From: Candidatus Gottesmanbacteria bacterium
GTDB taxonomy: Bacteria; Patescibacteriota; Microgenomatia; UBA10105
Direction of reading: 5' to 3'
Assembly (NCBI GenBank): GCA_023245415.1
Contig: JAHFKJ010000006.1
Location: forward strand, 1-59,375
Length of the DNA: 59,375 bases
The position numbers and the translations under genes are program-made. Shown piece after piece: positions 1 to 59,375 of the stretch (its first letter is position 1; each line of letters starts with the position of its first letter). Below the pieces are notes generated by a model, which worked only from the letters and a program-made list of their open reading frames with translations, made no database searches and was not told the origin of the DNA.

Positions 1-1
1 T

Positions 2-601
2 TTCCCGACTCTTTCAAGTTATGGAATTACGATATTAAATCCGGCGTTTGAAACAACGCGATTGAAAGCAGAAAAAACTTTCCTGGAAGAGACCAAGTTT
101 TCTCAAGATGAGGCCTGTATCCATAAAGTCATTATCAACACTATCATTTCGGTTAATCCAGAACTTGCGGGAAAACAATTTCGTTTGAGCTTTTGCGCAC
201 GTCCATCTCCGACAGCTACTCCGGTCTCCCTACCAGATGTACCTATCAATCCGGCCCTGCGGGGTTTGTCGGTTGTAAAAACTACACCCCGATCTGGAAA
301 AACTGCGATGGCGGGAACTCGCGGATCAATTTTTATAGATTTTGAAGAAGAGGTTATTTTAAACTCTACTCGAATAACTATAACTCCGCAAACTTCTTAT
401 TTACTAAAGACTCATCCTACTAATAAAAAGGAGCTTATAATTATTCCTGATAACAATTGGCAGGCTGGTACTTACAAAATCGTTTTAAAAGCCGGTCTTT
501 TATCTCTTTCCGGTAAAACTCAACTCAAAGAAGATTATGATATTAAATTTGAGATGATTCCGGTTCCACCGATCCCCGATTACCCTGAAGGCGGTATTTA
601 A
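2..601 (+). CDS. C-terminal part of a secreted protein with an Ig-like domain (partial)
   Basis: The reading frame is open from base 2, so the gene begins outside the window and the internal TTG at 62 is probably not the start. The last ~110 residues have alternating beta-strand character, with a stretch near GSIFIDFEEEVIL followed by ITITP, a LIIIPDNNW strand and a GTYKIVL strand. This layout matches bacterial SbsA-type Ig-like (Big_5) domains found on surface proteins. The protein ends in a proline-rich tail (PVPPIPDYPEGGI). It converges on dnaN with only 6 bases between the stops. The domain call is from pattern only; no catalytic motif is visible. Confidence 0.6.
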   Translation, partial: FPTLSSYGITILNPAFETTRLKAEKTFLEETKFSQDEACIHKVIINTIISVNPELAGKQFRLSFCARPSPTATPVSLPDVPINPALRGLSVVKTTPRSGKTAMAGTRGSIFIDFEEEVILNSTRITITPQTSYLLKTHPTNKKELIIIPDNNWQAGTYKIVLKAGLLSLSGKTQLKEDYDIKFEMIPVPPIPDYPEGGI

Positions 602-607
602 TTCACC

Positions 608-1714
608 TTATTCCTGAATCCGCACCGGCATAATAATATGCAAATAAGACTGGTCTTTGAGTGGCTTAAATACGCCGGGCGCTAATGGACCATTCATTTC
701 AAAAACCACGTCTTCCTCCGGAAACACGTTTAACAAGTCCTGCAAAAATCGTGAGTTAAAAGCCACTTCCCCGCCGTCTCCTTGAAGTTCAATCTCAAAT
801 TCCGTTTTGTTTTCACCTATTTGCGGTGTATTGGCTGTGACTGTGGCAACGTTGTTTTTTAAGCTCAGTTTTATTATATACGAAGATTCGCGCGCATAAA
901 TTGATGCCATCTTCACAGCCTGGTTTAAGTCTGCTTTCGGCAAAATTGCCCGGGACAAAAAAGACGCCGGAATTATTCTTTCATACGGTGGATATTCGCC
1001 TTCGATAAGCCGGGTAGTTATTTGGGAATTTTTCATAATAAATGCCAGCTGGTTTTTATCTTTACTAAACGCAGCTTTCATCTCTTCGGCTTTTTCTTCA
1101 CTTAGCAATCTAAGTGTTTCAGACAAGGCTTTGACCGACAGCACTACTCCTTCATCAAAACCTATATCCATATCAAGTTTACGCAAGGACAAGCGGTATC
1201 CGTCTGTTGCGACTACAACTGTAGACCCATCTTTTTTAACGATCCTAATTCCAGTCAAGAGTGGCTTACTTTCGTCATTTGAAGCGGCAATTATTATAAA
1301 AGGCAGTGTGGTTTCTAAGACTTTTTTTTCTAAAATGTGAGTTTTTGAGTTTTCAATTTCCGGTGAGAGCGGAAACTCACTCGCGTCTATTCCGCTTAAT
1401 GTGGCCTGGCTTTTGCCGCAAACTAGTTTAAGCAGCGCACCTTCTGCGCTTATTTCAACTTTATCCGGCGGAAATGAAGCAATCAACTCTGAAAAAACCC
1501 TGGCTGGAACTGTAATTTTTCCCAGTTTTTCAACTTTTGCTCCTACCCAATAATCAATGCTCGTCTCCAGATTGGTTGCAGAAATTTTCAACCTACCATC
1601 TTTAGCTTCTAGCAAAAAATTGGACAAGATTGGCAACTGTGTTTTTGTACTTACTATTTTAGTAGCAAAAGATACGGCAACTTTTAGATTTTCCTGTAAA
1701 ACTACGGCTTGCAT
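608..1714 (-). CDS. dnaN: DNA polymerase III beta subunit (sliding clamp)
   Basis: 368 residues, the usual length for a three-domain beta clamp, which encircles DNA and tethers the polymerase. The N-terminus (MQAVVLQENL..A) and the conserved internal VATDGYRLSLR segment near residue 170 are typical, and the protein ends with the clamp signature YLHIIMPVRI. It lies just downstream of dnaA on the same strand, the usual dnaA-dnaN order. The 190-base gap to dnaA contains DnaA-box-like sequences, so the two genes may be transcribed separately. ATG start at 1714. Confidence 0.96.
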   Translation of the reverse strand: MQAVVLQENLKVAVSFATKIVSTKTQLPILSNFLLEAKDGRLKISATNLETSIDYWVGAKVEKLGKITVPARVFSELIASFPPDKVEISAEGALLKLVCGKSQATLSGIDASEFPLSPEIENSKTHILEKKVLETTLPFIIIAASNDESKPLLTGIRIVKKDGSTVVVATDGYRLSLRKLDMDIGFDEGVVLSVKALSETLRLLSEEKAEEMKAAFSKDKNQLAFIMKNSQITTRLIEGEYPPYERIIPASFLSRAILPKADLNQAVKMASIYARESSYIIKLSLKNNVATVTANTPQIGENKTEFEIELQGDGGEVAFNSRFLQDLLNVFPEEDVVFEMNGPLAPGVFKPLKDQSYLHIIMPVRIQE

Positions 1715-1904
1715 AGATTATATATATTAGTAGCAGTATTAGTAGAGAACGTGCATAAGTGTATCGATTTTGACCCGGTACTGCAAGAGCAAGAAAAACA
1801 GATTATAAAAAAACCCACAAAGCCAGTGGATAAGTTTGTGGATAAGTAGACTCTTTTTGGGGATATGTGGGTTATTTGAATAAATACCCAGAAACGACCC
1901 GAAC
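1715..1904. other. dnaA-dnaN spacer with DnaA boxes (part of candidate oriC)
   Basis: This 190-base gap holds a perfect DnaA box on the minus strand (TGTGGATAA on plus, 1837-1845), a one-mismatch copy 12 bases away (AGTGGATAA, 1825-1833), and an ACCCACA/TGTGGGT pair (1813-1819 and 1866-1872). A further near-box (TTATCCACG, 1925-1933) lies in the last codons of dnaA. Clustered boxes next to dnaA are typical of bacterial origins. I could not compute GC skew, so whether the unwinding site is here or on the other side of dnaA is open. Confidence 0.6.
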
Positions 1905-3263
1905 TTATCCAAAAACTTCTTTTTTTATCCACGTTACATCATCGCGTAGCAGCGTATTAGTCAACATTAGTTTCGAAATGGTGTCGACTGCGTGTATCAC
2001 TGTGGTATGATCTCTTCCGCCGACCCACGTCCCCACTTCATTAAGAGGCAGTTCGAGCTCGGTTCGCAGTAAATACATGATAATTTGCCGCGGGCGAGCC
2101 AGCGGACGGCTTCTTTTGGAACTTTTAAGCTGTGTGAGCGTTAAATTGAAGCGTTTCATGACGGCATCAAAAACGACTTTAGGAGCGACCTGGCTTCTTG
2201 ACTCATGATTGGTTGAGTCAGGTTTACCTACTACCATGCGGGCCAAATCTTCCGATAACGGAATTTTTTTTATCTGAACTTCGGTAATGATTCGTGTCAG
2301 CAATCCTTCGAGCTTGCGCACCGAATCCACATTGGCTGCCAGAATCTGGGCAATAGGCATAGGCAAGTTTACATTTTTCTGTTGAGCTTTAATTCTCAGT
2401 ATGGCACACCGCAGTTCAAAATCTGGTTTTTGAACATCTACCAAGAGCCCGCCCTCAAAACGCGACTTGAGCCTTTCCTCAAGCCGATCAATTTCATGGG
2501 GAGCCCGGTCTGAGGTCAACACCACCTGTCCGCCTTCGCGTTGAACCGCATTGAATGTATGGAAAAATTCTTCCTGGACACGCATTTTGCCTTCGATAAA
2601 TTGGATATCGTCTATAAGCAAGGCTTTCGCCGTACGATATCTATCTTTAAACCGCTTGGTGTTTTTTGTTTGAATAGCGTCAATGATTTCATTAGTAAAC
2701 TCTTCACCAGTGCAGTATAAAATTTTAAATGCTGGGTTTTTCATAAGCACTTCATTGCCGATGGCTTGCATAAGATGCGTTTTGCCAACACCGACCCCGC
2801 CATAGAAAAAAAGCGGATTATATAAAGCTCCCGGAGAGGAAGCAACAGCAGTTGCTGCAGCATACGCCATCTGGTTGGTAGTAGATACTGCAAATGTCTC
2901 AAAATTGAAATCATGGCGTAAATGATTTGGATTGAAAGGAATCATTGGGGAATTTGCGATCTTGGTGGGACCTAGGGTTTCCTGTGAGAATAACGGGCCG
3001 GTTGTATTTTGGGTTTTGAGAGCAACTATTTTAAACAGCAAACTTACGTTTTGCTGTGTATGTTTGTCTAGGATATTTTTAACCAGTGAATAATACCTTG
3101 TTTCCATCATTTGCACTGCAACCGCTGAGTTGCATCCGATCGTCGCCACCGACCCCTCAAGCGTCAGGAGGTTAGAAGAAGCAAAAAATGTGCGGAACGT
3201 AGGTTTGGTGACGAGAATTTCTAACTCACCAAGGACAGTTGTCCACAACTGTTCAAACTTCAT
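1905..3263 (-). CDS. dnaA: Chromosomal replication initiator DnaA
   Basis: 452 residues. Domain I covers roughly 1-85. The AAA+ core has Walker A GGVGVGKTH at ~155-163 and Walker B LLIDDIQF at ~215-222. Domain IV carries the DNA-binding signature GRDHTTVIHAV at ~416-426. It binds the 9-mer TTATCCACA boxes, copies of which flank the gene on both sides, and opens the origin. It is divergent from rpmH and followed by dnaN. The linker between domains I and III is short (about residues 86-120). Confidence 0.97.
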   Translation of the reverse strand: MKFEQLWTTVLGELEILVTKPTFRTFFASSNLLTLEGSVATIGCNSAVAVQMMETRYYSLVKNILDKHTQQNVSLLFKIVALKTQNTTGPLFSQETLGPTKIANSPMIPFNPNHLRHDFNFETFAVSTTNQMAYAAATAVASSPGALYNPLFFYGGVGVGKTHLMQAIGNEVLMKNPAFKILYCTGEEFTNEIIDAIQTKNTKRFKDRYRTAKALLIDDIQFIEGKMRVQEEFFHTFNAVQREGGQVVLTSDRAPHEIDRLEERLKSRFEGGLLVDVQKPDFELRCAILRIKAQQKNVNLPMPIAQILAANVDSVRKLEGLLTRIITEVQIKKIPLSEDLARMVVGKPDSTNHESRSQVAPKVVFDAVMKRFNLTLTQLKSSKRSRPLARPRQIIMYLLRTELELPLNEVGTWVGGRDHTTVIHAVDTISKLMLTNTLLRDDVTWIKKEVFG

Positions 3264-3362
3264 ATGTTTTGGGTATACTATTTAGGGGCAAGAAAGTATT
3301 CACATCTTAAGTTGAGTTATCCACAATTGTCAACTCATGAAAAATGATGTACAATATATCAT
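3264..3362. other. dnaA-rpmH divergent spacer with a DnaA box (candidate oriC / autoregulation site)
   Basis: A 99-base AT-rich spacer between the divergent dnaA and rpmH genes. It contains a perfect DnaA box TTATCCACA at 3317-3325, two bases upstream of the -35 element of the rpmH promoter. The position suggests DnaA could act on its own or the rpmH promoter. A dnaA promoter is expected on minus with a -10-like TATACC (3277-3272) eight bases before the start codon, but no good -35 is visible. Confidence 0.55.
3327..3355 (+). promoter_or_regulatory. rpmH promoter giving a leaderless mRNA
   Basis: -35 TTGTCA at 3327-3332, a 17-base spacer, and -10 TACAAT at 3350-3355. Only 7 bases separate the -10 from the ATG at 3363, so transcription should start at or next to the start codon. 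No Shine-Dalgarno sequence can fit. The DnaA box at 3317-3325 abuts the -35. Confidence 0.65.
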
Positions 3363-3500
3363 ATGCCGAAACGCACCAATCAACCCAAGAAACTCAAACG
3401 AAAACGCGTCCATGGTTTCCGGTCACGGATGAGCTCAGCGGGAGGAAAAAAAGTTTTACAGAGACGTCGCCGGTCGAATAGAAAAATCTTAAGCGTTTAA
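3363..3500 (+). CDS. rpmH: 50S ribosomal protein bL34
   Basis: 45 codons of highly basic protein ([19 protein letters not shown], then [16 protein letters not shown]). It carries the bL34 hallmark K-R-x-x-x-H-G-F followed by R-M-x-S-x-x-G-x-x-V-L-x-x-R-R. The family is 44-47 residues, so this is full length. It opens the rpmH-rnpA-yidD-yidC-jag run, with 3 bases to rnpA. The start is set by the promoter, which places the transcript start at the ATG. Confidence 0.95.
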
Positions 3501-3503
3501 TTC

Positions 3504-3836
3504 ATGTTCATCTCTATTTACAGACTTAGAAGACCGGAAATTTTAAATTTACTTCGCATACATCAAAAATTTGAATTTAACTTAATCAAGGTATTGTTTA
3601 CGCAAAATCCCAACCTAAATCGATTAGGAGTCGCAGTTATATTTCAGCTTCGTCTTGCTGCTTGGGAGCGGAACAAAATAAAACGATTCATCCGTCAAAT
3701 CTTCATAACAGGGCGAAAAAGTTTAAAATGCGGCGGGACATGCCTTATTGTTATAAAAAAAACCGCAAGCACAAGTTTAACCTTAGATATTAATAAGCAA
3801 CTAAATGCAGGGCTTATAAACGCAAAGTTTTTATGA
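3504..3836 (+). CDS. rnpA: Ribonuclease P protein component
   Basis: 110 residues, basic, slightly shorter than the usual ~115-120. The family signature R-N-x-I-K-R-x-I-R is present ([11 protein letters not shown], residues ~54-64), followed by a conserved [11 protein letters not shown] strand. RnpA binds the RNase P RNA and helps mature tRNA 5' ends. It sits 3 bases after rpmH and overlaps yidD by 4 bases (ATGA), implying translational coupling. The RNA partner (rnpB) is not in this window. Confidence 0.9.
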
Positions 3837-4075
3837 AAAATATCTTGCTGAGTTTAATCCGGATTTATCAGAAGTTTTTATCTCCAGATCAAGGAGGTTT
3901 TGGGAGATTTTTTAGGCTGTCCCCTATTTGTCGATTTCAACCAACCTGTTCTAGCTACATGTATGAGGCGATTAACCGCTATGGTATAATGAGAGGCTTG
4001 TGGTTGGGATTTGGGCGAATTATGCGCTGTCACCCGTTTAATAAAGGCGGAATCGACGAGGTCCCTTTATTTTAA
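3833..4075 (+). CDS. yidD: Membrane protein insertion efficiency factor YidD
   Basis: 80 residues with the full YidD/DUF37 signature: an amphipathic N-terminus ([17 protein letters not shown]), a C-R-F-x-P-T-C-S-S-Y block at ~43-52, and R-C-H-P-F-x-x-G-G-x-D near the C-terminus. The family assists YidC-dependent membrane insertion at the inner leaflet. It overlaps rnpA by ATGA and precedes yidC by 66 bases, the standard order in many bacteria. Confidence 0.95.
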
Positions 4076-4141
4076 TATTAAGATTTAGGAAATTCGTATC
4101 TGTTCTTATTTTATATTTCGTAAATTTTAAATCTAACCAAT

Positions 4142-4921
4142 ATGCCTTTTTTTGATACTTATTTTATTAATCCAATTATTAATTTACTCATCGCTCTTTA
4201 TAAGTTGTTTGAGTTCGTTAAAATACCAGGAGCGTTTGGCTTCGCAATAATTGGGTTAACCGTGATTATTCGCGGACTACTTCATCCTCTGACTTCGGCC
4301 CAACTCAAATCTGCTAAAAAAATGCAGGAACTTAAGCCCAGGCTTGATGAAATATCCAAAAAGTATAAAGACGACAAAATGAAACTGCAACAGTCACAGC
4401 TGTCTTTATATAAAGACGCGGGTGTAAATCCGGCAGCCGGATGTTTGCCATTATTGGTACAAATACCTATATTTATTTCACTCTACAATGTATTTACGCG
4501 AGTTTTAAATAGCGGAGTTGACGGTAAGTTTATTGAAAACCTTAATCACATTTTATATTTCCCCTTTTTACACATTTCCCGCCTTGACTTGTCTTTTTTT
4601 GGAATAGAGCTAACCACCAAACCGAATGAATGGCAGAAATATGGATGGTGGCTCTTACTGATTCCAGTTCTTACCGGGGTACTACAGTTTTTACAATCTA
4701 AATTTATGCTGCCTCCTAAAGCGCCAGTAGATGAAAAGACTGCGAAAATATCTGCAGCGGAACCGGATCAGATGATGGAAGTTCAGAAGCAGATGACACT
4801 GATGATGCCGATTATGATTGGTTTTTTTGCATTATCTTTTCCCATAGGGCTGTCACTTTATTGGAACACATTTTCAATCTTTGGTATAATGCAACAGCTA
4901 CACATTAATAAAAATAAATAA
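4142..4921 (+). CDS. yidC: Membrane protein insertase YidC/OxaI
   Basis: 259 residues, the short form lacking the large periplasmic domain of proteobacterial YidC. The hydrophilic-groove arginine is visible in VIIRGLLHPLT (residues ~40-50). The conserved KDAGVNPAAGCLPLLVQIP segment (~91-109) follows a charged cytoplasmic hairpin (residues ~55-90). Further membrane segments lie at ~173-190 and ~222-250. No lipoprotein signal is seen at the N-terminus, unlike many Gram-positive SpoIIIJ proteins. The stop overlaps the jag start by one base (TAATG). Confidence 0.94.
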   Translation: MPFFDTYFINPIINLLIALYKLFEFVKIPGAFGFAIIGLTVIIRGLLHPLTSAQLKSAKKMQELKPRLDEISKKYKDDKMKLQQSQLSLYKDAGVNPAAGCLPLLVQIPIFISLYNVFTRVLNSGVDGKFIENLNHILYFPFLHISRLDLSFFGIELTTKPNEWQKYGWWLLLIPVLTGVLQFLQSKFMLPPKAPVDEKTAKISAAEPDQMMEVQKQMTLMMPIMIGFFALSFPIGLSLYWNTFSIFGIMQQLHINKNK

Positions 4922-5376
4922 TGTCTGATACAATTTCAATCATAGAAACGGTTGCCGGAGATTTGCTGGGTAAGATTGAGATACCGAACCAGGTTAATGT
5001 CACTGAAGCCGATGGGGTGTTTTTAGTGAATATCGAGACGGAAGAGTCAGGGATTCTCATCGGTCATCATGGTAAAAATCTTGAATCGCTGCAAATAATG
5101 CTGGGTCTTATAACTGCTAAAAAACTTGATAATTGGGTGCGGATATTGGTCGAAGTCGGCGATTATCGAAAAAGACGCGAAGAACAATTATTACAAATGG
5201 CTAAAAATATCACTTCACAAGTAATTGAATCAGGACAAGCTGTAGAAATGCCTTATCTTTCCCCAAATGAACGGCGCGTGGTTCACATGAGTTTGAGCGA
5301 CCATCCTCAAGTCACGACTGAATCAGTTGGTGTTGGCCGAGATAGAACTTTAATAGTTAAGCCAAGAGCAAATTAA
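4921..5376 (+). CDS. jag: KH/R3H RNA-binding protein Jag (KhpB-like)
   Basis: 151 residues. A KH domain with the GxxG loop G-H-H-G-K-N (IGHHGKNLESLQIM, residues ~43-56) is followed by an R3H domain (SPNERRVVHMSLSDH, ~113-127) and a basic end (TLIVKPRAN). The N-terminal Jag domain of longer homologues is reduced to about 20 residues. It directly follows yidC with a one-base overlap, the classical spoIIIJ-jag pairing, so the two are probably co-translated. Confidence 0.93.
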   Translation: MSDTISIIETVAGDLLGKIEIPNQVNVTEADGVFLVNIETEESGILIGHHGKNLESLQIMLGLITAKKLDNWVRILVEVGDYRKRREEQLLQMAKNITSQVIESGQAVEMPYLSPNERRVVHMSLSDHPQVTTESVGVGRDRTLIVKPRAN

Positions 5377-5416
5377 CAAGCTCAAGGAGTGTTCTCAAAT
5401 CAAAATCTGCAAGTTT

Positions 5417-6664
5417 GTGAAGCATACGCCAACGTTACTTTTATACTTTTTCCTATTTCTACTTCCCACACAACTTGGCATACATTTCTGGCCAGATTTT
5501 TCAATAGTTTTAGGCAGGCGCGTTGATTATCTCTCCCCCACTTTATACTTAAGCGATATCGTTCTGTTTTTATTAGCTCTCCTTACTCTCGTCTTTTATA
5601 AAGATAAACCTGTCCCCAAAAGCATGCTTTTTTTCCTGATAGGAATATTAATTATCGGGTGCATTTCCTGGTGGGTGTCAGAAATTAAACTACTGTCAAT
5701 TTACGGAACGCTGCGGTATTTGGAAATCTGGCTATTCTCTTGGGTTTTAATAAAACTTACGCCTTCTAGACGAGGCATATTACTAATATTGAGTTTATCA
5801 GTTTGTTTTACTTCACTTCTTTCTATATTGCAGTTTTTAAATCAAAAGTCAGTGGGAGGAGTCTGGAGATGGTTGGGAGAGCGGACATTTACTGCAAACA
5901 CTCCAGGAATTGCCCAGGTAATTGTGCCAAATCAATTGTTGCTTCGGCCCTACGCAACGCTTCCCCACCCAAATGTCTTAGGCGGTTTTATGTCAATATT
6001 ATTGCCATTAATATTGTTTGCGACCGTTCATAAAGATGACTGGTTATGGTACGTGTTGCGGCTTTCTTCGATTTGTTTTATGGTGTTAAGTATTTTTATT
6101 TCGCTTAGCCGCGGAGCCTGGTTTGCCACAGTAATGATTCTAGTAAGTTGGGTATGGCAAAAATTTCCCGGTCGACGCATACTTAAAATTGGCATACCGG
6201 CAATTCTTACAACGTTATTATTTATTGAAGAAATTTTAATCGGTCGACTGGCAAGTATTTTTTTTCTAGATACTGCATCTGCTTTTGAACGCAAACAACT
6301 GGTTGAAATAGCGTTAAAGTTGTTTGCTGACGCTCCCCTTCTCGGGGTTGGAATACTTCAGTTTATTCCCCATATTCCGTTAGTCAGTTCACCGCCGTAT
6401 TTGCTGCAGCCTGTACATTCTCAGTATATTCTTATCTTAACGGAGAATGGAATATTCGGGGTTGGTTTATTCTTAATTTTGTACCTGAAAGCTCTGTCTC
6501 AAGCGAAACGTACCTGGCAGGGATTATTTTTGGGAATTTTGGTCTTAGGTTTTTTAGGCAGTTTTGACCATTACTTCATTACGCTAATTCAGGGCCAAAG
6601 ACTGCTGGCTCTTGTCATCGGACTCGCGTTTTCGACGCGAAACAAGGAGTTTTCATCAAATTGA
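5417..6664 (+). CDS. O-antigen ligase / polymerase-like membrane protein (Wzy_C family)
   Basis: 415 residues with about ten to twelve hydrophobic segments. Family landmarks are SLSRGAWFATVM near residue 225 (the S-R-G-A motif before a helix), GVGILQFIPH near 310, and PVHSQYILILTENGIFGVG near 335, matching the periplasmic H-x-x-x-L-x-x-x-x-E-x-G-x-x-G block. Proteins of this family join or polymerise lipid-linked glycans on the outer face of the membrane. The start is a GTG at 5417, 40 bases after jag, with no clear ribosome-binding site. A flippase follows, so the pair likely serves a surface glycan. Confidence 0.78.
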   Translation: MKHTPTLLLYFFLFLLPTQLGIHFWPDFSIVLGRRVDYLSPTLYLSDIVLFLLALLTLVFYKDKPVPKSMLFFLIGILIIGCISWWVSEIKLLSIYGTLRYLEIWLFSWVLIKLTPSRRGILLILSLSVCFTSLLSILQFLNQKSVGGVWRWLGERTFTANTPGIAQVIVPNQLLLRPYATLPHPNVLGGFMSILLPLILFATVHKDDWLWYVLRLSSICFMVLSIFISLSRGAWFATVMILVSWVWQKFPGRRILKIGIPAILTTLLFIEEILIGRLASIFFLDTASAFERKQLVEIALKLFADAPLLGVGILQFIPHIPLVSSPPYLLQPVHSQYILILTENGIFGVGLFLILYLKALSQAKRTWQGLFLGILVLGFLGSFDHYFITLIQGQRLLALVIGLAFSTRNKEFSSN

Positions 6665-6695
6665 CGTCCTCGAAATTACTGCTATAGTGGGTGAT

Positions 6696-7931
6696 ATGAA
6701 TTTAAATCCGAATCCAAATCTTTATTGGCTGACAGCAGTTCAGTTTAGCGGGCGAGTTTTGGGCAGCGGGATTGCTTTTTTGACTACCATATTTCTTGCT
6801 CGCAGTCTGGGAATAGAGCAGTTTGGCGAATTTACCAAAATTACCTCATTTGTACTGGTGTTTATGGCAATTGCTGATTTTGGATTAAATCAGGTATTTT
6901 TAAAACAGCACGCCACAAATTATATAAAAAGTTTTTATTGGTTTTTAGGCCTTCGTTTCACGTTTAGCCTTGTATTGGCAATCATCGCGAGTGCGCTAAT
7001 TTGGTTTTTTGCACGTTTGCAAATCGGGATTAGTCCGCTGGTTCAGTCTGGGGTGATGTTTATGAGTTTGAGTGTTGTGGGTTATGGAATCTTTCTGAGC
7101 TGCAGTGCAGTGTTGCAGCGGGAACAGCGGTTTTTAACAATATCTTTTATACAATTGTGCGGCAGTTTGGCCGGATTTATTCTTATCTTGGGATCATATT
7201 TATTTGGGCAATCGGGGATAGGTGTGGGTGTGGCGGCCTATGTTTTGAATTGGTTTGTGGCAGGGATGATAAGTCTAATCGCACTCGGATCGATTGACGG
7301 GAAAATTCAGTGGTGGGATAAGGAGAACAGTTTGCGTCTGATGATGAGCGCGGGACCTGTGGGTGCGGCTTTACTTATGAATGCGCTGATGTTTAGGGCA
7401 GATGTTTTCCTGCTTAGTAGATTCAGTTCAAACACAGAGGTGGGGGCGTATGGTCTGGCATATAGGTGTTTTGAACTATTGATAAGTCTGCCGACTTTTT
7501 TCATGATGAGTCTATATCCGGAACTTCTAAGTAGAAAAGAGACTGTTTTGGTGTGGAGGAGAGAGCTCGGAGCAATATTTCAAAAAACTGCCATAATTTG
7601 GTTGCCTGTGACGATATTAAGTTTGATTGGAGCGCCAATGCTTGAGTGGATCAGACCAGAATACCAAAATGCTGTAATAATTTTAAGACTTTTAACTCTG
7701 GGTTTGCCAATATTTTTTGTTACAAGTCCGACAATGTGGTTTGCCATTTTGGCAGATAAACAGAAAAAGTTACTTTTAATTTATGCAGGGGGATTAGGAT
7801 TTAATTTATTGGCGAACTGGTTGTTTATTCCAATTTTTAGGGCAGGTGCTGCAGCGGTCAACACCGGTTTAACCGAACTTGTGGTTCTAATATTAGGCTG
7901 GTGGTTATTATTTAAGAAAAACAACATATGA
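6696..7931 (+). CDS. Polysaccharide flippase (Wzx/MOP superfamily)
   Basis: 411 residues, nearly all membrane, with about 12 hydrophobic segments. The N-terminal helix and following loop (SGRVLGSGIAFLTTIFLARSLGIEQFGEFT) match the oligosaccharide flippase pattern of helix, LARxLG, then FGxF. I placed the start at the ATG at 6696; an in-frame start at 6612 would overlap the preceding ligase gene by 53 bases and adds residues unlike the family. It probably exports lipid-linked sugar repeats. It overlaps the RNase HI gene by ATGA. Confidence 0.82.
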   Translation: MNLNPNPNLYWLTAVQFSGRVLGSGIAFLTTIFLARSLGIEQFGEFTKITSFVLVFMAIADFGLNQVFLKQHATNYIKSFYWFLGLRFTFSLVLAIIASALIWFFARLQIGISPLVQSGVMFMSLSVVGYGIFLSCSAVLQREQRFLTISFIQLCGSLAGFILILGSYLFGQSGIGVGVAAYVLNWFVAGMISLIALGSIDGKIQWWDKENSLRLMMSAGPVGAALLMNALMFRADVFLLSRFSSNTEVGAYGLAYRCFELLISLPTFFMMSLYPELLSRKETVLVWRRELGAIFQKTAIIWLPVTILSLIGAPMLEWIRPEYQNAVIILRLLTLGLPIFFVTSPTMWFAILADKQKKLLLIYAGGLGFNLLANWLFIPIFRAGAAAVNTGLTELVVLILGWWLLFKKNNI

Positions 7932-8347
7932 ATGAAGACGTATTAATTATATATTGTGACGGTGGTGCGCGGGGTAATCCCGGTCCCGGTGCATCTGGGG
8001 TAGTTGTGGTAAATGGAATGGGGGAAACGAGAATGGAAATAGGTAAATTTTTAGGAGTGGCAACAAATAATGCTGCCGAGTATGCAGCAGTAATTTCTGC
8101 GCTTAAGTGGGTTTTGGAAGAAAAAGTAAAAGCGCAAAAGATTATTTTTAAACTGGATTCTTTATTGGTGGTAAAACAATTGTTGGGGGAGTACCGGGTG
8201 AAAGACACGCGGTTAAAACTTCTATTTAGTGAAATAAAAAATCTCGAAAAAAAAATGACGCAAAAGTTTAAATATGTTTACATCCCGCGTAATGAAAATT
8301 GGCGGGCTGACAAAGTTGTAAACCAAACGCTTGATTGTCAACACTAA
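7928..8347 (+). CDS. Ribonuclease HI family protein
   Basis: 139 residues with the complete catalytic set of RNase HI: D11 in YCDGGARGNPGPG, E51 in NNAAEYAA, D77 in LDSLLVVKQL and D128 in RADKV. The family cleaves RNA in RNA-DNA hybrids. The basic protrusion of the E. coli enzyme is absent, as in the shorter RnhA-like group. It is coupled to the flippase gene by ATGA, an odd partnership that probably reflects genome compaction and not function. Confidence 0.92.
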   Translation: MNEDVLIIYCDGGARGNPGPGASGVVVVNGMGETRMEIGKFLGVATNNAAEYAAVISALKWVLEEKVKAQKIIFKLDSLLVVKQLLGEYRVKDTRLKLLFSEIKNLEKKMTQKFKYVYIPRNENWRADKVVNQTLDCQH

Positions 8348-8441
8348 GCCTTACGGCACGATTTCTTCGTACTAAAATTCCGCTATCAAGATACCTCGGG
8401 CTTGTCTTTTTCGGCCGGTTTAGTAGAATTGTGTCTATCCT

Positions 8442-11222
8442 ATGAGCCAAAACGCAAATACATACAAAACTTTGATCGAGAATGAGTCCAATCCTAAAGC
8501 AGTTTTTGTGGGTGGAGAGGAGAGTTTTTTTCTGCCGCTAGCATTATACCTGGCAGAAAGAAACGTGGATTTATATGCGGGAAAAAGTTTGGAGGACGCT
8601 TTTTTTGGAACATATTTTTTTTATACAGGCGACTGGAATAGCATCAAAGACTTTCTAATATCAAATGGAGCCAGGTTGCCGAAAACACTTTTGTTTTTTC
8701 AAATCGCCATTCAGTCAGAAATATATCCAGTGCTTGAAAAATTACCCCGGATAAAACTGATTAAATTAAATAACGTATCTGCACTTACTGATGAAAATCT
8801 AGACTCGATTATCGAGTTTTTTTTCGGTGAGCACGGGATGATACTTGCCCTCAAACCTTCTGTTTTGCAAAATAATACCTCGCTGGGTTTTTCAGCAATA
8901 CATCCAGAAATTCCTGCAGGGGATATATCGAAAATCGAACTACCACAATCTACGGTGACGCCTCAAGCGCCAGAAGAAAAATCTATAGTTGATGTCACAA
9001 ATTCACAAAAACAGATAAAGCGGGAAATACTTGTTACTGAAGAAGTGACTGCTGCAAGTCAAAATGATTTACGGGAAAATTCATTCGCACCTGACGTCAG
9101 ACAAGAAAAACCTTCGGAAGATAACGCAGAAAGTTATACGAACGTAAGTATTAGTTCTGAGGAATTCCCAAAATCATTACCGGATATTTCGAACACGCAA
9201 ATTAAACCATTGTCGGACGAAACCGTATCGCGTAAAAAAAATGTCTATTCCAGCTCACCGAACATAACGGGGTCAGCGCAAGATGACGTAGCGATTCCCC
9301 ATAAAACAAAGAAACTGCCGTTATTTATAGCCATTGGAGCAATGCTATTAATTCTAGCAATTTCGCCGATTATTATTTTTGCTAGTGAATTATTGTGGGG
9401 TGGATGGAATCTCCTTTCAGCAAAAACAGTTTTAGAAAATGGAAATTTAGAATACGCGCAGAAAAAACTGGAAACCGCGGAAACATTTTTAACCCTTGCC
9501 CAAAATTTGCACAGTAGTTATTTGTCACCGATTTTAGGACTTATCGGTCAACAGTCTCTCGCAGAAGAAACATTTATACTAGTCCAAACTCAGGAACAGA
9601 CTGCAGCAGGCCTTAAAAGATTAGTTAAGTTAAAGGATCCAATCAAGACATTAATTAGAGCGATTTCTGGCGAGGAAAAAGGTGTAGTAGCGGGAAGTCT
9701 GATCGCGGACGTTAAAGGGGAGTTGACATTGGTAAATACCCAGCTCGGTTCGGCGCAGGCAAATTTAAAATCAGAGAAGCTAAAGCACTTTCTAAGAAGG
9801 TCTGAATTTTCATTTTTGGAAAATCGGATAAGTCAAGCGTCACAGGATCTAGAAAAATTGCGAACTTATGCTCTGACTTTAAAAAAAACTACGTTCGTCC
9901 TGCCGGAACTTTTGGGTCTGGTTGGCGGAAAAAAGACATATCTAGTTTTGTTTCAAAATAATATGGAACTCCGCCCAAGCGGAGGATTTATCGGATCCCT
10001 GGGTTTGATTTCTTTTGAGGATGGAGTATTAAAGGATTTTAAAGTTGAGGATGTGTACACCGCTGATGGGGCATTGCAGGGACACGTCGATCCGCCGTTG
10101 CCTATAAAAAATTTCTTAGGTCAAGAACATTGGTATTTACGTGACAGCAATTGGAATCCAAATTTCGCTATCTCAGCACAACGCGCCGCTTGGTTTTTGG
10201 AGAAAGAATTGGAAGTAAAAGTTGACGGAGTGATCGGTGTGGACGTCACATTGGCCGAATACCTACTGCAGGTATCCGGACAGCTAGATGTGCCCGACTA
10301 CAACGAAAAAATAACCGCGGAAAATTTATATCTTAAACTTCAACTCGAAACACAAAAAGATTTTTTTCCGGGTTCCACTAAGAAACGGGATTTATTGGGA
10401 TCAATTGCTAAAACCTTGATGCTAAATTTATTAAAAACAGAGAATTTAAACACCGCCAATTTACTTACGAAAATGCATCAGGCGTTGGATGAAAAACACC
10501 TTATGTTTTATTTTCCCAAATCCGAACTCGAAGCGTTAATTGCAGAATATAATTGGGGAGGGCTGGTAAAGGCAAATCGTTGTGTGGAATCTAACTGTAT
10601 ATTGGATGCGCTTATGATTGTAGACGCAAATTTAGGAGTTAATAAAGTTAACTATTTTGTGCGCCGAAATATTGAAGATCAGGTGAGCTTGGACACTTCC
10701 GGGACGGCTAGTCATGATTTTAATCTCACATATAAAAATTCATCGTCCAAAGATAATAATTTGGGCGGCGTATACAAAAATTACGTACGTGTATATGTTC
10801 ACAATAATGCAGATTTAAAACGGGTAGAAAAAAACGCTTTGCCTTTAACGCTGACGCAATCTAATATTGCCAGTGATTCGGCTGTTGCGAAATATATAGA
10901 GGGAGAATTTACAGTTTTCGCATATTTATTGGATGTGGCCCCGCAGGAAGAAATAACACTTACTTTCCACTTTTCAACAAAAAGTACCTTGAGCCAAAAT
11001 CATGCGGAACCGAGGACATATATTTACCAGCTGTTGAAACAGCCTGGGGTTGTGGGTGAATCAGCCAGCGTAACGATCGGGTATCCCGGTCAATGGACGG
11101 TAAGAAAGGGCGAAGGAGTTGGAGATGTAGCCGGGGTAAGCACGCTTGTGAAACCAAGTCAGATCACCTATAATACAGGGATGCTTAAAGATCAATTATT
11201 TACACTTAATTTCCTGCAGTAA
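8442..11222 (+). CDS. DUF4012 domain protein with single membrane anchor
   Basis: 926 residues in four parts: an N-terminal globular region (1-~150), a disordered Ser/Glu/Thr/Pro-rich linker (~150-285), one membrane helix at about 290-315 (LFIAIGAMLLILAISPIIIF), and a long extracytoplasmic part. The latter includes the DUF4012 hallmark NNMELRPSGGFIGSLGLISF near residue 505, followed by a GHVDPPLPIKNFLGQ region. DUF4012 proteins are found in envelope-polysaccharide loci, and the family resembles LytR-type enzymes in places; activity is unproven. A -10-like TAGAAT ends 12 bases before the ATG. Next to a glycan polymerase and flippase, an envelope role is likely. Confidence 0.85.
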   Translation: MSQNANTYKTLIENESNPKAVFVGGEESFFLPLALYLAERNVDLYAGKSLEDAFFGTYFFYTGDWNSIKDFLISNGARLPKTLLFFQIAIQSEIYPVLEKLPRIKLIKLNNVSALTDENLDSIIEFFFGEHGMILALKPSVLQNNTSLGFSAIHPEIPAGDISKIELPQSTVTPQAPEEKSIVDVTNSQKQIKREILVTEEVTAASQNDLRENSFAPDVRQEKPSEDNAESYTNVSISSEEFPKSLPDISNTQIKPLSDETVSRKKNVYSSSPNITGSAQDDVAIPHKTKKLPLFIAIGAMLLILAISPIIIFASELLWGGWNLLSAKTVLENGNLEYAQKKLETAETFLTLAQNLHSSYLSPILGLIGQQSLAEETFILVQTQEQTAAGLKRLVKLKDPIKTLIRAISGEEKGVVAGSLIADVKGELTLVNTQLGSAQANLKSEKLKHFLRRSEFSFLENRISQASQDLEKLRTYALTLKKTTFVLPELLGLVGGKKTYLVLFQNNMELRPSGGFIGSLGLISFEDGVLKDFKVEDVYTADGALQGHVDPPLPIKNFLGQEHWYLRDSNWNPNFAISAQRAAWFLEKELEVKVDGVIGVDVTLAEYLLQVSGQLDVPDYNEKITAENLYLKLQLETQKDFFPGSTKKRDLLGSIAKTLMLNLLKTENLNTANLLTKMHQALDEKHLMFYFPKSELEALIAEYNWGGLVKANRCVESNCILDALMIVDANLGVNKVNYFVRRNIEDQVSLDTSGTASHDFNLTYKNSSSKDNNLGGVYKNYVRVYVHNNADLKRVEKNALPLTLTQSNIASDSAVAKYIEGEFTVFAYLLDVAPQEEITLTFHFSTKSTLSQNHAEPRTYIYQLLKQPGVVGESASVTIGYPGQWTVRKGEGVGDVAGVSTLVKPSQITYNTGMLKDQLFTLNFLQ

Positions 11223-11225
11223 AGT

Positions 11226-11942
11226 ATGAAAAAAATCACACTTAATGTGAAGAAGCGGACGGTTTTAGGTAGAAAAACTAAAAAACTACGTCTCGAGAAT
11301 ATAATCCCCGGAAATGTGTATGGTCGTAATGTTTCCAGCGTGACAGTAGAAATGCCCATGTCTGATTTTTTAAAAACGTATAAGTTGGCGGGAGAAACCG
11401 GCGTAGTTGAACTTAAAATCGATGCAGAAGCAATACGGCCTGTACTTATTCACAATGTACAAAAGCATCCGGTCAGCAATAATCCGCTGCACATTGATTT
11501 TTACCAGGTTGATTTAAAATCTAAAATAAAAACTAAAGTTCCTGTGGAAATTGCGGGTACGGCTGCAGCCGTTGTGCAAAAACTGGGCGTTCTGCTCACG
11601 CTTTTAGATGAGGTAGAAGTCGAAGCATTGCCCACTGATTTACCGGAAAAAATTACAATCGATGTAACTAAACTAGGCGGAGTTAATGAGGTTATTAAAG
11701 TTAAAGATTTACAGCTACCCCAGGGAGTAGCAATGATGACGGATTTAGAAGCTGAGGTAGTAAAGATTGGTGAATTGGTTACTAAAGAAGCCGAAAAACT
11801 TGTAGCTGCAGAAACGCTAGCTCAAACTGAAAATATCGCTGGGGAAACTGCTGTAATTGAAGCGGGTCAAACTTCAGAAAATAACCAGGAAAGTAAAGAC
11901 TTGGCATCTGCCCCCAAATCAAAACCCGAGAAGAAAAAGTAG
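11226..11942 (+). CDS. rplY: 50S ribosomal protein bL25 (TL5/CTC form)
   Basis: 238 residues. An L25 domain (~1-90; KKRTVLGRKTKKLRLENIIP, then IPGNVYGR-like loop and HIDFYQVD) is followed by the TL5 C-terminal domain (~95-185; VPVEIAGTA, a VLTLLDEVEVEALPTDLPE block). A low-complexity acidic then lysine-rich tail follows. The protein binds 5S rRNA. It starts 4 bases after the DUF4012 stop, so it is probably read from the same transcript. Confidence 0.93.
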   Translation: MKKITLNVKKRTVLGRKTKKLRLENIIPGNVYGRNVSSVTVEMPMSDFLKTYKLAGETGVVELKIDAEAIRPVLIHNVQKHPVSNNPLHIDFYQVDLKSKIKTKVPVEIAGTAAAVVQKLGVLLTLLDEVEVEALPTDLPEKITIDVTKLGGVNEVIKVKDLQLPQGVAMMTDLEAEVVKIGELVTKEAEKLVAAETLAQTENIAGETAVIEAGQTSENNQESKDLASAPKSKPEKKK

Positions 11943-11949
11943 TCCATTT

Positions 11950-12516
11950 TTAGAGCTGTTTAAGAGGAAGAGGTAACGACAGAATATAATTTGGATCTAG
12001 TGCACGAATTTTATTTAGATACAGTTTTGCTTCATTAAAACTGCCTTCGTTATAAGCCAGATACAACAGCTGAACCCATGACTCACGTAGTTGTGGATGG
12101 TCAATTGCCAGCTTCTGCCAATAATAAAACTCCTGCTTCTTTACAACAGGAAATCTATCCAGAAGATTTTCGGCTTGAGAAAAATCCGAAGTTGTACCTA
12201 AAACTTGATGAAGCGGAGTTATAAAAGTAAATTGAGCTTGAGCCAAATTTAATTCTCGTCTTGCGACGGCTTTGTCTTGGGTTTGACTATACAGATAAGT
12301 AAGCTTGGAGTGCAACGCCGGATCATATGGAGTTTTCGAAAGTTTGTTTAAAACCAAGTTTAATTCCTGGGTGACAGGAGTTTTTAAAAGTATTGATAAA
12401 ACAAAACTCATTACAAAACCCAAAAAAATCCAGCGTCTGAAAGAAGCGATAAAAATATCGATAAATCTTAATTTATAGACCTGTTGTTGTTTCAAGATTA
12501 ATTTTGACATATTCAT
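11950..12516 (-). CDS. Membrane-anchored TPR-like protein
   Basis: 188 residues: a basic cytoplasmic N-terminus, one membrane helix at ~30-46 (IFLGFVMSFVLSILL), then helical hairpins. Segments such as LHSKLTYLYSQTQDKAVARRELNLAQ and VQLLYLAYNEGSFNEAKLYLNKIRALDPN have the spacing of tetratricopeptide repeats. TPRs mediate protein-protein contacts; the partner is unknown. It converges on rplY with 7 bases between the stops. Confidence 0.6.
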   Translation of the reverse strand: MNMSKLILKQQQVYKLRFIDIFIASFRRWIFLGFVMSFVLSILLKTPVTQELNLVLNKLSKTPYDPALHSKLTYLYSQTQDKAVARRELNLAQAQFTFITPLHQVLGTTSDFSQAENLLDRFPVVKKQEFYYWQKLAIDHPQLRESWVQLLYLAYNEGSFNEAKLYLNKIRALDPNYILSLPLPLKQL

Positions 12517-12603
12517 ATTATGCGAAAGTTTTAGGTAATCATGGAAAATGTTGCAAACTCGAAAGTATATTAGTAAACTTAAACAAGAACCGCAACTGGC
12601 AGT

Positions 12604-13209
12604 ATGAAAATGTTTCTAAGTATTATAGCAATTATTACGCTGACTATAGTGTTTATAGCAAATTTGGTCGGGTCAGAAATGTATGAATTTGAAGGTGGAA
12701 ATAATAATAATTATCAATCGGCTCAAAACATAACGTCACCAGAGACGATTAAATTTATCTATGGAAGTTTAGGTCGAGGGCAAGATACAGTAGACTATTA
12801 CGCTTTAGTATTTAAGCAATATACACCTCAGGTAAGTGTCGCACTACTCGTAACGCAGGATTCCCCTGAAACATTTCGTCCAAATCTTATTTTCATCGAC
12901 CCTAATTCCAATCACATGATTGGTCAAGCTCCCTACGGGGTACCGGAAAACATGGGTGGACGAATATTCGAATGGCCAAGTGTGTCGAATATTAAACTGG
13001 AAAATCGTGAAGCTTTTGAAAAGTTTATAGTTGGGCCACAGCTTATAAAAGATATGTCTGATACACACTATCTAGTGGCGGTTTATGACCCACAGGGTAA
13101 GGGAGGAAAATATACGCTGCAGATTGGTGCTAAACGGCCGGAAAATTCCTTCAAGACAAAAGTACATAATTTATGGTCAATCGTCCGAATTAAACTCAGA
13201 TTGTATTGA
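12604..13209 (+). CDS. Membrane-anchored protein of unknown function, PPC-like beta domain
   Basis: 201 residues with an N-terminal hydrophobic segment (3-23, FLSIIAIITLTIVFIANLVG) serving as signal or anchor. The body has SLGRGQDTVDYYALVF and THYLVAVYDPQGKGGKYTLQIG, which resemble strands of pre-peptidase C-terminal-like beta sandwiches. No enzyme motif is seen. It lies alone on plus between a minus-strand TPR gene and the SurA-like gene. The family suggestion is from pattern only. Confidence 0.5.
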   Translation: MKMFLSIIAIITLTIVFIANLVGSEMYEFEGGNNNNYQSAQNITSPETIKFIYGSLGRGQDTVDYYALVFKQYTPQVSVALLVTQDSPETFRPNLIFIDPNSNHMIGQAPYGVPENMGGRIFEWPSVSNIKLENREAFEKFIVGPQLIKDMSDTHYLVAVYDPQGKGGKYTLQIGAKRPENSFKTKVHNLWSIVRIKLRLY

Positions 13210-13328
13210 CGACTGTGGTATACTAAGCAACCTGTTTAAATTATAGTAAGCGCCTAATCAAATTCTAAACTTGCGAAAAGAAGATTTATAAATTTATTAA
13301 GTCTGCTCTTGTGTAATTACAATTTACT

Positions 13329-14015
13329 ATGGCGGTGTCAAAAATTAGCAAACGAAAACAAAAACTAGTTCCAGAATTAAATTCGCCTGCGCTTCAAGTT
13401 ATCACTCCAGCCAAACAGTCTAGTTTTTTAAGTAAAATCAACTGGAAAAACTGGAAAACTTGGATTGTAATTCTGGTTGCAGCTCTCATCCTGGGATATT
13501 ATTTACGGAATAATAAAGCCTGGTTTTTAGCTGCTGTTGTCGATGGTGTACCTGTCACGAAGGCAGAACTGAACTCGCGGTTAATTTCGCTTTTTGGACA
13601 ACAGACTTTGGATACATTGATCGGTGAAAAAATAATATTTGCCGAAGCTGTCAAACAGAACGTGAGTGTCGAAGACAAAGAAATTGATGAAAAACTCAAG
13701 GAGCTGGAAAAAAATCTGGGACAAAACGTCAACTTTGACGATTTTCTAAAACTTCAGGGTATGACCAAAGCAGAGCTTACCAATAGACTGAGGATGCAGA
13801 TCGTGATCGATAAAATGTTTAGTAAAGATGTTTCAGTTTCCGCTCTTGAGATCTCTGATTATATAGCTTCAAATAGCGCAACGTTATCTGCAACTGAAAG
13901 TGGAACGCGTCAGGAACAGGCGAGTAAAGAAGTTCGCAGCTCCAAGGTAGGTAAATTATTTATTGATTGGTTTAATAAAAAACGCGGTGACGCCAAAATT
14001 GAACGCTACCTCTAA
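13329..14015 (+). CDS. SurA N-terminal-like membrane-anchored chaperone domain protein
   Basis: 228 residues. A basic N-terminus precedes a membrane helix at ~45-60 (WKTWIVILVAALILGYYL). The body AVVDGVPVTKAELNSRL, then TLDTLIGEKIIFAEAVKQNVSV, then DKEIDEKLKELE, matches the SurA/PrsA N-terminal helical chaperone domain. There is no parvulin catalytic domain behind it, so a foldase role would rely on the chaperone part. A -10-like TACAAT (13318-13323) ends 5 bases before the ATG, predicting a leaderless mRNA. It precedes the EpmA-like gene by 15 bases. Confidence 0.72.
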   Translation: MAVSKISKRKQKLVPELNSPALQVITPAKQSSFLSKINWKNWKTWIVILVAALILGYYLRNNKAWFLAAVVDGVPVTKAELNSRLISLFGQQTLDTLIGEKIIFAEAVKQNVSVEDKEIDEKLKELEKNLGQNVNFDDFLKLQGMTKAELTNRLRMQIVIDKMFSKDVSVSALEISDYIASNSATLSATESGTRQEQASKEVRSSKVGKLFIDWFNKKRGDAKIERYL

Positions 14016-14030
14016 TTCAAACTTTCATCT

Positions 14031-15134
14031 GTGAAAACCTGGCAGCAACTTAAAAGTCATCCTCAATTATTTAACCGCTTTTTTTTACGCGAAAAAGTAC
14101 TCCGGGCAATTCGCGAATATTTTTACCAGCAGCAAGTACATGAAACCGAAGTGCCCATATTAGCCCCGGCTTTACCGGCAGAATCGTATTTGGAGGTATT
14201 TGAAACGACCCTCTTAACTCGTCTTCGTAAAAAATATCCAGCCTACTTAACCACTTCTCCGGAAATGTTTCTTAAAAAACTGTTGGTCGCCGGAGTTGGC
14301 AATTGTTACACGTTAACCAGGAGTTTTCGCAATACCGAATACATGTCCCAAAGTCACAATTCGGAATTTACAATTTTAGAATGGTACCGGGTGGATGCGG
14401 ATTATAAACACTTAATGAAGGATGTGGAAGAATTGTTTGTTTTCATTCATAAAGAAATTCAACAAAATTCCAACATTATTCCCGCTGAGGCGGGAATCCA
14501 TTCGAATAGATCTCGGATCAAGCCTGAGATGACGCTGTTATATCAAAATCAAGCTATTGATTTGAGTCCGCCTTGGGAACGAATCTCAATGGTAGAAGCA
14601 TTTGCTAAATTTGCACGTGTCGATTTGCTAAAAATATTGGACGAAGGGGGAATGAGGAATATTGCCATGGCAAAAGGTTATTCAATTCATAATGCTACCT
14701 GGGAAGAATTGTTTAATCAGATTTTTTTGAATGAAGTGGCGGCAAAGTTTCCTCAGGACCGACCAATTATTATTTATGATTATCCGATCCAACTGGCAGC
14801 ATTGGCTGCTAAACCGAAAAATTCAGATCCCAGATTTGCCCAGCGCTTCGAAATATATATCGGAGATATAGAACTGGCGGACGGTTGTACGGAGCTAACA
14901 GATATAAAGGAACAAGAAAAAAGATTTGCCAAAGAAAAGAAAAAAATAAGAAAACAGGGAAATAAACTACCTACGGTTGATCATGAGTTTATTGAAGCGC
15001 TAAAGTTAGGTTTGCCTAATTGTGCCGGAATTGCTCTCGGAGTCGATCGTCTAATTATGTTGCTAGCAGACGTGCCCCAAATTCAAGACACCCTCTACTT
15101 TCCAGCGAGCCAGTTGTGGGAAGATATTGACTAA
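14031..15134 (+). CDS. epmA: EF-P lysine ligase-like protein (EpmA/PoxA/GenX; class II LysRS paralogue)
   Basis: 367 residues with a class II aminoacyl-tRNA synthetase core but no anticodon-binding OB fold, as in EpmA and unlike LysRS (~490 residues). Motif 2 is seen in LTRSFRNTEY...HNSEFTILEWY (~103-123) and motif 3 in GIALGVDRLIMLLAD (~338-352). EpmA attaches beta-lysine to a conserved lysine of EF-P, and efp lies 1.1 kb downstream with its target lysine intact. EpmB (lysine 2,3-aminomutase) is not in the window. The start is GTG. Residues ~148-167 come from a palindromic repeat inserted in frame between motifs 2 and 3. Confidence 0.82.
   Translation: MKTWQQLKSHPQLFNRFFLREKVLRAIREYFYQQQVHETEVPILAPALPAESYLEVFETTLLTRLRKKYPAYLTTSPEMFLKKLLVAGVGNCYTLTRSFRNTEYMSQSHNSEFTILEWYRVDADYKHLMKDVEELFVFIHKEIQQNSNIIPAEAGIHSNRSRIKPEMTLLYQNQAIDLSPPWERISMVEAFAKFARVDLLKILDEGGMRNIAMAKGYSIHNATWEELFNQIFLNEVAAKFPQDRPIIIYDYPIQLAALAAKPKNSDPRFAQRFEIYIGDIELADGCTELTDIKEQEKRFAKEKKKIRKQGNKLPTVDHEFIEALKLGLPNCAGIALGVDRLIMLLADVPQIQDTLYFPASQLWEDID
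14478..14533 (+). repeat. Palindromic repeat inserted in frame in the epmA-like gene
   Basis: A perfect 8-base stem ATTCCCGC / GCGGGAAT with a TGAG loop (14478-14497) is followed by CCATTCGAATAGATC and a GGATCAAGCCTGAGATGAC end. This is the layout of the widespread bacterial intergenic repeat starting ATTCCCGC and ending in GGGGATGAC. Here it is translated as part of the EpmA-like protein (IIPAEAGIHSNRS) without breaking the frame. Confidence 0.7.
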
Positions 15135-15340
15135 ACGGAGCTTGACTTACATAAAAGTATAGACTATTCTGCACTTAAACTATGATTTCCCGTCACCTTG
15201 ATCAAGTTTTAGCTTCACACTTTACACATTATGGCTTAAGTAACCTTTTGTGTTGGTAAAAATGGTCATTTGGGTTCTTGGTATCTTCTAAATCTTCAGA
15301 TATAATTTTGATACAGTACTATTCTTAAGATGGTATATAA

Positions 15341-15434
15341 GTCATTTCGAGCGTCAGCGAGAAATCTAGGCCGTAAGGCCATCCTTATAGTACGCTTCGC
15401 TAGATTTCTCCTCACTTTCGTTCGTCGAAATGAC
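15341..15434. repeat. MITE-like palindromic repeat, copy 1
   Basis: A 94-base element with terminal inverted repeats GTCATTTCGA / TCGAAATGAC and inner arms GAGAAATCTAG / CTAGATTTCTC. A second copy with the same arms and a different centre lies at 59196-59292. It sits in the 376-base gene-free gap 15135-15510, in which I see nothing else beyond AT-rich DNA. No transposase is present; such elements are probably moved in trans. Confidence 0.8.
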
Positions 15435-15510
15435 AATAACGTACATCCTGATACTGTGAAAATTCAGAGATCATAAAATGCGAAGATTGAGAGTTCTATT
15501 TACAAATTAC

Positions 15511-15909
15511 TTACCAATATATTTTTAAGCCATATTTTTCATAAACTGCAAAATCTGTGTCTTTGGTGAGCAAGTAATAGTGATTATGAATCGCCTGCCA
15601 TGCAAGCATGCGATCAAAGGAATCTTTGTTTTTTTGTATTGCCAATTTATGAATAGAAGCTGCTGTTTGAGAATCCAAATCTAATATTTTCAAGCCGGCC
15701 GTGTTAGTAAACACCGGTAATTCTTCCGGTTGCACTCCTTCCAATTCCAATTTGCCAAGTAAAAATTTGAGGGAAATTTCCCAAAACGAGATGACGCTTA
15801 CATATTTAGGTGATTCAGTATCAGCAAGAACAGTCTTGACCTTTTGGGAAATTTTTGCAGGAGACAATAAAATCCACAATAAAAGGTGTGTATCTACAAG
15901 ATAATTCAC
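15511..15909 (-). CDS. PIN-domain toxin (VapC-like), locus 1
   Basis: 132 residues with the acidic PIN quartet: D6 in YLVDTHLLLW, E44 in SFWEIS, D98 in DSFDRMLAWQA and D117 in TKDTDF. PIN toxins are Mg-dependent ribonucleases. It overlaps the upstream antitoxin gene by 4 bases (ATGA), the usual coupled antitoxin-toxin order. The DTHLLLW start and WEIS block place it with Phd-paired VapC toxins, the same subtype as locus 3. Confidence 0.9.
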   Translation of the reverse strand: MNYLVDTHLLLWILLSPAKISQKVKTVLADTESPKYVSVISFWEISLKFLLGKLELEGVQPEELPVFTNTAGLKILDLDSQTAASIHKLAIQKNKDSFDRMLAWQAIHNHYYLLTKDTDFAVYEKYGLKIYW

Positions 15910-16154
15910 GATTGTAAATATTCTAAGGCAGTCATTTTAAAGTCTTCATGTATTTTATAAGTCGCTTGCTTGATAATTCCCAGTTTTATTTTATTTGACT
16001 GAGCGTACCTTTTATAAGGAACCAGCGCAGCTACTTTTTTCTTATTTTTACCATAGGTTATACCAATGCTTTCACCATGCAAAATTTTAGTGATAACTTC
16101 AGAAAATTTTGATTTGAATTCACCCACTGTTAGTAGATCCATATGAATAAGCAT
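15906..16154 (-). CDS. Phd/YefM-family antitoxin, locus 1
   Basis: 82 residues from the chosen ATG at 16154. On the minus strand AGGAAAG lies ~5-7 bases upstream of this ATG, whereas an in-frame start at 16178 has no such signal. The N-terminal MDLLTVGEFKSKFSEVITKI matches the Phd/YefM DNA-binding fold, followed by a GESIGITYGKNKKKVAALVPY strand pair. The C-terminal part would wrap the PIN toxin. It overlaps the toxin start by ATGA. Confidence 0.8.
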   Translation of the reverse strand: MLIHMDLLTVGEFKSKFSEVITKILHGESIGITYGKNKKKVAALVPYKRYAQSNKIKLGIIKQATYKIHEDFKMTALEYLQS

Positions 16155-16250
16155 ATATCTTTCCTGACAACTTGTCAAGAAAACGAGTGAATGAAATAAC
16201 TCCGGTGTCAGTTAAGCAACGATTTGTTCACAGAAGTGATGCGATTCATG

Positions 16251-16256
16251 TATAAT
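16251..16256 (+). promoter_or_regulatory. efp -10 element (leaderless transcript predicted)
   Basis: TATAAT at 16251-16256 ends 8 bases before the efp ATG at 16265, so the transcript should begin at or within a base or two of the start codon. No convincing -35 at 17 bases is visible; a TG precedes the hexamer directly. Confidence 0.55.
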
Positions 16257-16264
16257 AGTGCTCT

Positions 16265-16834
16265 ATGTCTCGAATCACTACCGCGGAGTTTCATAAAGGG
16301 ATGTTTATCAAATTTAAGGATGAACCCTACCAGATAGTCGAATTCCAACACGTCAATCCGGGCAAGGGAAGTGCATTTGTGCGGACCAAACTCAAAGGCG
16401 TCAAAAATGACAAAGCTCAAGAATTTACGTTTAAATCCGGAGAGGGCGTTGAGGAATTATCTATCAATACGCGTGAAATGCAGTATCTGTATAAGGAAGG
16501 CGATCTGTATCATTTTATGGATAATTTTAATTATGAACAGTTATCAGTAAGCAAAGGGTTGCTTGGGGTCTATACCCAGTTCTTAAAAGAAAATGACATA
16601 TATCAAATCATGGTTTATGAGGATGCAGCCATCGGAATTCGGTTTCCCAAAAAAGTCCGTCTCAAAGTCATGGAAACGGAAGACGCTGTCAAGGGAAGCA
16701 CAATCTCGGGGGCAATGAAACCGGCGAAACTTGAAACCGGGGTTTCGATTCAAGTGCCATTATTTATAAAAGTGGGCGATGTAGTGGGAGTAGATCCGGA
16801 GATAGGTGAGTATGTGGATCGGGTGAGTGGATGA
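16265..16834 (+). CDS. efp: Elongation factor P
   Basis: 189 residues with three beta-barrel domains. The modification loop reads NPGKGSAF with the lysine at position 34, the residue that EpmA beta-lysylates in E. coli. The C-terminal signature (GATI-type; here GSTISGAMKPAKLETG) precedes VPLFIKVGDVVGVDPEIGEYVDR. EF-P rescues ribosomes stalled at polyproline. Its K34 loop and an EpmA-like gene ~1.1 kb upstream support lysine-type modification. Upstream, on the other strand, is toxin-antitoxin locus 1. Confidence 0.97.
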   Translation: MSRITTAEFHKGMFIKFKDEPYQIVEFQHVNPGKGSAFVRTKLKGVKNDKAQEFTFKSGEGVEELSINTREMQYLYKEGDLYHFMDNFNYEQLSVSKGLLGVYTQFLKENDIYQIMVYEDAAIGIRFPKKVRLKVMETEDAVKGSTISGAMKPAKLETGVSIQVPLFIKVGDVVGVDPEIGEYVDRVSG

Positions 16835-16846
16835 TACAATGTGTGG

Positions 16847-17647
16847 GTGAAACGGCATAAGCTGAATATCGGTTTAATATTATTAGTCTTTGGAATAATA
16901 ATTGGCTGTCTGGTTATTTTAGTAAAGCGGTCAACTTCAACTCAAGTTAATGCTACTCCAGTTCCGACAACCACGAGTATTCCTACTAAAGAAAAAGTCA
17001 TCGTCAAACGAGTGCTCGATGGCGATACGATTGAACTTATAGATAATCGCAAAGTCCGCTATATCGGTATGGATGCGCCGGAGACAGTAGATCCAAACAG
17101 GCCGGTAGGTTGTTTCGGCAAGGAAGCGTCTGCTAAAAATAACGAATTGGTACAGGGAAAAGAAGTAATATTGGAAAAAGATGTTTCGGAAACTGATAAG
17201 TTTGGCAGATTATTGCGGTATGTTTATTTAAATGACATAAGTATGGTAAATGAGATTTTGGTTAAAGAGGGATTTGCCTTCGCCCGGTCGTATCCGCCCG
17301 ATGTCAAATATCAGGAAAAACTGCGTCTAGCCGAAAGTTTGGCGCGGGATAACAATCGGGGATTGTGGAGAACATGTCCGGCTAAAAATAATCAAGCTGC
17401 CCCGGCAACGAGCTCTGCGGTGGTGTCCGAGCAGAACGTGGTGTCTGGTCAAGCTTCTGCGAATGAAGTGCCCCTGTCAGGGTGTGTGATAAAAGGAAAT
17501 ATTTCCACCAAGGGCGACAAAATTTATCATCTGTCCGGATGTGGATCGTACACCAGAACTGTCATTGATGAACAAAAAGGCGAACGCTTTTTCTGCACCG
17601 AAGACGAAGCTCAAAAAGCCGGGTGGAGAAAGGCAGGAAATTGTTAG
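16847..17647 (+). CDS. Thermonuclease-family nuclease with C-terminal Cys-rich domain
   Basis: About 266 residues from the GTG at 16847. A -10 TACAAT (16835-16840) ends 6 bases before it, favouring this start over the GTG at 16841. One membrane helix (~8-28) anchors it or is a signal. The SNase domain (~50-178) has RVLDGDTIEL, IGMDAPET and KFGRLLRYVYL, holding the Arg/Asp/Glu active-site residues. The last ~50 residues (GNISTKGDKIYHLSGCGSY, GERFFC) form the small Cys/His domain often found behind exported thermonucleases. It probably degrades nucleic acids outside the membrane, useful for scavenging nucleotides. Confidence 0.88.
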   Translation: MKRHKLNIGLILLVFGIIIGCLVILVKRSTSTQVNATPVPTTTSIPTKEKVIVKRVLDGDTIELIDNRKVRYIGMDAPETVDPNRPVGCFGKEASAKNNELVQGKEVILEKDVSETDKFGRLLRYVYLNDISMVNEILVKEGFAFARSYPPDVKYQEKLRLAESLARDNNRGLWRTCPAKNNQAAPATSSAVVSEQNVVSGQASANEVPLSGCVIKGNISTKGDKIYHLSGCGSYTRTVIDEQKGERFFCTEDEAQKAGWRKAGNC

Positions 17648-17649
17648 GT

Positions 17650-17734
17650 TAAGATATTCAGATACAAAGATACTTAGACATTAAGAACGCGAAAATTCTT
17701 AGTATCTTAATATCCCGATATCTTAGTATCTCAA
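17650..17734. repeat. AT-rich quasi-repeat
   Basis: Short phrases around GATACTTAG / CTTAGTATC recur in direct and inverted orientation (for example AAGATACTTAGACATTAAG against CTTAGTATCTTAATATC). It resembles other low-complexity phrase repeats in this window (upstream of nrdJ, inside tsaD, in the valS leader) but with its own word. It lies between the convergent nuclease and small Cys-rich genes and could act as a weak terminator. Confidence 0.45.
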
Positions 17735-17896
17735 TTATTTCCCCAATTTCTGTTTAATCATTTCGAATATATTTTGCAGTGCTTCGTCTACTGTCTGGTG
17801 AGAAGCATTCGCGGCTTTTTCGATTGTATCGTCTGTAATGTTGTCATTGCTGCCCATGTTGTCTTTGGGATCCATACAGCCACAGTTATAACACAT
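17735..17896 (-). CDS. Small Cys-motif protein (MCYNCGC type)
   Basis: A 53-residue protein beginning M-C-Y-N-C-G-C-M-D-P, with the cysteines all in the first seven residues. Polar and acidic residues follow, then an amphipathic helix (TVDEALQNIFEMIKQKLGK). A strong Shine-Dalgarno AGGAGGTG sits 6 bases upstream of the ATG, one of the best in the window, so the gene is surely translated. Small proteins starting MCYxCGC recur in CPR genomes; their function is unknown. The C-Y-N-C-G-C knot suggests metal binding. Confidence 0.75.
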   Translation of the reverse strand: MCYNCGCMDPKDNMGSNDNITDDTIEKAANASHQTVDEALQNIFEMIKQKLGK

Positions 17897-18056
17897 AATG
17901 TTCACCTCCTATTAAAATCTAAAATTATTTATTTCTATCTGCTGGTATTTAAATCTGAGCCATAAGATCGTAAAAGCCCAAGTTTTTTGTTATTCTCTTA
18001 ATTAAATCTTGCACTTCTCATTCTACATGATATGATGAATCTATCAATAGGGATTT

Positions 18057-18458
18057 ATGATTATGGATCAACAAGACGCTCGTGTAATAAATAAACCTAA
18101 AATTTTATTAGTCGAAGATAATGAGACTTTTCGCAAAGTAGTTAAGAGAACAATGGAGTTGTCAGGATTTGATATTTTTGAAGCTGAAAATGGGCTCAGA
18201 GGTTTAGAAATCGCCCGGGTAAATAAACCAGACCTGATTCTGGTTGATATATATATGCCGGTGATGGACGGGATGTCGATGCTTTCCGAACTTAAAAAAG
18301 ATGAAATCCTCATGAAGATTCCAGTCGTTATGGTGACCAACGTTCAGGAGGAACTTGACAATGCAGTCAAGGCTGGTGCTGAAGAAGCAATTCTTAAATC
18401 TTCACTTACCCCTTCACAAATGGTGGACGTGTGTAAGAAGTATTTGGATTTAAATTAG
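18057..18458 (+). CDS. Stand-alone response regulator receiver domain (CheY-like)
   Basis: 133 residues forming a single REC domain: acidic pocket in LLVEDNE (~18-24), phospho-acceptor aspartate in LILVDIYMPVMDG (~62-74), the conserved Thr/Ser region VVMVTN (~92-97) and the lysine in EEAILKSS (~110-117). No output domain or histidine kinase is nearby. It may act by protein contact. Either the ATG at 18057 or the one at 18063 could be used; an AGGGA lies 9 bases upstream of the first. Its end overlaps the end of valS by 4 bases. Confidence 0.9.
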   Translation: MIMDQQDARVINKPKILLVEDNETFRKVVKRTMELSGFDIFEAENGLRGLEIARVNKPDLILVDIYMPVMDGMSMLSELKKDEILMKIPVVMVTNVQEELDNAVKAGAEEAILKSSLTPSQMVDVCKKYLDLN

Positions 18459-20842
18459 TCTTCACTTCTTGTTGGCCAGGAAGCGGTGATTAATAAATTT
18501 TTCGATTCAATCGGCATTAAGTGCCAAATTTCTTCAGTCACAAACGGCATGAAAGGATGGAGGAGTTTCAGAATCGTGAAATAAATATAGCGCATGACGC
18601 TTAATGTTTTTGCTGTTTCTTCATGTTTTTTCTCCAATTCGTAAGTTCTAATTCGCAATTTTAAATTCTCAAGATACCAATCGGCATATGTATGCCAGGT
18701 GAATTCATACAGCGAACTTGTAGCTTCACCAAAGTTGTAATTATCCAGGGCTTTCGTTACCCGATTGATCTGCATAGTTAGTTGTGAAAGTATGCGTCTG
18801 TCTTGAGGGTGTAAAGTTTTTCGCGCTGCTACTAAATCTTCGTAAAAAGGAATATCCACTGGACTGCCATCTGTGAACTGCATACTTACAAATCTGCCAA
18901 TGTTCCAGAGTTTATTGGAGAAATTGCGATAACCCCGGATGCGTTCTTCCATTTGCTGTTTGGAAATCAACAAATCATTTCCGCTGTCGCGTCCGGCAAG
19001 CAGGGCCATACGCACAGCATCGGCGCCATATTTGGCAATAGCTTCGTTGGGATTAATACCGTTACTTTTGGATTTGCTCATTTTTTGGCCTTTTTCGTCC
19101 CGGAGTACGCCATTTATCAAGGCAACCTGAAAAGGAACCTCATCAGTCAGATACAAGCCGAACATGATCATCCGCGCTACCCATAAAAATAAAATTTCAT
19201 ACGCCGTATTCATAACTGTAGTAGGGTAAAAGTGTTTAAAGTCATTGGTATCTGAGTTTTTTAGCGTATTTACCGGCCATTGTCCTGACGAAAACCAGGT
19301 GTCAAAAGTATCCGGATCCTGAATATATTCATCATCTCCAGCTGGCATATCCTGTGAAACTATTGGAGATTCCAGTACGTCGGTGCGCGACCGCGTGTCG
19401 CCTTTTTTCAATAATTCAAATTCGTGAATCTGTTCAGTCGTCTTTTGTGATGAACGTCCGTACCATACAGGGAGTTGCTGTCCCCACCAGATTTGTCGGG
19501 AAATTGGCCAATCCCGGATATTTTTCATCCAGTTAAAATACATTGCTTCGTATTTCTTAGGAATTATTTTAACCTTGCCGGTTTCAACTGCGGTGGTAGC
19601 ACGTTTTGCTAAAGGCTTAATACTCACGAACCATTGACGCGACACCAGAGGTTCAATTGTAGTGGCACAGCGTTCACAGACAGCCACTTCGTGTTTGAAG
19701 GGGACAATTTTTTCCAGCAAATTATTTTTGGATAAGTATTCGGAAATTAACTGCCGGGCAACTTTAGTTTTTAGTCCTGCCCACTGTCCTGCGTCGCTGG
19801 TAAGCTTTCCATCAAAGTCAATTCCGTTTTTAATCGGGATATTATGTTTTATGGCTACCTGATAGTCCTTGCTGTCATGGGCCGGTGTCAGTTTTACAAC
19901 ACCTGTGCCAAATTTGGGATCTACAAATTCGTCGCCGATGATTTTCATGTCTTTTCCGGTTAAAGGGTTTTTGACATTTTTTCCGATTAAGTGAAGGTTT
20001 TTTTTGTCCGTCGGGTTTACTGCCAGATGTGTATCCAGCCAGATCGGTTCCACCCGAGTCGTGGCAACAATTACATATCCTTCTTCCCATGTTTTGGGGT
20101 ATCTTACAAAATAAAGTTGGTCTTCCTGTTCTTTCCATTCCAGTTCCAGATCAGCTAAAGTGCTCCTACAACGGGGACACCAGTTAACGATGCGAAATCC
20201 GCGATAGACTAATCCTTCACGGTGCATTTTGATAAATGTTTCCAATACCAACTGGGAAATTTGCGGATCCATGGTAAACTTTTCGCGCTGCCAGTCACAG
20301 CTGGCACCCAAAGCTCGGAGTTGATTTTCCATGAGCATTTTGTTATCCATGCAAAACTTATAGCATTGCTTAACAAATTCTTCACGGCCCAGGTCGTAGC
20401 GCGATTTATCCTGTTCCTTCCTGAGTTTTTTTTCAAAAGTAACTTGGGTGAGAATTCCGGCGTGATCTACGCCTGGCAGCCATAAGGTGGGTTCGCCTCG
20501 CATTCGGTGATAGCGGATCAAGGCGTCGGAAACGGCGACAAATATCGCGTGCCCCAGGTGGAGTTCGCCATTGGCATTGGGCGGGGGCATAATAATAGAG
20601 AAAGGTTTACCTTGTTTATCCGCCTCTGGTGGAAGCGAGCCGAAGGGTTTACCGTGAGCGGAGCCGAAGGGTTTACCGTGAGCGGAGCCGAAGGGTTTAC
20701 CGTGAGCGGAGCCGAAGGGTTTACCGTGAGCGGAGCCGAAGGGTTTACCGTGAGCGGAGCCGAAGGGTTTAAATGCTCCTGCCTCTTCCCACATTTTATA
20801 TATGCGGTCTTCAGTAGTTTTGTGGTCGTATGTTTTATCCAT
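18455..20842 (-). CDS. valS: Valyl-tRNA synthetase with an in-frame tandem-repeat insertion
   Basis: 795 residues, class I. The HIGH-type motif is GELHLGHAIF behind PPPNANG (~93-107). KMSKS is exact (EKGQKMSKSKSNG, ~590). The editing-domain block TTRVEPIWLDTHLAVNP and the C-terminal LLHPFMPFVTEEIW are conserved. The enzyme charges tRNA-Val. Residues ~28-71 are an array of GKPFGSAH units encoded by 24-bp DNA repeats just ahead of the HIGH motif. The gene is preceded by a T-box, so it responds to uncharged tRNA-Val. The usual C-terminal coiled-coil is missing, consistent with the short length. Confidence 0.95.
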   Translation of the reverse strand: MDKTYDHKTTEDRIYKMWEEAGAFKPFGSAHGKPFGSAHGKPFGSAHGKPFGSAHGKPFGSAHGKPFGSLPPEADKQGKPFSIIMPPPNANGELHLGHAIFVAVSDALIRYHRMRGEPTLWLPGVDHAGILTQVTFEKKLRKEQDKSRYDLGREEFVKQCYKFCMDNKMLMENQLRALGASCDWQREKFTMDPQISQLVLETFIKMHREGLVYRGFRIVNWCPRCRSTLADLELEWKEQEDQLYFVRYPKTWEEGYVIVATTRVEPIWLDTHLAVNPTDKKNLHLIGKNVKNPLTGKDMKIIGDEFVDPKFGTGVVKLTPAHDSKDYQVAIKHNIPIKNGIDFDGKLTSDAGQWAGLKTKVARQLISEYLSKNNLLEKIVPFKHEVAVCERCATTIEPLVSRQWFVSIKPLAKRATTAVETGKVKIIPKKYEAMYFNWMKNIRDWPISRQIWWGQQLPVWYGRSSQKTTEQIHEFELLKKGDTRSRTDVLESPIVSQDMPAGDDEYIQDPDTFDTWFSSGQWPVNTLKNSDTNDFKHFYPTTVMNTAYEILFLWVARMIMFGLYLTDEVPFQVALINGVLRDEKGQKMSKSKSNGINPNEAIAKYGADAVRMALLAGRDSGNDLLISKQQMEERIRGYRNFSNKLWNIGRFVSMQFTDGSPVDIPFYEDLVAARKTLHPQDRRILSQLTMQINRVTKALDNYNFGEATSSLYEFTWHTYADWYLENLKLRIRTYELEKKHEETAKTLSVMRYIYFTILKLLHPFMPFVTEEIWHLMPIESKNLLITASWPTRSED
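20639..20770. repeat. 24-bp tandem repeat inside valS (5.5 units)
   Basis: Five full 24-bp units start at 20639, 20663, 20687, 20711 and 20735, and a 12-base partial unit ends at 20770. The units are identical as far as I can read. On the coding strand each encodes the eight residues G-K-P-F-G-S-A-H. The unit length is a multiple of three, so copy-number changes keep the frame. The identity of the units points to recent expansion. Words related to GKPF border it on both sides (FKPFG before, QGKPFSI after), which may have seeded it. Confidence 0.95.
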
Positions 20843-20878
20843 AAAAAAACCGTCCTGCCTTAAAAAGCTAAAGGACGG
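20843..20878 (-). terminator. T-box terminator hairpin abutting the valS start codon
   Basis: On the minus strand CCGTCCT (20878-20872) pairs with AGGACGG (20856-20850) around a 15-base loop, followed by seven T (20849-20843). The valS ATG begins at the next base (20842). No ribosome-binding site fits between the U tract and the start codon. Confidence 0.85.
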
Positions 20879-21092
20879 AAAGTTTTACCTTTTTCCGTGG
20901 TACCACCTTCATTTAGCGTTTAGGAATTAGAAATTAGAATTTAGAAATTAAACAAATTTCTTTACGCTAAGTTCTAAGCGCTCTCATTTACAGTTTTTAC
21001 GGGCTTACCCGGTCTGCCTTACTAATTAAATAAAATGTTCTGACAAACAGCTCCCTGGTGACTGGCCAAGTAATAACGCTTTTATTTACTTA
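20843..21092 (-). promoter_or_regulatory. T-box riboswitch controlling valS
   Basis: The minus strand carries the T-box core AAGGTGGTACCACGG (20909-20895), the sequence that pairs with the tRNA acceptor end. It is followed by a terminator hairpin. Upstream lies a stem-I region beginning near AAGCG (~21080) and closing near GAGCGCTT (~20977). A GTA triplet at 20991-20989 is a candidate valine specifier. Between stem I and the core, the segment ~20960-20925 is an AT-rich quasi-repeat (TTTCTAAATTCTAATTTC) that looks inserted. Uncharged tRNA-Val would block termination and raise valS expression. The core is certain; stem I and the specifier are inferred. Confidence 0.85.
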
Positions 21093-21096
21093 AGTT

Positions 21097-21124
21097 ATTA
21101 TAGCTTCTTTCAGAAAGATGTCAA
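21097..21124 (-). promoter_or_regulatory. valS promoter
   Basis: Minus-strand -35 TTGACA (21124-21119), 16-base spacer, -10 TATAAT (21102-21097). Transcription would start near 21090 and give a leader of about 250 bases holding the T-box. Confidence 0.7.
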
Positions 21125-21135
21125 AAAAACTAAAG

Positions 21136-21558
21136 TTATACCTTCAATTTATATCTTTTGACGTAAGTTCCACCTGTTTTGAGAGATACGGTGACCGTAA
21201 GCGAAGCATTTTTAATATTGTAGTGCGGTGTACAGACGCCTTTACTGCAGGTACCAAAATAAAGATCCCGGCTGTCGGTTGAAGAGCTTGGAGTAATTGA
21301 ACCGACTGCACCCTGTTCAATTCCACTGGCAGAATAACTTAGCGTATAAGACACTTTTGCAACTTTATCAAGATTTGATAAAGTAAGGATGATACTATTG
21401 GTATTGCGGGAGAGTTTGGCAGATGAATAAGCGACACCTTTGCCTGCAGTTGAAGTTGACCGCACGCGGATTTTGGCAGCTTGAATGGGGGCAGGTGTAA
21501 GATGAACAAGTAATATTAATAATAAGCAGATAAGAATTGCGCTGCGCAGAAACTTCAT
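21136..21558 (-). CDS. Small secreted protein of unknown function
   Basis: 140 residues from the ATG at 21558. The N-terminus MKFLRSAILICLLLILLVHLTP followed by APIQAAK is a clear Sec signal peptide with an A-x-A-like cleavage site near residue 28. The mature part is Ser/Thr-rich with beta character and one cysteine pair (FGTCSKGVCTPHY). A minus-strand TATAAT (21571-21566) ends 7 bases before this ATG, which decides the start over in-frame ATGs farther upstream. No family recognised. Confidence 0.6.
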   Translation of the reverse strand: MKFLRSAILICLLLILLVHLTPAPIQAAKIRVRSTSTAGKGVAYSSAKLSRNTNSIILTLSNLDKVAKVSYTLSYSASGIEQGAVGSITPSSSTDSRDLYFGTCSKGVCTPHYNIKNASLTVTVSLKTGGTYVKRYKLKV

Positions 21559-21565
21559 AAAATGA

Positions 21566-21590
21566 ATTATAGCAAATCTCATGCTATACT
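21566..21590. promoter_or_regulatory. Back-to-back extended -10 promoters
   Basis: Two TGCTATAxT elements face outwards: TATAAT on minus at 21571-21566 for the gene starting at 21558, and TATACT on plus at 21585-21590 for the gene starting at 21599. Each start codon is 7-8 bases past its -10, so both mRNAs should be leaderless. The whole intergenic space is 40 bases. Confidence 0.6.
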
Positions 21591-21598
21591 TCCTTATT

Positions 21599-22237
21599 AT
21601 GCAAAAGAAACCGATAATAGCTGTTTTCATTGCTATTTTAGTCATTTTAATAGGAACTGGAGTGTGGGTATGGAAAAGGAAATTTCAAACCTCTGCGATT
21701 CCTTCTTCTTTACAGGAAACATCTGTAAAAGCTTCTCCAAATATTTCCCAGAATTTCGTCACTTGGAAAGACCAGTTAAATTTCAGCTTTGATTATCCCC
21801 AAGATGCTAAAATCGATAAACATGATGAGGACCAGGATAATTATGCGCATGTAGAATTGACACAAAAAGATCACCCGGGAAGTTTGATTGTCTGGGCCAA
21901 AGATCCGCCCAAAAGTAAAACCGGAAAAATTGTAACTTCAGCAATGGAATGGATTGACGCACAAGACGATCTTAAAGACGCATTGGTAATTGATACGACG
22001 TGGGGTGAGCAAAAAGCGAAAAAAGTCAAAGTGACGAGTCTCAAGTCAAAGTTCTATGTAGTTGCATATTATGACGGACTAATTTACTACATCGAAACAG
22101 ATTTGAAAGATAGCGATTATTGGAGCGCAGTTTCTGAAAAAGTAGTAAGTAGTTTTGCTTTTACGCCAAAAGCTGCGTCAGCAGATGAAGGTGGGGGAGA
22201 AACTCAAGCAGTAGATGAGGAAGAAGTGGTGGAGTGA
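21599..22237 (+). CDS. Membrane-anchored protein of unknown function
   Basis: 212 residues from the ATG at 21599, chosen because TATACT ends 8 bases upstream; an in-frame ATG at 21581 overlaps the promoter. A signal/anchor helix (IIAVFIAILVILIGTGVWVW, ~5-24) precedes a soluble part. That part includes WKDQLNFSFDYPQDAKIDK, a pattern resembling PsbP-like or DUF-type lipoprotein domains that begin with SFDYP. The C-terminus is acidic (GGGETQAVDEEEVVE). No enzyme motif seen. Confidence 0.6.
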   Translation: MQKKPIIAVFIAILVILIGTGVWVWKRKFQTSAIPSSLQETSVKASPNISQNFVTWKDQLNFSFDYPQDAKIDKHDEDQDNYAHVELTQKDHPGSLIVWAKDPPKSKTGKIVTSAMEWIDAQDDLKDALVIDTTWGEQKAKKVKVTSLKSKFYVVAYYDGLIYYIETDLKDSDYWSAVSEKVVSSFAFTPKAASADEGGGETQAVDEEEVVE

Positions 22238-22660
22238 TTATTTTAAAATCTTAAATCCCATCTGCTCAAAATGGTCGTCAAAGGTAAAAACTGTTGATAT
22301 TTTCAGTTCTTTCATGACGACAAAACTCGTACAATCAGTAAACGACCACTGTTTATCCTTATTAAAGCGTTGAAACACTTTTACTGCTTGCAAAAACAAA
22401 TTATTGTTCATCCAAATGAGTTGAATCGGAGTATTAATTTGTAAAATCCAATCCAATAAAGAACTTGAGTATCGAAAACCACTTTTTACACTAGTAATTA
22501 AATGTGTAGTTGATTCGTCAATGACATAGTCTGTAGTTATAATGTTGGATTTTATTTTTATTGATTTGGAGAGTAATTTCAGTGCAGATTGATGCTTTTG
22601 ATCACGCGGGCTCATGATTGCTACAAGAGCTACTGAATCAATAAAAATTGATGTGGTCAT
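22238..22660 (-). CDS. PIN-domain toxin, locus 2
   Basis: 140 residues with PIN acidic residues: D8 in IFIDSVAL, E49 in YVIDESTTH, D111 in WSFTDCTSFVVM and D130/D131 in FTFDDHFEQMGF. The SFTDCTSF and FDDHF blocks are typical of the PIN subgroup paired with ribbon-helix-helix antitoxins. It overlaps the antitoxin gene by 4 bases (ATGA). Confidence 0.88.
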   Translation of the reverse strand: MTTSIFIDSVALVAIMSPRDQKHQSALKLLSKSIKIKSNIITTDYVIDESTTHLITSVKSGFRYSSSLLDWILQINTPIQLIWMNNNLFLQAVKVFQRFNKDKQWSFTDCTSFVVMKELKISTVFTFDDHFEQMGFKILK

Positions 22661-22968
22661 GCAATTTTCTTTTTCGGGGCACCATACAAATAATGGTCAA
22701 GATTTATGGAACCGTCAGTTGGATCATCAGGTGAGCCATATTTTCTATCGATTTTTTCTGCTTTTTTTGCTAGTTCCAGCAGAGATTGTATTCCAGTTAG
22801 TCTTTTTGATTTACTTTTTTTTCTTGTTTGGATACGTTTTTCCACTTTCACTTTTTCCACGACAAACCGTCTGACAAGCGATGACATGGATTCATTCGTC
22901 ATCTGGGAAATATATTCCAGATCACGTTTAGTTTCAACATCAAGCAGTATTTGGGCGCGTGTCAACAT
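22657..22968 (-). CDS. Ribbon-helix-helix antitoxin, locus 2
   Basis: 103 residues from the ATG at 22968. The N-terminus TRAQILLDVETKRDLEYISQMTNESMSSLVRRFV fits a MetJ/Arc-type RHH domain (one strand, two helices). A lysine-rich linker and acidic C-terminal tail follow. A TACTAT hexamer ends 7 bases before this ATG and TTGACA lies upstream within the end of tsaD (23006-23001), so the transcript should be nearly leaderless and the ATG at 22989 is unlikely. It is coupled to the toxin by ATGA. Confidence 0.78.
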   Translation of the reverse strand: MLTRAQILLDVETKRDLEYISQMTNESMSSLVRRFVVEKVKVEKRIQTRKKSKSKRLTGIQSLLELAKKAEKIDRKYGSPDDPTDGSINLDHYLYGAPKKKIA

Positions 22969-23002
22969 ATACACAATAGTATTACACAACTATGCGTTTT
23001 TG

Positions 23003-24115
23003 TCAAAAATCCACAATTTCGACTGACAAATCCGGTTGAGCTTCAACTTTTCTCCAATCCACAGAATTCCTGTGAAAATAGGCGTATGCGCCGATGTAGA
23101 CGGCGTTGTCGGTACAGAGTTGCACCGGGGGTACGAATAACTTAATCGATGATAAGTGATATGTGACAAGTGACAAGTTAAACTGCTCACGTAATCTCAG
23201 ATTTGAAGCAACGCCGCCTGAAAGAAGGATTGACTTAGCGTTATATTTTTGAGCAGCTTTAAGTGTTTTTTGTACTAATACGTCAGTAATTGCTTCCTGA
23301 ATTTCGTAAGCAAAAGCGGAAACTAGTTGTAAGTTGTCAGTTGTAAGTTGTGGGTTAGAAACATATTTATTCCAATCACGTGCTACAGCAGTTTTAAGAC
23401 CGGAAAAGGAAAAATTAAGCGAGTCATCATGTAGCATAGGCCGCGGAAATTTAACTGTGAACGATGAACTATGAACATTGAACTTACATGCTGTTTCCTG
23501 TATAGCCAATCCGCCGCGGTTGCCAAAGCCTAAGAGCCGGGCAGTTTTGTCAAAACATTCGCCTGCTGCATCATCCAAAGTTCCGCCCAGCCATTTCAAA
23601 TTTTTGGTTGATTCCATCAAATATAATTCTGTATGACCGCCGGAAACGACGAGAGAAATGGCGGGGAAAACTATTTGTTTGTGGTCCCTCGACTGCGGGA
23701 CGTACCGAATGGTACATCCCTGCGCTCGGGAGGAATTTTGTCCTTCGACTACGTTCGGGACAAAATTCGCATACATGTGGGCCAGGACATGATTGACGGG
23801 AATCAGGGGTTTGTTCCAGACAAAGGCCAAAGTTTTCGCAGTTTCTACACCAATTAAAAGCGAACCGATTAACCCGGGGCCAATTGTTACGGCAATTGCA
23901 TCTATATCATCTTTGGTAAACCCAAACATGCCTTCGGTTAAAACCGGAATCATGTACTCAACTTGATTGCGCGCGGCAACTTCCGGAACCACCCCGCCGT
24001 ACTTTTCGTGAACTTGGGTAGAAGAGGTGAGAGTATTGGTTAAAATTGTAGTACCATTCTCTACAATTGCCACAGCAGTTTCATCACAACTTGTTTCTAT
24101 TGCCAGTATTTTCAT
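23003..24115 (-). CDS. tsaD: tRNA N6-adenosine threonylcarbamoyltransferase
   Basis: 370 residues, an ASKHA-fold protein. Recognisable blocks are ILAIETSCDETAVAIV at the start, GGVVPEVAARNQ (~40), the metal-binding HVLAHMYAN (~108-116), SLVVSGGHTEL (~152), AGECFDKTARLLG (~185), LSGGVASNLRLREQF (~297) and PPVQLCTDNAVYIGAYAY (~330). It transfers threonylcarbamoyl to A37 of tRNAs. Three stretches look foreign: after HMYANF (~118-147), near residues 258-270 (NPQLTTDNLQLVS), and near 312-323 (SLVTYHLSS). All keep the frame and fall between conserved blocks. Confidence 0.95.
   Translation of the reverse strand: MKILAIETSCDETAVAIVENGTTILTNTLTSSTQVHEKYGGVVPEVAARNQVEYMIPVLTEGMFGFTKDDIDAIAVTIGPGLIGSLLIGVETAKTLAFVWNKPLIPVNHVLAHMYANFVPNVVEGQNSSRAQGCTIRYVPQSRDHKQIVFPAISLVVSGGHTELYLMESTKNLKWLGGTLDDAAGECFDKTARLLGFGNRGGLAIQETACKFNVHSSSFTVKFPRPMLHDDSLNFSFSGLKTAVARDWNKYVSNPQLTTDNLQLVSAFAYEIQEAITDVLVQKTLKAAQKYNAKSILLSGGVASNLRLREQFNLSLVTYHLSSIKLFVPPVQLCTDNAVYIGAYAYFHRNSVDWRKVEAQPDLSVEIVDF
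23151..23180. repeat. Phrase repeat inserted in frame in tsaD (C-terminal)
   Basis: The words GATAAGTGAT, ATGTGACAAG and TGACAAGTTA follow one another, the same TGACAAGT/ATAAGTGAC vocabulary seen upstream of nrdJ (56235-56327). Translated within tsaD as LSLVTYHLSS, between the conserved RLREQF and PPVQLCTDNA blocks. Confidence 0.6.
23323..23355. repeat. Phrase repeat inserted in frame in tsaD (middle)
   Basis: AGTTGTAAGTTGTCAGTTGTAAGTTGT: the 8-base word AGTTGTAA occurs twice with an intervening TTGTCAG. In the TsaD protein it reads PQLTTDNLQLV, in a region where family members have only a short loop. Confidence 0.6.
23683..23768. repeat. Compound palindromic repeat inserted in frame in tsaD (N-terminal half)
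   Basis: Three hairpins in a row: GTCCC/GGGAC (23684-23701), GTACC-GAAT-GGTAC (23702-23715), and an 11-base perfect arm pair GAATTTTGTCC / GGACAAAATTC (23733-23768). It encodes about 28 extra residues (EGQNSSRAQGCTIRYV, then PQSRDH) between HMYANF and FPAISLVVSGGH. TsaD proteins normally have a short loop here. Confidence 0.75.
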
Positions 24116-24117
24116 AA

Positions 24118-24160
24118 CGCATATTTCCTCACCTTAGGATAAGGGGAGGTGAGGAGGGGT
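24118..24160. repeat. Palindrome at the 3' edge of the DUF559 gene
   Basis: CCTCACCTTAGGATAAGGGGAGGTGAGG forms a hairpin (CCTCACC / GGTGAGG). It overlaps the last codons of the DUF559 gene and reaches the tsaD start. A related palindrome lies on the gene's other side (24514-24546). Confidence 0.65.
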
Positions 24161-24511
24161 TACGAATTTTAGAATTTCTTCGCATACCCCCGACATGTTA
24201 TTTAAGACTTCATTATTCCAAAATCGAATAACTTTAATTCCATGGTTTTTTAAATATTCAGATCTCATTAAATCTTGAATTTTTTTCTCGCTTTCATTGT
24301 GTTGTCCACCGTCTATTTCTATAGCTAATTTGTATTTTGAACAATAAAAATCAAGTATATATAGACCAAATCCAAATTGTCGTAAGAATCTCGTATTATT
24401 GATTTGTTTACCTCTAAGTTTTGACCAAAGTAATCTTTCTGCGTCAGTACAATTTTTCCTTAACTGTTTTCTTCTAATTTTAAATTCTGGTGAATTTACT
24501 AAATATTTCAT
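24134..24511 (-). CDS. DUF559 endonuclease-like protein
   Basis: 125 residues of the DUF559 family, a restriction-endonuclease-like fold related to Vsr. Visible marks are TDAERLLWSKLRGKQI (~22-37), FLRQFGFGLYILDFYCSKYKLAIEIDGGQH (~43-73) with the D...E-x-D catalytic core, and KVIRFWNNEVLNN (~93-105). The C-terminus (TPPHLPLS) is encoded by the flanking palindrome. The gene sits between two related palindromes and replaces the end of a decayed gene, as if the unit inserted as a block. Whether it moves itself or repairs DNA is unknown. Confidence 0.85.
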   Translation of the reverse strand: MKYLVNSPEFKIRRKQLRKNCTDAERLLWSKLRGKQINNTRFLRQFGFGLYILDFYCSKYKLAIEIDGGQHNESEKKIQDLMRSEYLKNHGIKVIRFWNNEVLNNMSGVCEEILKFVTPPHLPLS

Positions 24512-24513
24512 AA

Positions 24514-24546
24514 CTCACCCTAACCCTCTCTTATCTTAAGAGAGGA
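24514..24546. repeat. Palindrome at the 5' edge of the DUF559 gene
   Basis: CTCACCCTAACCCTCTCTTATCTTAAGAGAGG holds a CCTCTCTTA/TAAGAGAGG hairpin and begins with the CTCACC word shared with the palindrome on the other side of the gene. Confidence 0.65.
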
Positions 24547-24571
24547 ACTATGCCAATTATTAATTACTTTT

Positions 24572-24760
24572 TTATTTTTCAACTAAAAATCCTACCTTCC
24601 GGATTCCAAAGCGAGTTACGACATTAAAATATATTACAGGATCTGGAAGTTTACTCAAAATAAGGTATTTATAATGATAGGGAAAAGCAAATTTAGTAAG
24701 CACTGATTTGTTTAAATCTCTCGATTGGATCCAGGAATAAGCAGATTGAGGGATCAACAC
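24572..24760 (-). pseudogene. Truncated retropepsin-like gene (N-terminal fragment)
   Basis: A 62-codon frame. Its C-terminal half (FAFPYHYKY, then LPDPVIYFNVVTRFGIRKVGFLVEK) resembles the start of retropepsin-like aspartic protease domains. In those the strand VGFLV would be followed by the catalytic D-S-G-A motif. Here it stops just before that motif, about 25 bases from the DUF559 palindrome. I read it as a gene cut by insertion of the DUF559 unit. The family assignment is an inference from a short match. Confidence 0.4.
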
Positions 24761-24761
24761 T

Positions 24762-24892
24762 TTAAACTTTGAGAGTTTTTTCGAATTGTTCCAAAGTGTT
24801 TCCCGCAGCTACTATTTTACCATCCGGATCATAAAGAGACACCACTTTGCCATAGAACTTTTTTGCAGCGTGTTATACGTTACGTATTTCAT
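24762..24892 (-). pseudogene. Frameshifted DUF5678-like small gene
   Basis: MKYVTYNTLQ from the ATG at 24892 continues, after a slip in a run of six A, as KFYGKVVSLYDPDGKIVAAG and then NTLEQFEKTLKV-stop. The pattern (K/W-V-x-x-x-D-P-D-G-K-I-V-A-A-G-x-T-L-E) is that of DUF5678-type small proteins often found upstream of retropepsin-like genes in CPR genomes. Its own frame is broken by one base, and the downstream partner is truncated. Recognition is by pattern only. Confidence 0.4.
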
Positions 24893-24899
24893 ACCACTG

Positions 24900-25526
24900 C
24901 TATTTTACCACATTAATGCCTTTTGTTTCTTTGACGAAAAAATCTACGCCGTCGGATTCGAGAACAATTAACCCCGCATTGCTGATGCCATGTATGGGTA
25001 ATGTGGCAAATGCAGCCCAGCCAAGATGGATAAGTAGATAACGCATGAGTCCGCCATGACAGACGATTAAAATGACTTTCCCAGGATTTGCTACGGCGAT
25101 TTCACGCAGGAATGTAATTAAACGGCTATTCGCGTTTTCGATCGTCTCGGTACTAGGCAGACCTAGCATATGGCGTTTTTCGATATCTAAATCCTGATGT
25201 TTGACGTGCAGTGCTTCAAGCGCTGTGTTTATTTCAGTGTAAGATTTGCCTTCATAAATTCCGTAATGTCGTTCCCGCAACGCTTTTGTGGTCGCTATTG
25301 CCAGCTTTTTTTCCAGTGTGATGATTTCTGCGGTGCGTTTGGCGCGGACTAAATCTGACGAAAACACCGCGTCAAACTGTACTTGCTGCAGGTCTCTGCT
25401 TAACTTTTTAGCCTGATTTACGCCAGCTTGAGTTAGCGGAGAATCAAGTTGTCCTGCAAGTATTTGTTGTATATTTGCCACTGACTGTCCGTGCCGGACG
25501 ATATAGAAAGTGGTGAGATTATTCAT
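24900..25526 (-). CDS. Histidine phosphatase family protein (phosphoglycerate mutase-like)
   Basis: 208 residues with the catalytic R-H-G motif (YIVRHGQSVAN, ~8-18), LTQAGVNQAKKLS (~31-43), the FSSDLVRAKRTAEI block (~55-68), the acid E in RERHYGIYEGKSY (~84-96) and the second catalytic histidine in ILIVCHGGLMRYL (~153-165). Phosphoglycerate mutase, alpha-ribazole phosphatase or general phosphatase activity are all possible; substrate cannot be told from sequence. Overlaps the MFS gene end by 8 bases. Confidence 0.88.
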   Translation of the reverse strand: MNNLTTFYIVRHGQSVANIQQILAGQLDSPLTQAGVNQAKKLSRDLQQVQFDAVFSSDLVRAKRTAEIITLEKKLAIATTKALRERHYGIYEGKSYTEINTALEALHVKHQDLDIEKRHMLGLPSTETIENANSRLITFLREIAVANPGKVILIVCHGGLMRYLLIHLGWAAFATLPIHGISNAGLIVLESDGVDFFVKETKGINVVK

Positions 25527-26670
25527 TCGATTTAAAGACTTTACTGTAAAATAAGAGTGGAGTCAGCAAGAGTAAATTTGCGATGATTAAGGCTTTTACC
25601 GGTCCATACACATCACCTATTTTACCTAAAAATATTGCAAAAACACCAAACAGCAGACTGCCAAATAATGACGTTAGAGAGCCCAGAGTAGCCCGCTGGG
25701 CCTGTGTAAATTCTTTTTGTAAGAGTGTGTCTGTGGTGATTTGGCTTACACCATATGTAAGTGAAGTTGTTGTCATTAGAGCAGGGGAAAAAACACTGGG
25801 GAAGAAAAGTGCGGTTAAATTTATGAGGCGATTAAATATAATTTCAAAACGTAATATATTTTGCGGTTTGAATCTATCAATTAATTTTCCGCTAAAAAAA
25901 GAACTAGTAGCAGCAAAAATATTTGACATCATGTTGGATATACCAATAGCCCACAATGGCCAGAGAAGTGATACAAAAACCGATCGAAAGAGATATGCAG
26001 ATTCTCCGATTCCAAATCTAAGCGCAGAAGTGATTGTTAAAAGCCTGAGTTTTTGATTTGTCTGAAATTGCCTGAGCGATTCTTTTAAATGGGAAAAAAT
26101 GTTGCTGCTTTTCTCGGATATTATATGTGGATCGCTTAATGACAGACTAACGGTCACCATTAAAAATTTCGGGATCACCGAAATCCACATCACCCAGGCA
26201 AATGACCGATATGCCACTATGCCGCCGATTAAAGCAGAGACTGCAGCTGCGATCTGAAATAAAGAGCTTAATTTGCCTAAATAAATATGAAATTCATTTT
26301 CCCGGTCATTTTCTTTGAGCCAGTCATGCAGGAGTGCATCATTGTTTCCACTGAAAAATGACCGGGCTAAACCTTCAAAAATTGCTCCAATTATTAAATA
26401 TAAATATCCTATTCCGAGCGCATAAAATACAAAGCCTATCAGGTTTGCAACTGAACCTAAAATCACCGTGTTCTTGCGGCCAATGCGGTCTGAAAATATT
26501 CCGGTGGGAATCTCAAAAACAGCTGCTGAAATAAATACTGTTGAAAATACGCTCATTCCCAGCGCATATGAACCAGAAACGCGTGCGAAATAGATAATCG
26601 CAACTGGTGCGTAAAAAATAAGGTCGGTCAAAAAATTGAAATAAGCAAGGAGTTTAATATTACGGTTCAT
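25519..26670 (-). CDS. MFS transporter
   Basis: 383 residues with about 11-12 membrane segments. The loop between helices 2 and 3 has the MFS signature FSDRIGRKNTVILG (~59-72, G-x-x-x-D-R-x-G-R-[KR]). The first helices (PVAIIYFARVSGSYALGMSVF) resemble drug/unknown-substrate MFS members. A TAAAAT hexamer ends 6 bases before the ATG at 26670 (plus 26677-26682), predicting a leaderless mRNA. Substrate unknown. Confidence 0.85.
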   Translation of the reverse strand: MNRNIKLLAYFNFLTDLIFYAPVAIIYFARVSGSYALGMSVFSTVFISAAVFEIPTGIFSDRIGRKNTVILGSVANLIGFVFYALGIGYLYLIIGAIFEGLARSFFSGNNDALLHDWLKENDRENEFHIYLGKLSSLFQIAAAVSALIGGIVAYRSFAWVMWISVIPKFLMVTVSLSLSDPHIISEKSSNIFSHLKESLRQFQTNQKLRLLTITSALRFGIGESAYLFRSVFVSLLWPLWAIGISNMMSNIFAATSSFFSGKLIDRFKPQNILRFEIIFNRLINLTALFFPSVFSPALMTTTSLTYGVSQITTDTLLQKEFTQAQRATLGSLTSLFGSLLFGVFAIFLGKIGDVYGPVKALIIANLLLLTPLLFYSKVFKSNE

Positions 26671-26719
26671 AGGTGTATTTTAGCGGTGAATTACAACAAA
26701 GTCTAAGATTAACCGGTGC

Positions 26720-26748
26720 TTGACAAATATATGTGACCATGATACCAT
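26720..26748 (+). promoter_or_regulatory. Promoter of toxin-antitoxin locus 3
   Basis: -35 TTGACA (26720-26725), 17-base spacer, -10 TACCAT (26743-26748). The -10 lies inside an imperfect inverted repeat ACCAT...ATGGT (26736-26757), a likely operator for the antitoxin. The leader to the ATG at 26773 is about 17 bases. Confidence 0.6.
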
Positions 26749-26772
26749 GACTATGGTTAGTAAATTATAAAT

Positions 26773-27006
26773 ATGCAGCAAACAGTTTCCAAATCCCAAT
26801 TTAAACCCAAAGTCCTGGAATATTTGCGCTTGGTCGAACTAAATAAAGAACCGTTAATTATTACCCATGATGGTATTCCAGTAGTTCAAGTGCTGCCATA
26901 TAGCCAAGATCCTAAAAAATCTTTGGAGATTTTTCGCGGTACAGTGAAAAAGTATGTATTACCTACGTCGCCTGTTGGCGTAGATGAATGGGAGGTGCTC
27001 AAATGA
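26773..27006 (+). CDS. Phd/YefM-family antitoxin, locus 3
   Basis: 77 residues: QTVSKSQFKPKVLEYLRLVE at the start, then EPLIITHDGIPVVQVLPY, the standard Phd/YefM beta-sheet. The C-terminal tail (FRGTVKKYVLPTSPVGVDEWEVL) is the toxin-binding end. It overlaps the PIN toxin start by ATGA and is preceded by a good promoter. Confidence 0.86.
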   Translation: MQQTVSKSQFKPKVLEYLRLVELNKEPLIITHDGIPVVQVLPYSQDPKKSLEIFRGTVKKYVLPTSPVGVDEWEVLK

Positions 27007-27398
27007 TTCTATTGGATACGCATGTGTTGGTGTGGTGGCTTTCTGATCCGGAAAAACTTTCACTCAAAGTGCGAAAATTGCTCAACAGTGCACAAAACGA
27101 AGGCGAGATAGCGATTTCAGCTATATCCATTTGGGAAATCGCGCTGCTTGTGAAAAAGAAACGATTGGAATTAACTATTGATGCCGCAATTTGGATAGAA
27201 AAAGCCATTGCTTTGCCTTTTTTGAAAATCATCCCCATAGATCACCACATAGCATTTAAGTCAGTATACTTACCTGAACCGTTTCATGAAGATCCGGCAG
27301 ATCGGTTGATTGTAGCAACAGCCATGATGCAAAACCTGATGCTGATTACGCGCGACAGCCGCATCAGGGCGTACGGGGTAGTAAAAACAAACTGGTAG
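27003..27398 (+). CDS. PIN-domain toxin (VapC-like), locus 3
   Basis: 131 residues from the ATG at 27003, which overlaps the antitoxin stop (ATGA); an upstream in-frame start is not needed. Acidic residues: ILLDTHVLVWWL, SIWEIALLV, DPADRLIVATAM and LITRDSRI. It has the same subtype features as locus 1 (DTHxLxW, WEI). Confidence 0.9.
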   Translation: MILLDTHVLVWWLSDPEKLSLKVRKLLNSAQNEGEIAISAISIWEIALLVKKKRLELTIDAAIWIEKAIALPFLKIIPIDHHIAFKSVYLPEPFHEDPADRLIVATAMMQNLMLITRDSRIRAYGVVKTNW

Positions 27399-27512
27399 TC
27401 GTCGAAAATTCTTTCAAAAGTAATACTTTTGTCAAACAAGTATTACGACTGGTTTTTCAAGATCTCAGACTTCTTTGCTTCTCTTGGCAACGAAACTTAT
27501 AATATTAGACTT

Positions 27513-28670
27513 ATGGTATTTCAAGAGTCTCCTTTATTACGTGACGTTACTGAAATTAAAGAGCCAACTAAATCTGTAGCAGAGACAATTTCCGATCATG
27601 TTTTGAGTCGTGTGCAAGTAAACAATCCTTTCAGAAATAATCCTGATCCTGATAAAGCTTATTTAGCAGAAAATTATTTAAAGAAACTAAATCTCTGGGA
27701 GCGATATCAGCAGGCTACTACTTTACGAGGAAAAGCTGCCTATGAAGACAGATATGTTAGTGGACTTGCTAGTACGGTGTTTTCTGTGGTAGGTCTACAC
27801 CCTATAAAAGTGGAAGAAAAAAAGCGTCGGTATAAAGACTTTTTGGATTTTTTAATCTATAGCGGTTTTCTACCTCAAATAGAAGAAGCCTGGCAAAAAA
27901 AGAAAGAAAAATATGGAATATTGACTCCTCCGCGTCCACCATTTGATATGGAATTTACTGATTGGGTAGAAACGTATTGTAAACCGAATTTTAGGTATGT
28001 CGATGTCTATTCGGCGCCCCAAAGATATCCGGAAATTGTCGACTATATTAATTCTAAGCCCGTAGTTAAAACTGTAGTTGAGTTTGGATGCGGGCCAGGT
28101 GATTTTTTGCTTGATGTAGCTGGTCCACTTGTACACCCAATAGGTATTGAACGCCTATCTTTAGGACAAGCAGTTCACGATGAGATGATGTATCGAAATC
28201 GCTGGATGATAGATGGAACTGAAAAGTGGATAGATATTCATGAAGCGAGAGTTAAGGCAGAAGAACATATCAAAGCGATAATGAGATCTCATATTACAAT
28301 TATTAAAGGAGATGTGCTTAAACAGAACACTATAAGAAAAGTTGACTCGTTAACTGATAAGCTGCATCTTTTTGCGGTGAGTTTAAATGTAATGTATCCA
28401 CATTATGATGTTAGACACATACAACAACTTATTCGAAATATGATGCAGATTGATCCGGAATACATAATTCTAGGAGGGGGAGATCCGAGTTTAGAATTTG
28501 TGCATCCAGTAACTGGGGAACAATTGCCAAGAAAACATTTTTGTATTTTTAACATAAACAAGAATATTGAAGTCTTGCCTTATGGCATGTCTTTGCAGAG
28601 TGGAGACCCGTTTGACAGTTTAGGAAACATTGGTAAAGTTGTTTCGTTGGTTGCTGAGTTAGTAGTTTAA
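27513..28670 (+). CDS. SAM-dependent methyltransferase domain protein
   Basis: About 385 residues from the ATG at 27513, preferred because TATAAT (27498-27503) ends 9 bases upstream; a TTG at 27429 would add 28 residues. The class I SAM-binding motif is VVEFGCGPGDFLLDVAG (~190-206), followed by GIERLSLGQAV (motif II acidic E) and FAVSLNVMYPHYD (motif IV-like). The N-terminal ~190 residues resemble nothing I recognise. Substrate unknown; no partner gene nearby. Confidence 0.65.
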   Translation: MVFQESPLLRDVTEIKEPTKSVAETISDHVLSRVQVNNPFRNNPDPDKAYLAENYLKKLNLWERYQQATTLRGKAAYEDRYVSGLASTVFSVVGLHPIKVEEKKRRYKDFLDFLIYSGFLPQIEEAWQKKKEKYGILTPPRPPFDMEFTDWVETYCKPNFRYVDVYSAPQRYPEIVDYINSKPVVKTVVEFGCGPGDFLLDVAGPLVHPIGIERLSLGQAVHDEMMYRNRWMIDGTEKWIDIHEARVKAEEHIKAIMRSHITIIKGDVLKQNTIRKVDSLTDKLHLFAVSLNVMYPHYDVRHIQQLIRNMMQIDPEYIILGGGDPSLEFVHPVTGEQLPRKHFCIFNINKNIEVLPYGMSLQSGDPFDSLGNIGKVVSLVAELVV

Positions 28671-28726
28671 TGAATAAAAGAACAGTAACTATTCTCCGCC
28701 AAAAGGCGGATCGAAGAAGAAACAGT

Positions 28727-29197
28727 TTACTCAATTTCTAAAAGTTTCATGAGTTGCGTCGTGGAGGGAGTGTGGATCTTGGGAATAATTATGAGTTTCG
28801 CCCCGACGTCTTTGGCCTGGAGTTGTTTATTTTTCATAAGCGGATCACCTGCTGTGATACATATGACTTGCGGTGAAATGTCTTTAACCAGCTGGAAATA
28901 ATCTGCGTGTTTGGTAAAAGCGGGAAGTAAAATCACATAATCAACAGTTCTTAGAGTTGCCAGAACTTCAGCCCGCTCTGCTTGCTGATGTATCGGACGC
29001 AGGTGGCCTTTGTGTTTGGTTAAAGTCGCGTCGCTTTCGAGCGCTACAAGTACTTTTCCATATTTTTTAGCTTCCCGTAAAAACCGCACGTGCCCCAGAT
29101 GCAGGATATCAAAACAACCGCCTACCAGGACTTTTTTATTGCTACTTAGTTTTGAAATCAGGCGCGGTAAATCGTTGTAGTGAATAACTTTATTCAT
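28727..29197 (-). CDS. Cytidylyltransferase-like nucleotidyltransferase (RfaE C-domain/TagD type)
   Basis: 156 residues. The class I nucleotidyltransferase signature GGCFDILHLGHVRFL (~27-41) carries the H-x-G-H motif. LVALESDATLTKHKG (~51-65) and RAEVLATLRTVDYVILLP (~76-93) match RfaE2/GlyC-type cytidylyltransferases, though the ISTT-S/T-R loop appears as TPSTTQLMKLLE. It may activate a sugar or polyol phosphate for surface glycans. It is 70 bases from the VanW gene on the same strand. Confidence 0.8.
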   Translation of the reverse strand: MNKVIHYNDLPRLISKLSSNKKVLVGGCFDILHLGHVRFLREAKKYGKVLVALESDATLTKHKGHLRPIHQQAERAEVLATLRTVDYVILLPAFTKHADYFQLVKDISPQVICITAGDPLMKNKQLQAKDVGAKLIIIPKIHTPSTTQLMKLLEIE

Positions 29198-29202
29198 AAT
29201 AA

Positions 29203-29275
29203 AGCGTAAAGCGTTTAGGGTATAACATATAGTTATTAGAACACTACTATGCTCTAAACGGTAGACGCTAATTTG
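29203..29275. repeat. Quasi-repeat between the cytidylyltransferase and VanW genes
   Basis: AAAGCGTAAAGCGTTTAGGG and CTCTAAACGGTAGACGCTAA recombine the words TAAACG, AGCGT and ACGCT in direct and inverted orientation, the same style of phrase repeat as upstream of nrdJ. It overlaps the last codons of the VanW gene. Confidence 0.4.
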
Positions 29276-30686
29276 TCTTCGTGCCTTTTAAAAATACTGC
29301 CTGCCAGGGAACAAAATTGGAAAAGAAAGTGGTTTTGAAAAGTTCCTGATTGTCGCGTTTGACCGAGTAGTCAAATGCAGCTTTGATCCCGGGGTTTGAC
29401 CAATCAACCTGTTTGATAACACCTGCGGGAAGTGTCGGGTCATCCTGATATAAAGACGGCGGAGCCGGTTGATAATCCCACAGTCTTACCGGAGACAGTT
29501 CTTGAGTGCGGCCGTCCTTTTTACCGTACATCTCAAATATTAAATGCGTATTCGCTGTATCGATCACTGCTTGAATTAAAATATGCGTCGGGGTGTCATT
29601 TTTTATTTTTAAATCATATGAGGGCGCATAAACTGTCGCATCAAATCCCGGTTTCCAGCCTCCTTGCTCATAGTAACCGACGCGGTAAGAATGGGCGTGG
29701 CGTTCAACTATCGGCAGTCCTGAATTTAAAGCTGTCCGAAACAGCGTGGTTGAAACCTGGCACACGCCGCCGCCGTCATCCAAAACTGTACGACCGGATT
29801 TGATCACATATGCCTGTTTATAACCAGTTGCTGCTGAGATATCCCCGACAGTAGCATTAAACGAAAATGTTTCACCAGGTAGTATAAGCGCGCCATTTAT
29901 GCGGGATGCAGCCAGGGCGACGTTGTGGATCCGGCCGGGAATAGATCCTTGAAAGAAAGACTGGCCGCGGCCGATAAGTTCTGTGATGCCAAATCCATTT
30001 GCCTGTTCATTGTCGATCGCAGGTTTTTTTGGTTTTACCGGTAATGCAAAAGTAATTTGAGTTGACGATGATTTTTGGCGAATGCCAACATTTAAGGTAT
30101 TGATGAAGTTTTGTTTAATTTCATCAATATCCAGAAATCTGCCGGGCTTTGAAAGTTTAAAAACCGATACCCGGCCATTCGTAAATTCAAACAAAGCATT
30201 TTCCGCTTCTATATCAATGTTTTGGGATAGGTTGTGAAGAGTTTGCATTAATGGTTCCTCGTTCCAGCGGAATAACGGGTCCAGGTTTATTCCAGTTGTT
30301 AAACCCTGATATTTCTGATACGTATCAGTTAATATATTTCGGTTTCTGCCGACACTTAAGGCTTGTGTCGCTGAAAGAGTCGCGTCATATCCAATATCTA
30401 ATTGCCTACCCGAGAGAGTAGCGATCTGATTTTCAAATCTAAACGTAAACTTAAGATCTTTAAACTGTTGATTTTGCTCCAGCCAGATTTGGGTAACCTG
30501 GTCAAATGTGGCTCCGGAAAAAGAAATATGATTGATTGTGATGCCGGGATATACCCGGTTTTCATACTGTTTATGATAGTAATAAATTGTATAAATAAAT
30601 ATGATCACAGCTCCAATCATGATGCCTGCCCAAAATTGCAGTATATGCTTTTGATTTTTTGTGATTCGAAATTTATGTTTGTGCAT
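29268..30686 (-). CDS. VanW family protein (YoaR-like) with peptidoglycan-binding-like domain
   Basis: 472 residues. A membrane helix (~17-38, FWAGIMIGAVIIFIYTIYY) is followed by a PG-binding_4-like region (~40-200) and a VanW domain whose core is LPGETFSFNATVGD (~268-281), DDGGGVCQVSTTLFRTAL (~301-318) and ERHAHSYRVGYY (~325-336). VanW proteins occur in vancomycin-resistance clusters and widely elsewhere; the fold is envelope-facing. It ends within a quasi-repeat. Confidence 0.9.
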   Translation of the reverse strand: MHKHKFRITKNQKHILQFWAGIMIGAVIIFIYTIYYYHKQYENRVYPGITINHISFSGATFDQVTQIWLEQNQQFKDLKFTFRFENQIATLSGRQLDIGYDATLSATQALSVGRNRNILTDTYQKYQGLTTGINLDPLFRWNEEPLMQTLHNLSQNIDIEAENALFEFTNGRVSVFKLSKPGRFLDIDEIKQNFINTLNVGIRQKSSSTQITFALPVKPKKPAIDNEQANGFGITELIGRGQSFFQGSIPGRIHNVALAASRINGALILPGETFSFNATVGDISAATGYKQAYVIKSGRTVLDDGGGVCQVSTTLFRTALNSGLPIVERHAHSYRVGYYEQGGWKPGFDATVYAPSYDLKIKNDTPTHILIQAVIDTANTHLIFEMYGKKDGRTQELSPVRLWDYQPAPPSLYQDDPTLPAGVIKQVDWSNPGIKAAFDYSVKRDNQELFKTTFFSNFVPWQAVFLKGTKTN

Positions 30687-30804
30687 AATTGTTAGACAGA
30701 TATGTAAGCCGTTATGTCGTTATTATGACGTATTGACCGTGAAAGCTTCACGTATGATATCATTAAATTCAGATTTTAATAAATTACCAACTGAGCCTTT
30801 CCTC

Positions 30805-30833
30805 TTGTCAAGGTTAAAAGAGAAGCGTATTAT
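30805..30833 (+). promoter_or_regulatory. Promoter of the solute-binding protein gene
   Basis: -35 TTGTCA (30805-30810), 17-base spacer, -10 TATTAT (30828-30833), and the ATG 12 bases beyond. The leader would be about 5 bases, too short for a ribosome-binding site. Confidence 0.6.
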
Positions 30834-30844
30834 AAAAAATACTC

Positions 30845-32398
30845 ATGGACAATCTGCCAAAAAATCCTAACGATATATCCAACTTTGCCGGAAATTATCC
30901 TGATCCGTCTGTGGTACAACCTCAGGTTCCACCTCAACCATCGCAAGGAGCACCAATTCCGGAACAGCCTATGCCTCAAGCATTCCCGGAAATTCCAGTT
31001 CCGGTGCAAGATGTAAACGCCAATGTTTATCAGCAGCAAGTGGCGCCGGCAGAGAATCCTTTCGTGGTACAGGTAGATCAGCAACCTGGAGGAACCGGTG
31101 GCGGCGGGGCAAAGAGAATACTCGGAGTACTCATTCTACTTATAGTGCTTGCAGGTGCAGGTTTTTTTGCTTTTAAATATTTAGGCAAATTTTTCACAGG
31201 CCTTAAATCCACGACTATAACATATTGGGGTTTATGGGAAAACGACGAAGTATTTAAAAGCTTAATCGCCGAATACAAAAAAAACCATCCCAAAATTGAC
31301 ATCGTTTACAGCAAGCAAAGCCCTAAACAATATCGCGAACGGTTGCAGGCGGCTATAAAACGCGGTGATGGTCCGGATATTTTCAGATTTCATAATACCT
31401 GGGTACCGATGCTCAAGGAGGAGCTTACGCCGGCCGGTAAAACCGGATACAGTGTAGCCGACTTTCAGCAAATATTTTATCCGGTTGCCAATAAGGATTT
31501 GGTAGTAGGTGGAAAAGTGTATGGAGTTCCCTTGATGTTTGATGGCTTGGCACTTTATTACAATGAAGATTTATTGCGTGCGGCAGGGGTAACACCGCCG
31601 ACATCTTGGGAAGCTTTCAGAACTGCCGCTCTCACGCTGACGGTTAAGGATCAGACAGGAAAAATTGTGACAGCGGGAGCAGCTTTGGGGAGCACCGGCA
31701 ACATTGAACATTTTAGCGATATATTGGGAGTGATGATGCTGCAAAATGGGGCAGATCTGAAAAATCCTGTTGGCAAGGAAGCTCAAGATGCACTATCTTT
31801 TTATCACCTGTTTGCCGAAAAACCCAATAATACCTGGGATGAGACACTTGACAATTCGATACTATCATTTGCCAACGGCAAAGTCGCGTTTATATTTGCG
31901 CCTTCCTGGCAGGTCTTCAATATTCGTGAAATTAATCCCAATCTTAAATTTCAAATTATTCCGATTCCACAGCTTCCTGGGACCAACGTGTCCTGGGCTT
32001 CTTATTGGGTAGAAGGCGTATCGAGTAAAAGTAAATTTGAAGATGAATCGTGGGAATTTTTAAAATTTATTTCCAGTAAAGAGTCAATGATTTCTTTGTA
32101 TACTGAAATAACGAAACTAAAGGAACGGCCTTTTGGCGAACCGTATTCCCGAATTGATCTGGCGCAAACCGTGATTAACGATCCGCTGGTTGGGGCATAT
32201 ATCCGTCAGGCACCGGCTGCCGATACATTTTATCTGGCCAGCAGAACTTTTGATAATGGAATTAATGATCACATGATTAAATATCTGGAAGACGGGGTAA
32301 ACAGCCTCGGTAAAGGAGTTTCTATTCAAGGAGCGCTGGAGACTGCGGCCAAGGGTTTTCAACAGGTGTTATCGCAATACGGTGCCACCGCAAAATGA
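30845..32398 (+). CDS. Membrane-anchored extracellular solute-binding protein (family 1, sugar type)
   Basis: 517 residues. A cytoplasmic Pro/Gln-rich N-terminus (~1-90) leads to one membrane helix (~92-115, ILGVLILLIVLAGAGFFAFKYLG) and a periplasmic-binding-protein fold. Typical blocks are ITYWGLWENDEVFKSLIAEYKKNHP (~121-145), PDIFRFHNTWVP (~178-189), GVPLMFDGLALYYNEDLL (~222-239) and VAFIFAPSWQ (~338-347). The anchor replaces the usual lipoprotein signal. No ABC permease or ATPase is adjacent, so its transporter lies elsewhere or it serves another role. Confidence 0.82.
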   Translation: MDNLPKNPNDISNFAGNYPDPSVVQPQVPPQPSQGAPIPEQPMPQAFPEIPVPVQDVNANVYQQQVAPAENPFVVQVDQQPGGTGGGGAKRILGVLILLIVLAGAGFFAFKYLGKFFTGLKSTTITYWGLWENDEVFKSLIAEYKKNHPKIDIVYSKQSPKQYRERLQAAIKRGDGPDIFRFHNTWVPMLKEELTPAGKTGYSVADFQQIFYPVANKDLVVGGKVYGVPLMFDGLALYYNEDLLRAAGVTPPTSWEAFRTAALTLTVKDQTGKIVTAGAALGSTGNIEHFSDILGVMMLQNGADLKNPVGKEAQDALSFYHLFAEKPNNTWDETLDNSILSFANGKVAFIFAPSWQVFNIREINPNLKFQIIPIPQLPGTNVSWASYWVEGVSSKSKFEDESWEFLKFISSKESMISLYTEITKLKERPFGEPYSRIDLAQTVINDPLVGAYIRQAPAADTFYLASRTFDNGINDHMIKYLEDGVNSLGKGVSIQGALETAAKGFQQVLSQYGATAK

Positions 32399-32474
32399 TC
32401 CGCCTTAAGAGGCAGAGTGGGAGAAAGATCTTCAATCCAAAGCCTATTTATAATCTGCCGATTTAAATTTTGTC

Positions 32475-33335
32475 ATGTTGAAGCTGCGACAGGCAATTCT
32501 TGCCACCTTGGTATACGCTGACATTTTCCATTACCCATTAACCGAAGATGAAATCTGGCGGTATTTAATCGGTGCTAAATCCACGCTTGCAAATTTTCGC
32601 AAAAATCTGAATTTACTCATTAAACAAAAAAAACTGACAAATTCTTCCGGCTTTTATACGTTTTTCAATCGGAAAAAATTTATCTTCCTGCGCATAAAAC
32701 GCAAGCCGATTGCGGTCACAAAGCTTAAGATCGCTCAAACATATGCGCGCTGGCTGGGTAAAATTCCGACCGTTCGGCTGATAGGTATATCGGGGGCTCT
32801 GGCGATGGAAAATGTCCCCAAGGAAGATGATATCGATTTTTTTATCATTACTGCTCCCCATTGCATTTGGATCACGCGCCTGGTTATCACGGTGATTTCA
32901 GATGTGTTCAACATTAGACGCAGGCCCGGTGACAGCCAGTTTGCAGATAAGCTGTGTTTAAATATGTTTATTGACGGGAAATATCTGGAATTTCCCGACT
33001 CTGAAAAAGATGTGTATACAGCCCATGAAATCGTGCAGTTAAAAATAATTATCAATAAACATCAGACGTATGAACGGTTTCTGCTTGCCAACCGGTGGCT
33101 GGAAAAATTCCTGCCTCAGGCTGTGGTGTTTTCCAAAGACGTAGAACAATTGAAAAGTGTTTGGAACATTTTTGTAATCCCGATTGAACTGCTCGTGAAG
33201 CAATTGCAGTTAATCTATATGAAACGCAAGCGCACGACAGAAACTATCCGTCCGGCAATGCTTAAATTTCATCCGCAGGACGTACGAAGTCGGGTAATGA
33301 AGGAGTTTGAGAAGAGGATAAAAGTGCTGCGCTAA
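32475..33335 (+). CDS. Nucleotidyltransferase-fold protein of unknown function
   Basis: 286 residues. LIGISGALAMENVPKEDDIDFFIIT (~97-121) has the G-[SG]-x-A...D-x-D layout of the MNT/polymerase-beta nucleotidyltransferase fold. The N-terminus (LRQAILATLVYADIFHYPLTEDEIWRYL) looks like a winged-helix module. The rest is basic and helical. It may be a small nucleic-acid or antibiotic-type nucleotidyltransferase; the partner is not evident. 3' end is 5 bases from the PIN gene of locus 4 (convergent). Confidence 0.55.
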   Translation: MLKLRQAILATLVYADIFHYPLTEDEIWRYLIGAKSTLANFRKNLNLLIKQKKLTNSSGFYTFFNRKKFIFLRIKRKPIAVTKLKIAQTYARWLGKIPTVRLIGISGALAMENVPKEDDIDFFIITAPHCIWITRLVITVISDVFNIRRRPGDSQFADKLCLNMFIDGKYLEFPDSEKDVYTAHEIVQLKIIINKHQTYERFLLANRWLEKFLPQAVVFSKDVEQLKSVWNIFVIPIELLVKQLQLIYMKRKRTTETIRPAMLKFHPQDVRSRVMKEFEKRIKVLR

Positions 33336-33339
33336 GAGT

Positions 33340-33765
33340 TTAATCTGTTAATTTGACAATCTCGACTTCTTTGACGTGCTTAAATTCAGGATCGCCAGTT
33401 AGTATTGGACATTTGTTTTGTATTGCTGTTTCAACCACAAACGCATCTGTATACGAAATAGCATATCTGCCTTTCCAGGCGGCTGCATGTAGTATAAATT
33501 GACGATCAACCGGTACGTACACAAGCGGTAGTTGGTATGTTTGTGCTAACAGTGCTTGTGCATCCTGCTGTCCCTGATTTTTCCAGACCCGATAATATAG
33601 TTCTCCTAAACTTATTTCATTAAAAAAAATTTTCAGCGAATTAGATTCGGCCTGTTTTAAGTGATTTTGAACAATTTTATATCCGGATTGGTTGTAGTAA
33701 AAAGTGAGCAGTGCGTGAGTATCGAAAACGAGCAATTTTTTATTGACCGCGGGCGATTTCGGCAT
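33340..33765 (-). CDS. PIN-domain toxin, locus 4
   Basis: 141 residues with LLVFDTHALLTFYYNQ (D15), ISLGELYYRV (E54 region), SYTDAFVVETA and ILTGDPEFKHV, matching PIN toxins paired with AbrB-type antitoxins. The ATG at 33765 overlaps the antitoxin end by 26 bases; the sequence offers no later ATG before the PIN core. Confidence 0.88.
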   Translation of the reverse strand: MPKSPAVNKKLLVFDTHALLTFYYNQSGYKIVQNHLKQAESNSLKIFFNEISLGELYYRVWKNQGQQDAQALLAQTYQLPLVYVPVDRQFILHAAAWKGRYAISYTDAFVVETAIQNKCPILTGDPEFKHVKEVEIVKLTD

Positions 33766-34000
33766 ATTTATCCTGGAGCATTTTTTTAAATATAACCCGT
33801 TTATTTTTTACGTGCTTAAACAAATTTACCGCTTCTTCAATTGGGTCATTTGAAATAGGCTTAAGTTTTACCGTGAGATCTTTTGTATCTATAGAGAGAA
33901 AAACTTTTGCACCCGGCTTCATCTTCAACGCGTCACGCATTGCTTTTGGTATGACCAGCTGGCCTTTGGTAGATAATGTTTGAATCACCGGAAGCAGCAT
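33740..34000 (-). CDS. AbrB/SpoVT-type antitoxin, locus 4
   Basis: 86 residues from the ATG at 34000. The swapped-hairpin AbrB fold is plain: QTLSTKGQLVIPKAMRDALKMKPGAKVFLS. The start is fixed by a near-consensus promoter whose -10 ends 7 bases upstream. Such proteins bind their own promoter and neutralise the toxin through their C-terminus. Confidence 0.88.
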   Translation of the reverse strand: MLLPVIQTLSTKGQLVIPKAMRDALKMKPGAKVFLSIDTKDLTVKLKPISNDPIEEAVNLFKHVKNKRVIFKKMLQDKYAEIARGQ

Positions 34001-34007
34001 ATGTCTA

Positions 34008-34036
34008 ATCTTACCATACTTTAAAAAGTAAGTCAA
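34008..34036 (-). promoter_or_regulatory. Promoter of locus 4, leaderless
   Basis: Minus-strand -35 TTGACT (34036-34031), 17-base spacer, -10 TAAGAT (34013-34008), 7 bases, then ATG (34000). The transcript start coincides with the start codon. Confidence 0.72.
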
Positions 34037-34062
34037 TCTATATTACCGTCTTACTAGGAAAA

Positions 34063-36360
34063 TTAATGTACTACAGGTTGCACCCCAACAAACTTGAATT
34101 CAAAAGTTCTATTTTCAGGTCTGGCAGAAACCTGGAATAAATAGATAATTTCTGGTTGATCACTGCGCGAAGCCATAAAAACTACCGGATCGATAGCAAT
34201 ATCACCCGGGATAGGCAATCCGGTGACCTCATTGTCCAGTCGCATGACTTGAGTATGGACATCATCAGGAGTTTGGAGGTTAAAGTAAGTGACTCCATTT
34301 TGATCATATCCTGGTCGGATAATCAATGGCGTAACAAAATTAACGATTCCGTTGGTTGAGACCGGCGAACGTACGCTTAATATTAGTACTGTGCCTAATG
34401 CTGTTTGATCTAAATCTTTCCATGGAGGAGCTTCCTGTTTTCCGCCCTTACATCTTTCATAGCAGGCATTCCAGGTGCCTGTGTAAGCACTTACCATATC
34501 AGCCTCATGAATTATCACTTTTCCGATGTTTCCATGAACCAGTTCTGCTAGAAGCCTATCATATTTATAATTATCCGGAATCAGGTGCCCGTCAAGGAGT
34601 CGTTGATTTATCTGTGCAACTTCACTGTCAGTAAGTACCTGACGATTTGGATCTTGGAAATCCAGATTAAATTCTGTTCCTGATACCGGATTACTCCAGA
34701 CCAAAGCATGCCCCATGACATTTTCGTCTATAAGCGTAGCCAGTTGATAAAGTGATACGGCATCTCCAACGACCTGTAGACCAAATTTAACCAAAGATCT
34801 TACCGGTCCGAGACTGTTCCAGATTTCGATCAATTTTGCATACTCAGCTTCAGTTAAAACTCCGGCAAACTTGCGTGCGGATGAAATATCTTTTACTTCT
34901 TGCAGCAGTGATTTTGAAGTGATGACTTCATCACTAAGAGCGCCTTTAGCCATAATTTGCAAAAGTCCGAGATCGTTTTTCATATCAGCTGCAGTTCTTA
35001 CAACAACAAGACCCGAAAATTTTCCGGTGTTTACCTCGGGAATAAGTTCTACGATAACGCCACCCTTGCTAATAAAATCAGCAAGCCCTTCGCTCTTCGT
35101 ATACAAAGCCATTCTTAAAGCGGTTAAGTCGGTATAATTGTCGGCTGTCAACACCAGCACCCTTCCGGATTGAGGCAGATGAAGCAATGAATAGTCTATA
35201 CCTCCGACGACTTGAGTGGCTTCTTCTAGACTGAGGGGACTGTTTGTTAAATCCACGCTAGATTTAAAAACTGTTCCCTGTTCTTGGGTTAAATCTCCAA
35301 GTAATTGTGCTGATGTAAAACGACGTGAGCCATTTAATATGTTAATTTTTGGCGCTTGACCTTGGGCGATGGCTTCAAATACCGGATGCGGCTGATTGTT
35401 AAAATCGAAAAAATCTTTAAGCAGTTTAAACTGCGGATTGTTAATATCATAAATATTGCCTAATTCATCTACGACACCTAGTTCCATCAATGTTTCATCT
35501 GCATGTCCATATACACCATAAGCCACAAAATGATTTCCGCCGTTTTGATATGCGTTGATTTCAGCTTGAACCTGAGCTCCTATACGCGCCCACGTAGACG
35601 GATCGCCGGTATTTCCTAAGTCAATCATCCGCTTTACTTCTTCTATGGTGGTTTGGCTGACACCATGATGTTCAAGTGAAGTAAGACCTTCGGGAGATGA
35701 AAGTGCCTGTTTAACCGCCGCGGCAAATCCACAACCTGTAGTGATATTGCATTCGGTTTGGTGGGGGATGAAAGCGCTAAACTTCGCTCCTTCCGGAAAA
35801 AGCGCCGGTTGTGCACCAACTCGATTAACTTGCTGTGTGATACCCCAGACATCTTCACTGCTTTCGACAATTGTTGGAAAAATATCTGCCAGACAAAAGC
35901 GTGAATCAGAACAACCGCTGACATAAATCACCGTACCATCTTTCATAGCTTGATTTCTCACCGCAATAAATCCGCTTCTTACTATCTGATCATTCTGAGT
36001 AAATGCGGCGTATAAAATATCCCGTTGAGCCGGGTCGGTGACAGAATCAAGTCGGGCGACAGCATTGTGGTTTAATCGTGTCAGAACAGAAAATAAACTG
36101 AGTTCTTCAGGTACTGCGGATATAATTTTTTCTGGAGGAGCGGTAACACTTGGTTGATTTGGAGCTGAGTCACACGCTTCTAATAATCTAGCAGCCTGTA
36201 CGGCATAACCTAGAGATGGTTTAATTTCACCGGTAGTCATTAGTTCCAGCGCTGCACGGGCTAGCGCATATGGAAGTGACACTGCTTTGCCAGTTTCGTC
36301 AGCTAATTTAAGAAATTCTCTTCTAGTCAATATCTTATTTGTCAAATTCTCACCTGACAT
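34063..36360 (-). CDS. Large protein with beta-carbonic-anhydrase-like motif and twin-arginine-like N-terminus
   Basis: 765 residues, not recognised as a whole. The N-terminus has LTRREFLKLA (11-20), a textbook Tat consensus (R-R-x-F-L-K), but the stretch after it is only weakly hydrophobic, so export is uncertain. Residues ~145-211 contain C150-S-D-S-R154, then NRVGAQ and H200-Q-T-E-C204 with a nearby TTGCG. That order is like the zinc site of beta-carbonic anhydrase (C-x-D-x-R, RNAGN, H-x-x-C), though H-x-x-x-C is one residue longer. The remaining ~500 residues are unassigned. A smaller CA-like gene lies 660 bases away. Confidence 0.5.
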   Translation of the reverse strand: MSGENLTNKILTRREFLKLADETGKAVSLPYALARAALELMTTGEIKPSLGYAVQAARLLEACDSAPNQPSVTAPPEKIISAVPEELSLFSVLTRLNHNAVARLDSVTDPAQRDILYAAFTQNDQIVRSGFIAVRNQAMKDGTVIYVSGCSDSRFCLADIFPTIVESSEDVWGITQQVNRVGAQPALFPEGAKFSAFIPHQTECNITTGCGFAAAVKQALSSPEGLTSLEHHGVSQTTIEEVKRMIDLGNTGDPSTWARIGAQVQAEINAYQNGGNHFVAYGVYGHADETLMELGVVDELGNIYDINNPQFKLLKDFFDFNNQPHPVFEAIAQGQAPKINILNGSRRFTSAQLLGDLTQEQGTVFKSSVDLTNSPLSLEEATQVVGGIDYSLLHLPQSGRVLVLTADNYTDLTALRMALYTKSEGLADFISKGGVIVELIPEVNTGKFSGLVVVRTAADMKNDLGLLQIMAKGALSDEVITSKSLLQEVKDISSARKFAGVLTEAEYAKLIEIWNSLGPVRSLVKFGLQVVGDAVSLYQLATLIDENVMGHALVWSNPVSGTEFNLDFQDPNRQVLTDSEVAQINQRLLDGHLIPDNYKYDRLLAELVHGNIGKVIIHEADMVSAYTGTWNACYERCKGGKQEAPPWKDLDQTALGTVLILSVRSPVSTNGIVNFVTPLIIRPGYDQNGVTYFNLQTPDDVHTQVMRLDNEVTGLPIPGDIAIDPVVFMASRSDQPEIIYLFQVSARPENRTFEFKFVGVQPVVH

Positions 36361-36372
36361 ATTTATTCAACT

Positions 36373-36417
36373 TAAAAAAAAATCCCCTCTATGAAATGGG
36401 ATGGGCTTATAGTAACA
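36373..36417 (-). promoter_or_regulatory. Leader hairpin upstream of the CA-like gene
   Basis: On the minus strand a -10-like TACTAT (~36417-36406 region) is followed by ATCCC / GGGAT arms around 11 bases, then nine T, about 12 bases before the ATG at 36360. It looks like a weak intrinsic terminator in the 5' leader, possibly an attenuator. The stem is only 5 bp. Confidence 0.3.
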
Positions 36418-36499
36418 TAACTGGATTAAAAAATCCATGGCTTTATGTTTAAAGCAGATTTATTTATAATCTATCGAAATATTTTTAAGAATTAAATTT

Positions 36500-36940
36500 A
36501 TGAGGATTTCAGAAGTATTAACGAATTTAGGAATTAAAGTTCATCCGGAGCATATTCATCCGGTGGGAGTCGATCCGGCGAAGGCATATATTGGCGGTTC
36601 GGGAATGGGCGGTGATAATGATGGCAGCTGCGTCAATGTAGTAGTGCGTGATACATCAGGTGGTATCGTGTTAAATATTCATCATCAGGTAGCTCAGGCT
36701 AATGCGCATCTGGAAATTGTCTCGACATCAAATGGAAGAGTTTTAGATGGGACGTTTACCATTAATGATGGGTTCGTCCATTTCGGACCTGATGGTCGCG
36801 TGACTGACGCACAAAGAATTGAGGCGCATGATCCGTTAAATATACCTGGTGTAGTAGCGGTTATGGTTTTGGATAATAGTTTTACCGGACCTAGATTAGA
36901 GCAGGCACTTAGTGATGCATTGCTGTCAGAGCCGTGCTAA
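36500..36940 (+). CDS. Conserved-looking protein of unknown function
   Basis: 146 residues, soluble, acidic, rich in Gly and His. Notable segments are HPEHIHPVGVDP (~18-29), GGSGMGGDNDGSC (~33-45) and NIHHQVAQANAHLEI. His/Asp-rich loops could bind metal, but no family is recognised. It lies between two genes with CA-like motifs, which may be a functional clue. ATG start at 36500; a TATAAT (~36470) lies upstream. Confidence 0.5.
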   Translation: MRISEVLTNLGIKVHPEHIHPVGVDPAKAYIGGSGMGGDNDGSCVNVVVRDTSGGIVLNIHHQVAQANAHLEIVSTSNGRVLDGTFTINDGFVHFGPDGRVTDAQRIEAHDPLNIPGVVAVMVLDNSFTGPRLEQALSDALLSEPC

Positions 36941-37022
36941 ATTTTTCGTTTAACTTCTTTTAAATATCTGCTAGAATCAATTTTTACGCCGCATTTCAAA
37001 TTTAGATAGAAAGGATTTTTGT

Positions 37023-37391
37023 ATGGCGCATAAACATATCTGTAGCGGTTTGGTGGTTACCTGTATTGACTTCCGGTTTCAAAAGATTATTGAAGACTGG
37101 ATGCAAATATATATGGGAGAAGGCAAGTATGACCGGGTGGCGTGGGCCGGGGGAATTTTTGACAGCGTGGGCGTCATCAAGCAAGTTGATATTTCAGTCA
37201 GACTCCATGATATCAAAAAATTGATACTTATGAATCATGAAGACTGCGGAGCATATGGCAAGTCGGGAACTCATGCAAGACATTGTGCAGATTTAAAAGA
37301 GGTGAAGAAAAAAATCGCTCAACTTCATCCGCAGCTCAAAGTTGAAACATACTTCATCCATCTTGATGGCGTTTTTGAGAAAATAGAGTAG
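37023..37391 (+). CDS. Short carbonic-anhydrase-like protein
   Basis: 122 residues. The zinc-site order of beta-carbonic anhydrase is intact: C14-I-D16-F-R18 (VVTCIDFRF), an RVAWAGG strand (~38-44, in place of RNAGN), and H72-E-D-C75 in LMNHEDCGAYG. The protein is about half the length of normal beta-CAs, lacking the helical extensions. Short members of this sort recur in CPR genomes; catalysis is unproven. Preceded by AGAAAGGA 8 bases before the ATG. Confidence 0.75.
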   Translation: MAHKHICSGLVVTCIDFRFQKIIEDWMQIYMGEGKYDRVAWAGGIFDSVGVIKQVDISVRLHDIKKLILMNHEDCGAYGKSGTHARHCADLKEVKKKIAQLHPQLKVETYFIHLDGVFEKIE

Positions 37392-37417
37392 TAAGCCTTC
37401 TGCATCATACATACATA

Positions 37418-37446
37418 TTGACATACATACGTATTTATGGTAATAT
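37418..37446 (+). promoter_or_regulatory. Promoter of toxin-antitoxin locus 5, leaderless
   Basis: -35 TTGACA (37418-37423), 17-base spacer, -10 TAATAT (37441-37446), 8 bases, ATG (37455). The region carries the repeated word CATACATA (three overlapping times from 37406), a possible operator. Confidence 0.68.
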
Positions 37447-37454
37447 GGCTATAT

Positions 37455-37715
37455 ATGCAAAACTTAGTTAAAACTACTTTAACTATCCCGGAAGAATTAT
37501 TGCAGCAAGCAAAAATTACCGCAATCAAAGAAAACACGACTCTCTCTCAATTAGTGAGAGAAGGATTATTCGAGCGGGTGCAACTAAAGAGATCTCCAAG
37601 TAAATCTAAAGATCCGATGCGGTTGTTAGGTAAATTCAGTTTGGGAATAAATAAAATCTACAATAAGCGTTCTGATTTGTATGACGAGCACATTAAACGG
37701 AAGATGGGCCTTTGA
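37455..37715 (+). CDS. Ribbon-helix-helix antitoxin, locus 5
   Basis: 86 residues from the ATG at 37455, fixed by the promoter. LVKTTLTIPEELLQQAKITAIKENTTLSQLVREGL is a clear RHH domain. The C-terminal half is basic with an arginine/lysine-rich linker (RSPSKSKDPMRLLGKF), as in VapB antitoxins of this type. It overlaps the toxin gene by 35 bases. Confidence 0.86.
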   Translation: MQNLVKTTLTIPEELLQQAKITAIKENTTLSQLVREGLFERVQLKRSPSKSKDPMRLLGKFSLGINKIYNKRSDLYDEHIKRKMGL

Positions 37716-38127
37716 CACGCATCTCTTGATTTATGTCGTTGATAACAAATCAACGTTTCATAAGCAAACTAAAACATTGTTTTTGGCTGTTGCAAGAAAA
37801 CAGATATTGGCTGTTATAGCTCAGCAAAATATTATTGAAGCCGAACGGGTAATGTCTCTTGTATATCACAAAAATCCGCAAGAAATAATCCAAACTCTTG
37901 AACAAATAATTGATGAATTTAATTTCCAGATAGTTACGCCTTTTGCAAAAACATACCAACGCTTTCATTTACTGCTCAATTCCATGGGAAAAGTTAAGGA
38001 CTATTTTGATACGTATCTGGTAGCAACATTGATAGATAACGGCATTGATCAAATTCTGACCGCCAATACCAAAGATTTTGCAGAAATTAAGCAAATGCAT
38101 GCAGTAAATCCTTTCCTCACAAAATAG
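37681..38127 (+). CDS. PIN-domain toxin, locus 5
   Basis: 148 residues: WAFDTHLLIYVVD (D11), NIIEAERVMS (E53), DYFDTYLVATL (D109 area) and LTANTKDFAEI, the PIN quartet. Start ATG at 37681 lies inside the antitoxin gene; the PIN core begins at about residue 8. Confidence 0.88.
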   Translation: MTSTLNGRWAFDTHLLIYVVDNKSTFHKQTKTLFLAVARKQILAVIAQQNIIEAERVMSLVYHKNPQEIIQTLEQIIDEFNFQIVTPFAKTYQRFHLLLNSMGKVKDYFDTYLVATLIDNGIDQILTANTKDFAEIKQMHAVNPFLTK

Positions 38128-38303
38128 GTCTTGACAGAAAATAATTCGCATATTAAAATAGCAATCAGATATTAAGACTGCCAGTGATCGACTGCTAACA
38201 CAAAAATAAAACTGCTTCGTGTAGTATTCAGTTGATCCGGACTATACTTCTAGAAAAATTAGGTTCAAGTAGTATAATTTTTATAAATAAAGGAGGTAGT
38301 GGT

Positions 38304-38606
38304 ATGAAGCAATCAACACAAAAAATTACACCACTTTTCGATTATGTTCTAATTAAGCCATTGGAGGCTGATGAAAAAACCCCGTCGGGAATACTGCTTC
38401 CCGAAAGTGCTAAAGAAAAACCCCAATCCGGTCAAGTGATGGCAGTTGGACCAGGCGCTAATGATGATAAAGGTAATCCGATTAAAATGCAGGTAAAAGT
38501 CGGACAAAAAGTCATGTACAAAAAATGGGGCGGTAATGAAGTAAAAGTCAATCTGGAAGAATGGCTGCTAGTGGAGCAAAAAGATATTTTGGCAATCGTT
38601 GAGTAA
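38304..38606 (+). CDS. groES: Co-chaperonin GroES
   Basis: 100 residues from the ATG at 38304, which has a strong AAAGGAGG Shine-Dalgarno 7 bases upstream; an earlier in-frame ATG at 38232 lies upstream of the likely promoter (TATAAT at 38273-38278). The Cpn10 marks are PLFDYVLIKPLEADEKTPSG (~10-29), the mobile loop (GILLPESAKEKPQSG), and VMAVGPG. It caps GroEL. No CIRCE element was found upstream; a TTCTAGAA palindrome lies at 38248-38255. Confidence 0.95.
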   Translation: MKQSTQKITPLFDYVLIKPLEADEKTPSGILLPESAKEKPQSGQVMAVGPGANDDKGNPIKMQVKVGQKVMYKKWGGNEVKVNLEEWLLVEQKDILAIVE

Positions 38607-38614
38607 AAAAATAT

Positions 38615-40344
<1,730 letters not shown>

Positions 40345-40400
40345 GGTCGCAACCGAAATCCTGAGCTTGTCGAAGGATAAAGTTTACAGTAAAAAAAGAA
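40345..40400 (+). repeat. Post-groEL repeat unit, copy 1
   Basis: After the groEL stop comes GGTCGCAACC and then GAAATCCTGAGCTTGTCGAAGGATAAAG, containing the word CCTGAGCTTGTCGAAGGA that is a common repeat in CPR and other genomes. The same segment recurs at 44024 after the groEL-tail copy. There the ten bases after the stop are replaced by the palindrome TCCGCCAGCCGGCGGA. Confidence 0.8.
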
Positions 40401-40402
40401 TT

Positions 40403-40432
40403 AAAAACCCCTGCGTGCGCGCAGGGGTTTTT
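40403..40432 (+). terminator. groESL intrinsic terminator
   Basis: AAAAACCCCTGC / GCAGGGGTTTTT with a GTGCGC loop: a strong 12-bp bidirectional hairpin ending in T5. A near copy lies at 44074-44103. Confidence 0.92.
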
Positions 40433-40461
40433 GTTGTTATAATCTATCTAAACTCATTTAC

Positions 40462-41397
40462 ATGGGCAGCAAACAACTCACAATACTCGACGTTTCCACA
40501 TTGTTACCTGGACCGTTTACCAGTTTTTTATTGAATAAACACCTCAATGTTCATGTTGAGAAAATTGAAGATATCAATCATAGTGATCCGCTTGCCCATA
40601 TGCGTCCCACCAAAGATGGAATTGGGCTCGGGTACATGGCAATTAATAAAAATAAACACATCACAAAACTTGATTTTAGAAAAGACGGTATAGAAATCAT
40701 TAAACGAAAAGCTCAATCCTCAGATATTTTTATTGAAAATTACAAACCGGGAAAAGCTTTTAGATTGGGGTTGGGATTTGAGGATTTGCAACAGGTAAAT
40801 CCACATATAATCTACTGTTCATTGACTGGATTCGGACCGTCTCATCCACTCGCCAAAAAATCAGCTCATGATCTCAATATTTTAGCGCTCAGTGGATTTT
40901 TGGATCAGCAACAAAAAATGAGAAGCGCATCCTTCTTGCCGCCTCTGCTTTTGGCTGATTTGTTTACTGCGTATCAGAGCGCCATCAAGATTTTGTCATG
41001 TCTAATCAGTAACTCTCGGGGAATTCATCTAGAAATTTCTATGTATGAAGCTTTTCAAGAAGCGATGATCTTAAATAATTACCCGCAACTTACAACTCAG
41101 GCGGACTTTAATGCAATTGATTATATTATGTCGGGAATGTATCCCTGTTACGGACTATATCAAGCTCGTGACGGATGGGTGGCGGTTGCTGCAATTGAAA
41201 AACCCCTTTGGATTGATTTTTGCCACCACTTGGACCGTCAGCCGTGGATAGACCAGCAATTTGATATGACGCTCACCAAAGATATCGCACTTGTTATGAG
41301 GCAATTTGATCGTGGACATTGGGAACAAGAAAATTTGGATTTTTGTGTGAGTCCGGTGCTTTCTGTGACAGAAGCACAACAGCGGCAGTATGTATAA
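40462..41397 (+). CDS. CoA-transferase family III protein (CaiB/BaiF type)
   Basis: 311 residues, shorter than the usual ~380-400. It has the family order: ILDVSTLLPGPFTSFLL (~8-24), RPTKDGIGLGYMAINKNKHITKLDF (~49-73), FIENYKPGKAFRLGLGFEDL (~91-110), IIYCSLTGFGP (~117-127) and the substrate block KSAHDLNILALSGFL (~133-147), with LLLADLFTAYQS (~160-171). The family moves CoA between acids or racemises acyl-CoAs. TATAAT (40438-40443), just past the groEL terminator, is its probable promoter. It overlaps the AMP-ligase gene by 8 bases, so they form one operon. Confidence 0.85.
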   Translation: MGSKQLTILDVSTLLPGPFTSFLLNKHLNVHVEKIEDINHSDPLAHMRPTKDGIGLGYMAINKNKHITKLDFRKDGIEIIKRKAQSSDIFIENYKPGKAFRLGLGFEDLQQVNPHIIYCSLTGFGPSHPLAKKSAHDLNILALSGFLDQQQKMRSASFLPPLLLADLFTAYQSAIKILSCLISNSRGIHLEISMYEAFQEAMILNNYPQLTTQADFNAIDYIMSGMYPCYGLYQARDGWVAVAAIEKPLWIDFCHHLDRQPWIDQQFDMTLTKDIALVMRQFDRGHWEQENLDFCVSPVLSVTEAQQRQYV

Positions 41398-42724
41398 ACC
41401 TAATTACTCCTCACTTCTGGCGTATCTTGAAGCAAGTGCCAAGAACTGGCCTGAACGTGAAGCGCTGATTATCCGCAGAAGAATCCGCCGCGAAATCATA
41501 AAATACAGCGAGCTATTGCATGCAATTGCGCAAACTGAGTTTTGGTTTCAGAAAGAAAAAATTCTCCCCAGATCCAAAATTTTATTTTGGTGCCAAAATT
41601 GCCCAGAATATACAGCCGCATTACTCACAAGTCTTTTGACCAATAGAGTCGCCGTGCCTATAGATTGGCGTACCGGGCATGAGACGATTGTAAGGATAAT
41701 TGACAAAACACAGCCGAAATTCTGCTTCATATCAAAATATTTCAAACACGATTTTTTGTTGAATCGTCAAATCAGAGTATTTTATATTGAAGATTTGTTC
41801 ACGCTATTTAAAGCGACTAAAACCCAAGATTTCAAGAGTCTTCTTACTCACAAAAACTACACTGACCCCGAAAATATAGTGGAAATTGTTTTCACCTCCG
41901 GCACTACCGGTAAACCAAAGGGAGTAGTTATGAAGCAGAAGAATATACTAGCCAACTTGCGGGCGGTTGAACTGGCCCTGCCTGATTTAAACAATTCAAG
42001 AACCATCTCTATTTTACCTCTGTCTCACATGCTTGAACAAATCGCCGGTTTACTATTGCCGCTTGGTCATGGAACGTCTATTTATTATTTACCCAGAATA
42101 AATAGTTTCCGACTATTGCAGACATTTTCAGAATATAAACCTACGCACTTAGTTTTTGTGCCGCAAATGTTGAAAATCTTTTGGAACAAAATTGAATCAC
42201 ACGCAAGTACTACAAAACAGTTGGACAAACTTAAAAGACTTATGAATATGACTCAAGTCGCGCCGCGTGGGGTGAAGCGGCTGATTTTTAGGCAAATTCA
42301 TGCACTCTTTGGCGGTCAGTTGCGCTATGTCGCTTGTGGAGGCGCGCCACTGGACGTAAAAATTGCTAAACACTGGGTAGATATCGGCATACCCATAATT
42401 GAAGGGTATGGAGCGACCGAGGTAACCGCGATAGCCACAATTAATACGCTCGAAAAATTGAAAATTGGGAGTGTCGGTAAGCCGCTTCGTGGCGTGAAGA
42501 TTCATCTGAAAAAAGGGGAAATTTATATTCAAAGCGAGAGTGTTTCTTCTGGTTATTTTGCAGATGCAAAAAGAAACAAAGCTTCATTTACACAACTGGG
42601 TTATAAAACGGGAGATATTGGAGAGCTTGACGGTCAGGGATATTTACGGATAGTAGGGCGAGATGTTTTTAAAATAGTTTTGCCCAGAAAAAGTATTTGT
42701 GGAAGATTTGGAATCCAAAATTAG
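41390..42724 (+). CDS. AMP-dependent acyl ligase (N-terminal part of a frameshifted ligase-ACP-acyltransferase)
   Basis: 444 residues as read, but the last ~13 are out of frame. The ANL-superfamily core is complete: P-loop VFTSGTTGKPKGVVMK (~169-184), ISILPLSHMLEQIAG (~206-220), GYGATEVTA (~341-349; usually YGxTE), and YKTGDIGELDGQGYLRIVGR (~404-423). The hinge then continues as DVFKIVLP, after which frame 2 gives EKVFVEDLESKI, exactly as family members do (the hinge lysine region). The +1 shift falls at CCC (42683-42685). It should adenylate a carboxylic acid, probably a fatty acid, for transfer to ACP or CoA. Confidence 0.85.
   Translation: MYKPNYSSLLAYLEASAKNWPEREALIIRRRIRREIIKYSELLHAIAQTEFWFQKEKILPRSKILFWCQNCPEYTAALLTSLLTNRVAVPIDWRTGHETIVRIIDKTQPKFCFISKYFKHDFLLNRQIRVFYIEDLFTLFKATKTQDFKSLLTHKNYTDPENIVEIVFTSGTTGKPKGVVMKQKNILANLRAVELALPDLNNSRTISILPLSHMLEQIAGLLLPLGHGTSIYYLPRINSFRLLQTFSEYKPTHLVFVPQMLKIFWNKIESHASTTKQLDKLKRLMNMTQVAPRGVKRLIFRQIHALFGGQLRYVACGGAPLDVKIAKHWVDIGIPIIEGYGATEVTAIATINTLEKLKIGSVGKPLRGVKIHLKKGEIYIQSESVSSGYFADAKRNKASFTQLGYKTGDIGELDGQGYLRIVGRDVFKIVLPRKSICGRFGIQN
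42683..42686 (+). other. +1 frameshift site (CCC-A) joining ligase and ACP-acyltransferase
   Basis: Frame 1 reads TTG CCC AGA AAA; frame 2 reads CCA GAA AAA GTA. Slipping of a Pro-tRNA from CCC to CCA at 42683-42686 would fuse the two open frames and restore the natural protein sequence (LP-EKVFVEDLE). CCC-N is a known +1-slippage codon. It may also be an ordinary one-base insertion or a sequencing error. Confidence 0.6.
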
Positions 42725-43931
42725 CAACCAAGATAGTGTAAAAGAGACATGTGTGGTGGCAAGGCGTTTGTCCGACGGCGATCAAATTCACGCCTTTTTT
42801 ATTTTGAAGCATAAAGATGCGGATTTAAAAAAAATTGTTGCCCAACTAAACTCGCGCCTTGAATCTAAGCAGCAAATTACCAGTTTCGAGTTGTGGCCTC
42901 AGGCAGATTTCCCCCGCACCCCAACCCTTAAAATAGATCGTAAACTAATGTCTGAACTGGCTAATAATCACATCTCCCGAAAAGCTGTGGTAGCGTCCCA
43001 ACTAAATACCGGGCAACTGTTTGACATTCTGGATGTGGTAAGCAAAGTAAGTAGCTTTCCCAAAGAGCGGATTGTCGACACAGATATTTTGGCAACTGAT
43101 TTAGAATTGGATTCTCTGACGCGGACTGAGTTGGTTTCATTGGCTGAAGAATATTTGGGAATTGTGATTGATGAAGCAAGTATTACCTCTAAAACAACGA
43201 TAGGGGATTTGAAAGATTTATGTAAGCATTCAGAAAATATTGCAGATCTTAAATTACCGGTATGGCAATTTAGCAAATGGGGACAATTTTTTAACCGATT
43301 GGTTATAAGTATGGTGTTGATCCCTTTGCATAATTTTGTAATAAAAATTAACTATCCGCAAATTCACCTTCCCCGCATCAAACCAGGCAGTTTAGTACTT
43401 ATCAATCACCCGGGAATTTTGGACGATATTTGTACTATTCGTCTGCTGTGGAAACAAGGACTCAAGAAGATCACTTCTGCAGCAGTATTTACGAATTGGG
43501 AACCGCGAGACATATTGACCTTTGCGATCGAGTTGTTCGTGGGCGGATTACCGCTATATAAGTCTGGACAAAAATTTACCAAAGTTATGTCGAAATTTTC
43601 TGATCTTTTGGATCAGGGCTACGCATTCATTTTTGCACCCCAAGGCAGAGTTGAAGCTTTCACTGCCATGCATGAAGATCCATTTCTACCCGGAGTAGGT
43701 TATATAGCTAAAGAGTTAAGAAAGCCTATATTTATAGTAAAAGTTAAAGGTTACAAAAAGATTTGGCCCAATACGCCCCAGGGTTGGAGCAAGTCACCAT
43801 TCAGGGAACTGTTGCCAAAACGGCGTGGGACCGTTGAAGTGATTGTTTCAGAAGAAATCAAAGTTGATTATGAAAACTTGAGTCCTATCCAAATTACCAA
43901 TTTACTTGAAGAAAAATACAAAGCAATTTAG
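42699..43931 (+). CDS. Acyl carrier domain plus PlsC-type acyltransferase (C-terminal part of the ligase fusion)
   Basis: 410 residues from a GTG. The first ~100 residues finish the AMP-ligase C-terminal domain (VEDLESKI, PTLKIDRK). Residues ~105-185 form an acyl-carrier domain with the phosphopantetheine serine in DLELDSLTRTEL. Residues ~205-405 form a PlsC/LPLAT domain with H-x4-D in LINHPGILDDI and FAPQGRVEAF as the later block. The order ligase-ACP-acyltransferase resembles the Aas/acyl-ACP synthetase arrangement used to reacylate lysophospholipids. It is likely made as one protein with the upstream frame. Confidence 0.82.
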   Translation: MEDLESKISNQDSVKETCVVARRLSDGDQIHAFFILKHKDADLKKIVAQLNSRLESKQQITSFELWPQADFPRTPTLKIDRKLMSELANNHISRKAVVASQLNTGQLFDILDVVSKVSSFPKERIVDTDILATDLELDSLTRTELVSLAEEYLGIVIDEASITSKTTIGDLKDLCKHSENIADLKLPVWQFSKWGQFFNRLVISMVLIPLHNFVIKINYPQIHLPRIKPGSLVLINHPGILDDICTIRLLWKQGLKKITSAAVFTNWEPRDILTFAIELFVGGLPLYKSGQKFTKVMSKFSDLLDQGYAFIFAPQGRVEAFTAMHEDPFLPGVGYIAKELRKPIFIVKVKGYKKIWPNTPQGWSKSPFRELLPKRRGTVEVIVSEEIKVDYENLSPIQITNLLEEKYKAI

Positions 43932-43965
43932 TCTTTTGAAATTTGGGCAAAATTTTCAATAAGGT

Positions 43966-44103
43966 GTGTCAGGCGGAATAGGTGGCATGGGCGGAATGGA
44001 CTATTGATCCGCCAGCCGGCGGAGAAATCCTGAGCTTGTCGAAGGATAAAGTTTTCAGTAGAAAAAAAGAATTAATAACCCCTGCGAGCGCGCAGGGGTT
44101 ATT
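43966..44103 (+). repeat. Duplicated groEL 3' end with terminator, copy 2
   Basis: Bases 43968-44007 encode, in a frame without its own start, [13 protein letters not shown] and a stop, the groEL C-terminus. From GGTGGCATGG (43981) to the stop the match to groEL is exact over 27 bases. After the stop lies the palindrome TCCGCCAGCCGGCGGA (44008-44023), then the GAAATCCTGAGCTTGTCGAAGG segment and a near copy of the groEL terminator. Together with copy 1 it forms ~100-base direct repeats flanking the three-frame acyl module. Confidence 0.92.
44074..44103. terminator. Terminator of the acyl module (groEL-terminator copy)
   Basis: AATAACCCCTGC / GCAGGGGTTATT with a GAGCGC loop. It differs from the groEL terminator by paired changes in the stem base (AAAAA/TTTTT against AATAA/TTATT), so both arms changed together and pairing was kept. 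Confidence 0.9.
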
Positions 44104-44119
44104 GGTTGCATTGACAGTA

Positions 44120-44524
44120 TTAGGGTTCTAAGCGGGTTATATTTTTGAAGTGACTGAGTCCTTTATCGTAGGAATATGCTTTTAAAATCCTTTCTGCGCT
44201 AATCAGATGAATATTTATCACATCAATAAAATCAGTTTGTTGTGCACAGTCGAGTAGTACTTCTTCCAGCCATTTTTTATTGCGCACTTCCAGCCCTTTA
44301 GAGTTTAAAGCTTTACTCACACAATCGGAAATTGCGTTCCAGGTAAATTTTTGGCGCTGTAAGAACCAAACAATTTCTGCCATAACCCATTCAGTAGTCC
44401 ACAAAGAAACATAGTCTTGAGCAGCTTTTCTAAATAAAGCTATGGCGGCTTGTTGTTTTGACAAATCAACATCAAACAACGTGTAAATAAAAATGTTAGT
44501 ATCAACGAATATTTTTTGCTGCAT
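44120..44524 (-). CDS. PIN-domain toxin, locus 6
   Basis: 134 residues. IFVDTNIFIYTLFD (D7), WVMAEIVWFLQ (E45), DFIDVINIHLISA (D100 area) and SYDKGLSHFKNI (last acidic site) give the PIN quartet. It overlaps the AbrB antitoxin gene by 23 bases. Confidence 0.88.
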   Translation of the reverse strand: MQQKIFVDTNIFIYTLFDVDLSKQQAAIALFRKAAQDYVSLWTTEWVMAEIVWFLQRQKFTWNAISDCVSKALNSKGLEVRNKKWLEEVLLDCAQQTDFIDVINIHLISAERILKAYSYDKGLSHFKNITRLEP

Positions 44525-44756
44525 ACGTGTGTGTGGCTTCGTGAATCAAATCATCTACAGTTTTGCCTTTAGGGATTTTAAGTGATCCCAGTTTTCCGGC
44601 CAAATCCAGAATACCTCCGCCTACAGGTTCAATCAAGACTTTTTTCCCTTGAATTTGAGCTTTAAGTCGGTCTCCATTTTTGATACCCAGAGCCCGGCGT
44701 ACATCGATTGGAATCGTAACCTGGCCTTTGCTAGTCATTGTCATGATTATGCTCAT
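44502..44756 (-). CDS. AbrB/SpoVT-type antitoxin, locus 6
   Basis: 84 residues: TMTSKGQVTIPIDVRRALGIKNGDRLKAQI is the AbrB DNA-binding hairpin. The middle (GGGILDLAGKLGSLKIPKGKTVDDLIHEA) is the toxin-binding part. The ATG at 44756 follows the -10 by 8 bases; ATGs at 44744 and 44738 are alternatives. Confidence 0.88.
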   Translation of the reverse strand: MSIIMTMTSKGQVTIPIDVRRALGIKNGDRLKAQIQGKKVLIEPVGGGILDLAGKLGSLKIPKGKTVDDLIHEATHTYAAKNIR

Positions 44757-44757
44757 A

Positions 44758-44801
44758 TCCTTACATTATAATATATTCCTTACTTTATGTCAACTCCTTA
44801 C
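44758..44801 (-). promoter_or_regulatory. Promoter and triple operator of locus 6
   Basis: Minus-strand -35 TTGACA (44793-44788), 17-base spacer, -10 TATAAT (44770-44765). The word TCCTTAC (plus) occurs at 44758-44764, 44777-44783 and 44795-44801, spaced 19 and 18 bases: on one helix face, flanking and interleaving the -10 and -35. This is a likely autoregulatory operator. Confidence 0.7.
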
Positions 44802-44905
44802 ATTGACAGCTTCTTATTTTATTCAAATTTGTGTTAAAAATAGTTATGAATCCAAATAATAAGTTAAAATTCCCCAAATGTTCCGGTTTTTGGTACTATT
44901 AAATG

Positions 44906-45235
44906 ATGAAACTTATTACGTTAAATATGTGGGGAGGTAAACTTTAAAAATCGCTTCTTACTTTTATTAAAAAACATCACAAGGAGGTAGACATTTTTTG
45001 TTTTCAGGAGGTCTATCATCAGGGTAACTCACACTATCCAGAATTTACGAATGCAGATATGGACATTTTTAATCATATACAGGAAACGTTGTCAGATCAC
45101 ATAGGATATTTTACAACGCCCCAAGACAACGAATTCGGCTTAGCGATATTTATAAGAAAAACATCTCGAGTTAAAAAAGTAGGCGAAACGTTTGTCTTTA
45201 GATGGAAGAATGCTCGCGTTGAAAGTGGTGGTTGA
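44906..45235 (+). pseudogene. Endonuclease/exonuclease/phosphatase-family remnant
   Basis: Starting at ATG 44906: MKLITLNMWGGKL, then a TAA (44945) where the family has an aromatic residue, then in the same frame KSLLTFIKKHHKEVDIFCFQEV (the catalytic Q-E-V of EEP enzymes). It continues to FGLAIFIRKTSRVKKV and a TGA at 45235. Only the first ~110 codons of a ~230-residue domain remain. One nonsense codon and loss of the C-terminal half make it inactive. It runs into a PIN fragment. Confidence 0.7.
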
Positions 45236-45443
45236 CAGCTGGACTTGGTATACTTTTTCAGTACAAAAAGAACAATTTCATAAGCAAGCTATCGACTTTT
45301 TATATCTTTGGCCAGAGCTCGTGATAGTAATTACTGTTTTTGAGGAGGTAATAGCGCTTTTACATCACCGCATGGGCCTAAAAATTTACCAATTTTCACC
45401 TTTTAAACAATTAAGAAATTCGCAGCTAAAAATGGTGCCTTAA
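45219..45443 (+). pseudogene. PIN-domain fragment
   Basis: In the frame offset from the EEP remnant, LKVVVDSWTWYTFSVQKEQFHKQAIDFL resembles the start of a PIN toxin (strand, D, helix, FHKxA). VIVITVFEEVIALLHHRMGL carries the E of the second motif. The C-terminal half with the remaining aspartates is absent and the strand start is altered. It is a decayed toxin gene, joined to the EEP remnant by deletion or recombination. Confidence 0.5.
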
Positions 45444-45557
45444 ACGATTTTTCTCCGTCCGCGTAAGAGGTTTTTGATGGAATTGAATAATAAGTCTTAA
45501 AAAACCGATTCTAGAATCTTACATAAAAACTCATGAGACTTGAGTTATACTGATTTA

Positions 45558-46193
45558 ATGTACGAGAATGGTTTTTCCTTTGTTTTCTATGTCGAAATAC
45601 TATTGATGCTGGGAGGATTACTTTTTGCAATTCATAGGAAAAAACAGCAAACGGTATCCACAAAAATTACCGCTTTTGTTTGTTGGTTAACGATAGTTGT
45701 TTCTACGATAGTATTGATACCGATGTTTTTTAATTCCAACTATTGGGACGAGACGTTGCATGAAAATGGATTGTTGGGTATTAGTTTTTTGACTATATTG
45801 TACTTTACCTTCTTGGTTGCTGCATTAGGATTTGTTTTATTCGCGCTCGTCTTAACAGGAGATATTCGCGAATTGCCTATACTTCATTTCAAGGCACCCC
45901 CAAAAGCAAAAACTAGAATTAACGTCAAGAGTTATATATTAATTGAGATTGTTCGTTATTTTGGCAGATCAATACTATACGCAAGTTTACTCTTCTTGCT
46001 GACTGTTGCGTTTCTCCCATTTATCATTTCGTGTGATGAAGTTATATCAGGAGTATGTAAATATTTTAACCAAATAGCTAGCAGTATTGGTAACGTATTG
46101 CAGAATTCTCTAAATCCAACACCTACAGCATTTATATTTCTATTTTTAGGTGCTGTAATTGCTTTTATCGTTGATCGATTTAAGCAAGTTTAG
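45558..46193 (+). CDS. Integral membrane protein of unknown function (four predicted helices)
   Basis: 211 residues from the ATG at 45558, chosen because TATACT (45546-45551) ends 6 bases before it; a TTG at 45540 is less likely. Hydrophobic segments at about 7-26, 39-59, 80-105 and 138-160, plus a C-terminal one (~185-205). No family recognised and no conserved charged motif. Neighbours are pseudogenes and sod. Confidence 0.55.
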   Translation: MYENGFSFVFYVEILLMLGGLLFAIHRKKQQTVSTKITAFVCWLTIVVSTIVLIPMFFNSNYWDETLHENGLLGISFLTILYFTFLVAALGFVLFALVLTGDIRELPILHFKAPPKAKTRINVKSYILIEIVRYFGRSILYASLLFLLTVAFLPFIISCDEVISGVCKYFNQIASSIGNVLQNSLNPTPTAFIFLFLGAVIAFIVDRFKQV

Positions 46194-46290
46194 ACCTTTA
46201 TGTACTGCAAATTCGTGCGATGGGGGTTTTGGTTTTATAAATAGTGGAATTGGAAAGATTAAGAAGAACTTCTTATCTTGGGATAACGGT

Positions 46291-46428
46291 TTAGAAGATG
46301 CGAAAAGAAACGATGGCTCCAACAAGTATTCCTAAGGCAAGTTGTTTATTTCGTACTTTGTGTTGTAAGACAAAATAAAAAGACTGTCCGGTGACATAAA
46401 AAAGCAGTAACCAGTCAGTTAAGGTCAT
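46291..46428 (-). CDS. Small hydrophobic protein (45 residues), leaderless
   Basis: A minus-strand frame of 45 codons: MTLTDWLLLFYVTGQSFYFV, then KVRNKQLALGILVGAIVSFRIF. Two hydrophobic segments separated by a basic turn predict a small membrane hairpin. A TATACT (plus 46435-46440 complement) ends 6 bases before the ATG, the same arrangement as known leaderless genes here. It fills a 330-base gap between two plus-strand genes. The call rests on promoter position and composition; homologues are unknown to me. Confidence 0.45.
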   Translation of the reverse strand: MTLTDWLLLFYVTGQSFYFVLQHKVRNKQLALGILVGAIVSFRIF

Positions 46429-46522
46429 ATTTCTAGTATAGATGAATCATGAGAGAAATATAAAATATTGTAATGTTGTTTTTTTATGGTAATATCACAT
46501 ATGCATAAAAAGGAGGAGTGAT

Positions 46523-47140
46523 ATGTTTACTTTACCAGAACTATCTTATGTGGTTGGCGCACTAGAGCCATACATCGATACACGCACGATGCAGATCCAT
46601 CATGACAAACACCATGGTGCATACGTCGCAAATTTAAACGATGTACTCAAAGACCTGCCGCAACTTTTAAACCAACCCATTGAGGATCTGCTGCGCAACC
46701 TGGCAAAAGTTCCGGAAATGATTCGGACAAAAGTCCGCAATAACGGCGGCGGACATGCAAATCATAGTCTGTTCTGGAAAATTTTGGGTCCGCAAAAAGA
46801 CAGTGAACCCGCCGGGGCGTTTGTGGTAGCGATCAACAATACATTTGGAAGTCTGGTTAATTTACAGGAAAAGATGACTGCTGCTGGCATGGGCAGATTT
46901 GGCAGCGGTTGGGTATGGCTGGTAGTTTGCGGGGGACGACTGGAAATTATGGACACTTCAAATCAAGATAGCCCGCTTATGGAGCACAAAATCCCAATAC
47001 TGGGGATCGATGTCTGGGAACATGCCTACTATTTAAAATATCAGAACTTGAGAGTGGAATACCTGAAAGCAATTTGGCATGTGATTAATTGGGTGGAAGT
47101 GGAGAAAAATTATCACGAGGCTTTAAAAGCCCGCGGTTAA
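46523..47140 (+). CDS. sodA: Superoxide dismutase, Fe/Mn type
   Basis: 205 residues with the SOD fold: H26 in [25 protein letters not shown] (second His), FGSGWVWLVV, and D-x-x-x-H in GIDVWEHAYYLKYQN (third ligand and last His). It detoxifies superoxide. A strong AAAAGGAGG lies 6 bases before the ATG. The N-terminal residues (LSYVVGALEPYI) deviate from the usual PYxxxALEPHI, whereas a truncated copy at 49480 keeps the usual form. Fourteen bases separate it from the PP2C-like gene. Confidence 0.95.
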   Translation: MFTLPELSYVVGALEPYIDTRTMQIHHDKHHGAYVANLNDVLKDLPQLLNQPIEDLLRNLAKVPEMIRTKVRNNGGGHANHSLFWKILGPQKDSEPAGAFVVAINNTFGSLVNLQEKMTAAGMGRFGSGWVWLVVCGGRLEIMDTSNQDSPLMEHKIPILGIDVWEHAYYLKYQNLRVEYLKAIWHVINWVEVEKNYHEALKARG

Positions 47141-47153
47141 CTTCATAATTCGT

Positions 47154-47810
47154 ATGACTTCAGAACAATCAATCGCAGAATTTTCGTGGATGCAGACTGC
47201 GTCAAATATCACGGCTGGCACACAAGATCAGGAACTTTTTGTATTGAGTCATGGTTTGCAGGCTTCATCCGCTGTAGCTTCCACCGATGTGCTAGATCAG
47301 GCTTTGCGGGCATACCGATTGCTGCGGATGAAAAAGTTTTATTTGCGGGCTCCCAAACGTTGTTTACGTCAGGTGATGAAACAGGGTGGACGAGTGATCA
47401 AGCGGCTCAGGAAAGAAATTGAACATGTAGACGCGGAATTGGCTGCCATCATTATCACCCAAAAACACTGGTGGACGGCAGGAGTAGGCAATATGCGGGT
47501 CTATTTATACCGTAAAGAAGCAGTACTAAAAGTGCTGCCTAAAAAAGATACCGGCGAATCTTTGCCCACAATCGGCAGTGAGAAGAAAGTATTGTGGGAA
47601 GAAACTGAAGGTGAATTTTCGAGCGGTGATATATTGCTTGTGCTCACCCATGATCTAGCGATGACTTTGAGTATGTCGCAAATCGCCAAAGTCATCACTG
47701 ATAATTTACAATTAGTCAAAATTCAGGAATTAGCAAAATTATTGATCGAAGAAGCAGTTAAGCGGCGAAAACATGACGGTTATGGAGTGTTGCTGATTCG
47801 TAAACTATAA
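47154..47810 (+). CDS. PP2C-like phosphatase domain protein (degenerate)
   Basis: 218 residues. The late blocks ITQKHWWTAGVGNMRVYLYR (~100-119) and FSSGDILLVLTHDLAMTL (~154-171) correspond to the VGDSRxYL and GDxLLLCTDGL motifs of PP2C phosphatases. The D of the first motif is altered (VGNMR) and the N-terminal metal-site glycine-aspartate is not evident. It may be inactive. It follows sod by 14 bases. Its C-terminal 45 codons recur in the collapsed copy at 49580. Confidence 0.6.
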   Translation: MTSEQSIAEFSWMQTASNITAGTQDQELFVLSHGLQASSAVASTDVLDQALRAYRLLRMKKFYLRAPKRCLRQVMKQGGRVIKRLRKEIEHVDAELAAIIITQKHWWTAGVGNMRVYLYRKEAVLKVLPKKDTGESLPTIGSEKKVLWEETEGEFSSGDILLVLTHDLAMTLSMSQIAKVITDNLQLVKIQELAKLLIEEAVKRRKHDGYGVLLIRKL

Positions 47811-47838
47811 TACCAGCATCTCATCGTGTACTGTTTCT

Positions 47839-48141
47839 GTGTCACCAACTTCTGTCAACCGTTCCCGAATAGGCGGGGCAGTGACGCCAACTACGGCAGA
47901 TATCACATTCACGATTAATAATACCAGCGCAGACAGTATAAGTTGGGCCAAATTTACCGCTCCCTCATCTGATTTTTATGTTTATGGGACTACCACGAGC
48001 AGCTGTGATAGTTCGTGCAAGCTTAAATTAGTACTACGTCCTATAATATGAGGACTTATCTGTGCAGGTGGGATATCAGTAACAGGTGCTAATGCAAAGT
48101 CTCCACAAACAACCACTAGCCGACCGGGAGGGTTCGTCTAA
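47839..48141 (+). pseudogene. Fragment of a secreted beta-rich protein
   Basis: TPTTADITFTINNTSADSISW and KFTAPSSDFYVYGTTTSSCDSSCKLKL read like an Ig/fibronectin-type surface domain, then a stop at 48051. A further in-frame piece (GLICAGGISVTGANAKSPQTT, ending TAA near 48141) has the same composition. No start codon or signal is present. The 420-base gap 47811-48230 holds only this. Likely the tail of a deleted gene. Confidence 0.4.
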
Positions 48142-48230
48142 ATGCAATTCCAATATTAATCCGCTTGAATTTTTGGCTCTCGCTAACTTTTCAGCCAAAG
48201 GTATGAGTGAAGCTTCGACAATCATCGGTA

Positions 48231-49337
48231 CTAATACATCGCGAGTTGGTGCGCAAGAAATGCTGATAATGAGCCGAGATGTTGTGCTCCATGCCTGATG
48301 GCGCTTAGAAAAGATTGTCGTCCGGAAACTGTTTTACCCCAAGATTTAAATTGTTTTTCTGTTAAATTAGGGTTATTAAATAAACCCAGCAGTTCAGCGG
48401 TCATTAAATTCAGCAGTGTTAGTTGGTTTTGCGGATTTAATCCTAATACAACCCCGGCAGCTGGATATTTACCTTTATTTTCCGGGTCAAGCGTTTGTAG
48501 GCGGTAAATGACATTATTTACTTCATGGGTCAGGTCATCTTGAGGCGTGGCTCCGGCGCCAATTTTTTTTATCAATGAATTTGATTTTAGTAAATCTTGG
48601 TAAGCATCTTGGCTTAGATTTACTTGTTTCCATAAAAAACTACCTATTACTTGAATTTCAAGTGTCGGTAGCTTTTGGGTTAATTTTTGAAAGTCTGGGG
48701 GAGAATAGGATAGCCATTCTTGAGTCAAGTTATCTATAGTTTGTGTCGGAATAAATTTAGGAGTTTCCGGACCCCAAACTTCATCTAAAGAAGCTGGCCG
48801 TTTGATGTCATATCCTAAACCTCGGCCTTGGTCTATATATTTTAGCTGCCAGCCGGTAAATCCAGCTTGGCCGGTTAGGGCGGAAAGGACAACAGCAAGT
48901 TTGGTTTGGGAATAATTTTGAAATTTGGATCTTTCCGTTAGCGTATTGGTAAAATCCGGACGATTTACATGCTGGATTAAAGCCTGGCTAGCTTTGAGAT
49001 AAAGGTCAGCAACATCATTTCTTTCTAAATTCACTAAATCAGCTGCTTGAGGATAACCAGTGTCTGAATTTGGGTCTAATGCTTGTAAAACCTGAAATAA
49101 GTTCACGGTATAAAATTTTAAACTACTTAGAGGAGTATCTGTGCCGATTTGGATTTTTAGACATGGAGCTATTTTTTGATAGCAGTCATAATTGACACGG
49201 GCATCTTTAGCCAAGAATTGCGCCAATTCTCCGGCTATCCCGGTTACTGATTCTTTGGGCATAAGCTCATCCGGTAAAATTGATGGTAAGTTTCGCCAAG
49301 CCTCTAAAGAAGATGTGATTTTTAGCTGTTCAACCAT
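48231..49337 (-). CDS. Soluble protein of unknown function with an internal duplication
   Basis: 368 residues, no membrane helices. Two stretches resemble each other: residues ~83-115 (VLQALDPNSDTGYPQAADLV) and ~283-315 (RLQTLDPENKGKYPAAGVVL), suggesting two repeats of a ~190-residue unit. The C-terminus (LSAIRHGAQHLGSLSAFL) is helical. No known motif. It lies between the sod-PP2C pair and its collapsed copy, on the opposite strand. Confidence 0.5.
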   Translation of the reverse strand: MVEQLKITSSLEAWRNLPSILPDELMPKESVTGIAGELAQFLAKDARVNYDCYQKIAPCLKIQIGTDTPLSSLKFYTVNLFQVLQALDPNSDTGYPQAADLVNLERNDVADLYLKASQALIQHVNRPDFTNTLTERSKFQNYSQTKLAVVLSALTGQAGFTGWQLKYIDQGRGLGYDIKRPASLDEVWGPETPKFIPTQTIDNLTQEWLSYSPPDFQKLTQKLPTLEIQVIGSFLWKQVNLSQDAYQDLLKSNSLIKKIGAGATPQDDLTHEVNNVIYRLQTLDPENKGKYPAAGVVLGLNPQNQLTLLNLMTAELLGLFNNPNLTEKQFKSWGKTVSGRQSFLSAIRHGAQHLGSLSAFLAHQLAMY

Positions 49338-49479
49338 ACATTTTCCTGTTAAATCAAGCTAATTGTAGCAAATTCACCAATAAAGTCAAAATTGTAACCT
49401 TATTTTTTAGATAACGGTAATTTTTTAACTTTTACTTCCTGGTTATTTACTGAGAGAAAAGTGGTAAGATAAATTAAAT

Positions 49480-49717
49480 ATGTTTACTCTTCCCGATTTA
49501 TCTTATCCCTACAATGCGCTGGAGCCACACATCGATACACGCACGATACAGATCCATCATGACAAACACCATGGGGCATATGTCGCAAATCGCCAAAGTC
49601 ATCACTGATAATTTACAATTAGTCAAAATTCAGGAATTAGCAAAATTATTGATCGAAGAAGCAGTTAAGCGGCGAAAACAGGACGGTTACGGACTGTTGC
49701 TGATTCATAAAACATAA
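49480..49717 (+). pseudogene. Collapsed duplicate of the sod-PP2C pair
   Basis: The first 38 codons of a second SOD ([20 protein letters not shown], then [15 protein letters not shown]) run directly, in another frame, into the last 45 codons of the PP2C-like gene ([20 protein letters not shown]). The SOD frame stops at 49608 after NRQSHH. The join lies at GTCGCAAAT, a 9-base word present in both parents at the matching places, so a deletion by microhomology is the simplest cause. The promoter TAAGAT (49465-49470) is retained. Confidence 0.9.
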
Positions 49718-49782
49718 ACTTAAGCATTTTTCTTGCAATTTATATGGGGTTTGCTTCATAATAAATCCAATAACTAAATTTT

Positions 49783-51267
49783 ATGTCAGCTGATATCTTT
49801 GAAGAACTTCATGATGAAAAAACTCCGCCCAACTACAGTTGGTTTAACGGTAAAGACTGGGTGTCATCAACTTCCGGAAAATTTACATCTGTGATATCAC
49901 CGATAGATCATTCAATTGTCGGTACTGTCCCAATCGTGACGCAGGATGAAATTGATGCGAGCATCAAACAAGCCCATCTGGCGCAAAAAGCCTGGCAGGA
50001 AAAAACACTCGTAGACCGGGGGAAAATATTGAAACTAGCTGCTGACTGGATGCGTGAACACGAATTGTATTTGACGTCACTGCTGGTACGTGAAATCGGC
50101 AAGCCCGTCGATGAAGCGAAAGATGAAATACTCCGTTCTGCCGATATGATCGATTATTTTGGCCACGAAGCACTGCACATGACAGGTGAACAGATTCCAT
50201 CCGATGCTTTTCCGGGATATGACAAGCATAAAATTTCCATCATTGAACGCGTCCCCTTAGGTGTAATACTGGCCATTGCCCCTTTTAACTATCCGGTAAA
50301 TTTAGCCGTTTCCAAGCTCGCTCCAGCCCTCGTTACCGGCAACAGCATCATTTTTAAACCTCCTACAAGCGGTGCAATTTCAGGATTACATTTGACTCAA
50401 ATTTTCCGCAAAGCCGGGGTTCCTGATGGAGTGCTGACGACGGTAACTGGTGGGGGAAGTGAAATTGGTGACTATTTAGTTTCGCATCCGGGTATTAATA
50501 TGATTACCTTTACTGGTTCATCTCAGGTAGGCCAGACGGCCGCAACTAAAGCTGGGATGATTCCACTGTTATTTGAATGCGGCGGCAATAATCCGGCAAT
50601 AGTGATCGCCGACTGCAATCCCGGGACCACGGCTCAAGAGATCGTAAAAGGCGCGTTTTCTTTTGCGGGTCAGCGCTGTACTGCGATTAAATATGTATTA
50701 GGTTTAAAGCCGGAACTGGATCGAATTCTACCCATGGTTGTCAAAATTACCCAAGAAACGATTCATATGGGAGATCCGAGGAGTCCGGAGACTAAAAGTG
50801 TCGGACCTCTCATTACTGAGTCAGCGGCTCAGGAAATTGAGGCCAGAATCCGCATGGCAGAAAAGATGGGAGCCAAGATTGAACTCGGGGGAGTCAGACA
50901 GGGCAATTATTTAGAACCGACCATATTGTCTGCTGTTACATCCGACATGGAGATTGTAAAAATTGAATCGTTTGGGCCGGTTGTATCTTTTATTGAGGTA
51001 AAAGATATGGAAGAGGCGATTGCCATCATTAACTCCTCAACCTATGGCTTACAAGCGGCTATTTATACCTGTGATGAAGGCACGGGTTTAAAAATTGCCG
51101 AAAAGCTTGATGTGGGGACCGTATGGATAAATAGCAAACCTCAACGGGGGCCGGATCATTTCCCCTTTTTAGGCATCAAAGGCTCAGGAGTTGGGATGCA
51201 GGGGATCAAATATTCGCTTGAAGCCATGACCAGGCTCAAACCGGTGATACTCAACAAACCTGAATAA
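49783..51267 (+). CDS. gapN: Non-phosphorylating glyceraldehyde-3-phosphate dehydrogenase (GapN-like ALDH)
   Basis: 494 residues of the aldehyde dehydrogenase superfamily. The GapN-type active-site block FSFAGQRCTAIKYVL holds the catalytic Cys (~299), and the general base Glu is in LLFECGGNNPAIV. The N-terminal region GKDWVSSTSGKFTSVISPID and PPLV-type cofactor loop (IIFKPPTSGAISGLHL) fit GapN. It oxidises glyceraldehyde-3-phosphate to 3-phosphoglycerate with NADP+, bypassing the ATP step and giving NADPH. Substrate is inferred from motif resemblance. Confidence 0.85.
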   Translation: MSADIFEELHDEKTPPNYSWFNGKDWVSSTSGKFTSVISPIDHSIVGTVPIVTQDEIDASIKQAHLAQKAWQEKTLVDRGKILKLAADWMREHELYLTSLLVREIGKPVDEAKDEILRSADMIDYFGHEALHMTGEQIPSDAFPGYDKHKISIIERVPLGVILAIAPFNYPVNLAVSKLAPALVTGNSIIFKPPTSGAISGLHLTQIFRKAGVPDGVLTTVTGGGSEIGDYLVSHPGINMITFTGSSQVGQTAATKAGMIPLLFECGGNNPAIVIADCNPGTTAQEIVKGAFSFAGQRCTAIKYVLGLKPELDRILPMVVKITQETIHMGDPRSPETKSVGPLITESAAQEIEARIRMAEKMGAKIELGGVRQGNYLEPTILSAVTSDMEIVKIESFGPVVSFIEVKDMEEAIAIINSSTYGLQAAIYTCDEGTGLKIAEKLDVGTVWINSKPQRGPDHFPFLGIKGSGVGMQGIKYSLEAMTRLKPVILNKPE

Positions 51268-51282
51268 TGTTAACCTGTAAAA

Positions 51283-51492
51283 TTACGTCGGAATGTCTAT
51301 AGGAGGCTCAATTAGATTTAAATTAATGACTGAAACTTCCTGTCCAGGTGTAGCATTTGGAGGTGTTATATCGTATACCGAAGCTTGAACAACTTCTCCA
51401 CTCGGCAATTTTACGTCGTAATAGGTATCCTGTCTCATCGGTACTACCCTTATAACAATCGCACGGACTATTGTTATCACTTCTATTCCCAT
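51283..51492 (-). CDS. Small beta-rich protein of unknown function
   Basis: 69 residues: VITIVRAIVIRVVPMRQDTY, YDVKLPSGEVVQASVYDI and a proline-rich end. Strand-turn-strand pattern like a small OB or SH3 barrel. It lies 2 bases from the end of the phosphoribosyltransferase gene, likely co-transcribed. No family recognised. Confidence 0.5.
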   Translation of the reverse strand: MGIEVITIVRAIVIRVVPMRQDTYYDVKLPSGEVVQASVYDITPPNATPGQEVSVINLNLIEPPIDIPT

Positions 51493-51494
51493 TT

Positions 51495-52082
51495 CTATAC
51501 CTCTTTTGGCAAATAGTACCTGTAGACAAAGTCGATTTGCGCATCTTTAAATTTAAGCGATTTGAGAAATGTTCTAATCTGCAAAATCGATTTGCCTTCT
51601 TTTAATAATCTTGTTGAAATTTGTTTGATCATTTCCGTGTTTTCATAGGGAAATAAGATCCACTTGGTGGTCTTTTCGGCAAATAAGTCAGGTTTAAATA
51701 TCGATCGGGGTTTATAAAACACTGCCAGTGTCGTAATTGATGCCGGCTGACTGCGTTTCAAGTAGAGTAGTGCCCGGACAAATGTCTGTCCCGAATCTGC
51801 TACATCATCAGCCAGCAAGATATGTTTATTTTTGATCGATGTCTGCAATTTACCGGTAATTTTAAATTCTCCCTGTGTTTGGATATCAGTATAGCTCTGG
51901 ATGGCAATCGTCCAGATGGGAATGCGCAAATGGTCTGATAATATATGTCCGAGCGTCAAGCCTCCGCGTGAAATCGCAACTATTAAATTGATCTGATGTT
52001 TCTTAATTAAAATATCCTCAGCGAGTGCGCGGATCTGATTTAGATATTTATTCCAGGAAAGGGGTAAATAAGAAATCTCCAT
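51495..52082 (-). CDS. Phosphoribosyltransferase family protein
   Basis: 195 residues from the ATG at 52082. The PRPP-binding motif is HILLADDVADSGQTFVRAL (~95-113), preceded by INLIVAISRGGLTLGHIL (~38-55), as in xanthine/hypoxanthine-type enzymes. The start is decided by the promoter: TTAGAA (52094-52089) ends 6 bases before this ATG, while the ATG at 52088 abuts it. Reading farther upstream enters the divergent gmk gene. Likely purine salvage, in keeping with gmk next door. Confidence 0.82.
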   Translation of the reverse strand: MEISYLPLSWNKYLNQIRALAEDILIKKHQINLIVAISRGGLTLGHILSDHLRIPIWTIAIQSYTDIQTQGEFKITGKLQTSIKNKHILLADDVADSGQTFVRALLYLKRSQPASITTLAVFYKPRSIFKPDLFAEKTTKWILFPYENTEMIKQISTRLLKEGKSILQIRTFLKSLKFKDAQIDFVYRYYLPKEV

Positions 52083-52088
52083 ATCCAT

Positions 52089-52139
52089 TTCTAACAGGCT
52101 ATGCTGGTAGTTGTCAACTGAATAATTATTAAGTAAAAT
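52089..52139. promoter_or_regulatory. Divergent leaderless promoters with overlapping -35 elements
   Basis: GTTGTCAAC (52110-52118) serves both strands: TTGTCA (plus, 52111-52116) and TTGACA (minus, 52117-52112). Plus: 17-base spacer, TAAAAT (52134-52139), 7 bases, gmk ATG (52147). Minus: 17-base spacer, TTAGAA (52094-52089), 6 bases, phosphoribosyltransferase ATG (52082). RNA polymerase could bind only one side at a time. Confidence 0.72.
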
Positions 52140-52146
52140 ATTGGGC

Positions 52147-52794
52147 ATGTCTTCGTTGTTTAATACCGAAATTGAAGCGCAAAAAAAACGGGGAGTGTTG
52201 ATTATTCTTACCGGTCCCACAGCAGCTGGCAAAGACACGATCATGAAAGCGCTTTTGCAGAAACGGGCGAATCTGATCCGGATGGTGACGACCAATTCCC
52301 GTCCGGTTCGAGAAGGTGAGGTGGAAGGCACGGATTATCATTTTGTCGATCGCGAAGAATTTGAAAAATTAATTTCCGAAGATGCGTTTGTGGAGTGGGT
52401 AGAGTATTTGGGTCATTACAAAGGCGGACAGAAAAAACATCTGGAAGAAGCTTTGGCATCGGGCAAAGATGTGATTTGGCGTATCGATGTGCGAGGCGTC
52501 AAAAACATCCGCACCAAAATTGAGGAAATGGTAGAGGATCCGGAATCTAGCGTGCAGTCTGCAGTGTTTATTTTCCTGGCCCCACCAAATTTAGAAACTC
52601 TCGAACGTAGAATGCGCTCAAGAGGCACTGAAAACGAGCAAGTTTGGGCGCAAGGACTTAATTTGGCCAAGTGGGAATTTGAACAGTTTGATGACTGTGA
52701 TTATTTAATCATTAATGAAGACGACAAACTGGAAGAAGCTATTAAAGCTGCTGAGTCAATTATTGAAGCGACGCATCGATTAATTCTGACATAA
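52147..52794 (+). CDS. gmk: Guanylate kinase
   Basis: 215 residues from the ATG at 52147, fixed by the promoter. P-loop LIILTGPTAAGKDTIMKAL (~18-36), the GMP-binding VTTNSRPVREGEVEGTDYHFV (~47-67) and EEFEKLISEDAFVEWVEYLGHYKG. It phosphorylates GMP to GDP. The lid loop RRMRSRGTENE (~155-165) is present. It is divergent from a purine-type phosphoribosyltransferase, so a salvage pair is likely. Confidence 0.95.
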   Translation: MSSLFNTEIEAQKKRGVLIILTGPTAAGKDTIMKALLQKRANLIRMVTTNSRPVREGEVEGTDYHFVDREEFEKLISEDAFVEWVEYLGHYKGGQKKHLEEALASGKDVIWRIDVRGVKNIRTKIEEMVEDPESSVQSAVFIFLAPPNLETLERRMRSRGTENEQVWAQGLNLAKWEFEQFDDCDYLIINEDDKLEEAIKAAESIIEATHRLILT

Positions 52795-52879
52795 ACTGCA
52801 TAAAGTATATCGCACTTGAATTCTTGAAGATTGATATTATCGATATTCTCTGTCTTCAAGACATCTCATAAACATCAAT

Positions 52880-53458
52880 ATGATTCCTACTCGAGATCAT
52901 TGTTACGTCCTGTTTGATAAATTTAAGCTGCCTACCCAGAAAAAAATTCATGTCGAAGAAGTGGCGAAGCTTGCAAACTATTTTGTCAAAAAGTTCGCAG
53001 TTGACAGTTCCTGCCTGCCGGCAGGCAAGGCACGCGTCTCAGTTGACGCAAAGTTAGTTGAGGCGGCGGCACTGCTTCACGATATTGATAAAAATGTAAC
53101 TAAACGACCGGGGGAGCGGCATCCGGATACGGCAGTGCGAATTTTAAACGAACTGGGATTTACCGAAGTAGCGGAAGTGGTGAGGAGACATTCATTACAT
53201 GCCATTCTCGATCCGAGGTTGGCACCGCGGACATGGGAAGAGAAAATTGTGTATCTGGCAGATAAAATGACTAAGTATGAAATCATCGGCGTCGACCACC
53301 GCTTCAAACTCTGGTATCGGGAGAATTTACCTGCTGACGCTGTGAAACAATTAGACGCAAGTTTTCCCAAAGTAAAAGCACTGGAACAGGAAATATACCA
53401 AGTGGGAAAAATTAATTTTACTGATATTCAAAAAGAATTACAATATTCGAACACATGA
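52880..53458 (+). CDS. HD-domain phosphohydrolase with an in-frame palindromic insertion
   Basis: 192 residues. HD motifs: HVEEVAKLANYFVKKF (first His), ALLHDIDKNV (H-D), VRRHSLHAIL and IVYLADKMTKYEIIGVDHR (last Asp). The family hydrolyses phosphate esters of nucleotides. Residues ~41-54 (SSCLPAGKARVSVD) derive from the palindrome TGCCTGCCGGCAGGCA flanked by AGTTGAC direct repeats. It overlaps the next gene by ATGA. Confidence 0.8.
   Translation: MIPTRDHCYVLFDKFKLPTQKKIHVEEVAKLANYFVKKFAVDSSCLPAGKARVSVDAKLVEAAALLHDIDKNVTKRPGERHPDTAVRILNELGFTEVAEVVRRHSLHAILDPRLAPRTWEEKIVYLADKMTKYEIIGVDHRFKLWYRENLPADAVKQLDASFPKVKALEQEIYQVGKINFTDIQKELQYSNT
52999..53047. repeat. Palindrome with flanking direct repeats inside the HD gene
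   Basis: The 16-base palindrome TGCCTGCCGGCAGGCA (53012-53027) lies between two copies of AGTTGAC (52999-53005 and 53041-53047), 42 bases apart, a multiple of three. This is the look of an inserted element with a 7-base target duplication, translated without frame loss. Confidence 0.75.
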
Positions 53459-54000
53459 CTAACCAGCTAGATGCTCAAACAATTGAATTTAAACCTCAAT
53501 TTAAACTTCTAGAACAGATTGGGAAGAAATTTTTAAGTTATACGAGCGTCTTTTTTCTTCCTCTTTTCGCTTTAACCTTTATATTTTCCGGTCAATGGAT
53601 TTTTGGTTTTATATGTATCGGCCTGGTAATTCTGATAATTCAAGACTTGAGGAGTTATGTACACGATAAAATTGTAATTACTAATAAAAATTTAGAATAC
53701 ACATTTAAACCAGGAATATTTATAAGAATAATTTCTGGAAAGCTTGATTTAAGACAAGTAAGTAAAATGAAACTAAAATATTTTAAAGGTAGATACAATT
53801 TATTAGAAAGTTATGCTATAGAGTTCACAATTCCTATCAATAAAGATGAACCGCCTCTATACATCGAAAAAAAGGATTATTTAATGCTAAAAAAATGGGA
53901 CAATGAAACTGTGACTAAATTAATTAATTTTATTCGGAAACACTTTCCTCATATTATCTGGTTATCTGGGGACAATATGTTTCATCATTTCCTTTTTTAG
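53455..54000 (+). CDS. Membrane protein with bacterial PH-like (YdbT/DUF304) domain
   Basis: 181 residues. Two hydrophobic segments at ~25-62 (FFLPLFALTFIFSGQWIFGF, ICIGLVILII) precede a strand-rich part: HDKIVITNKNLEYTFKPGIF and ISGKLDLRQVSKMKLKYFKG, the pattern of bPH2 domains (I-T-N-x-x-L-x...I-x-L-x-x-I). Function unknown; such proteins may sense or bind membrane. It is coupled to the HD gene by ATGA. Confidence 0.65.
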   Translation: MTNQLDAQTIEFKPQFKLLEQIGKKFLSYTSVFFLPLFALTFIFSGQWIFGFICIGLVILIIQDLRSYVHDKIVITNKNLEYTFKPGIFIRIISGKLDLRQVSKMKLKYFKGRYNLLESYAIEFTIPINKDEPPLYIEKKDYLMLKKWDNETVTKLINFIRKHFPHIIWLSGDNMFHHFLF

Positions 54001-54040
54001 GGGCTGTGAGGATGATTCTTCCTTTTCATACAGATTTAAT

Positions 54041-54069
54041 TTGACAATATGTACATATTGTACTAATAT
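54041..54069 (+). promoter_or_regulatory. Promoter and operator of toxin-antitoxin locus 7, leaderless
   Basis: -35 TTGACA (54041-54046), 17-base spacer, -10 TAATAT (54064-54069), 7 bases, ATG (54077). The spacer is filled by a perfect 16-base palindrome CAATATGTACATATTG (54045-54060), where a bound antitoxin would block polymerase. Confidence 0.8.
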
Positions 54070-54076
54070 AAAATAT

Positions 54077-54367
54077 ATGACTATTACTGTTTCAATCAGC
54101 GATTTCAGACAGAATATATCCGATTACCTGGCCAAGGCGCGCGCAGGTGATACGATTGTGTTAAAGGATGAGAAAAAAAATGAGGAAGTAGCAGAGCTGA
54201 TAGGAAAGAAAAAATGGGATGCGGTTGCTTTTAGAAAAGCACTACATGAAGCTGCAGGAGTATTTACTGCTAAGAACCATCCCGAATGGCGAACAAAGCG
54301 AGATGTGATTCGTTGGGTAGAAAAAAGTCGTAAAGCTGCTGACCGCACGTTCAATGTTTCTCGTTGA
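54077..54367 (+). CDS. Phd/YefM-like antitoxin, locus 7
   Basis: 96 residues from the ATG at 54077 (fixed by the promoter). ITVSISDFRQNISDYLAKARAGDTIVLKDEKKNEEVAEL is a Phd/YefM fold. The C-terminal ~50 residues are longer and more basic than in loci 1 and 3. It overlaps the toxin gene by 14 bases. Confidence 0.85.
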   Translation: MTITVSISDFRQNISDYLAKARAGDTIVLKDEKKNEEVAELIGKKKWDAVAFRKALHEAAGVFTAKNHPEWRTKRDVIRWVEKSRKAADRTFNVSR

Positions 54368-54731
54368 TACTAATATTTTGATTTGGATATTGCGTGGAAA
54401 AGACGAGTATGTCAACTGGTTTGACCTGTCAAGCCAAAAGCATAAACACTCGATTTCCTCAATCACCGTGGGAGAAATTTATCAATATGCTTTCCCTGTT
54501 GAATTTGAACGCACAGAAACTCTGTTGAACAAGTTTGACATCTGGGATGTCACAAAAGCGATAGCTAAACAAAGTGGGATCTATTGGAAACTATATATAA
54601 AAACATTGCACAGCTTAAGTTTGATTGACTGTATTTTAGCTGCAACTGCTCATAAGTATGATTTGACTGTGTTGACTTTAAACACTAAGCATTTTCCCAT
54701 GCCGGATATTAAAGTCAAAAACCCGGTTTAA
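54354..54731 (+). CDS. PIN-domain toxin, locus 7
   Basis: 125 residues: FLVDTNILIWILRGKDEYV (D5), SSITVGEIYQYA (E42), SLIDCILAATAHKYD (D90) and VLTLNTKHF (last site, N in place of D). Compact VapC type. The fourth acidic residue is asparagine, so activity may be reduced. Confidence 0.85.
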   Translation: MFLVDTNILIWILRGKDEYVNWFDLSSQKHKHSISSITVGEIYQYAFPVEFERTETLLNKFDIWDVTKAIAKQSGIYWKLYIKTLHSLSLIDCILAATAHKYDLTVLTLNTKHFPMPDIKVKNPV

Positions 54732-54764
54732 GATCATAAATTATGGTATAATACAAGTCTTACG

Positions 54765-55310
54765 ATGAGGCAATTCTTTTTGGCAGTAGTAATAGGTTTT
54801 TTCTGTTTGGGCATGTTTACTTGGGTCTTTGCTCAGGAGACTGTGCCGCTTACAGCTTCACCAAGCCTTACTGCTGTCGAATATGTTCTTCCGTATCCGG
54901 GAATTCTGCCAGACCACCCCCTCTATTTTCTCAAACTTCTGCGCGATAAAATTTTAAGCTTTTTCATCACTAAACCAGTACGCAAAGTCGAATTTTATAT
55001 TCTCAATTCTGATAAGCGCCTAAGTATGGCGATACTTCTTTTGGATAAAAACAAAACTGAAATGGCTACCAAAACCGCACAGGAGTCTGCAGAGTTTTTA
55101 GCCAAGGCCGAAGTCAAACTTTTTGATATTCCTGAAGGCGGCGACTTATCACTCAATTCTGTTAAAGATCGATTTGACAAATCGCTAGCCAAACACATCG
55201 AAAAACTTCAGGAAACTAAAGCTCGTACGAGCGGGGTAGAATCAGAAAAATTTACTAAAGTCATCGAAGAGCTAAAGCGGCTCCAACAGGATTTCAACCG
55301 CAGAAAGTAA
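54765..55310 (+). CDS. Secreted DUF5667-type protein
   Basis: 181 residues. Signal peptide MRQFFLAVVIGFFCLGMFTWVFAQ with cleavage near residue 24. The mature part has LPYPGILPDHPLYFLKLLRDKI (~43-64), the recurring DUF5667 block, followed by helices (RKVEFYILNSDKRLSMAILLLD, KTAQESAEFLAKAEVKLF). Extended -10 TGGTATAAT (54744-54752) ends 12 bases before the ATG. Common in CPR surface proteins; function unknown. Confidence 0.82.
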   Translation: MRQFFLAVVIGFFCLGMFTWVFAQETVPLTASPSLTAVEYVLPYPGILPDHPLYFLKLLRDKILSFFITKPVRKVEFYILNSDKRLSMAILLLDKNKTEMATKTAQESAEFLAKAEVKLFDIPEGGDLSLNSVKDRFDKSLAKHIEKLQETKARTSGVESEKFTKVIEELKRLQQDFNRRK

Positions 55311-55332
55311 TCACTATTTTTTAAAACAAAAG

Positions 55333-55356
55333 AATATATAGTTCGAACTATATATT
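55333..55356. repeat. Perfect 24-base palindrome in the DUF5667-nrdR spacer
   Basis: AATATATA-GTTCGAAC-TATATATT reads the same on both strands (55333-55356). It lies 23 bases after the DUF5667 stop. The rest of the 477-base spacer (55311-55787) is AT-rich with low-complexity TTAACTGTAA-like words near its end; I see no gene or tRNA in it. The palindrome could be a regulator site or a hairpin terminator without U tract. Confidence 0.6.
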
Positions 55357-55699
55357 ATAGGTTTCGATTTCTTAATACTTCCTTGTCCATTTGTCTAAAA
55401 ACTAAAATCGTTAATCTACGGAAACCAGATTAGGTACATTCTTTATTATGGTAGACGGTTTTAAGTTTTTTTATATGGATTTCTTATCGCATTTAGAAAA
55501 CAGATTGTGTTCATAAGAATTCTTATGTGCCAAAGGGTTTAAAATCATAATTATATATAAAACCGATAGAAAATTGATAAGCACAGGATCGTGCGTGACA
55601 GAATAAGTGATATATTATGATATAAAGTGTAGTCTTGACCACCTTCATTTAGTGTCTTACTATCATGTTTGGCCCTACGTATAGTGTGTAATATTTCAC

Positions 55700-55787
55700 G
55701 AGTAATAAGTTGACAGCTTTCAACTTACAGCTAACAGAAGAATAATCAGTTAACTGTAATTTGTTAATTATTAACTGTAAATTAAGA
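55700..55787. repeat. Phrase repeat upstream of nrdR
   Basis: Words AAGTTGACAGCTTTCAACTTACAG, then GTTAACTGTAATTTGTTAATTATTAACTGTAAATTAA, recombine AACTTACA/TTAACTGTAA in direct and inverted order, the same style as the tsaD insert at 23323-23355. It occupies the likely leader of nrdR. Confidence 0.5.
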
Positions 55788-56234
55788 ATGAAGTGTCCAT
55801 ACTGCACATCGATTACGACCGAAGTAGTAGAGACAAGAGATAGTGAAGATTTGTCAGTAACCAGAAGAAGAAGAGAATGTTCTAAGTGTGGAAAACGATT
55901 TACGACATACGAACGGATTGAATCTGTGCCACTTACCGTAATTAAAAAAGACGGATCCCGGGAAAATTTTGAACGGGAGAAATTAGGAGGAGGAATTCGC
56001 AAAGCTGCAGAAAAAACACAGGTGACGCATACGGACATAGAAACTATCGTAAATGAAATAGAGCGGGAACTGAGAAGCGCTGATTCAGTAGAAATTGAAA
56101 GTAAACTTATCGGGGATCTGGTAGCCAAACGGCTCAAACAAAAAGATAAAGTGGCATATATCCGGTTTGCCAGCGTTTTTAAGCGGTTTGTTGATCTGGA
56201 AGAGTTTGAAAAGGAATTACATAAATTACTATAA
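55788..56234 (+). CDS. nrdR: Transcriptional repressor NrdR
   Basis: 148 residues from the ATG at 55788, starting MKCPYC with the zinc ribbon C-P-Y-C...C-x-x-C (ECSKCGKRFTTYERIE, ~31-46) and the ATP-cone (PLTVIKKDGSRENFEREKLGGGIRKA, ~50-75). NrdR is the (d)ATP-sensing repressor of ribonucleotide reductase genes. The reductase gene follows 93 bases downstream, as in many genomes. I could not recognise convincing NrdR boxes upstream. Confidence 0.96.
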   Translation: MKCPYCTSITTEVVETRDSEDLSVTRRRRECSKCGKRFTTYERIESVPLTVIKKDGSRENFEREKLGGGIRKAAEKTQVTHTDIETIVNEIERELRSADSVEIESKLIGDLVAKRLKQKDKVAYIRFASVFKRFVDLEEFEKELHKLL

Positions 56235-56327
56235 AAAGCAATAAGCGACAAGCTATAAGTGACAAGAAGAAATCATAAAAATTTACCTGTCACTTCTCAC
56301 ATGTCACTTATCACTTATCACTAACGT
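56235..56327. repeat. Phrase repeat between nrdR and nrdJ
   Basis: AATAAGCGACAAGCTATAAGTGACAAGAAG on one side and ACCTGTCACTTCTCACATGTCACTTATCACTTATCACT on the other: the words AAGTGACA and TGTCACTT recur in both orientations, able to fold into a long hairpin. It ends 2 bases before the nrdJ start. The same words form the in-frame insert at 23151-23180 in tsaD. Confidence 0.7.
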
Positions 56328-58721
56328 ATGCAACTCACTGGAATTCGCAACACCGTATTTCTCGACCGTTATGCACTGAAAGATCAGTCGGGTAAACCTA
56401 TTGAACAAACTCCTGAGGAAATGTGGGCAAGAGTCGCCAGAGGCATAGCAGGGGTAGAGAAAAAAGCCGATCGAAGAGAATGGGAAGAGAAATTTTATAA
56501 AGTGATGGAGGATTTTAAATTTTTGCCGGGAGGCAGAATTTTAGCTGGTGCCGGAACCGGTTTTGACGTGACGTATTTCAACTGTTTTGTAATTCCTAAT
56601 CCTCCCGATTCCCGTGGAGGTATCATGGAGAATCTAACTCAAATGATTGAAATCATGGCTCATGGCGGAGGAGTCGGTCTGAATCTATCCAGTCTTCGTC
56701 CTCGTGGGGCACGCGTCAAAAAAGTCAACGGGTTTTCCTCCGGGCCAATGAACTGGGCAGAACTTTATTCGCTGGCGACAAAAGATATCGTCCAACAAGG
56801 CGGAAGCCGCCGCGGCGCCCTAATGGTTATGATTCATGACTGGCATCCAGATATTGAGGAATTTATCACGGTAAAGCAAGATCTTACCAAAATTAACGGT
56901 GCCAATCTTTCCGTATGTGTCTCCGATGATTTTATGCAGGCAGTCAAGGAAGACCGGAATTGGGATCTCAAATATCCTGATCTCGAGGATCCTAGCTATG
57001 ATGCAAAATGGGATGGAGATATTCATGAGTGGGAATCACAAGGTGGTAAAGTTAAGATACACAAAACAGTAAAAGCCGTATACTTATGGAAATTGATCTG
57101 TACCGGCGCTTGGCGCAGTGCCGAGCCAGGACTGCATTTTCTTGACCGAAGCAATAAACGGTCAAATACCTGGTATTTTGAGAAACTTCTGGCTACAAAT
57201 CCGTGCGGAGAGCAGCCGCTTGGCGCATGGGCGGTGTGCAATTTGGGGGCTATGAATCTGTCGGCATATGTGCGAGAGGATGATCTGGTACATGAAAAAG
57301 CAGGCTGGTTTGATTATGATGCATTTGGTCGTGATGTGAGAGTAGCAATACGTTTTTTGGATAATGTAATTGATGACACTCACTATTTCTTTGCAGAAAA
57401 TGAAAAGCGAGCCAAAGAGGTGCGCCGGACTGGCTTAGGTATCATGGGTATTGCAGATGCCTTTATAAAGATGAAAGTCCGCTACGGATCAGAAGAATCA
57501 ACAAAAACATCAAAAAAGATATTTGAAACACTCAGAGACAATGCATATATTGTCTCTTCTGATATCGCAAAAGAAAAAGGTTCTTTTCCAAAATACGATA
57601 AAGCGAAATTTCAACTAGGGTACCATATCAAAACTTTACCCGCAGCGATTCAAAATAGAATTATCAGACAGGGGATTCGAAATGCAGTGCTTTTGACAAT
57701 TGCTCCAACCGGAACTACCAGTCTGATTGCCGGAGTTTCCAGCGGAGTCGAGCCGGTTTATGAATTTGAGTATCTGAGGCGGACTAAAGTAGGTGAAGCA
57801 AAGATGTTTCATCACTTGTACGACGAATGGAAGCTGTCACATCCCGACCAGGCACGGCCGGACTATTTTGTCTCAGCCAACGATTTGACCCCTGAAGATC
57901 ACGTCAGGATCCAGGCAGTCGCACAGGAATATATTGATTCATCGATTTCGAAAACAGTTAATGCTCCAAACAGTCACACGGTTGAAGATGTCATGCGTCT
58001 CTATATGCTTTCATATGACATGGGACTCAAAGGCGTCACCTATATGCGTGAAGGATCAAGAATAGGAGTTTTGGAGCGGATAACTGAGAAAAAGGAAGAA
58101 GTTAAATTAACCAATGGTCACAGCATAAACACAATTATTCCACAGCCTGAAATAAAACCCCGCCCCATGGTAGTTCACGGATCGACTTACAAAATGGAGA
58201 CGCCGGTGGGCAAAGCATATATTACGGTCAACTCAAATGGCGAAGGCCGGGATAACCCGTTTGAAGTATTTGTAACAGTTGGCAAAGCGGGAACTGATGT
58301 ACAGGCCATGGCAGATGGACTAGGGCGACTGATTTCATTGATTTTGAGAATGGCATCGCCATTGTCCGAAAAAGAGCGGGTCAAGAAAATCATCAATCAA
58401 TTGAGCGATATTGGCGGATCCAGGCATGTAGGATTTGGGGAGCGGCGTGTCCGCTCTTTGCCTGATGCTATAGGAAAAGTATTAACTGAACATATCAAGC
58501 AGACTAATGGGCATGTGGTTACAGCTAATGGTCATGCCCAAGCAGACGGTCATGTCATAAATCATGAGGCGTCACCATTGCCGATTGTGCCTTCAGCAGG
58601 TCAACAGCAATTGTTTGTAAAACCGGCTGAATTTGACCTTTGCCCAAGTTGCGGAGAGGCAATGCTGGCACATGAAGAAGGCTGCAAAAAATGCTATGGG
58701 TGTGGATATAGCGAATGCTAA
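56328..58721 (+). CDS. nrdJ: Class II (B12-dependent) ribonucleoside-diphosphate reductase
   Basis: 797 residues. Conserved blocks: FLPGGRILAGAGT (~65-77), TYFNCFVIPNPPDSRGGI with the first redox Cys (~85), HGGGVGLNLSSLRPRG (~108-123), ATNPCGEQPLGAWAVCNLG with the thiyl-radical Cys and glutamate (~288-306), and APTGTTSLIAGVSSGVEP (~462-479). A TSCPD-like domain (~620-700) and a C-terminal zinc-finger-like CPSCGEAM...CKKCYGCGYSEC (~775-797) follow. No ATP-cone is present. It makes deoxyribonucleotides using adenosylcobalamin; no B12 synthesis genes are seen here. Confidence 0.92.
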   Translation: MQLTGIRNTVFLDRYALKDQSGKPIEQTPEEMWARVARGIAGVEKKADRREWEEKFYKVMEDFKFLPGGRILAGAGTGFDVTYFNCFVIPNPPDSRGGIMENLTQMIEIMAHGGGVGLNLSSLRPRGARVKKVNGFSSGPMNWAELYSLATKDIVQQGGSRRGALMVMIHDWHPDIEEFITVKQDLTKINGANLSVCVSDDFMQAVKEDRNWDLKYPDLEDPSYDAKWDGDIHEWESQGGKVKIHKTVKAVYLWKLICTGAWRSAEPGLHFLDRSNKRSNTWYFEKLLATNPCGEQPLGAWAVCNLGAMNLSAYVREDDLVHEKAGWFDYDAFGRDVRVAIRFLDNVIDDTHYFFAENEKRAKEVRRTGLGIMGIADAFIKMKVRYGSEESTKTSKKIFETLRDNAYIVSSDIAKEKGSFPKYDKAKFQLGYHIKTLPAAIQNRIIRQGIRNAVLLTIAPTGTTSLIAGVSSGVEPVYEFEYLRRTKVGEAKMFHHLYDEWKLSHPDQARPDYFVSANDLTPEDHVRIQAVAQEYIDSSISKTVNAPNSHTVEDVMRLYMLSYDMGLKGVTYMREGSRIGVLERITEKKEEVKLTNGHSINTIIPQPEIKPRPMVVHGSTYKMETPVGKAYITVNSNGEGRDNPFEVFVTVGKAGTDVQAMADGLGRLISLILRMASPLSEKERVKKIINQLSDIGGSRHVGFGERRVRSLPDAIGKVLTEHIKQTNGHVVTANGHAQADGHVINHEASPLPIVPSAGQQQLFVKPAEFDLCPSCGEAMLAHEEGCKKCYGCGYSEC

Positions 58722-58757
58722 ATCAATATAAAAATTTAAAAAGATGAGGAGGTCAAT

Positions 58758-59173
58758 ATGTCTGAACCAATACCACCTCTGGGGGCAGCACCAGTTCCAG
58801 TAGAAGCACCAAAACCAATGGGGGGGAGTTTAAGATAGCCTACCTGAGTAACAAGGGAGGATTAAGAATTGCTGCTACAAAATTCTGTCCAGAGATAAGT
58901 GTAGCAGTAGCAACTGATGAAGGATTAAAAGCAGTATTAGAGTCCTGGGGGCAAGTTATGAAAACTGGCTTACGTGAAGTTGCAAGTCGAGATGTGTCTG
59001 ACCAACATATTACTGCAGTATTAGATAGATTTTTAGCAGAATATAATCCGGAACTAAAACAGAAACCTGGAATTGAGGTAACTACCGGAGCAGGTTAAGG
59101 TCGGTTGGCAATCGACGCTTCTGGAATAAATCAAACGGTTGAAGATGCACAAAGTCTTGGTGTAATTAAGTAA
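58758..59173 (+). pseudogene. Small gene disrupted at a G7 run and by a stop codon
   Basis: MSEPIPPLGAAPVPVEAPKP from the ATG at 58758 (GAGGAGG 6 bases upstream) meets a stop 26 codons later. After the 7-G run (58820-58826), the next frame gives EFKIAYLSNKGGLRIAATKF and continues 90 codons to TAA at 59096. Past this TAA the same frame reads on (LAIDASGINQTVEDAQSLGV) to a TAA at 59171. One inserted G and one CAA-to-TAA change would account for the loss. No family recognised. It could also be phase-variable at the G run. Confidence 0.65.
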
Positions 59174-59195
59174 CCCGAAATACAAAAAATCAAAT

Positions 59196-59292
59196 GTCAT
59201 TTCGAGGTGTACGACCCGAGAAATCTAGCAAAGCGTATTTTAATATTTATACGGTACTTCGTACCTAGATTTCTCAGTTCGTTCGAAATGAC
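59196..59292. repeat. MITE-like palindromic repeat, copy 2
   Basis: 97 bases with the same ends as copy 1 at 15341-15434 (GTCATTTCGA / TCGAAATGAC) and inner GAGAAATCTAG / CTAGATTTCTC arms; the central bases differ. The remaining window end (59293-59375) shows nothing further. Confidence 0.8.
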
Positions 59293-59375
59293 AAGATATT
59301 TAGCTTCAAATTATTATTTAATGTAAATTAAGCAGGTATCACCTACAGAAGTTATGCCCATATATACCAAAACCG

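Follow-up and report, generated by a model that had tools for sequence, protein, structure and literature searches.

Gene Content of the Locus

The window, which is the whole stretch of 59,375 nucleotides analyzed here, carries a 3.5-kb cassette consisting of a CoA-transferase gene and a broken fused gene, and the cassette is bracketed by two copies of the groEL 3' end. The features of the locus are as follows:

40299..40436, + strand: native groEL 3' end with its terminator, repeated directly at 43965-44108 (136 aligned positions, 93% identical)
40462..41397, + strand: class III CoA-transferase of the CaiB/BaiF type (PF02515, E = 3e-46), overlapping the ATG of ORF1 by 8 nt
41390..42724, + strand: ORF1, acyl ligase of the ANL superfamily, N-terminal part with the adenylation core (444 aa; PF00501 positions 1-384 of 384, E = 1.1e-58)
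42678..42698, + strand: two-frame overlap 5' of the first start codon of ORF2; the lesion lies between CCC 42683-42685 and GAA 42687-42689, as placed by the alignment of relatives and the join scan
42699..43931, + strand: ORF2, rest of the ligase lid, ACP domain, and PlsC-type acyltransferase (410 aa from GTG; open from 42678)
43965..44108, + strand: second copy of the groEL 3' end and terminator (direct repeat of about 140 nt)

The two ORFs at 41390-43931 are confirmed to belong to one protein, of which they encode consecutive parts in different frames. The initial annotation had described one ligase-ACP-acyltransferase polypeptide here, and both its coordinates and its domain reading hold, given the Pfam domains, the relatives, and the length of the stop-free frame, since 417 open codons would arise by chance with a probability of about 2e-13 under the local base composition. 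Taken together, the ORFs form a gene of about 846 codons with a single frame lesion and unchanged GC3.

The ligase motifs A3, A5, and A7 are intact in ORF1, and the lid in ORF2 carries the catalytic lysine of A10 (FPRTPTLKIDR). ORF2 continues with the ACP domain at 43026-43220 (DLELDSL; PF00550, E = 6e-7) and the PlsC-type acyltransferase at 43374-43733 (NHPGILD), where the EG of motif III is changed to QG. The PF01553 model scores E = 4e-4 on ORF2, slightly under the family cut-off, and 2e-17 in one relative. The motif table for the window copy lists A3, A5, A7, the A10 lysine, the serine of the ACP DSL motif, and HX4D as kept, the glycine of the A8 hairpin as deleted, and the glutamate of PlsC motif III as changed.

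The CoA-transferase is C-terminally short compared to the Pfam model (319 of 366 positions), and no homologue of it was found in the 28 genomes of relatives that were searched. It lies near no other ligase-ACP-acyltransferase gene, and it was rejected as a conserved partner of the fused gene, which is itself absent from the same-family genomes G001 and G002. The groEL repeat and the lack of both cassette genes in the closest relatives suggest lateral entry of the cassette at the end of groEL, which would not be very recent in view of the 7% divergence between the repeat copies. In the four relatives examined, the region downstream of groEL is not syntenic, and a clean empty site was not found.

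Two further observations concern the surroundings of the cassette. At 44903-45232, a 110-residue fragment is 64% identical to the start of a 247-codon ORF near groEL in G001 (L118 4800-5540), which probably encodes an endonuclease/exonuclease-type protein; the rest of this ORF is missing in the window, which suggests that a further gene remnant adjoins the cassette. Elsewhere in the window, KPFGSAHG is repeated in tandem about six times in the N-terminus encoded by the ValRS gene (18455-20842), which is a housekeeping gene.

Relatives of the Fused Gene and Size of the Lesion

Relatives were collected in two ways. An alignment-based search of genome contigs gave 80 loci, and searching 374 genomes from the class and 380 from the phylum gave nine further carriers, one of them on a contig that the first search had also returned, as well as one gene for the ligase alone. 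A search of the genome contigs with ORF2 alone gave no match. The complete relatives (75 full-length sequences, from 11 distinct Patescibacteria among others) have all three domains on a single ORF that runs without interruption for about 820-950 codons; two have longer N-terminal extensions, and several matches in Chloroflexota are the ligase alone.

These fused proteins, found in Acidobacteria, Chloroflexota, Spirochaetota, Patescibacteria, and others, share about 25-35% identity with the joined window protein over most of its length and have the same order of AMP-binding, PP-binding, and acyltransferase domains. They are single ORFs, unlike the window copy, which is a broken homologue of this ligase-ACP-PlsC family. 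We know of no characterized member of the family. Among the NCBIfam models, NF005291 and NF006386 (acyl-[ACP]--phospholipid O-acyltransferases of 1140-1147 positions) match the ligase part with 114 and 103 bits, far under their cut-offs of 1349 and 1221 bits; both models place the ligase at the C-terminal end, and ORF2 is unmatched.

The ligase frame departs from the family at CCC 42683-42685, and the second frame, which is in the +1 register relative to ORF1, takes up the lid again at GAA 42687. From 42686 on, the final 12 codons of ORF1 up to its stop are out of the frame of the family. An example of the family sequence at the join is IVLP-DG-KNVYPEDIE, and Patescibacterial relatives have IVLPDG or IVLPNG, whereas the window reads IVLP-EKVFVEDLE. 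The xG dipeptide of the A8 hairpin is present in 88 of 88 relatives (82 aligned and six further Patescibacteria), and both of its residues are missing in the window. A single base (A 42686) thus stands where relatives hold six, so the net loss relative to the family is 5 nt, with two codons gone and one base left over, which is congruent with the +1 register.

When all joins were scored with a profile of 75 relatives, those restoring five bases were the best at 641.9 bits, compared to 636.5 bits for the +1 join. This preference is modest in bits, and the residue pattern is unanimous. The gene had been annotated as split by one base; the change of frame is real in the alignment, whereas its size is five bases rather than one. 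A comparison of CC with CCC in the reads had also been proposed. That test was mis-posed, since with one C fewer the frames would be back in register but the residues would still be missing.

Origin of the Broken Frame

The initial annotation attributed the join to slippage of a proline tRNA from CCC to CCA, and programmed or productive +1 frameshifting at CCC-A would indeed yield a full-length enzyme. The frames overlap, the joined product aligns with relatives over its entire length, and AcpS is retained in the genome, all of which are in keeping with such recoding. However, the product of a CCC-to-CCA slip would be without the invariant glycine and one further residue of the xG dipeptide. 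Conservation of the CCC-A join in homologues, a check that had been suggested, was not found either: no complete homologue is shifted, all of them being in one frame. CCC-N had been called a recognized +1-prone codon, but the frameshift-prone proline contexts reported in Escherichia coli are CC[C/U]-[C/U] (PMC8643618), which CCC-A does not fit, and in-frame CCC-A occurs 33 times across the 21 counted genes of the contig. A stimulator in the downstream RNA was considered and rejected, as the 80 nt downstream fold like shuffled sequences (z = 0.31). Frameshifting of this kind is highly improbable as the source of the full-length enzyme.

The same can be said, at much the same strength, of two translationally coupled chains acting as a complex, with ORF1 supplying a ligase core that lacks the lid and ORF2, from GTG 42699, supplying the lid, ACP, and acyltransferase. 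The GTG lies 23 nt 5' of the ORF1 stop, an overlap typical of coupling, and the break is close to the core/lid boundary of ANL enzymes. On the other hand, ORF2 would lose the first strand of the lid and the hairpin, ORF1 would gain a dozen foreign codons, and no clear Shine-Dalgarno sequence precedes the GTG. Homologues occurring as two separate genes, the case that had been named as contrary to a single protein, were found in none of the related genomes, which carry an uninterrupted ORF. It is very unlikely that this lineage tolerates an A8 hairpin shorter by two residues and obtains the full enzyme through recoding or, in the alternative, two chains. If it did, expression of the only ACP of the genome would depend on a change of frame, which could act as a throttle on lipid remodeling.

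The reading that we hold with considerable confidence is that of a single three-domain gene, acquired in the cassette beside groEL, whose frame was broken by a net loss of 5 nt in the A8 hairpin. ORF1 ends about a dozen codons past the lesion without the A10 lysine, the ACP, and the transferase, which suggests that the full enzyme is not made. The joined window protein deviates at 27 of 117 conserved positions; other Patescibacteria deviate at 6-23, and the overall median is 5. The conserved residues lost include G382S and the deleted glycine (both 100% conserved), P437V (97%), and E751Q of PlsC motif III (96%). Among the 76 sequences, the terminal branch of the window copy is the longest (1.56, the next being 1.13). 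The excess of conserved-site loss is only about z = 2 after correction for divergence, in a comparison whose spread is widened by two ligase-only proteins.

The lesion may instead be confined to the assembly or to a minority strain, with the gene of the population being an intact single ORF. This has an appreciable, though smaller, chance of being correct: the lesion is a lone one in a long, otherwise open gene, AcpS is kept while no other ACP is found in the genome, and the genome is a draft of 60 contigs. A net loss of 5 nt is, however, not a homopolymer miscount, the about 20 other genes of the contig are uninterrupted, and the loss of conserved residues is raised independently of the lesion. 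On balance, we favor a real mutation of fairly recent date, in a gene already under weak constraint, over a fault of the assembly or consensus or a minority allele. The single lesion, the largely intact catalytic motifs, and the retained AcpS indicate that the gene was functional until recently or is intact in the population. The window copy is thus most likely a recently disrupted, decaying gene, or else a consensus error.

AcpS and the Proposed Lipid-Salvage Module

A phosphopantetheinyl transferase able to prime an ACP is present in the genome of the window. It is the one AcpS over the cut-off, looks intact, and lies on another contig (C1:26031-26261). The only ACP domain over the threshold in the whole genome is that of the fused gene; no separate ACP and no ketoacyl synthase were found over the cut-off in this genome. 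Lipid synthesis had been described as generally incomplete in the lineage, and this holds for the genome of the window, which has no recognizable FAS condensing enzyme or free ACP. Ten of the 374 genomes sampled from the class have AcpS and six have the fused gene, and all six of the latter are among the ten (hypergeometric probability 6e-11, or 2e-9 without the window's own genome, the genomes not being independent of each other). The ligase-only carrier, G283, has no AcpS.

In six Patescibacterial loci (L093, L094, L095, L101, L102, and L104), the fused gene is immediately preceded by a gene of the AcpS family. In two others, AcpS is at a distance of two to three genes upstream: L091 4375-8523 is an operon of AcpS, an MFS_2 transporter, and the ligase-ACP-acyltransferase, and in the operon at L092 4974-10035 an MFS_2 transporter and an alpha/beta hydrolase lie between AcpS and the fused gene. 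The fused gene and AcpS, usually in one operon and twice with an MFS transporter, form a candidate lipid-salvage module resembling Aas/LplT.

Three other loci in the genome of the window were noted. Downstream of the AcpS gene on contig C1, and in the same orientation, lie genes for a glycerophosphodiester phosphodiesterase and a lipase-like hydrolase (L109 4216-6277); the group is possibly a lipid-scavenging operon that includes the only PPTase of the genome. A second acyltransferase candidate on contig C30 is sub-threshold (12 bits), and a second AMP-binding gene on contig C23 encodes, by its sequence, a 584-aa ligase resembling acetyl-CoA synthetase.

Aas of E. coli is one polypeptide, with the transferase at 1-203 and the ligase at 204-719, and it is associated with the transporter LplT (PMC11416262). 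As in the window family, a single chain joins an acyl-activating ligase to a PlsC-type transferase (PMC11416262). However, the order in Aas is transferase then ligase, whereas that in the window family is ligase, ACP, and transferase, and Aas uses free holo-ACP where the window family has a built-in domain. The resemblance to lplT-aas extends to the MFS transporter in the operon of L091 and L092, which belongs to PF13347 (MFS_2) and is only a candidate LplT; the window copy itself is broken and has no transporter neighbor.

The intact enzyme would most parsimoniously be a lipid-salvage enzyme like Aas with its own ACP, a proposal based on the domain composition. The ligase domain would adenylate a free fatty acid, which would then be loaded on the ACP arm of the enzyme after priming by the AcpS encoded elsewhere in the genome. 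The acceptor of the acyl group would be a lysolipid or glycerol phosphate, and the reaction would resemble that of Aas, which works with a separate ACP. The Aas-type lysophospholipid reacylation suggested in the initial annotation thus remains the best functional guess from the domains, whereas its likeness to Aas does not extend to the domain order and the use of free holo-ACP.

The frameshift itself is of little weight, being that of a broken copy or an assembly fault, and the gene family is of greater interest. No enzymes producing or requiring ACP were reported in a survey of 675 CPR genomes, which also described unusually many lysolipids in the cells (PMC7242380), and for Patescibacteria a lysophospholipase and a transferred acpP have been reported (PMC12455944). 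In the literature searched, no description of a ligase-ACP-acyltransferase and AcpS module in Patescibacteria was found. Such a self-contained module occurs in a small minority of Patescibacteria (6 of the 374 sampled genomes of the class), where the fused gene and AcpS are a concrete candidate for re-acylating scavenged lysolipids. The intact version and its helper enzyme would be a rare lipid-salvage kit in bacteria that had been believed to use no acyl carrier protein.
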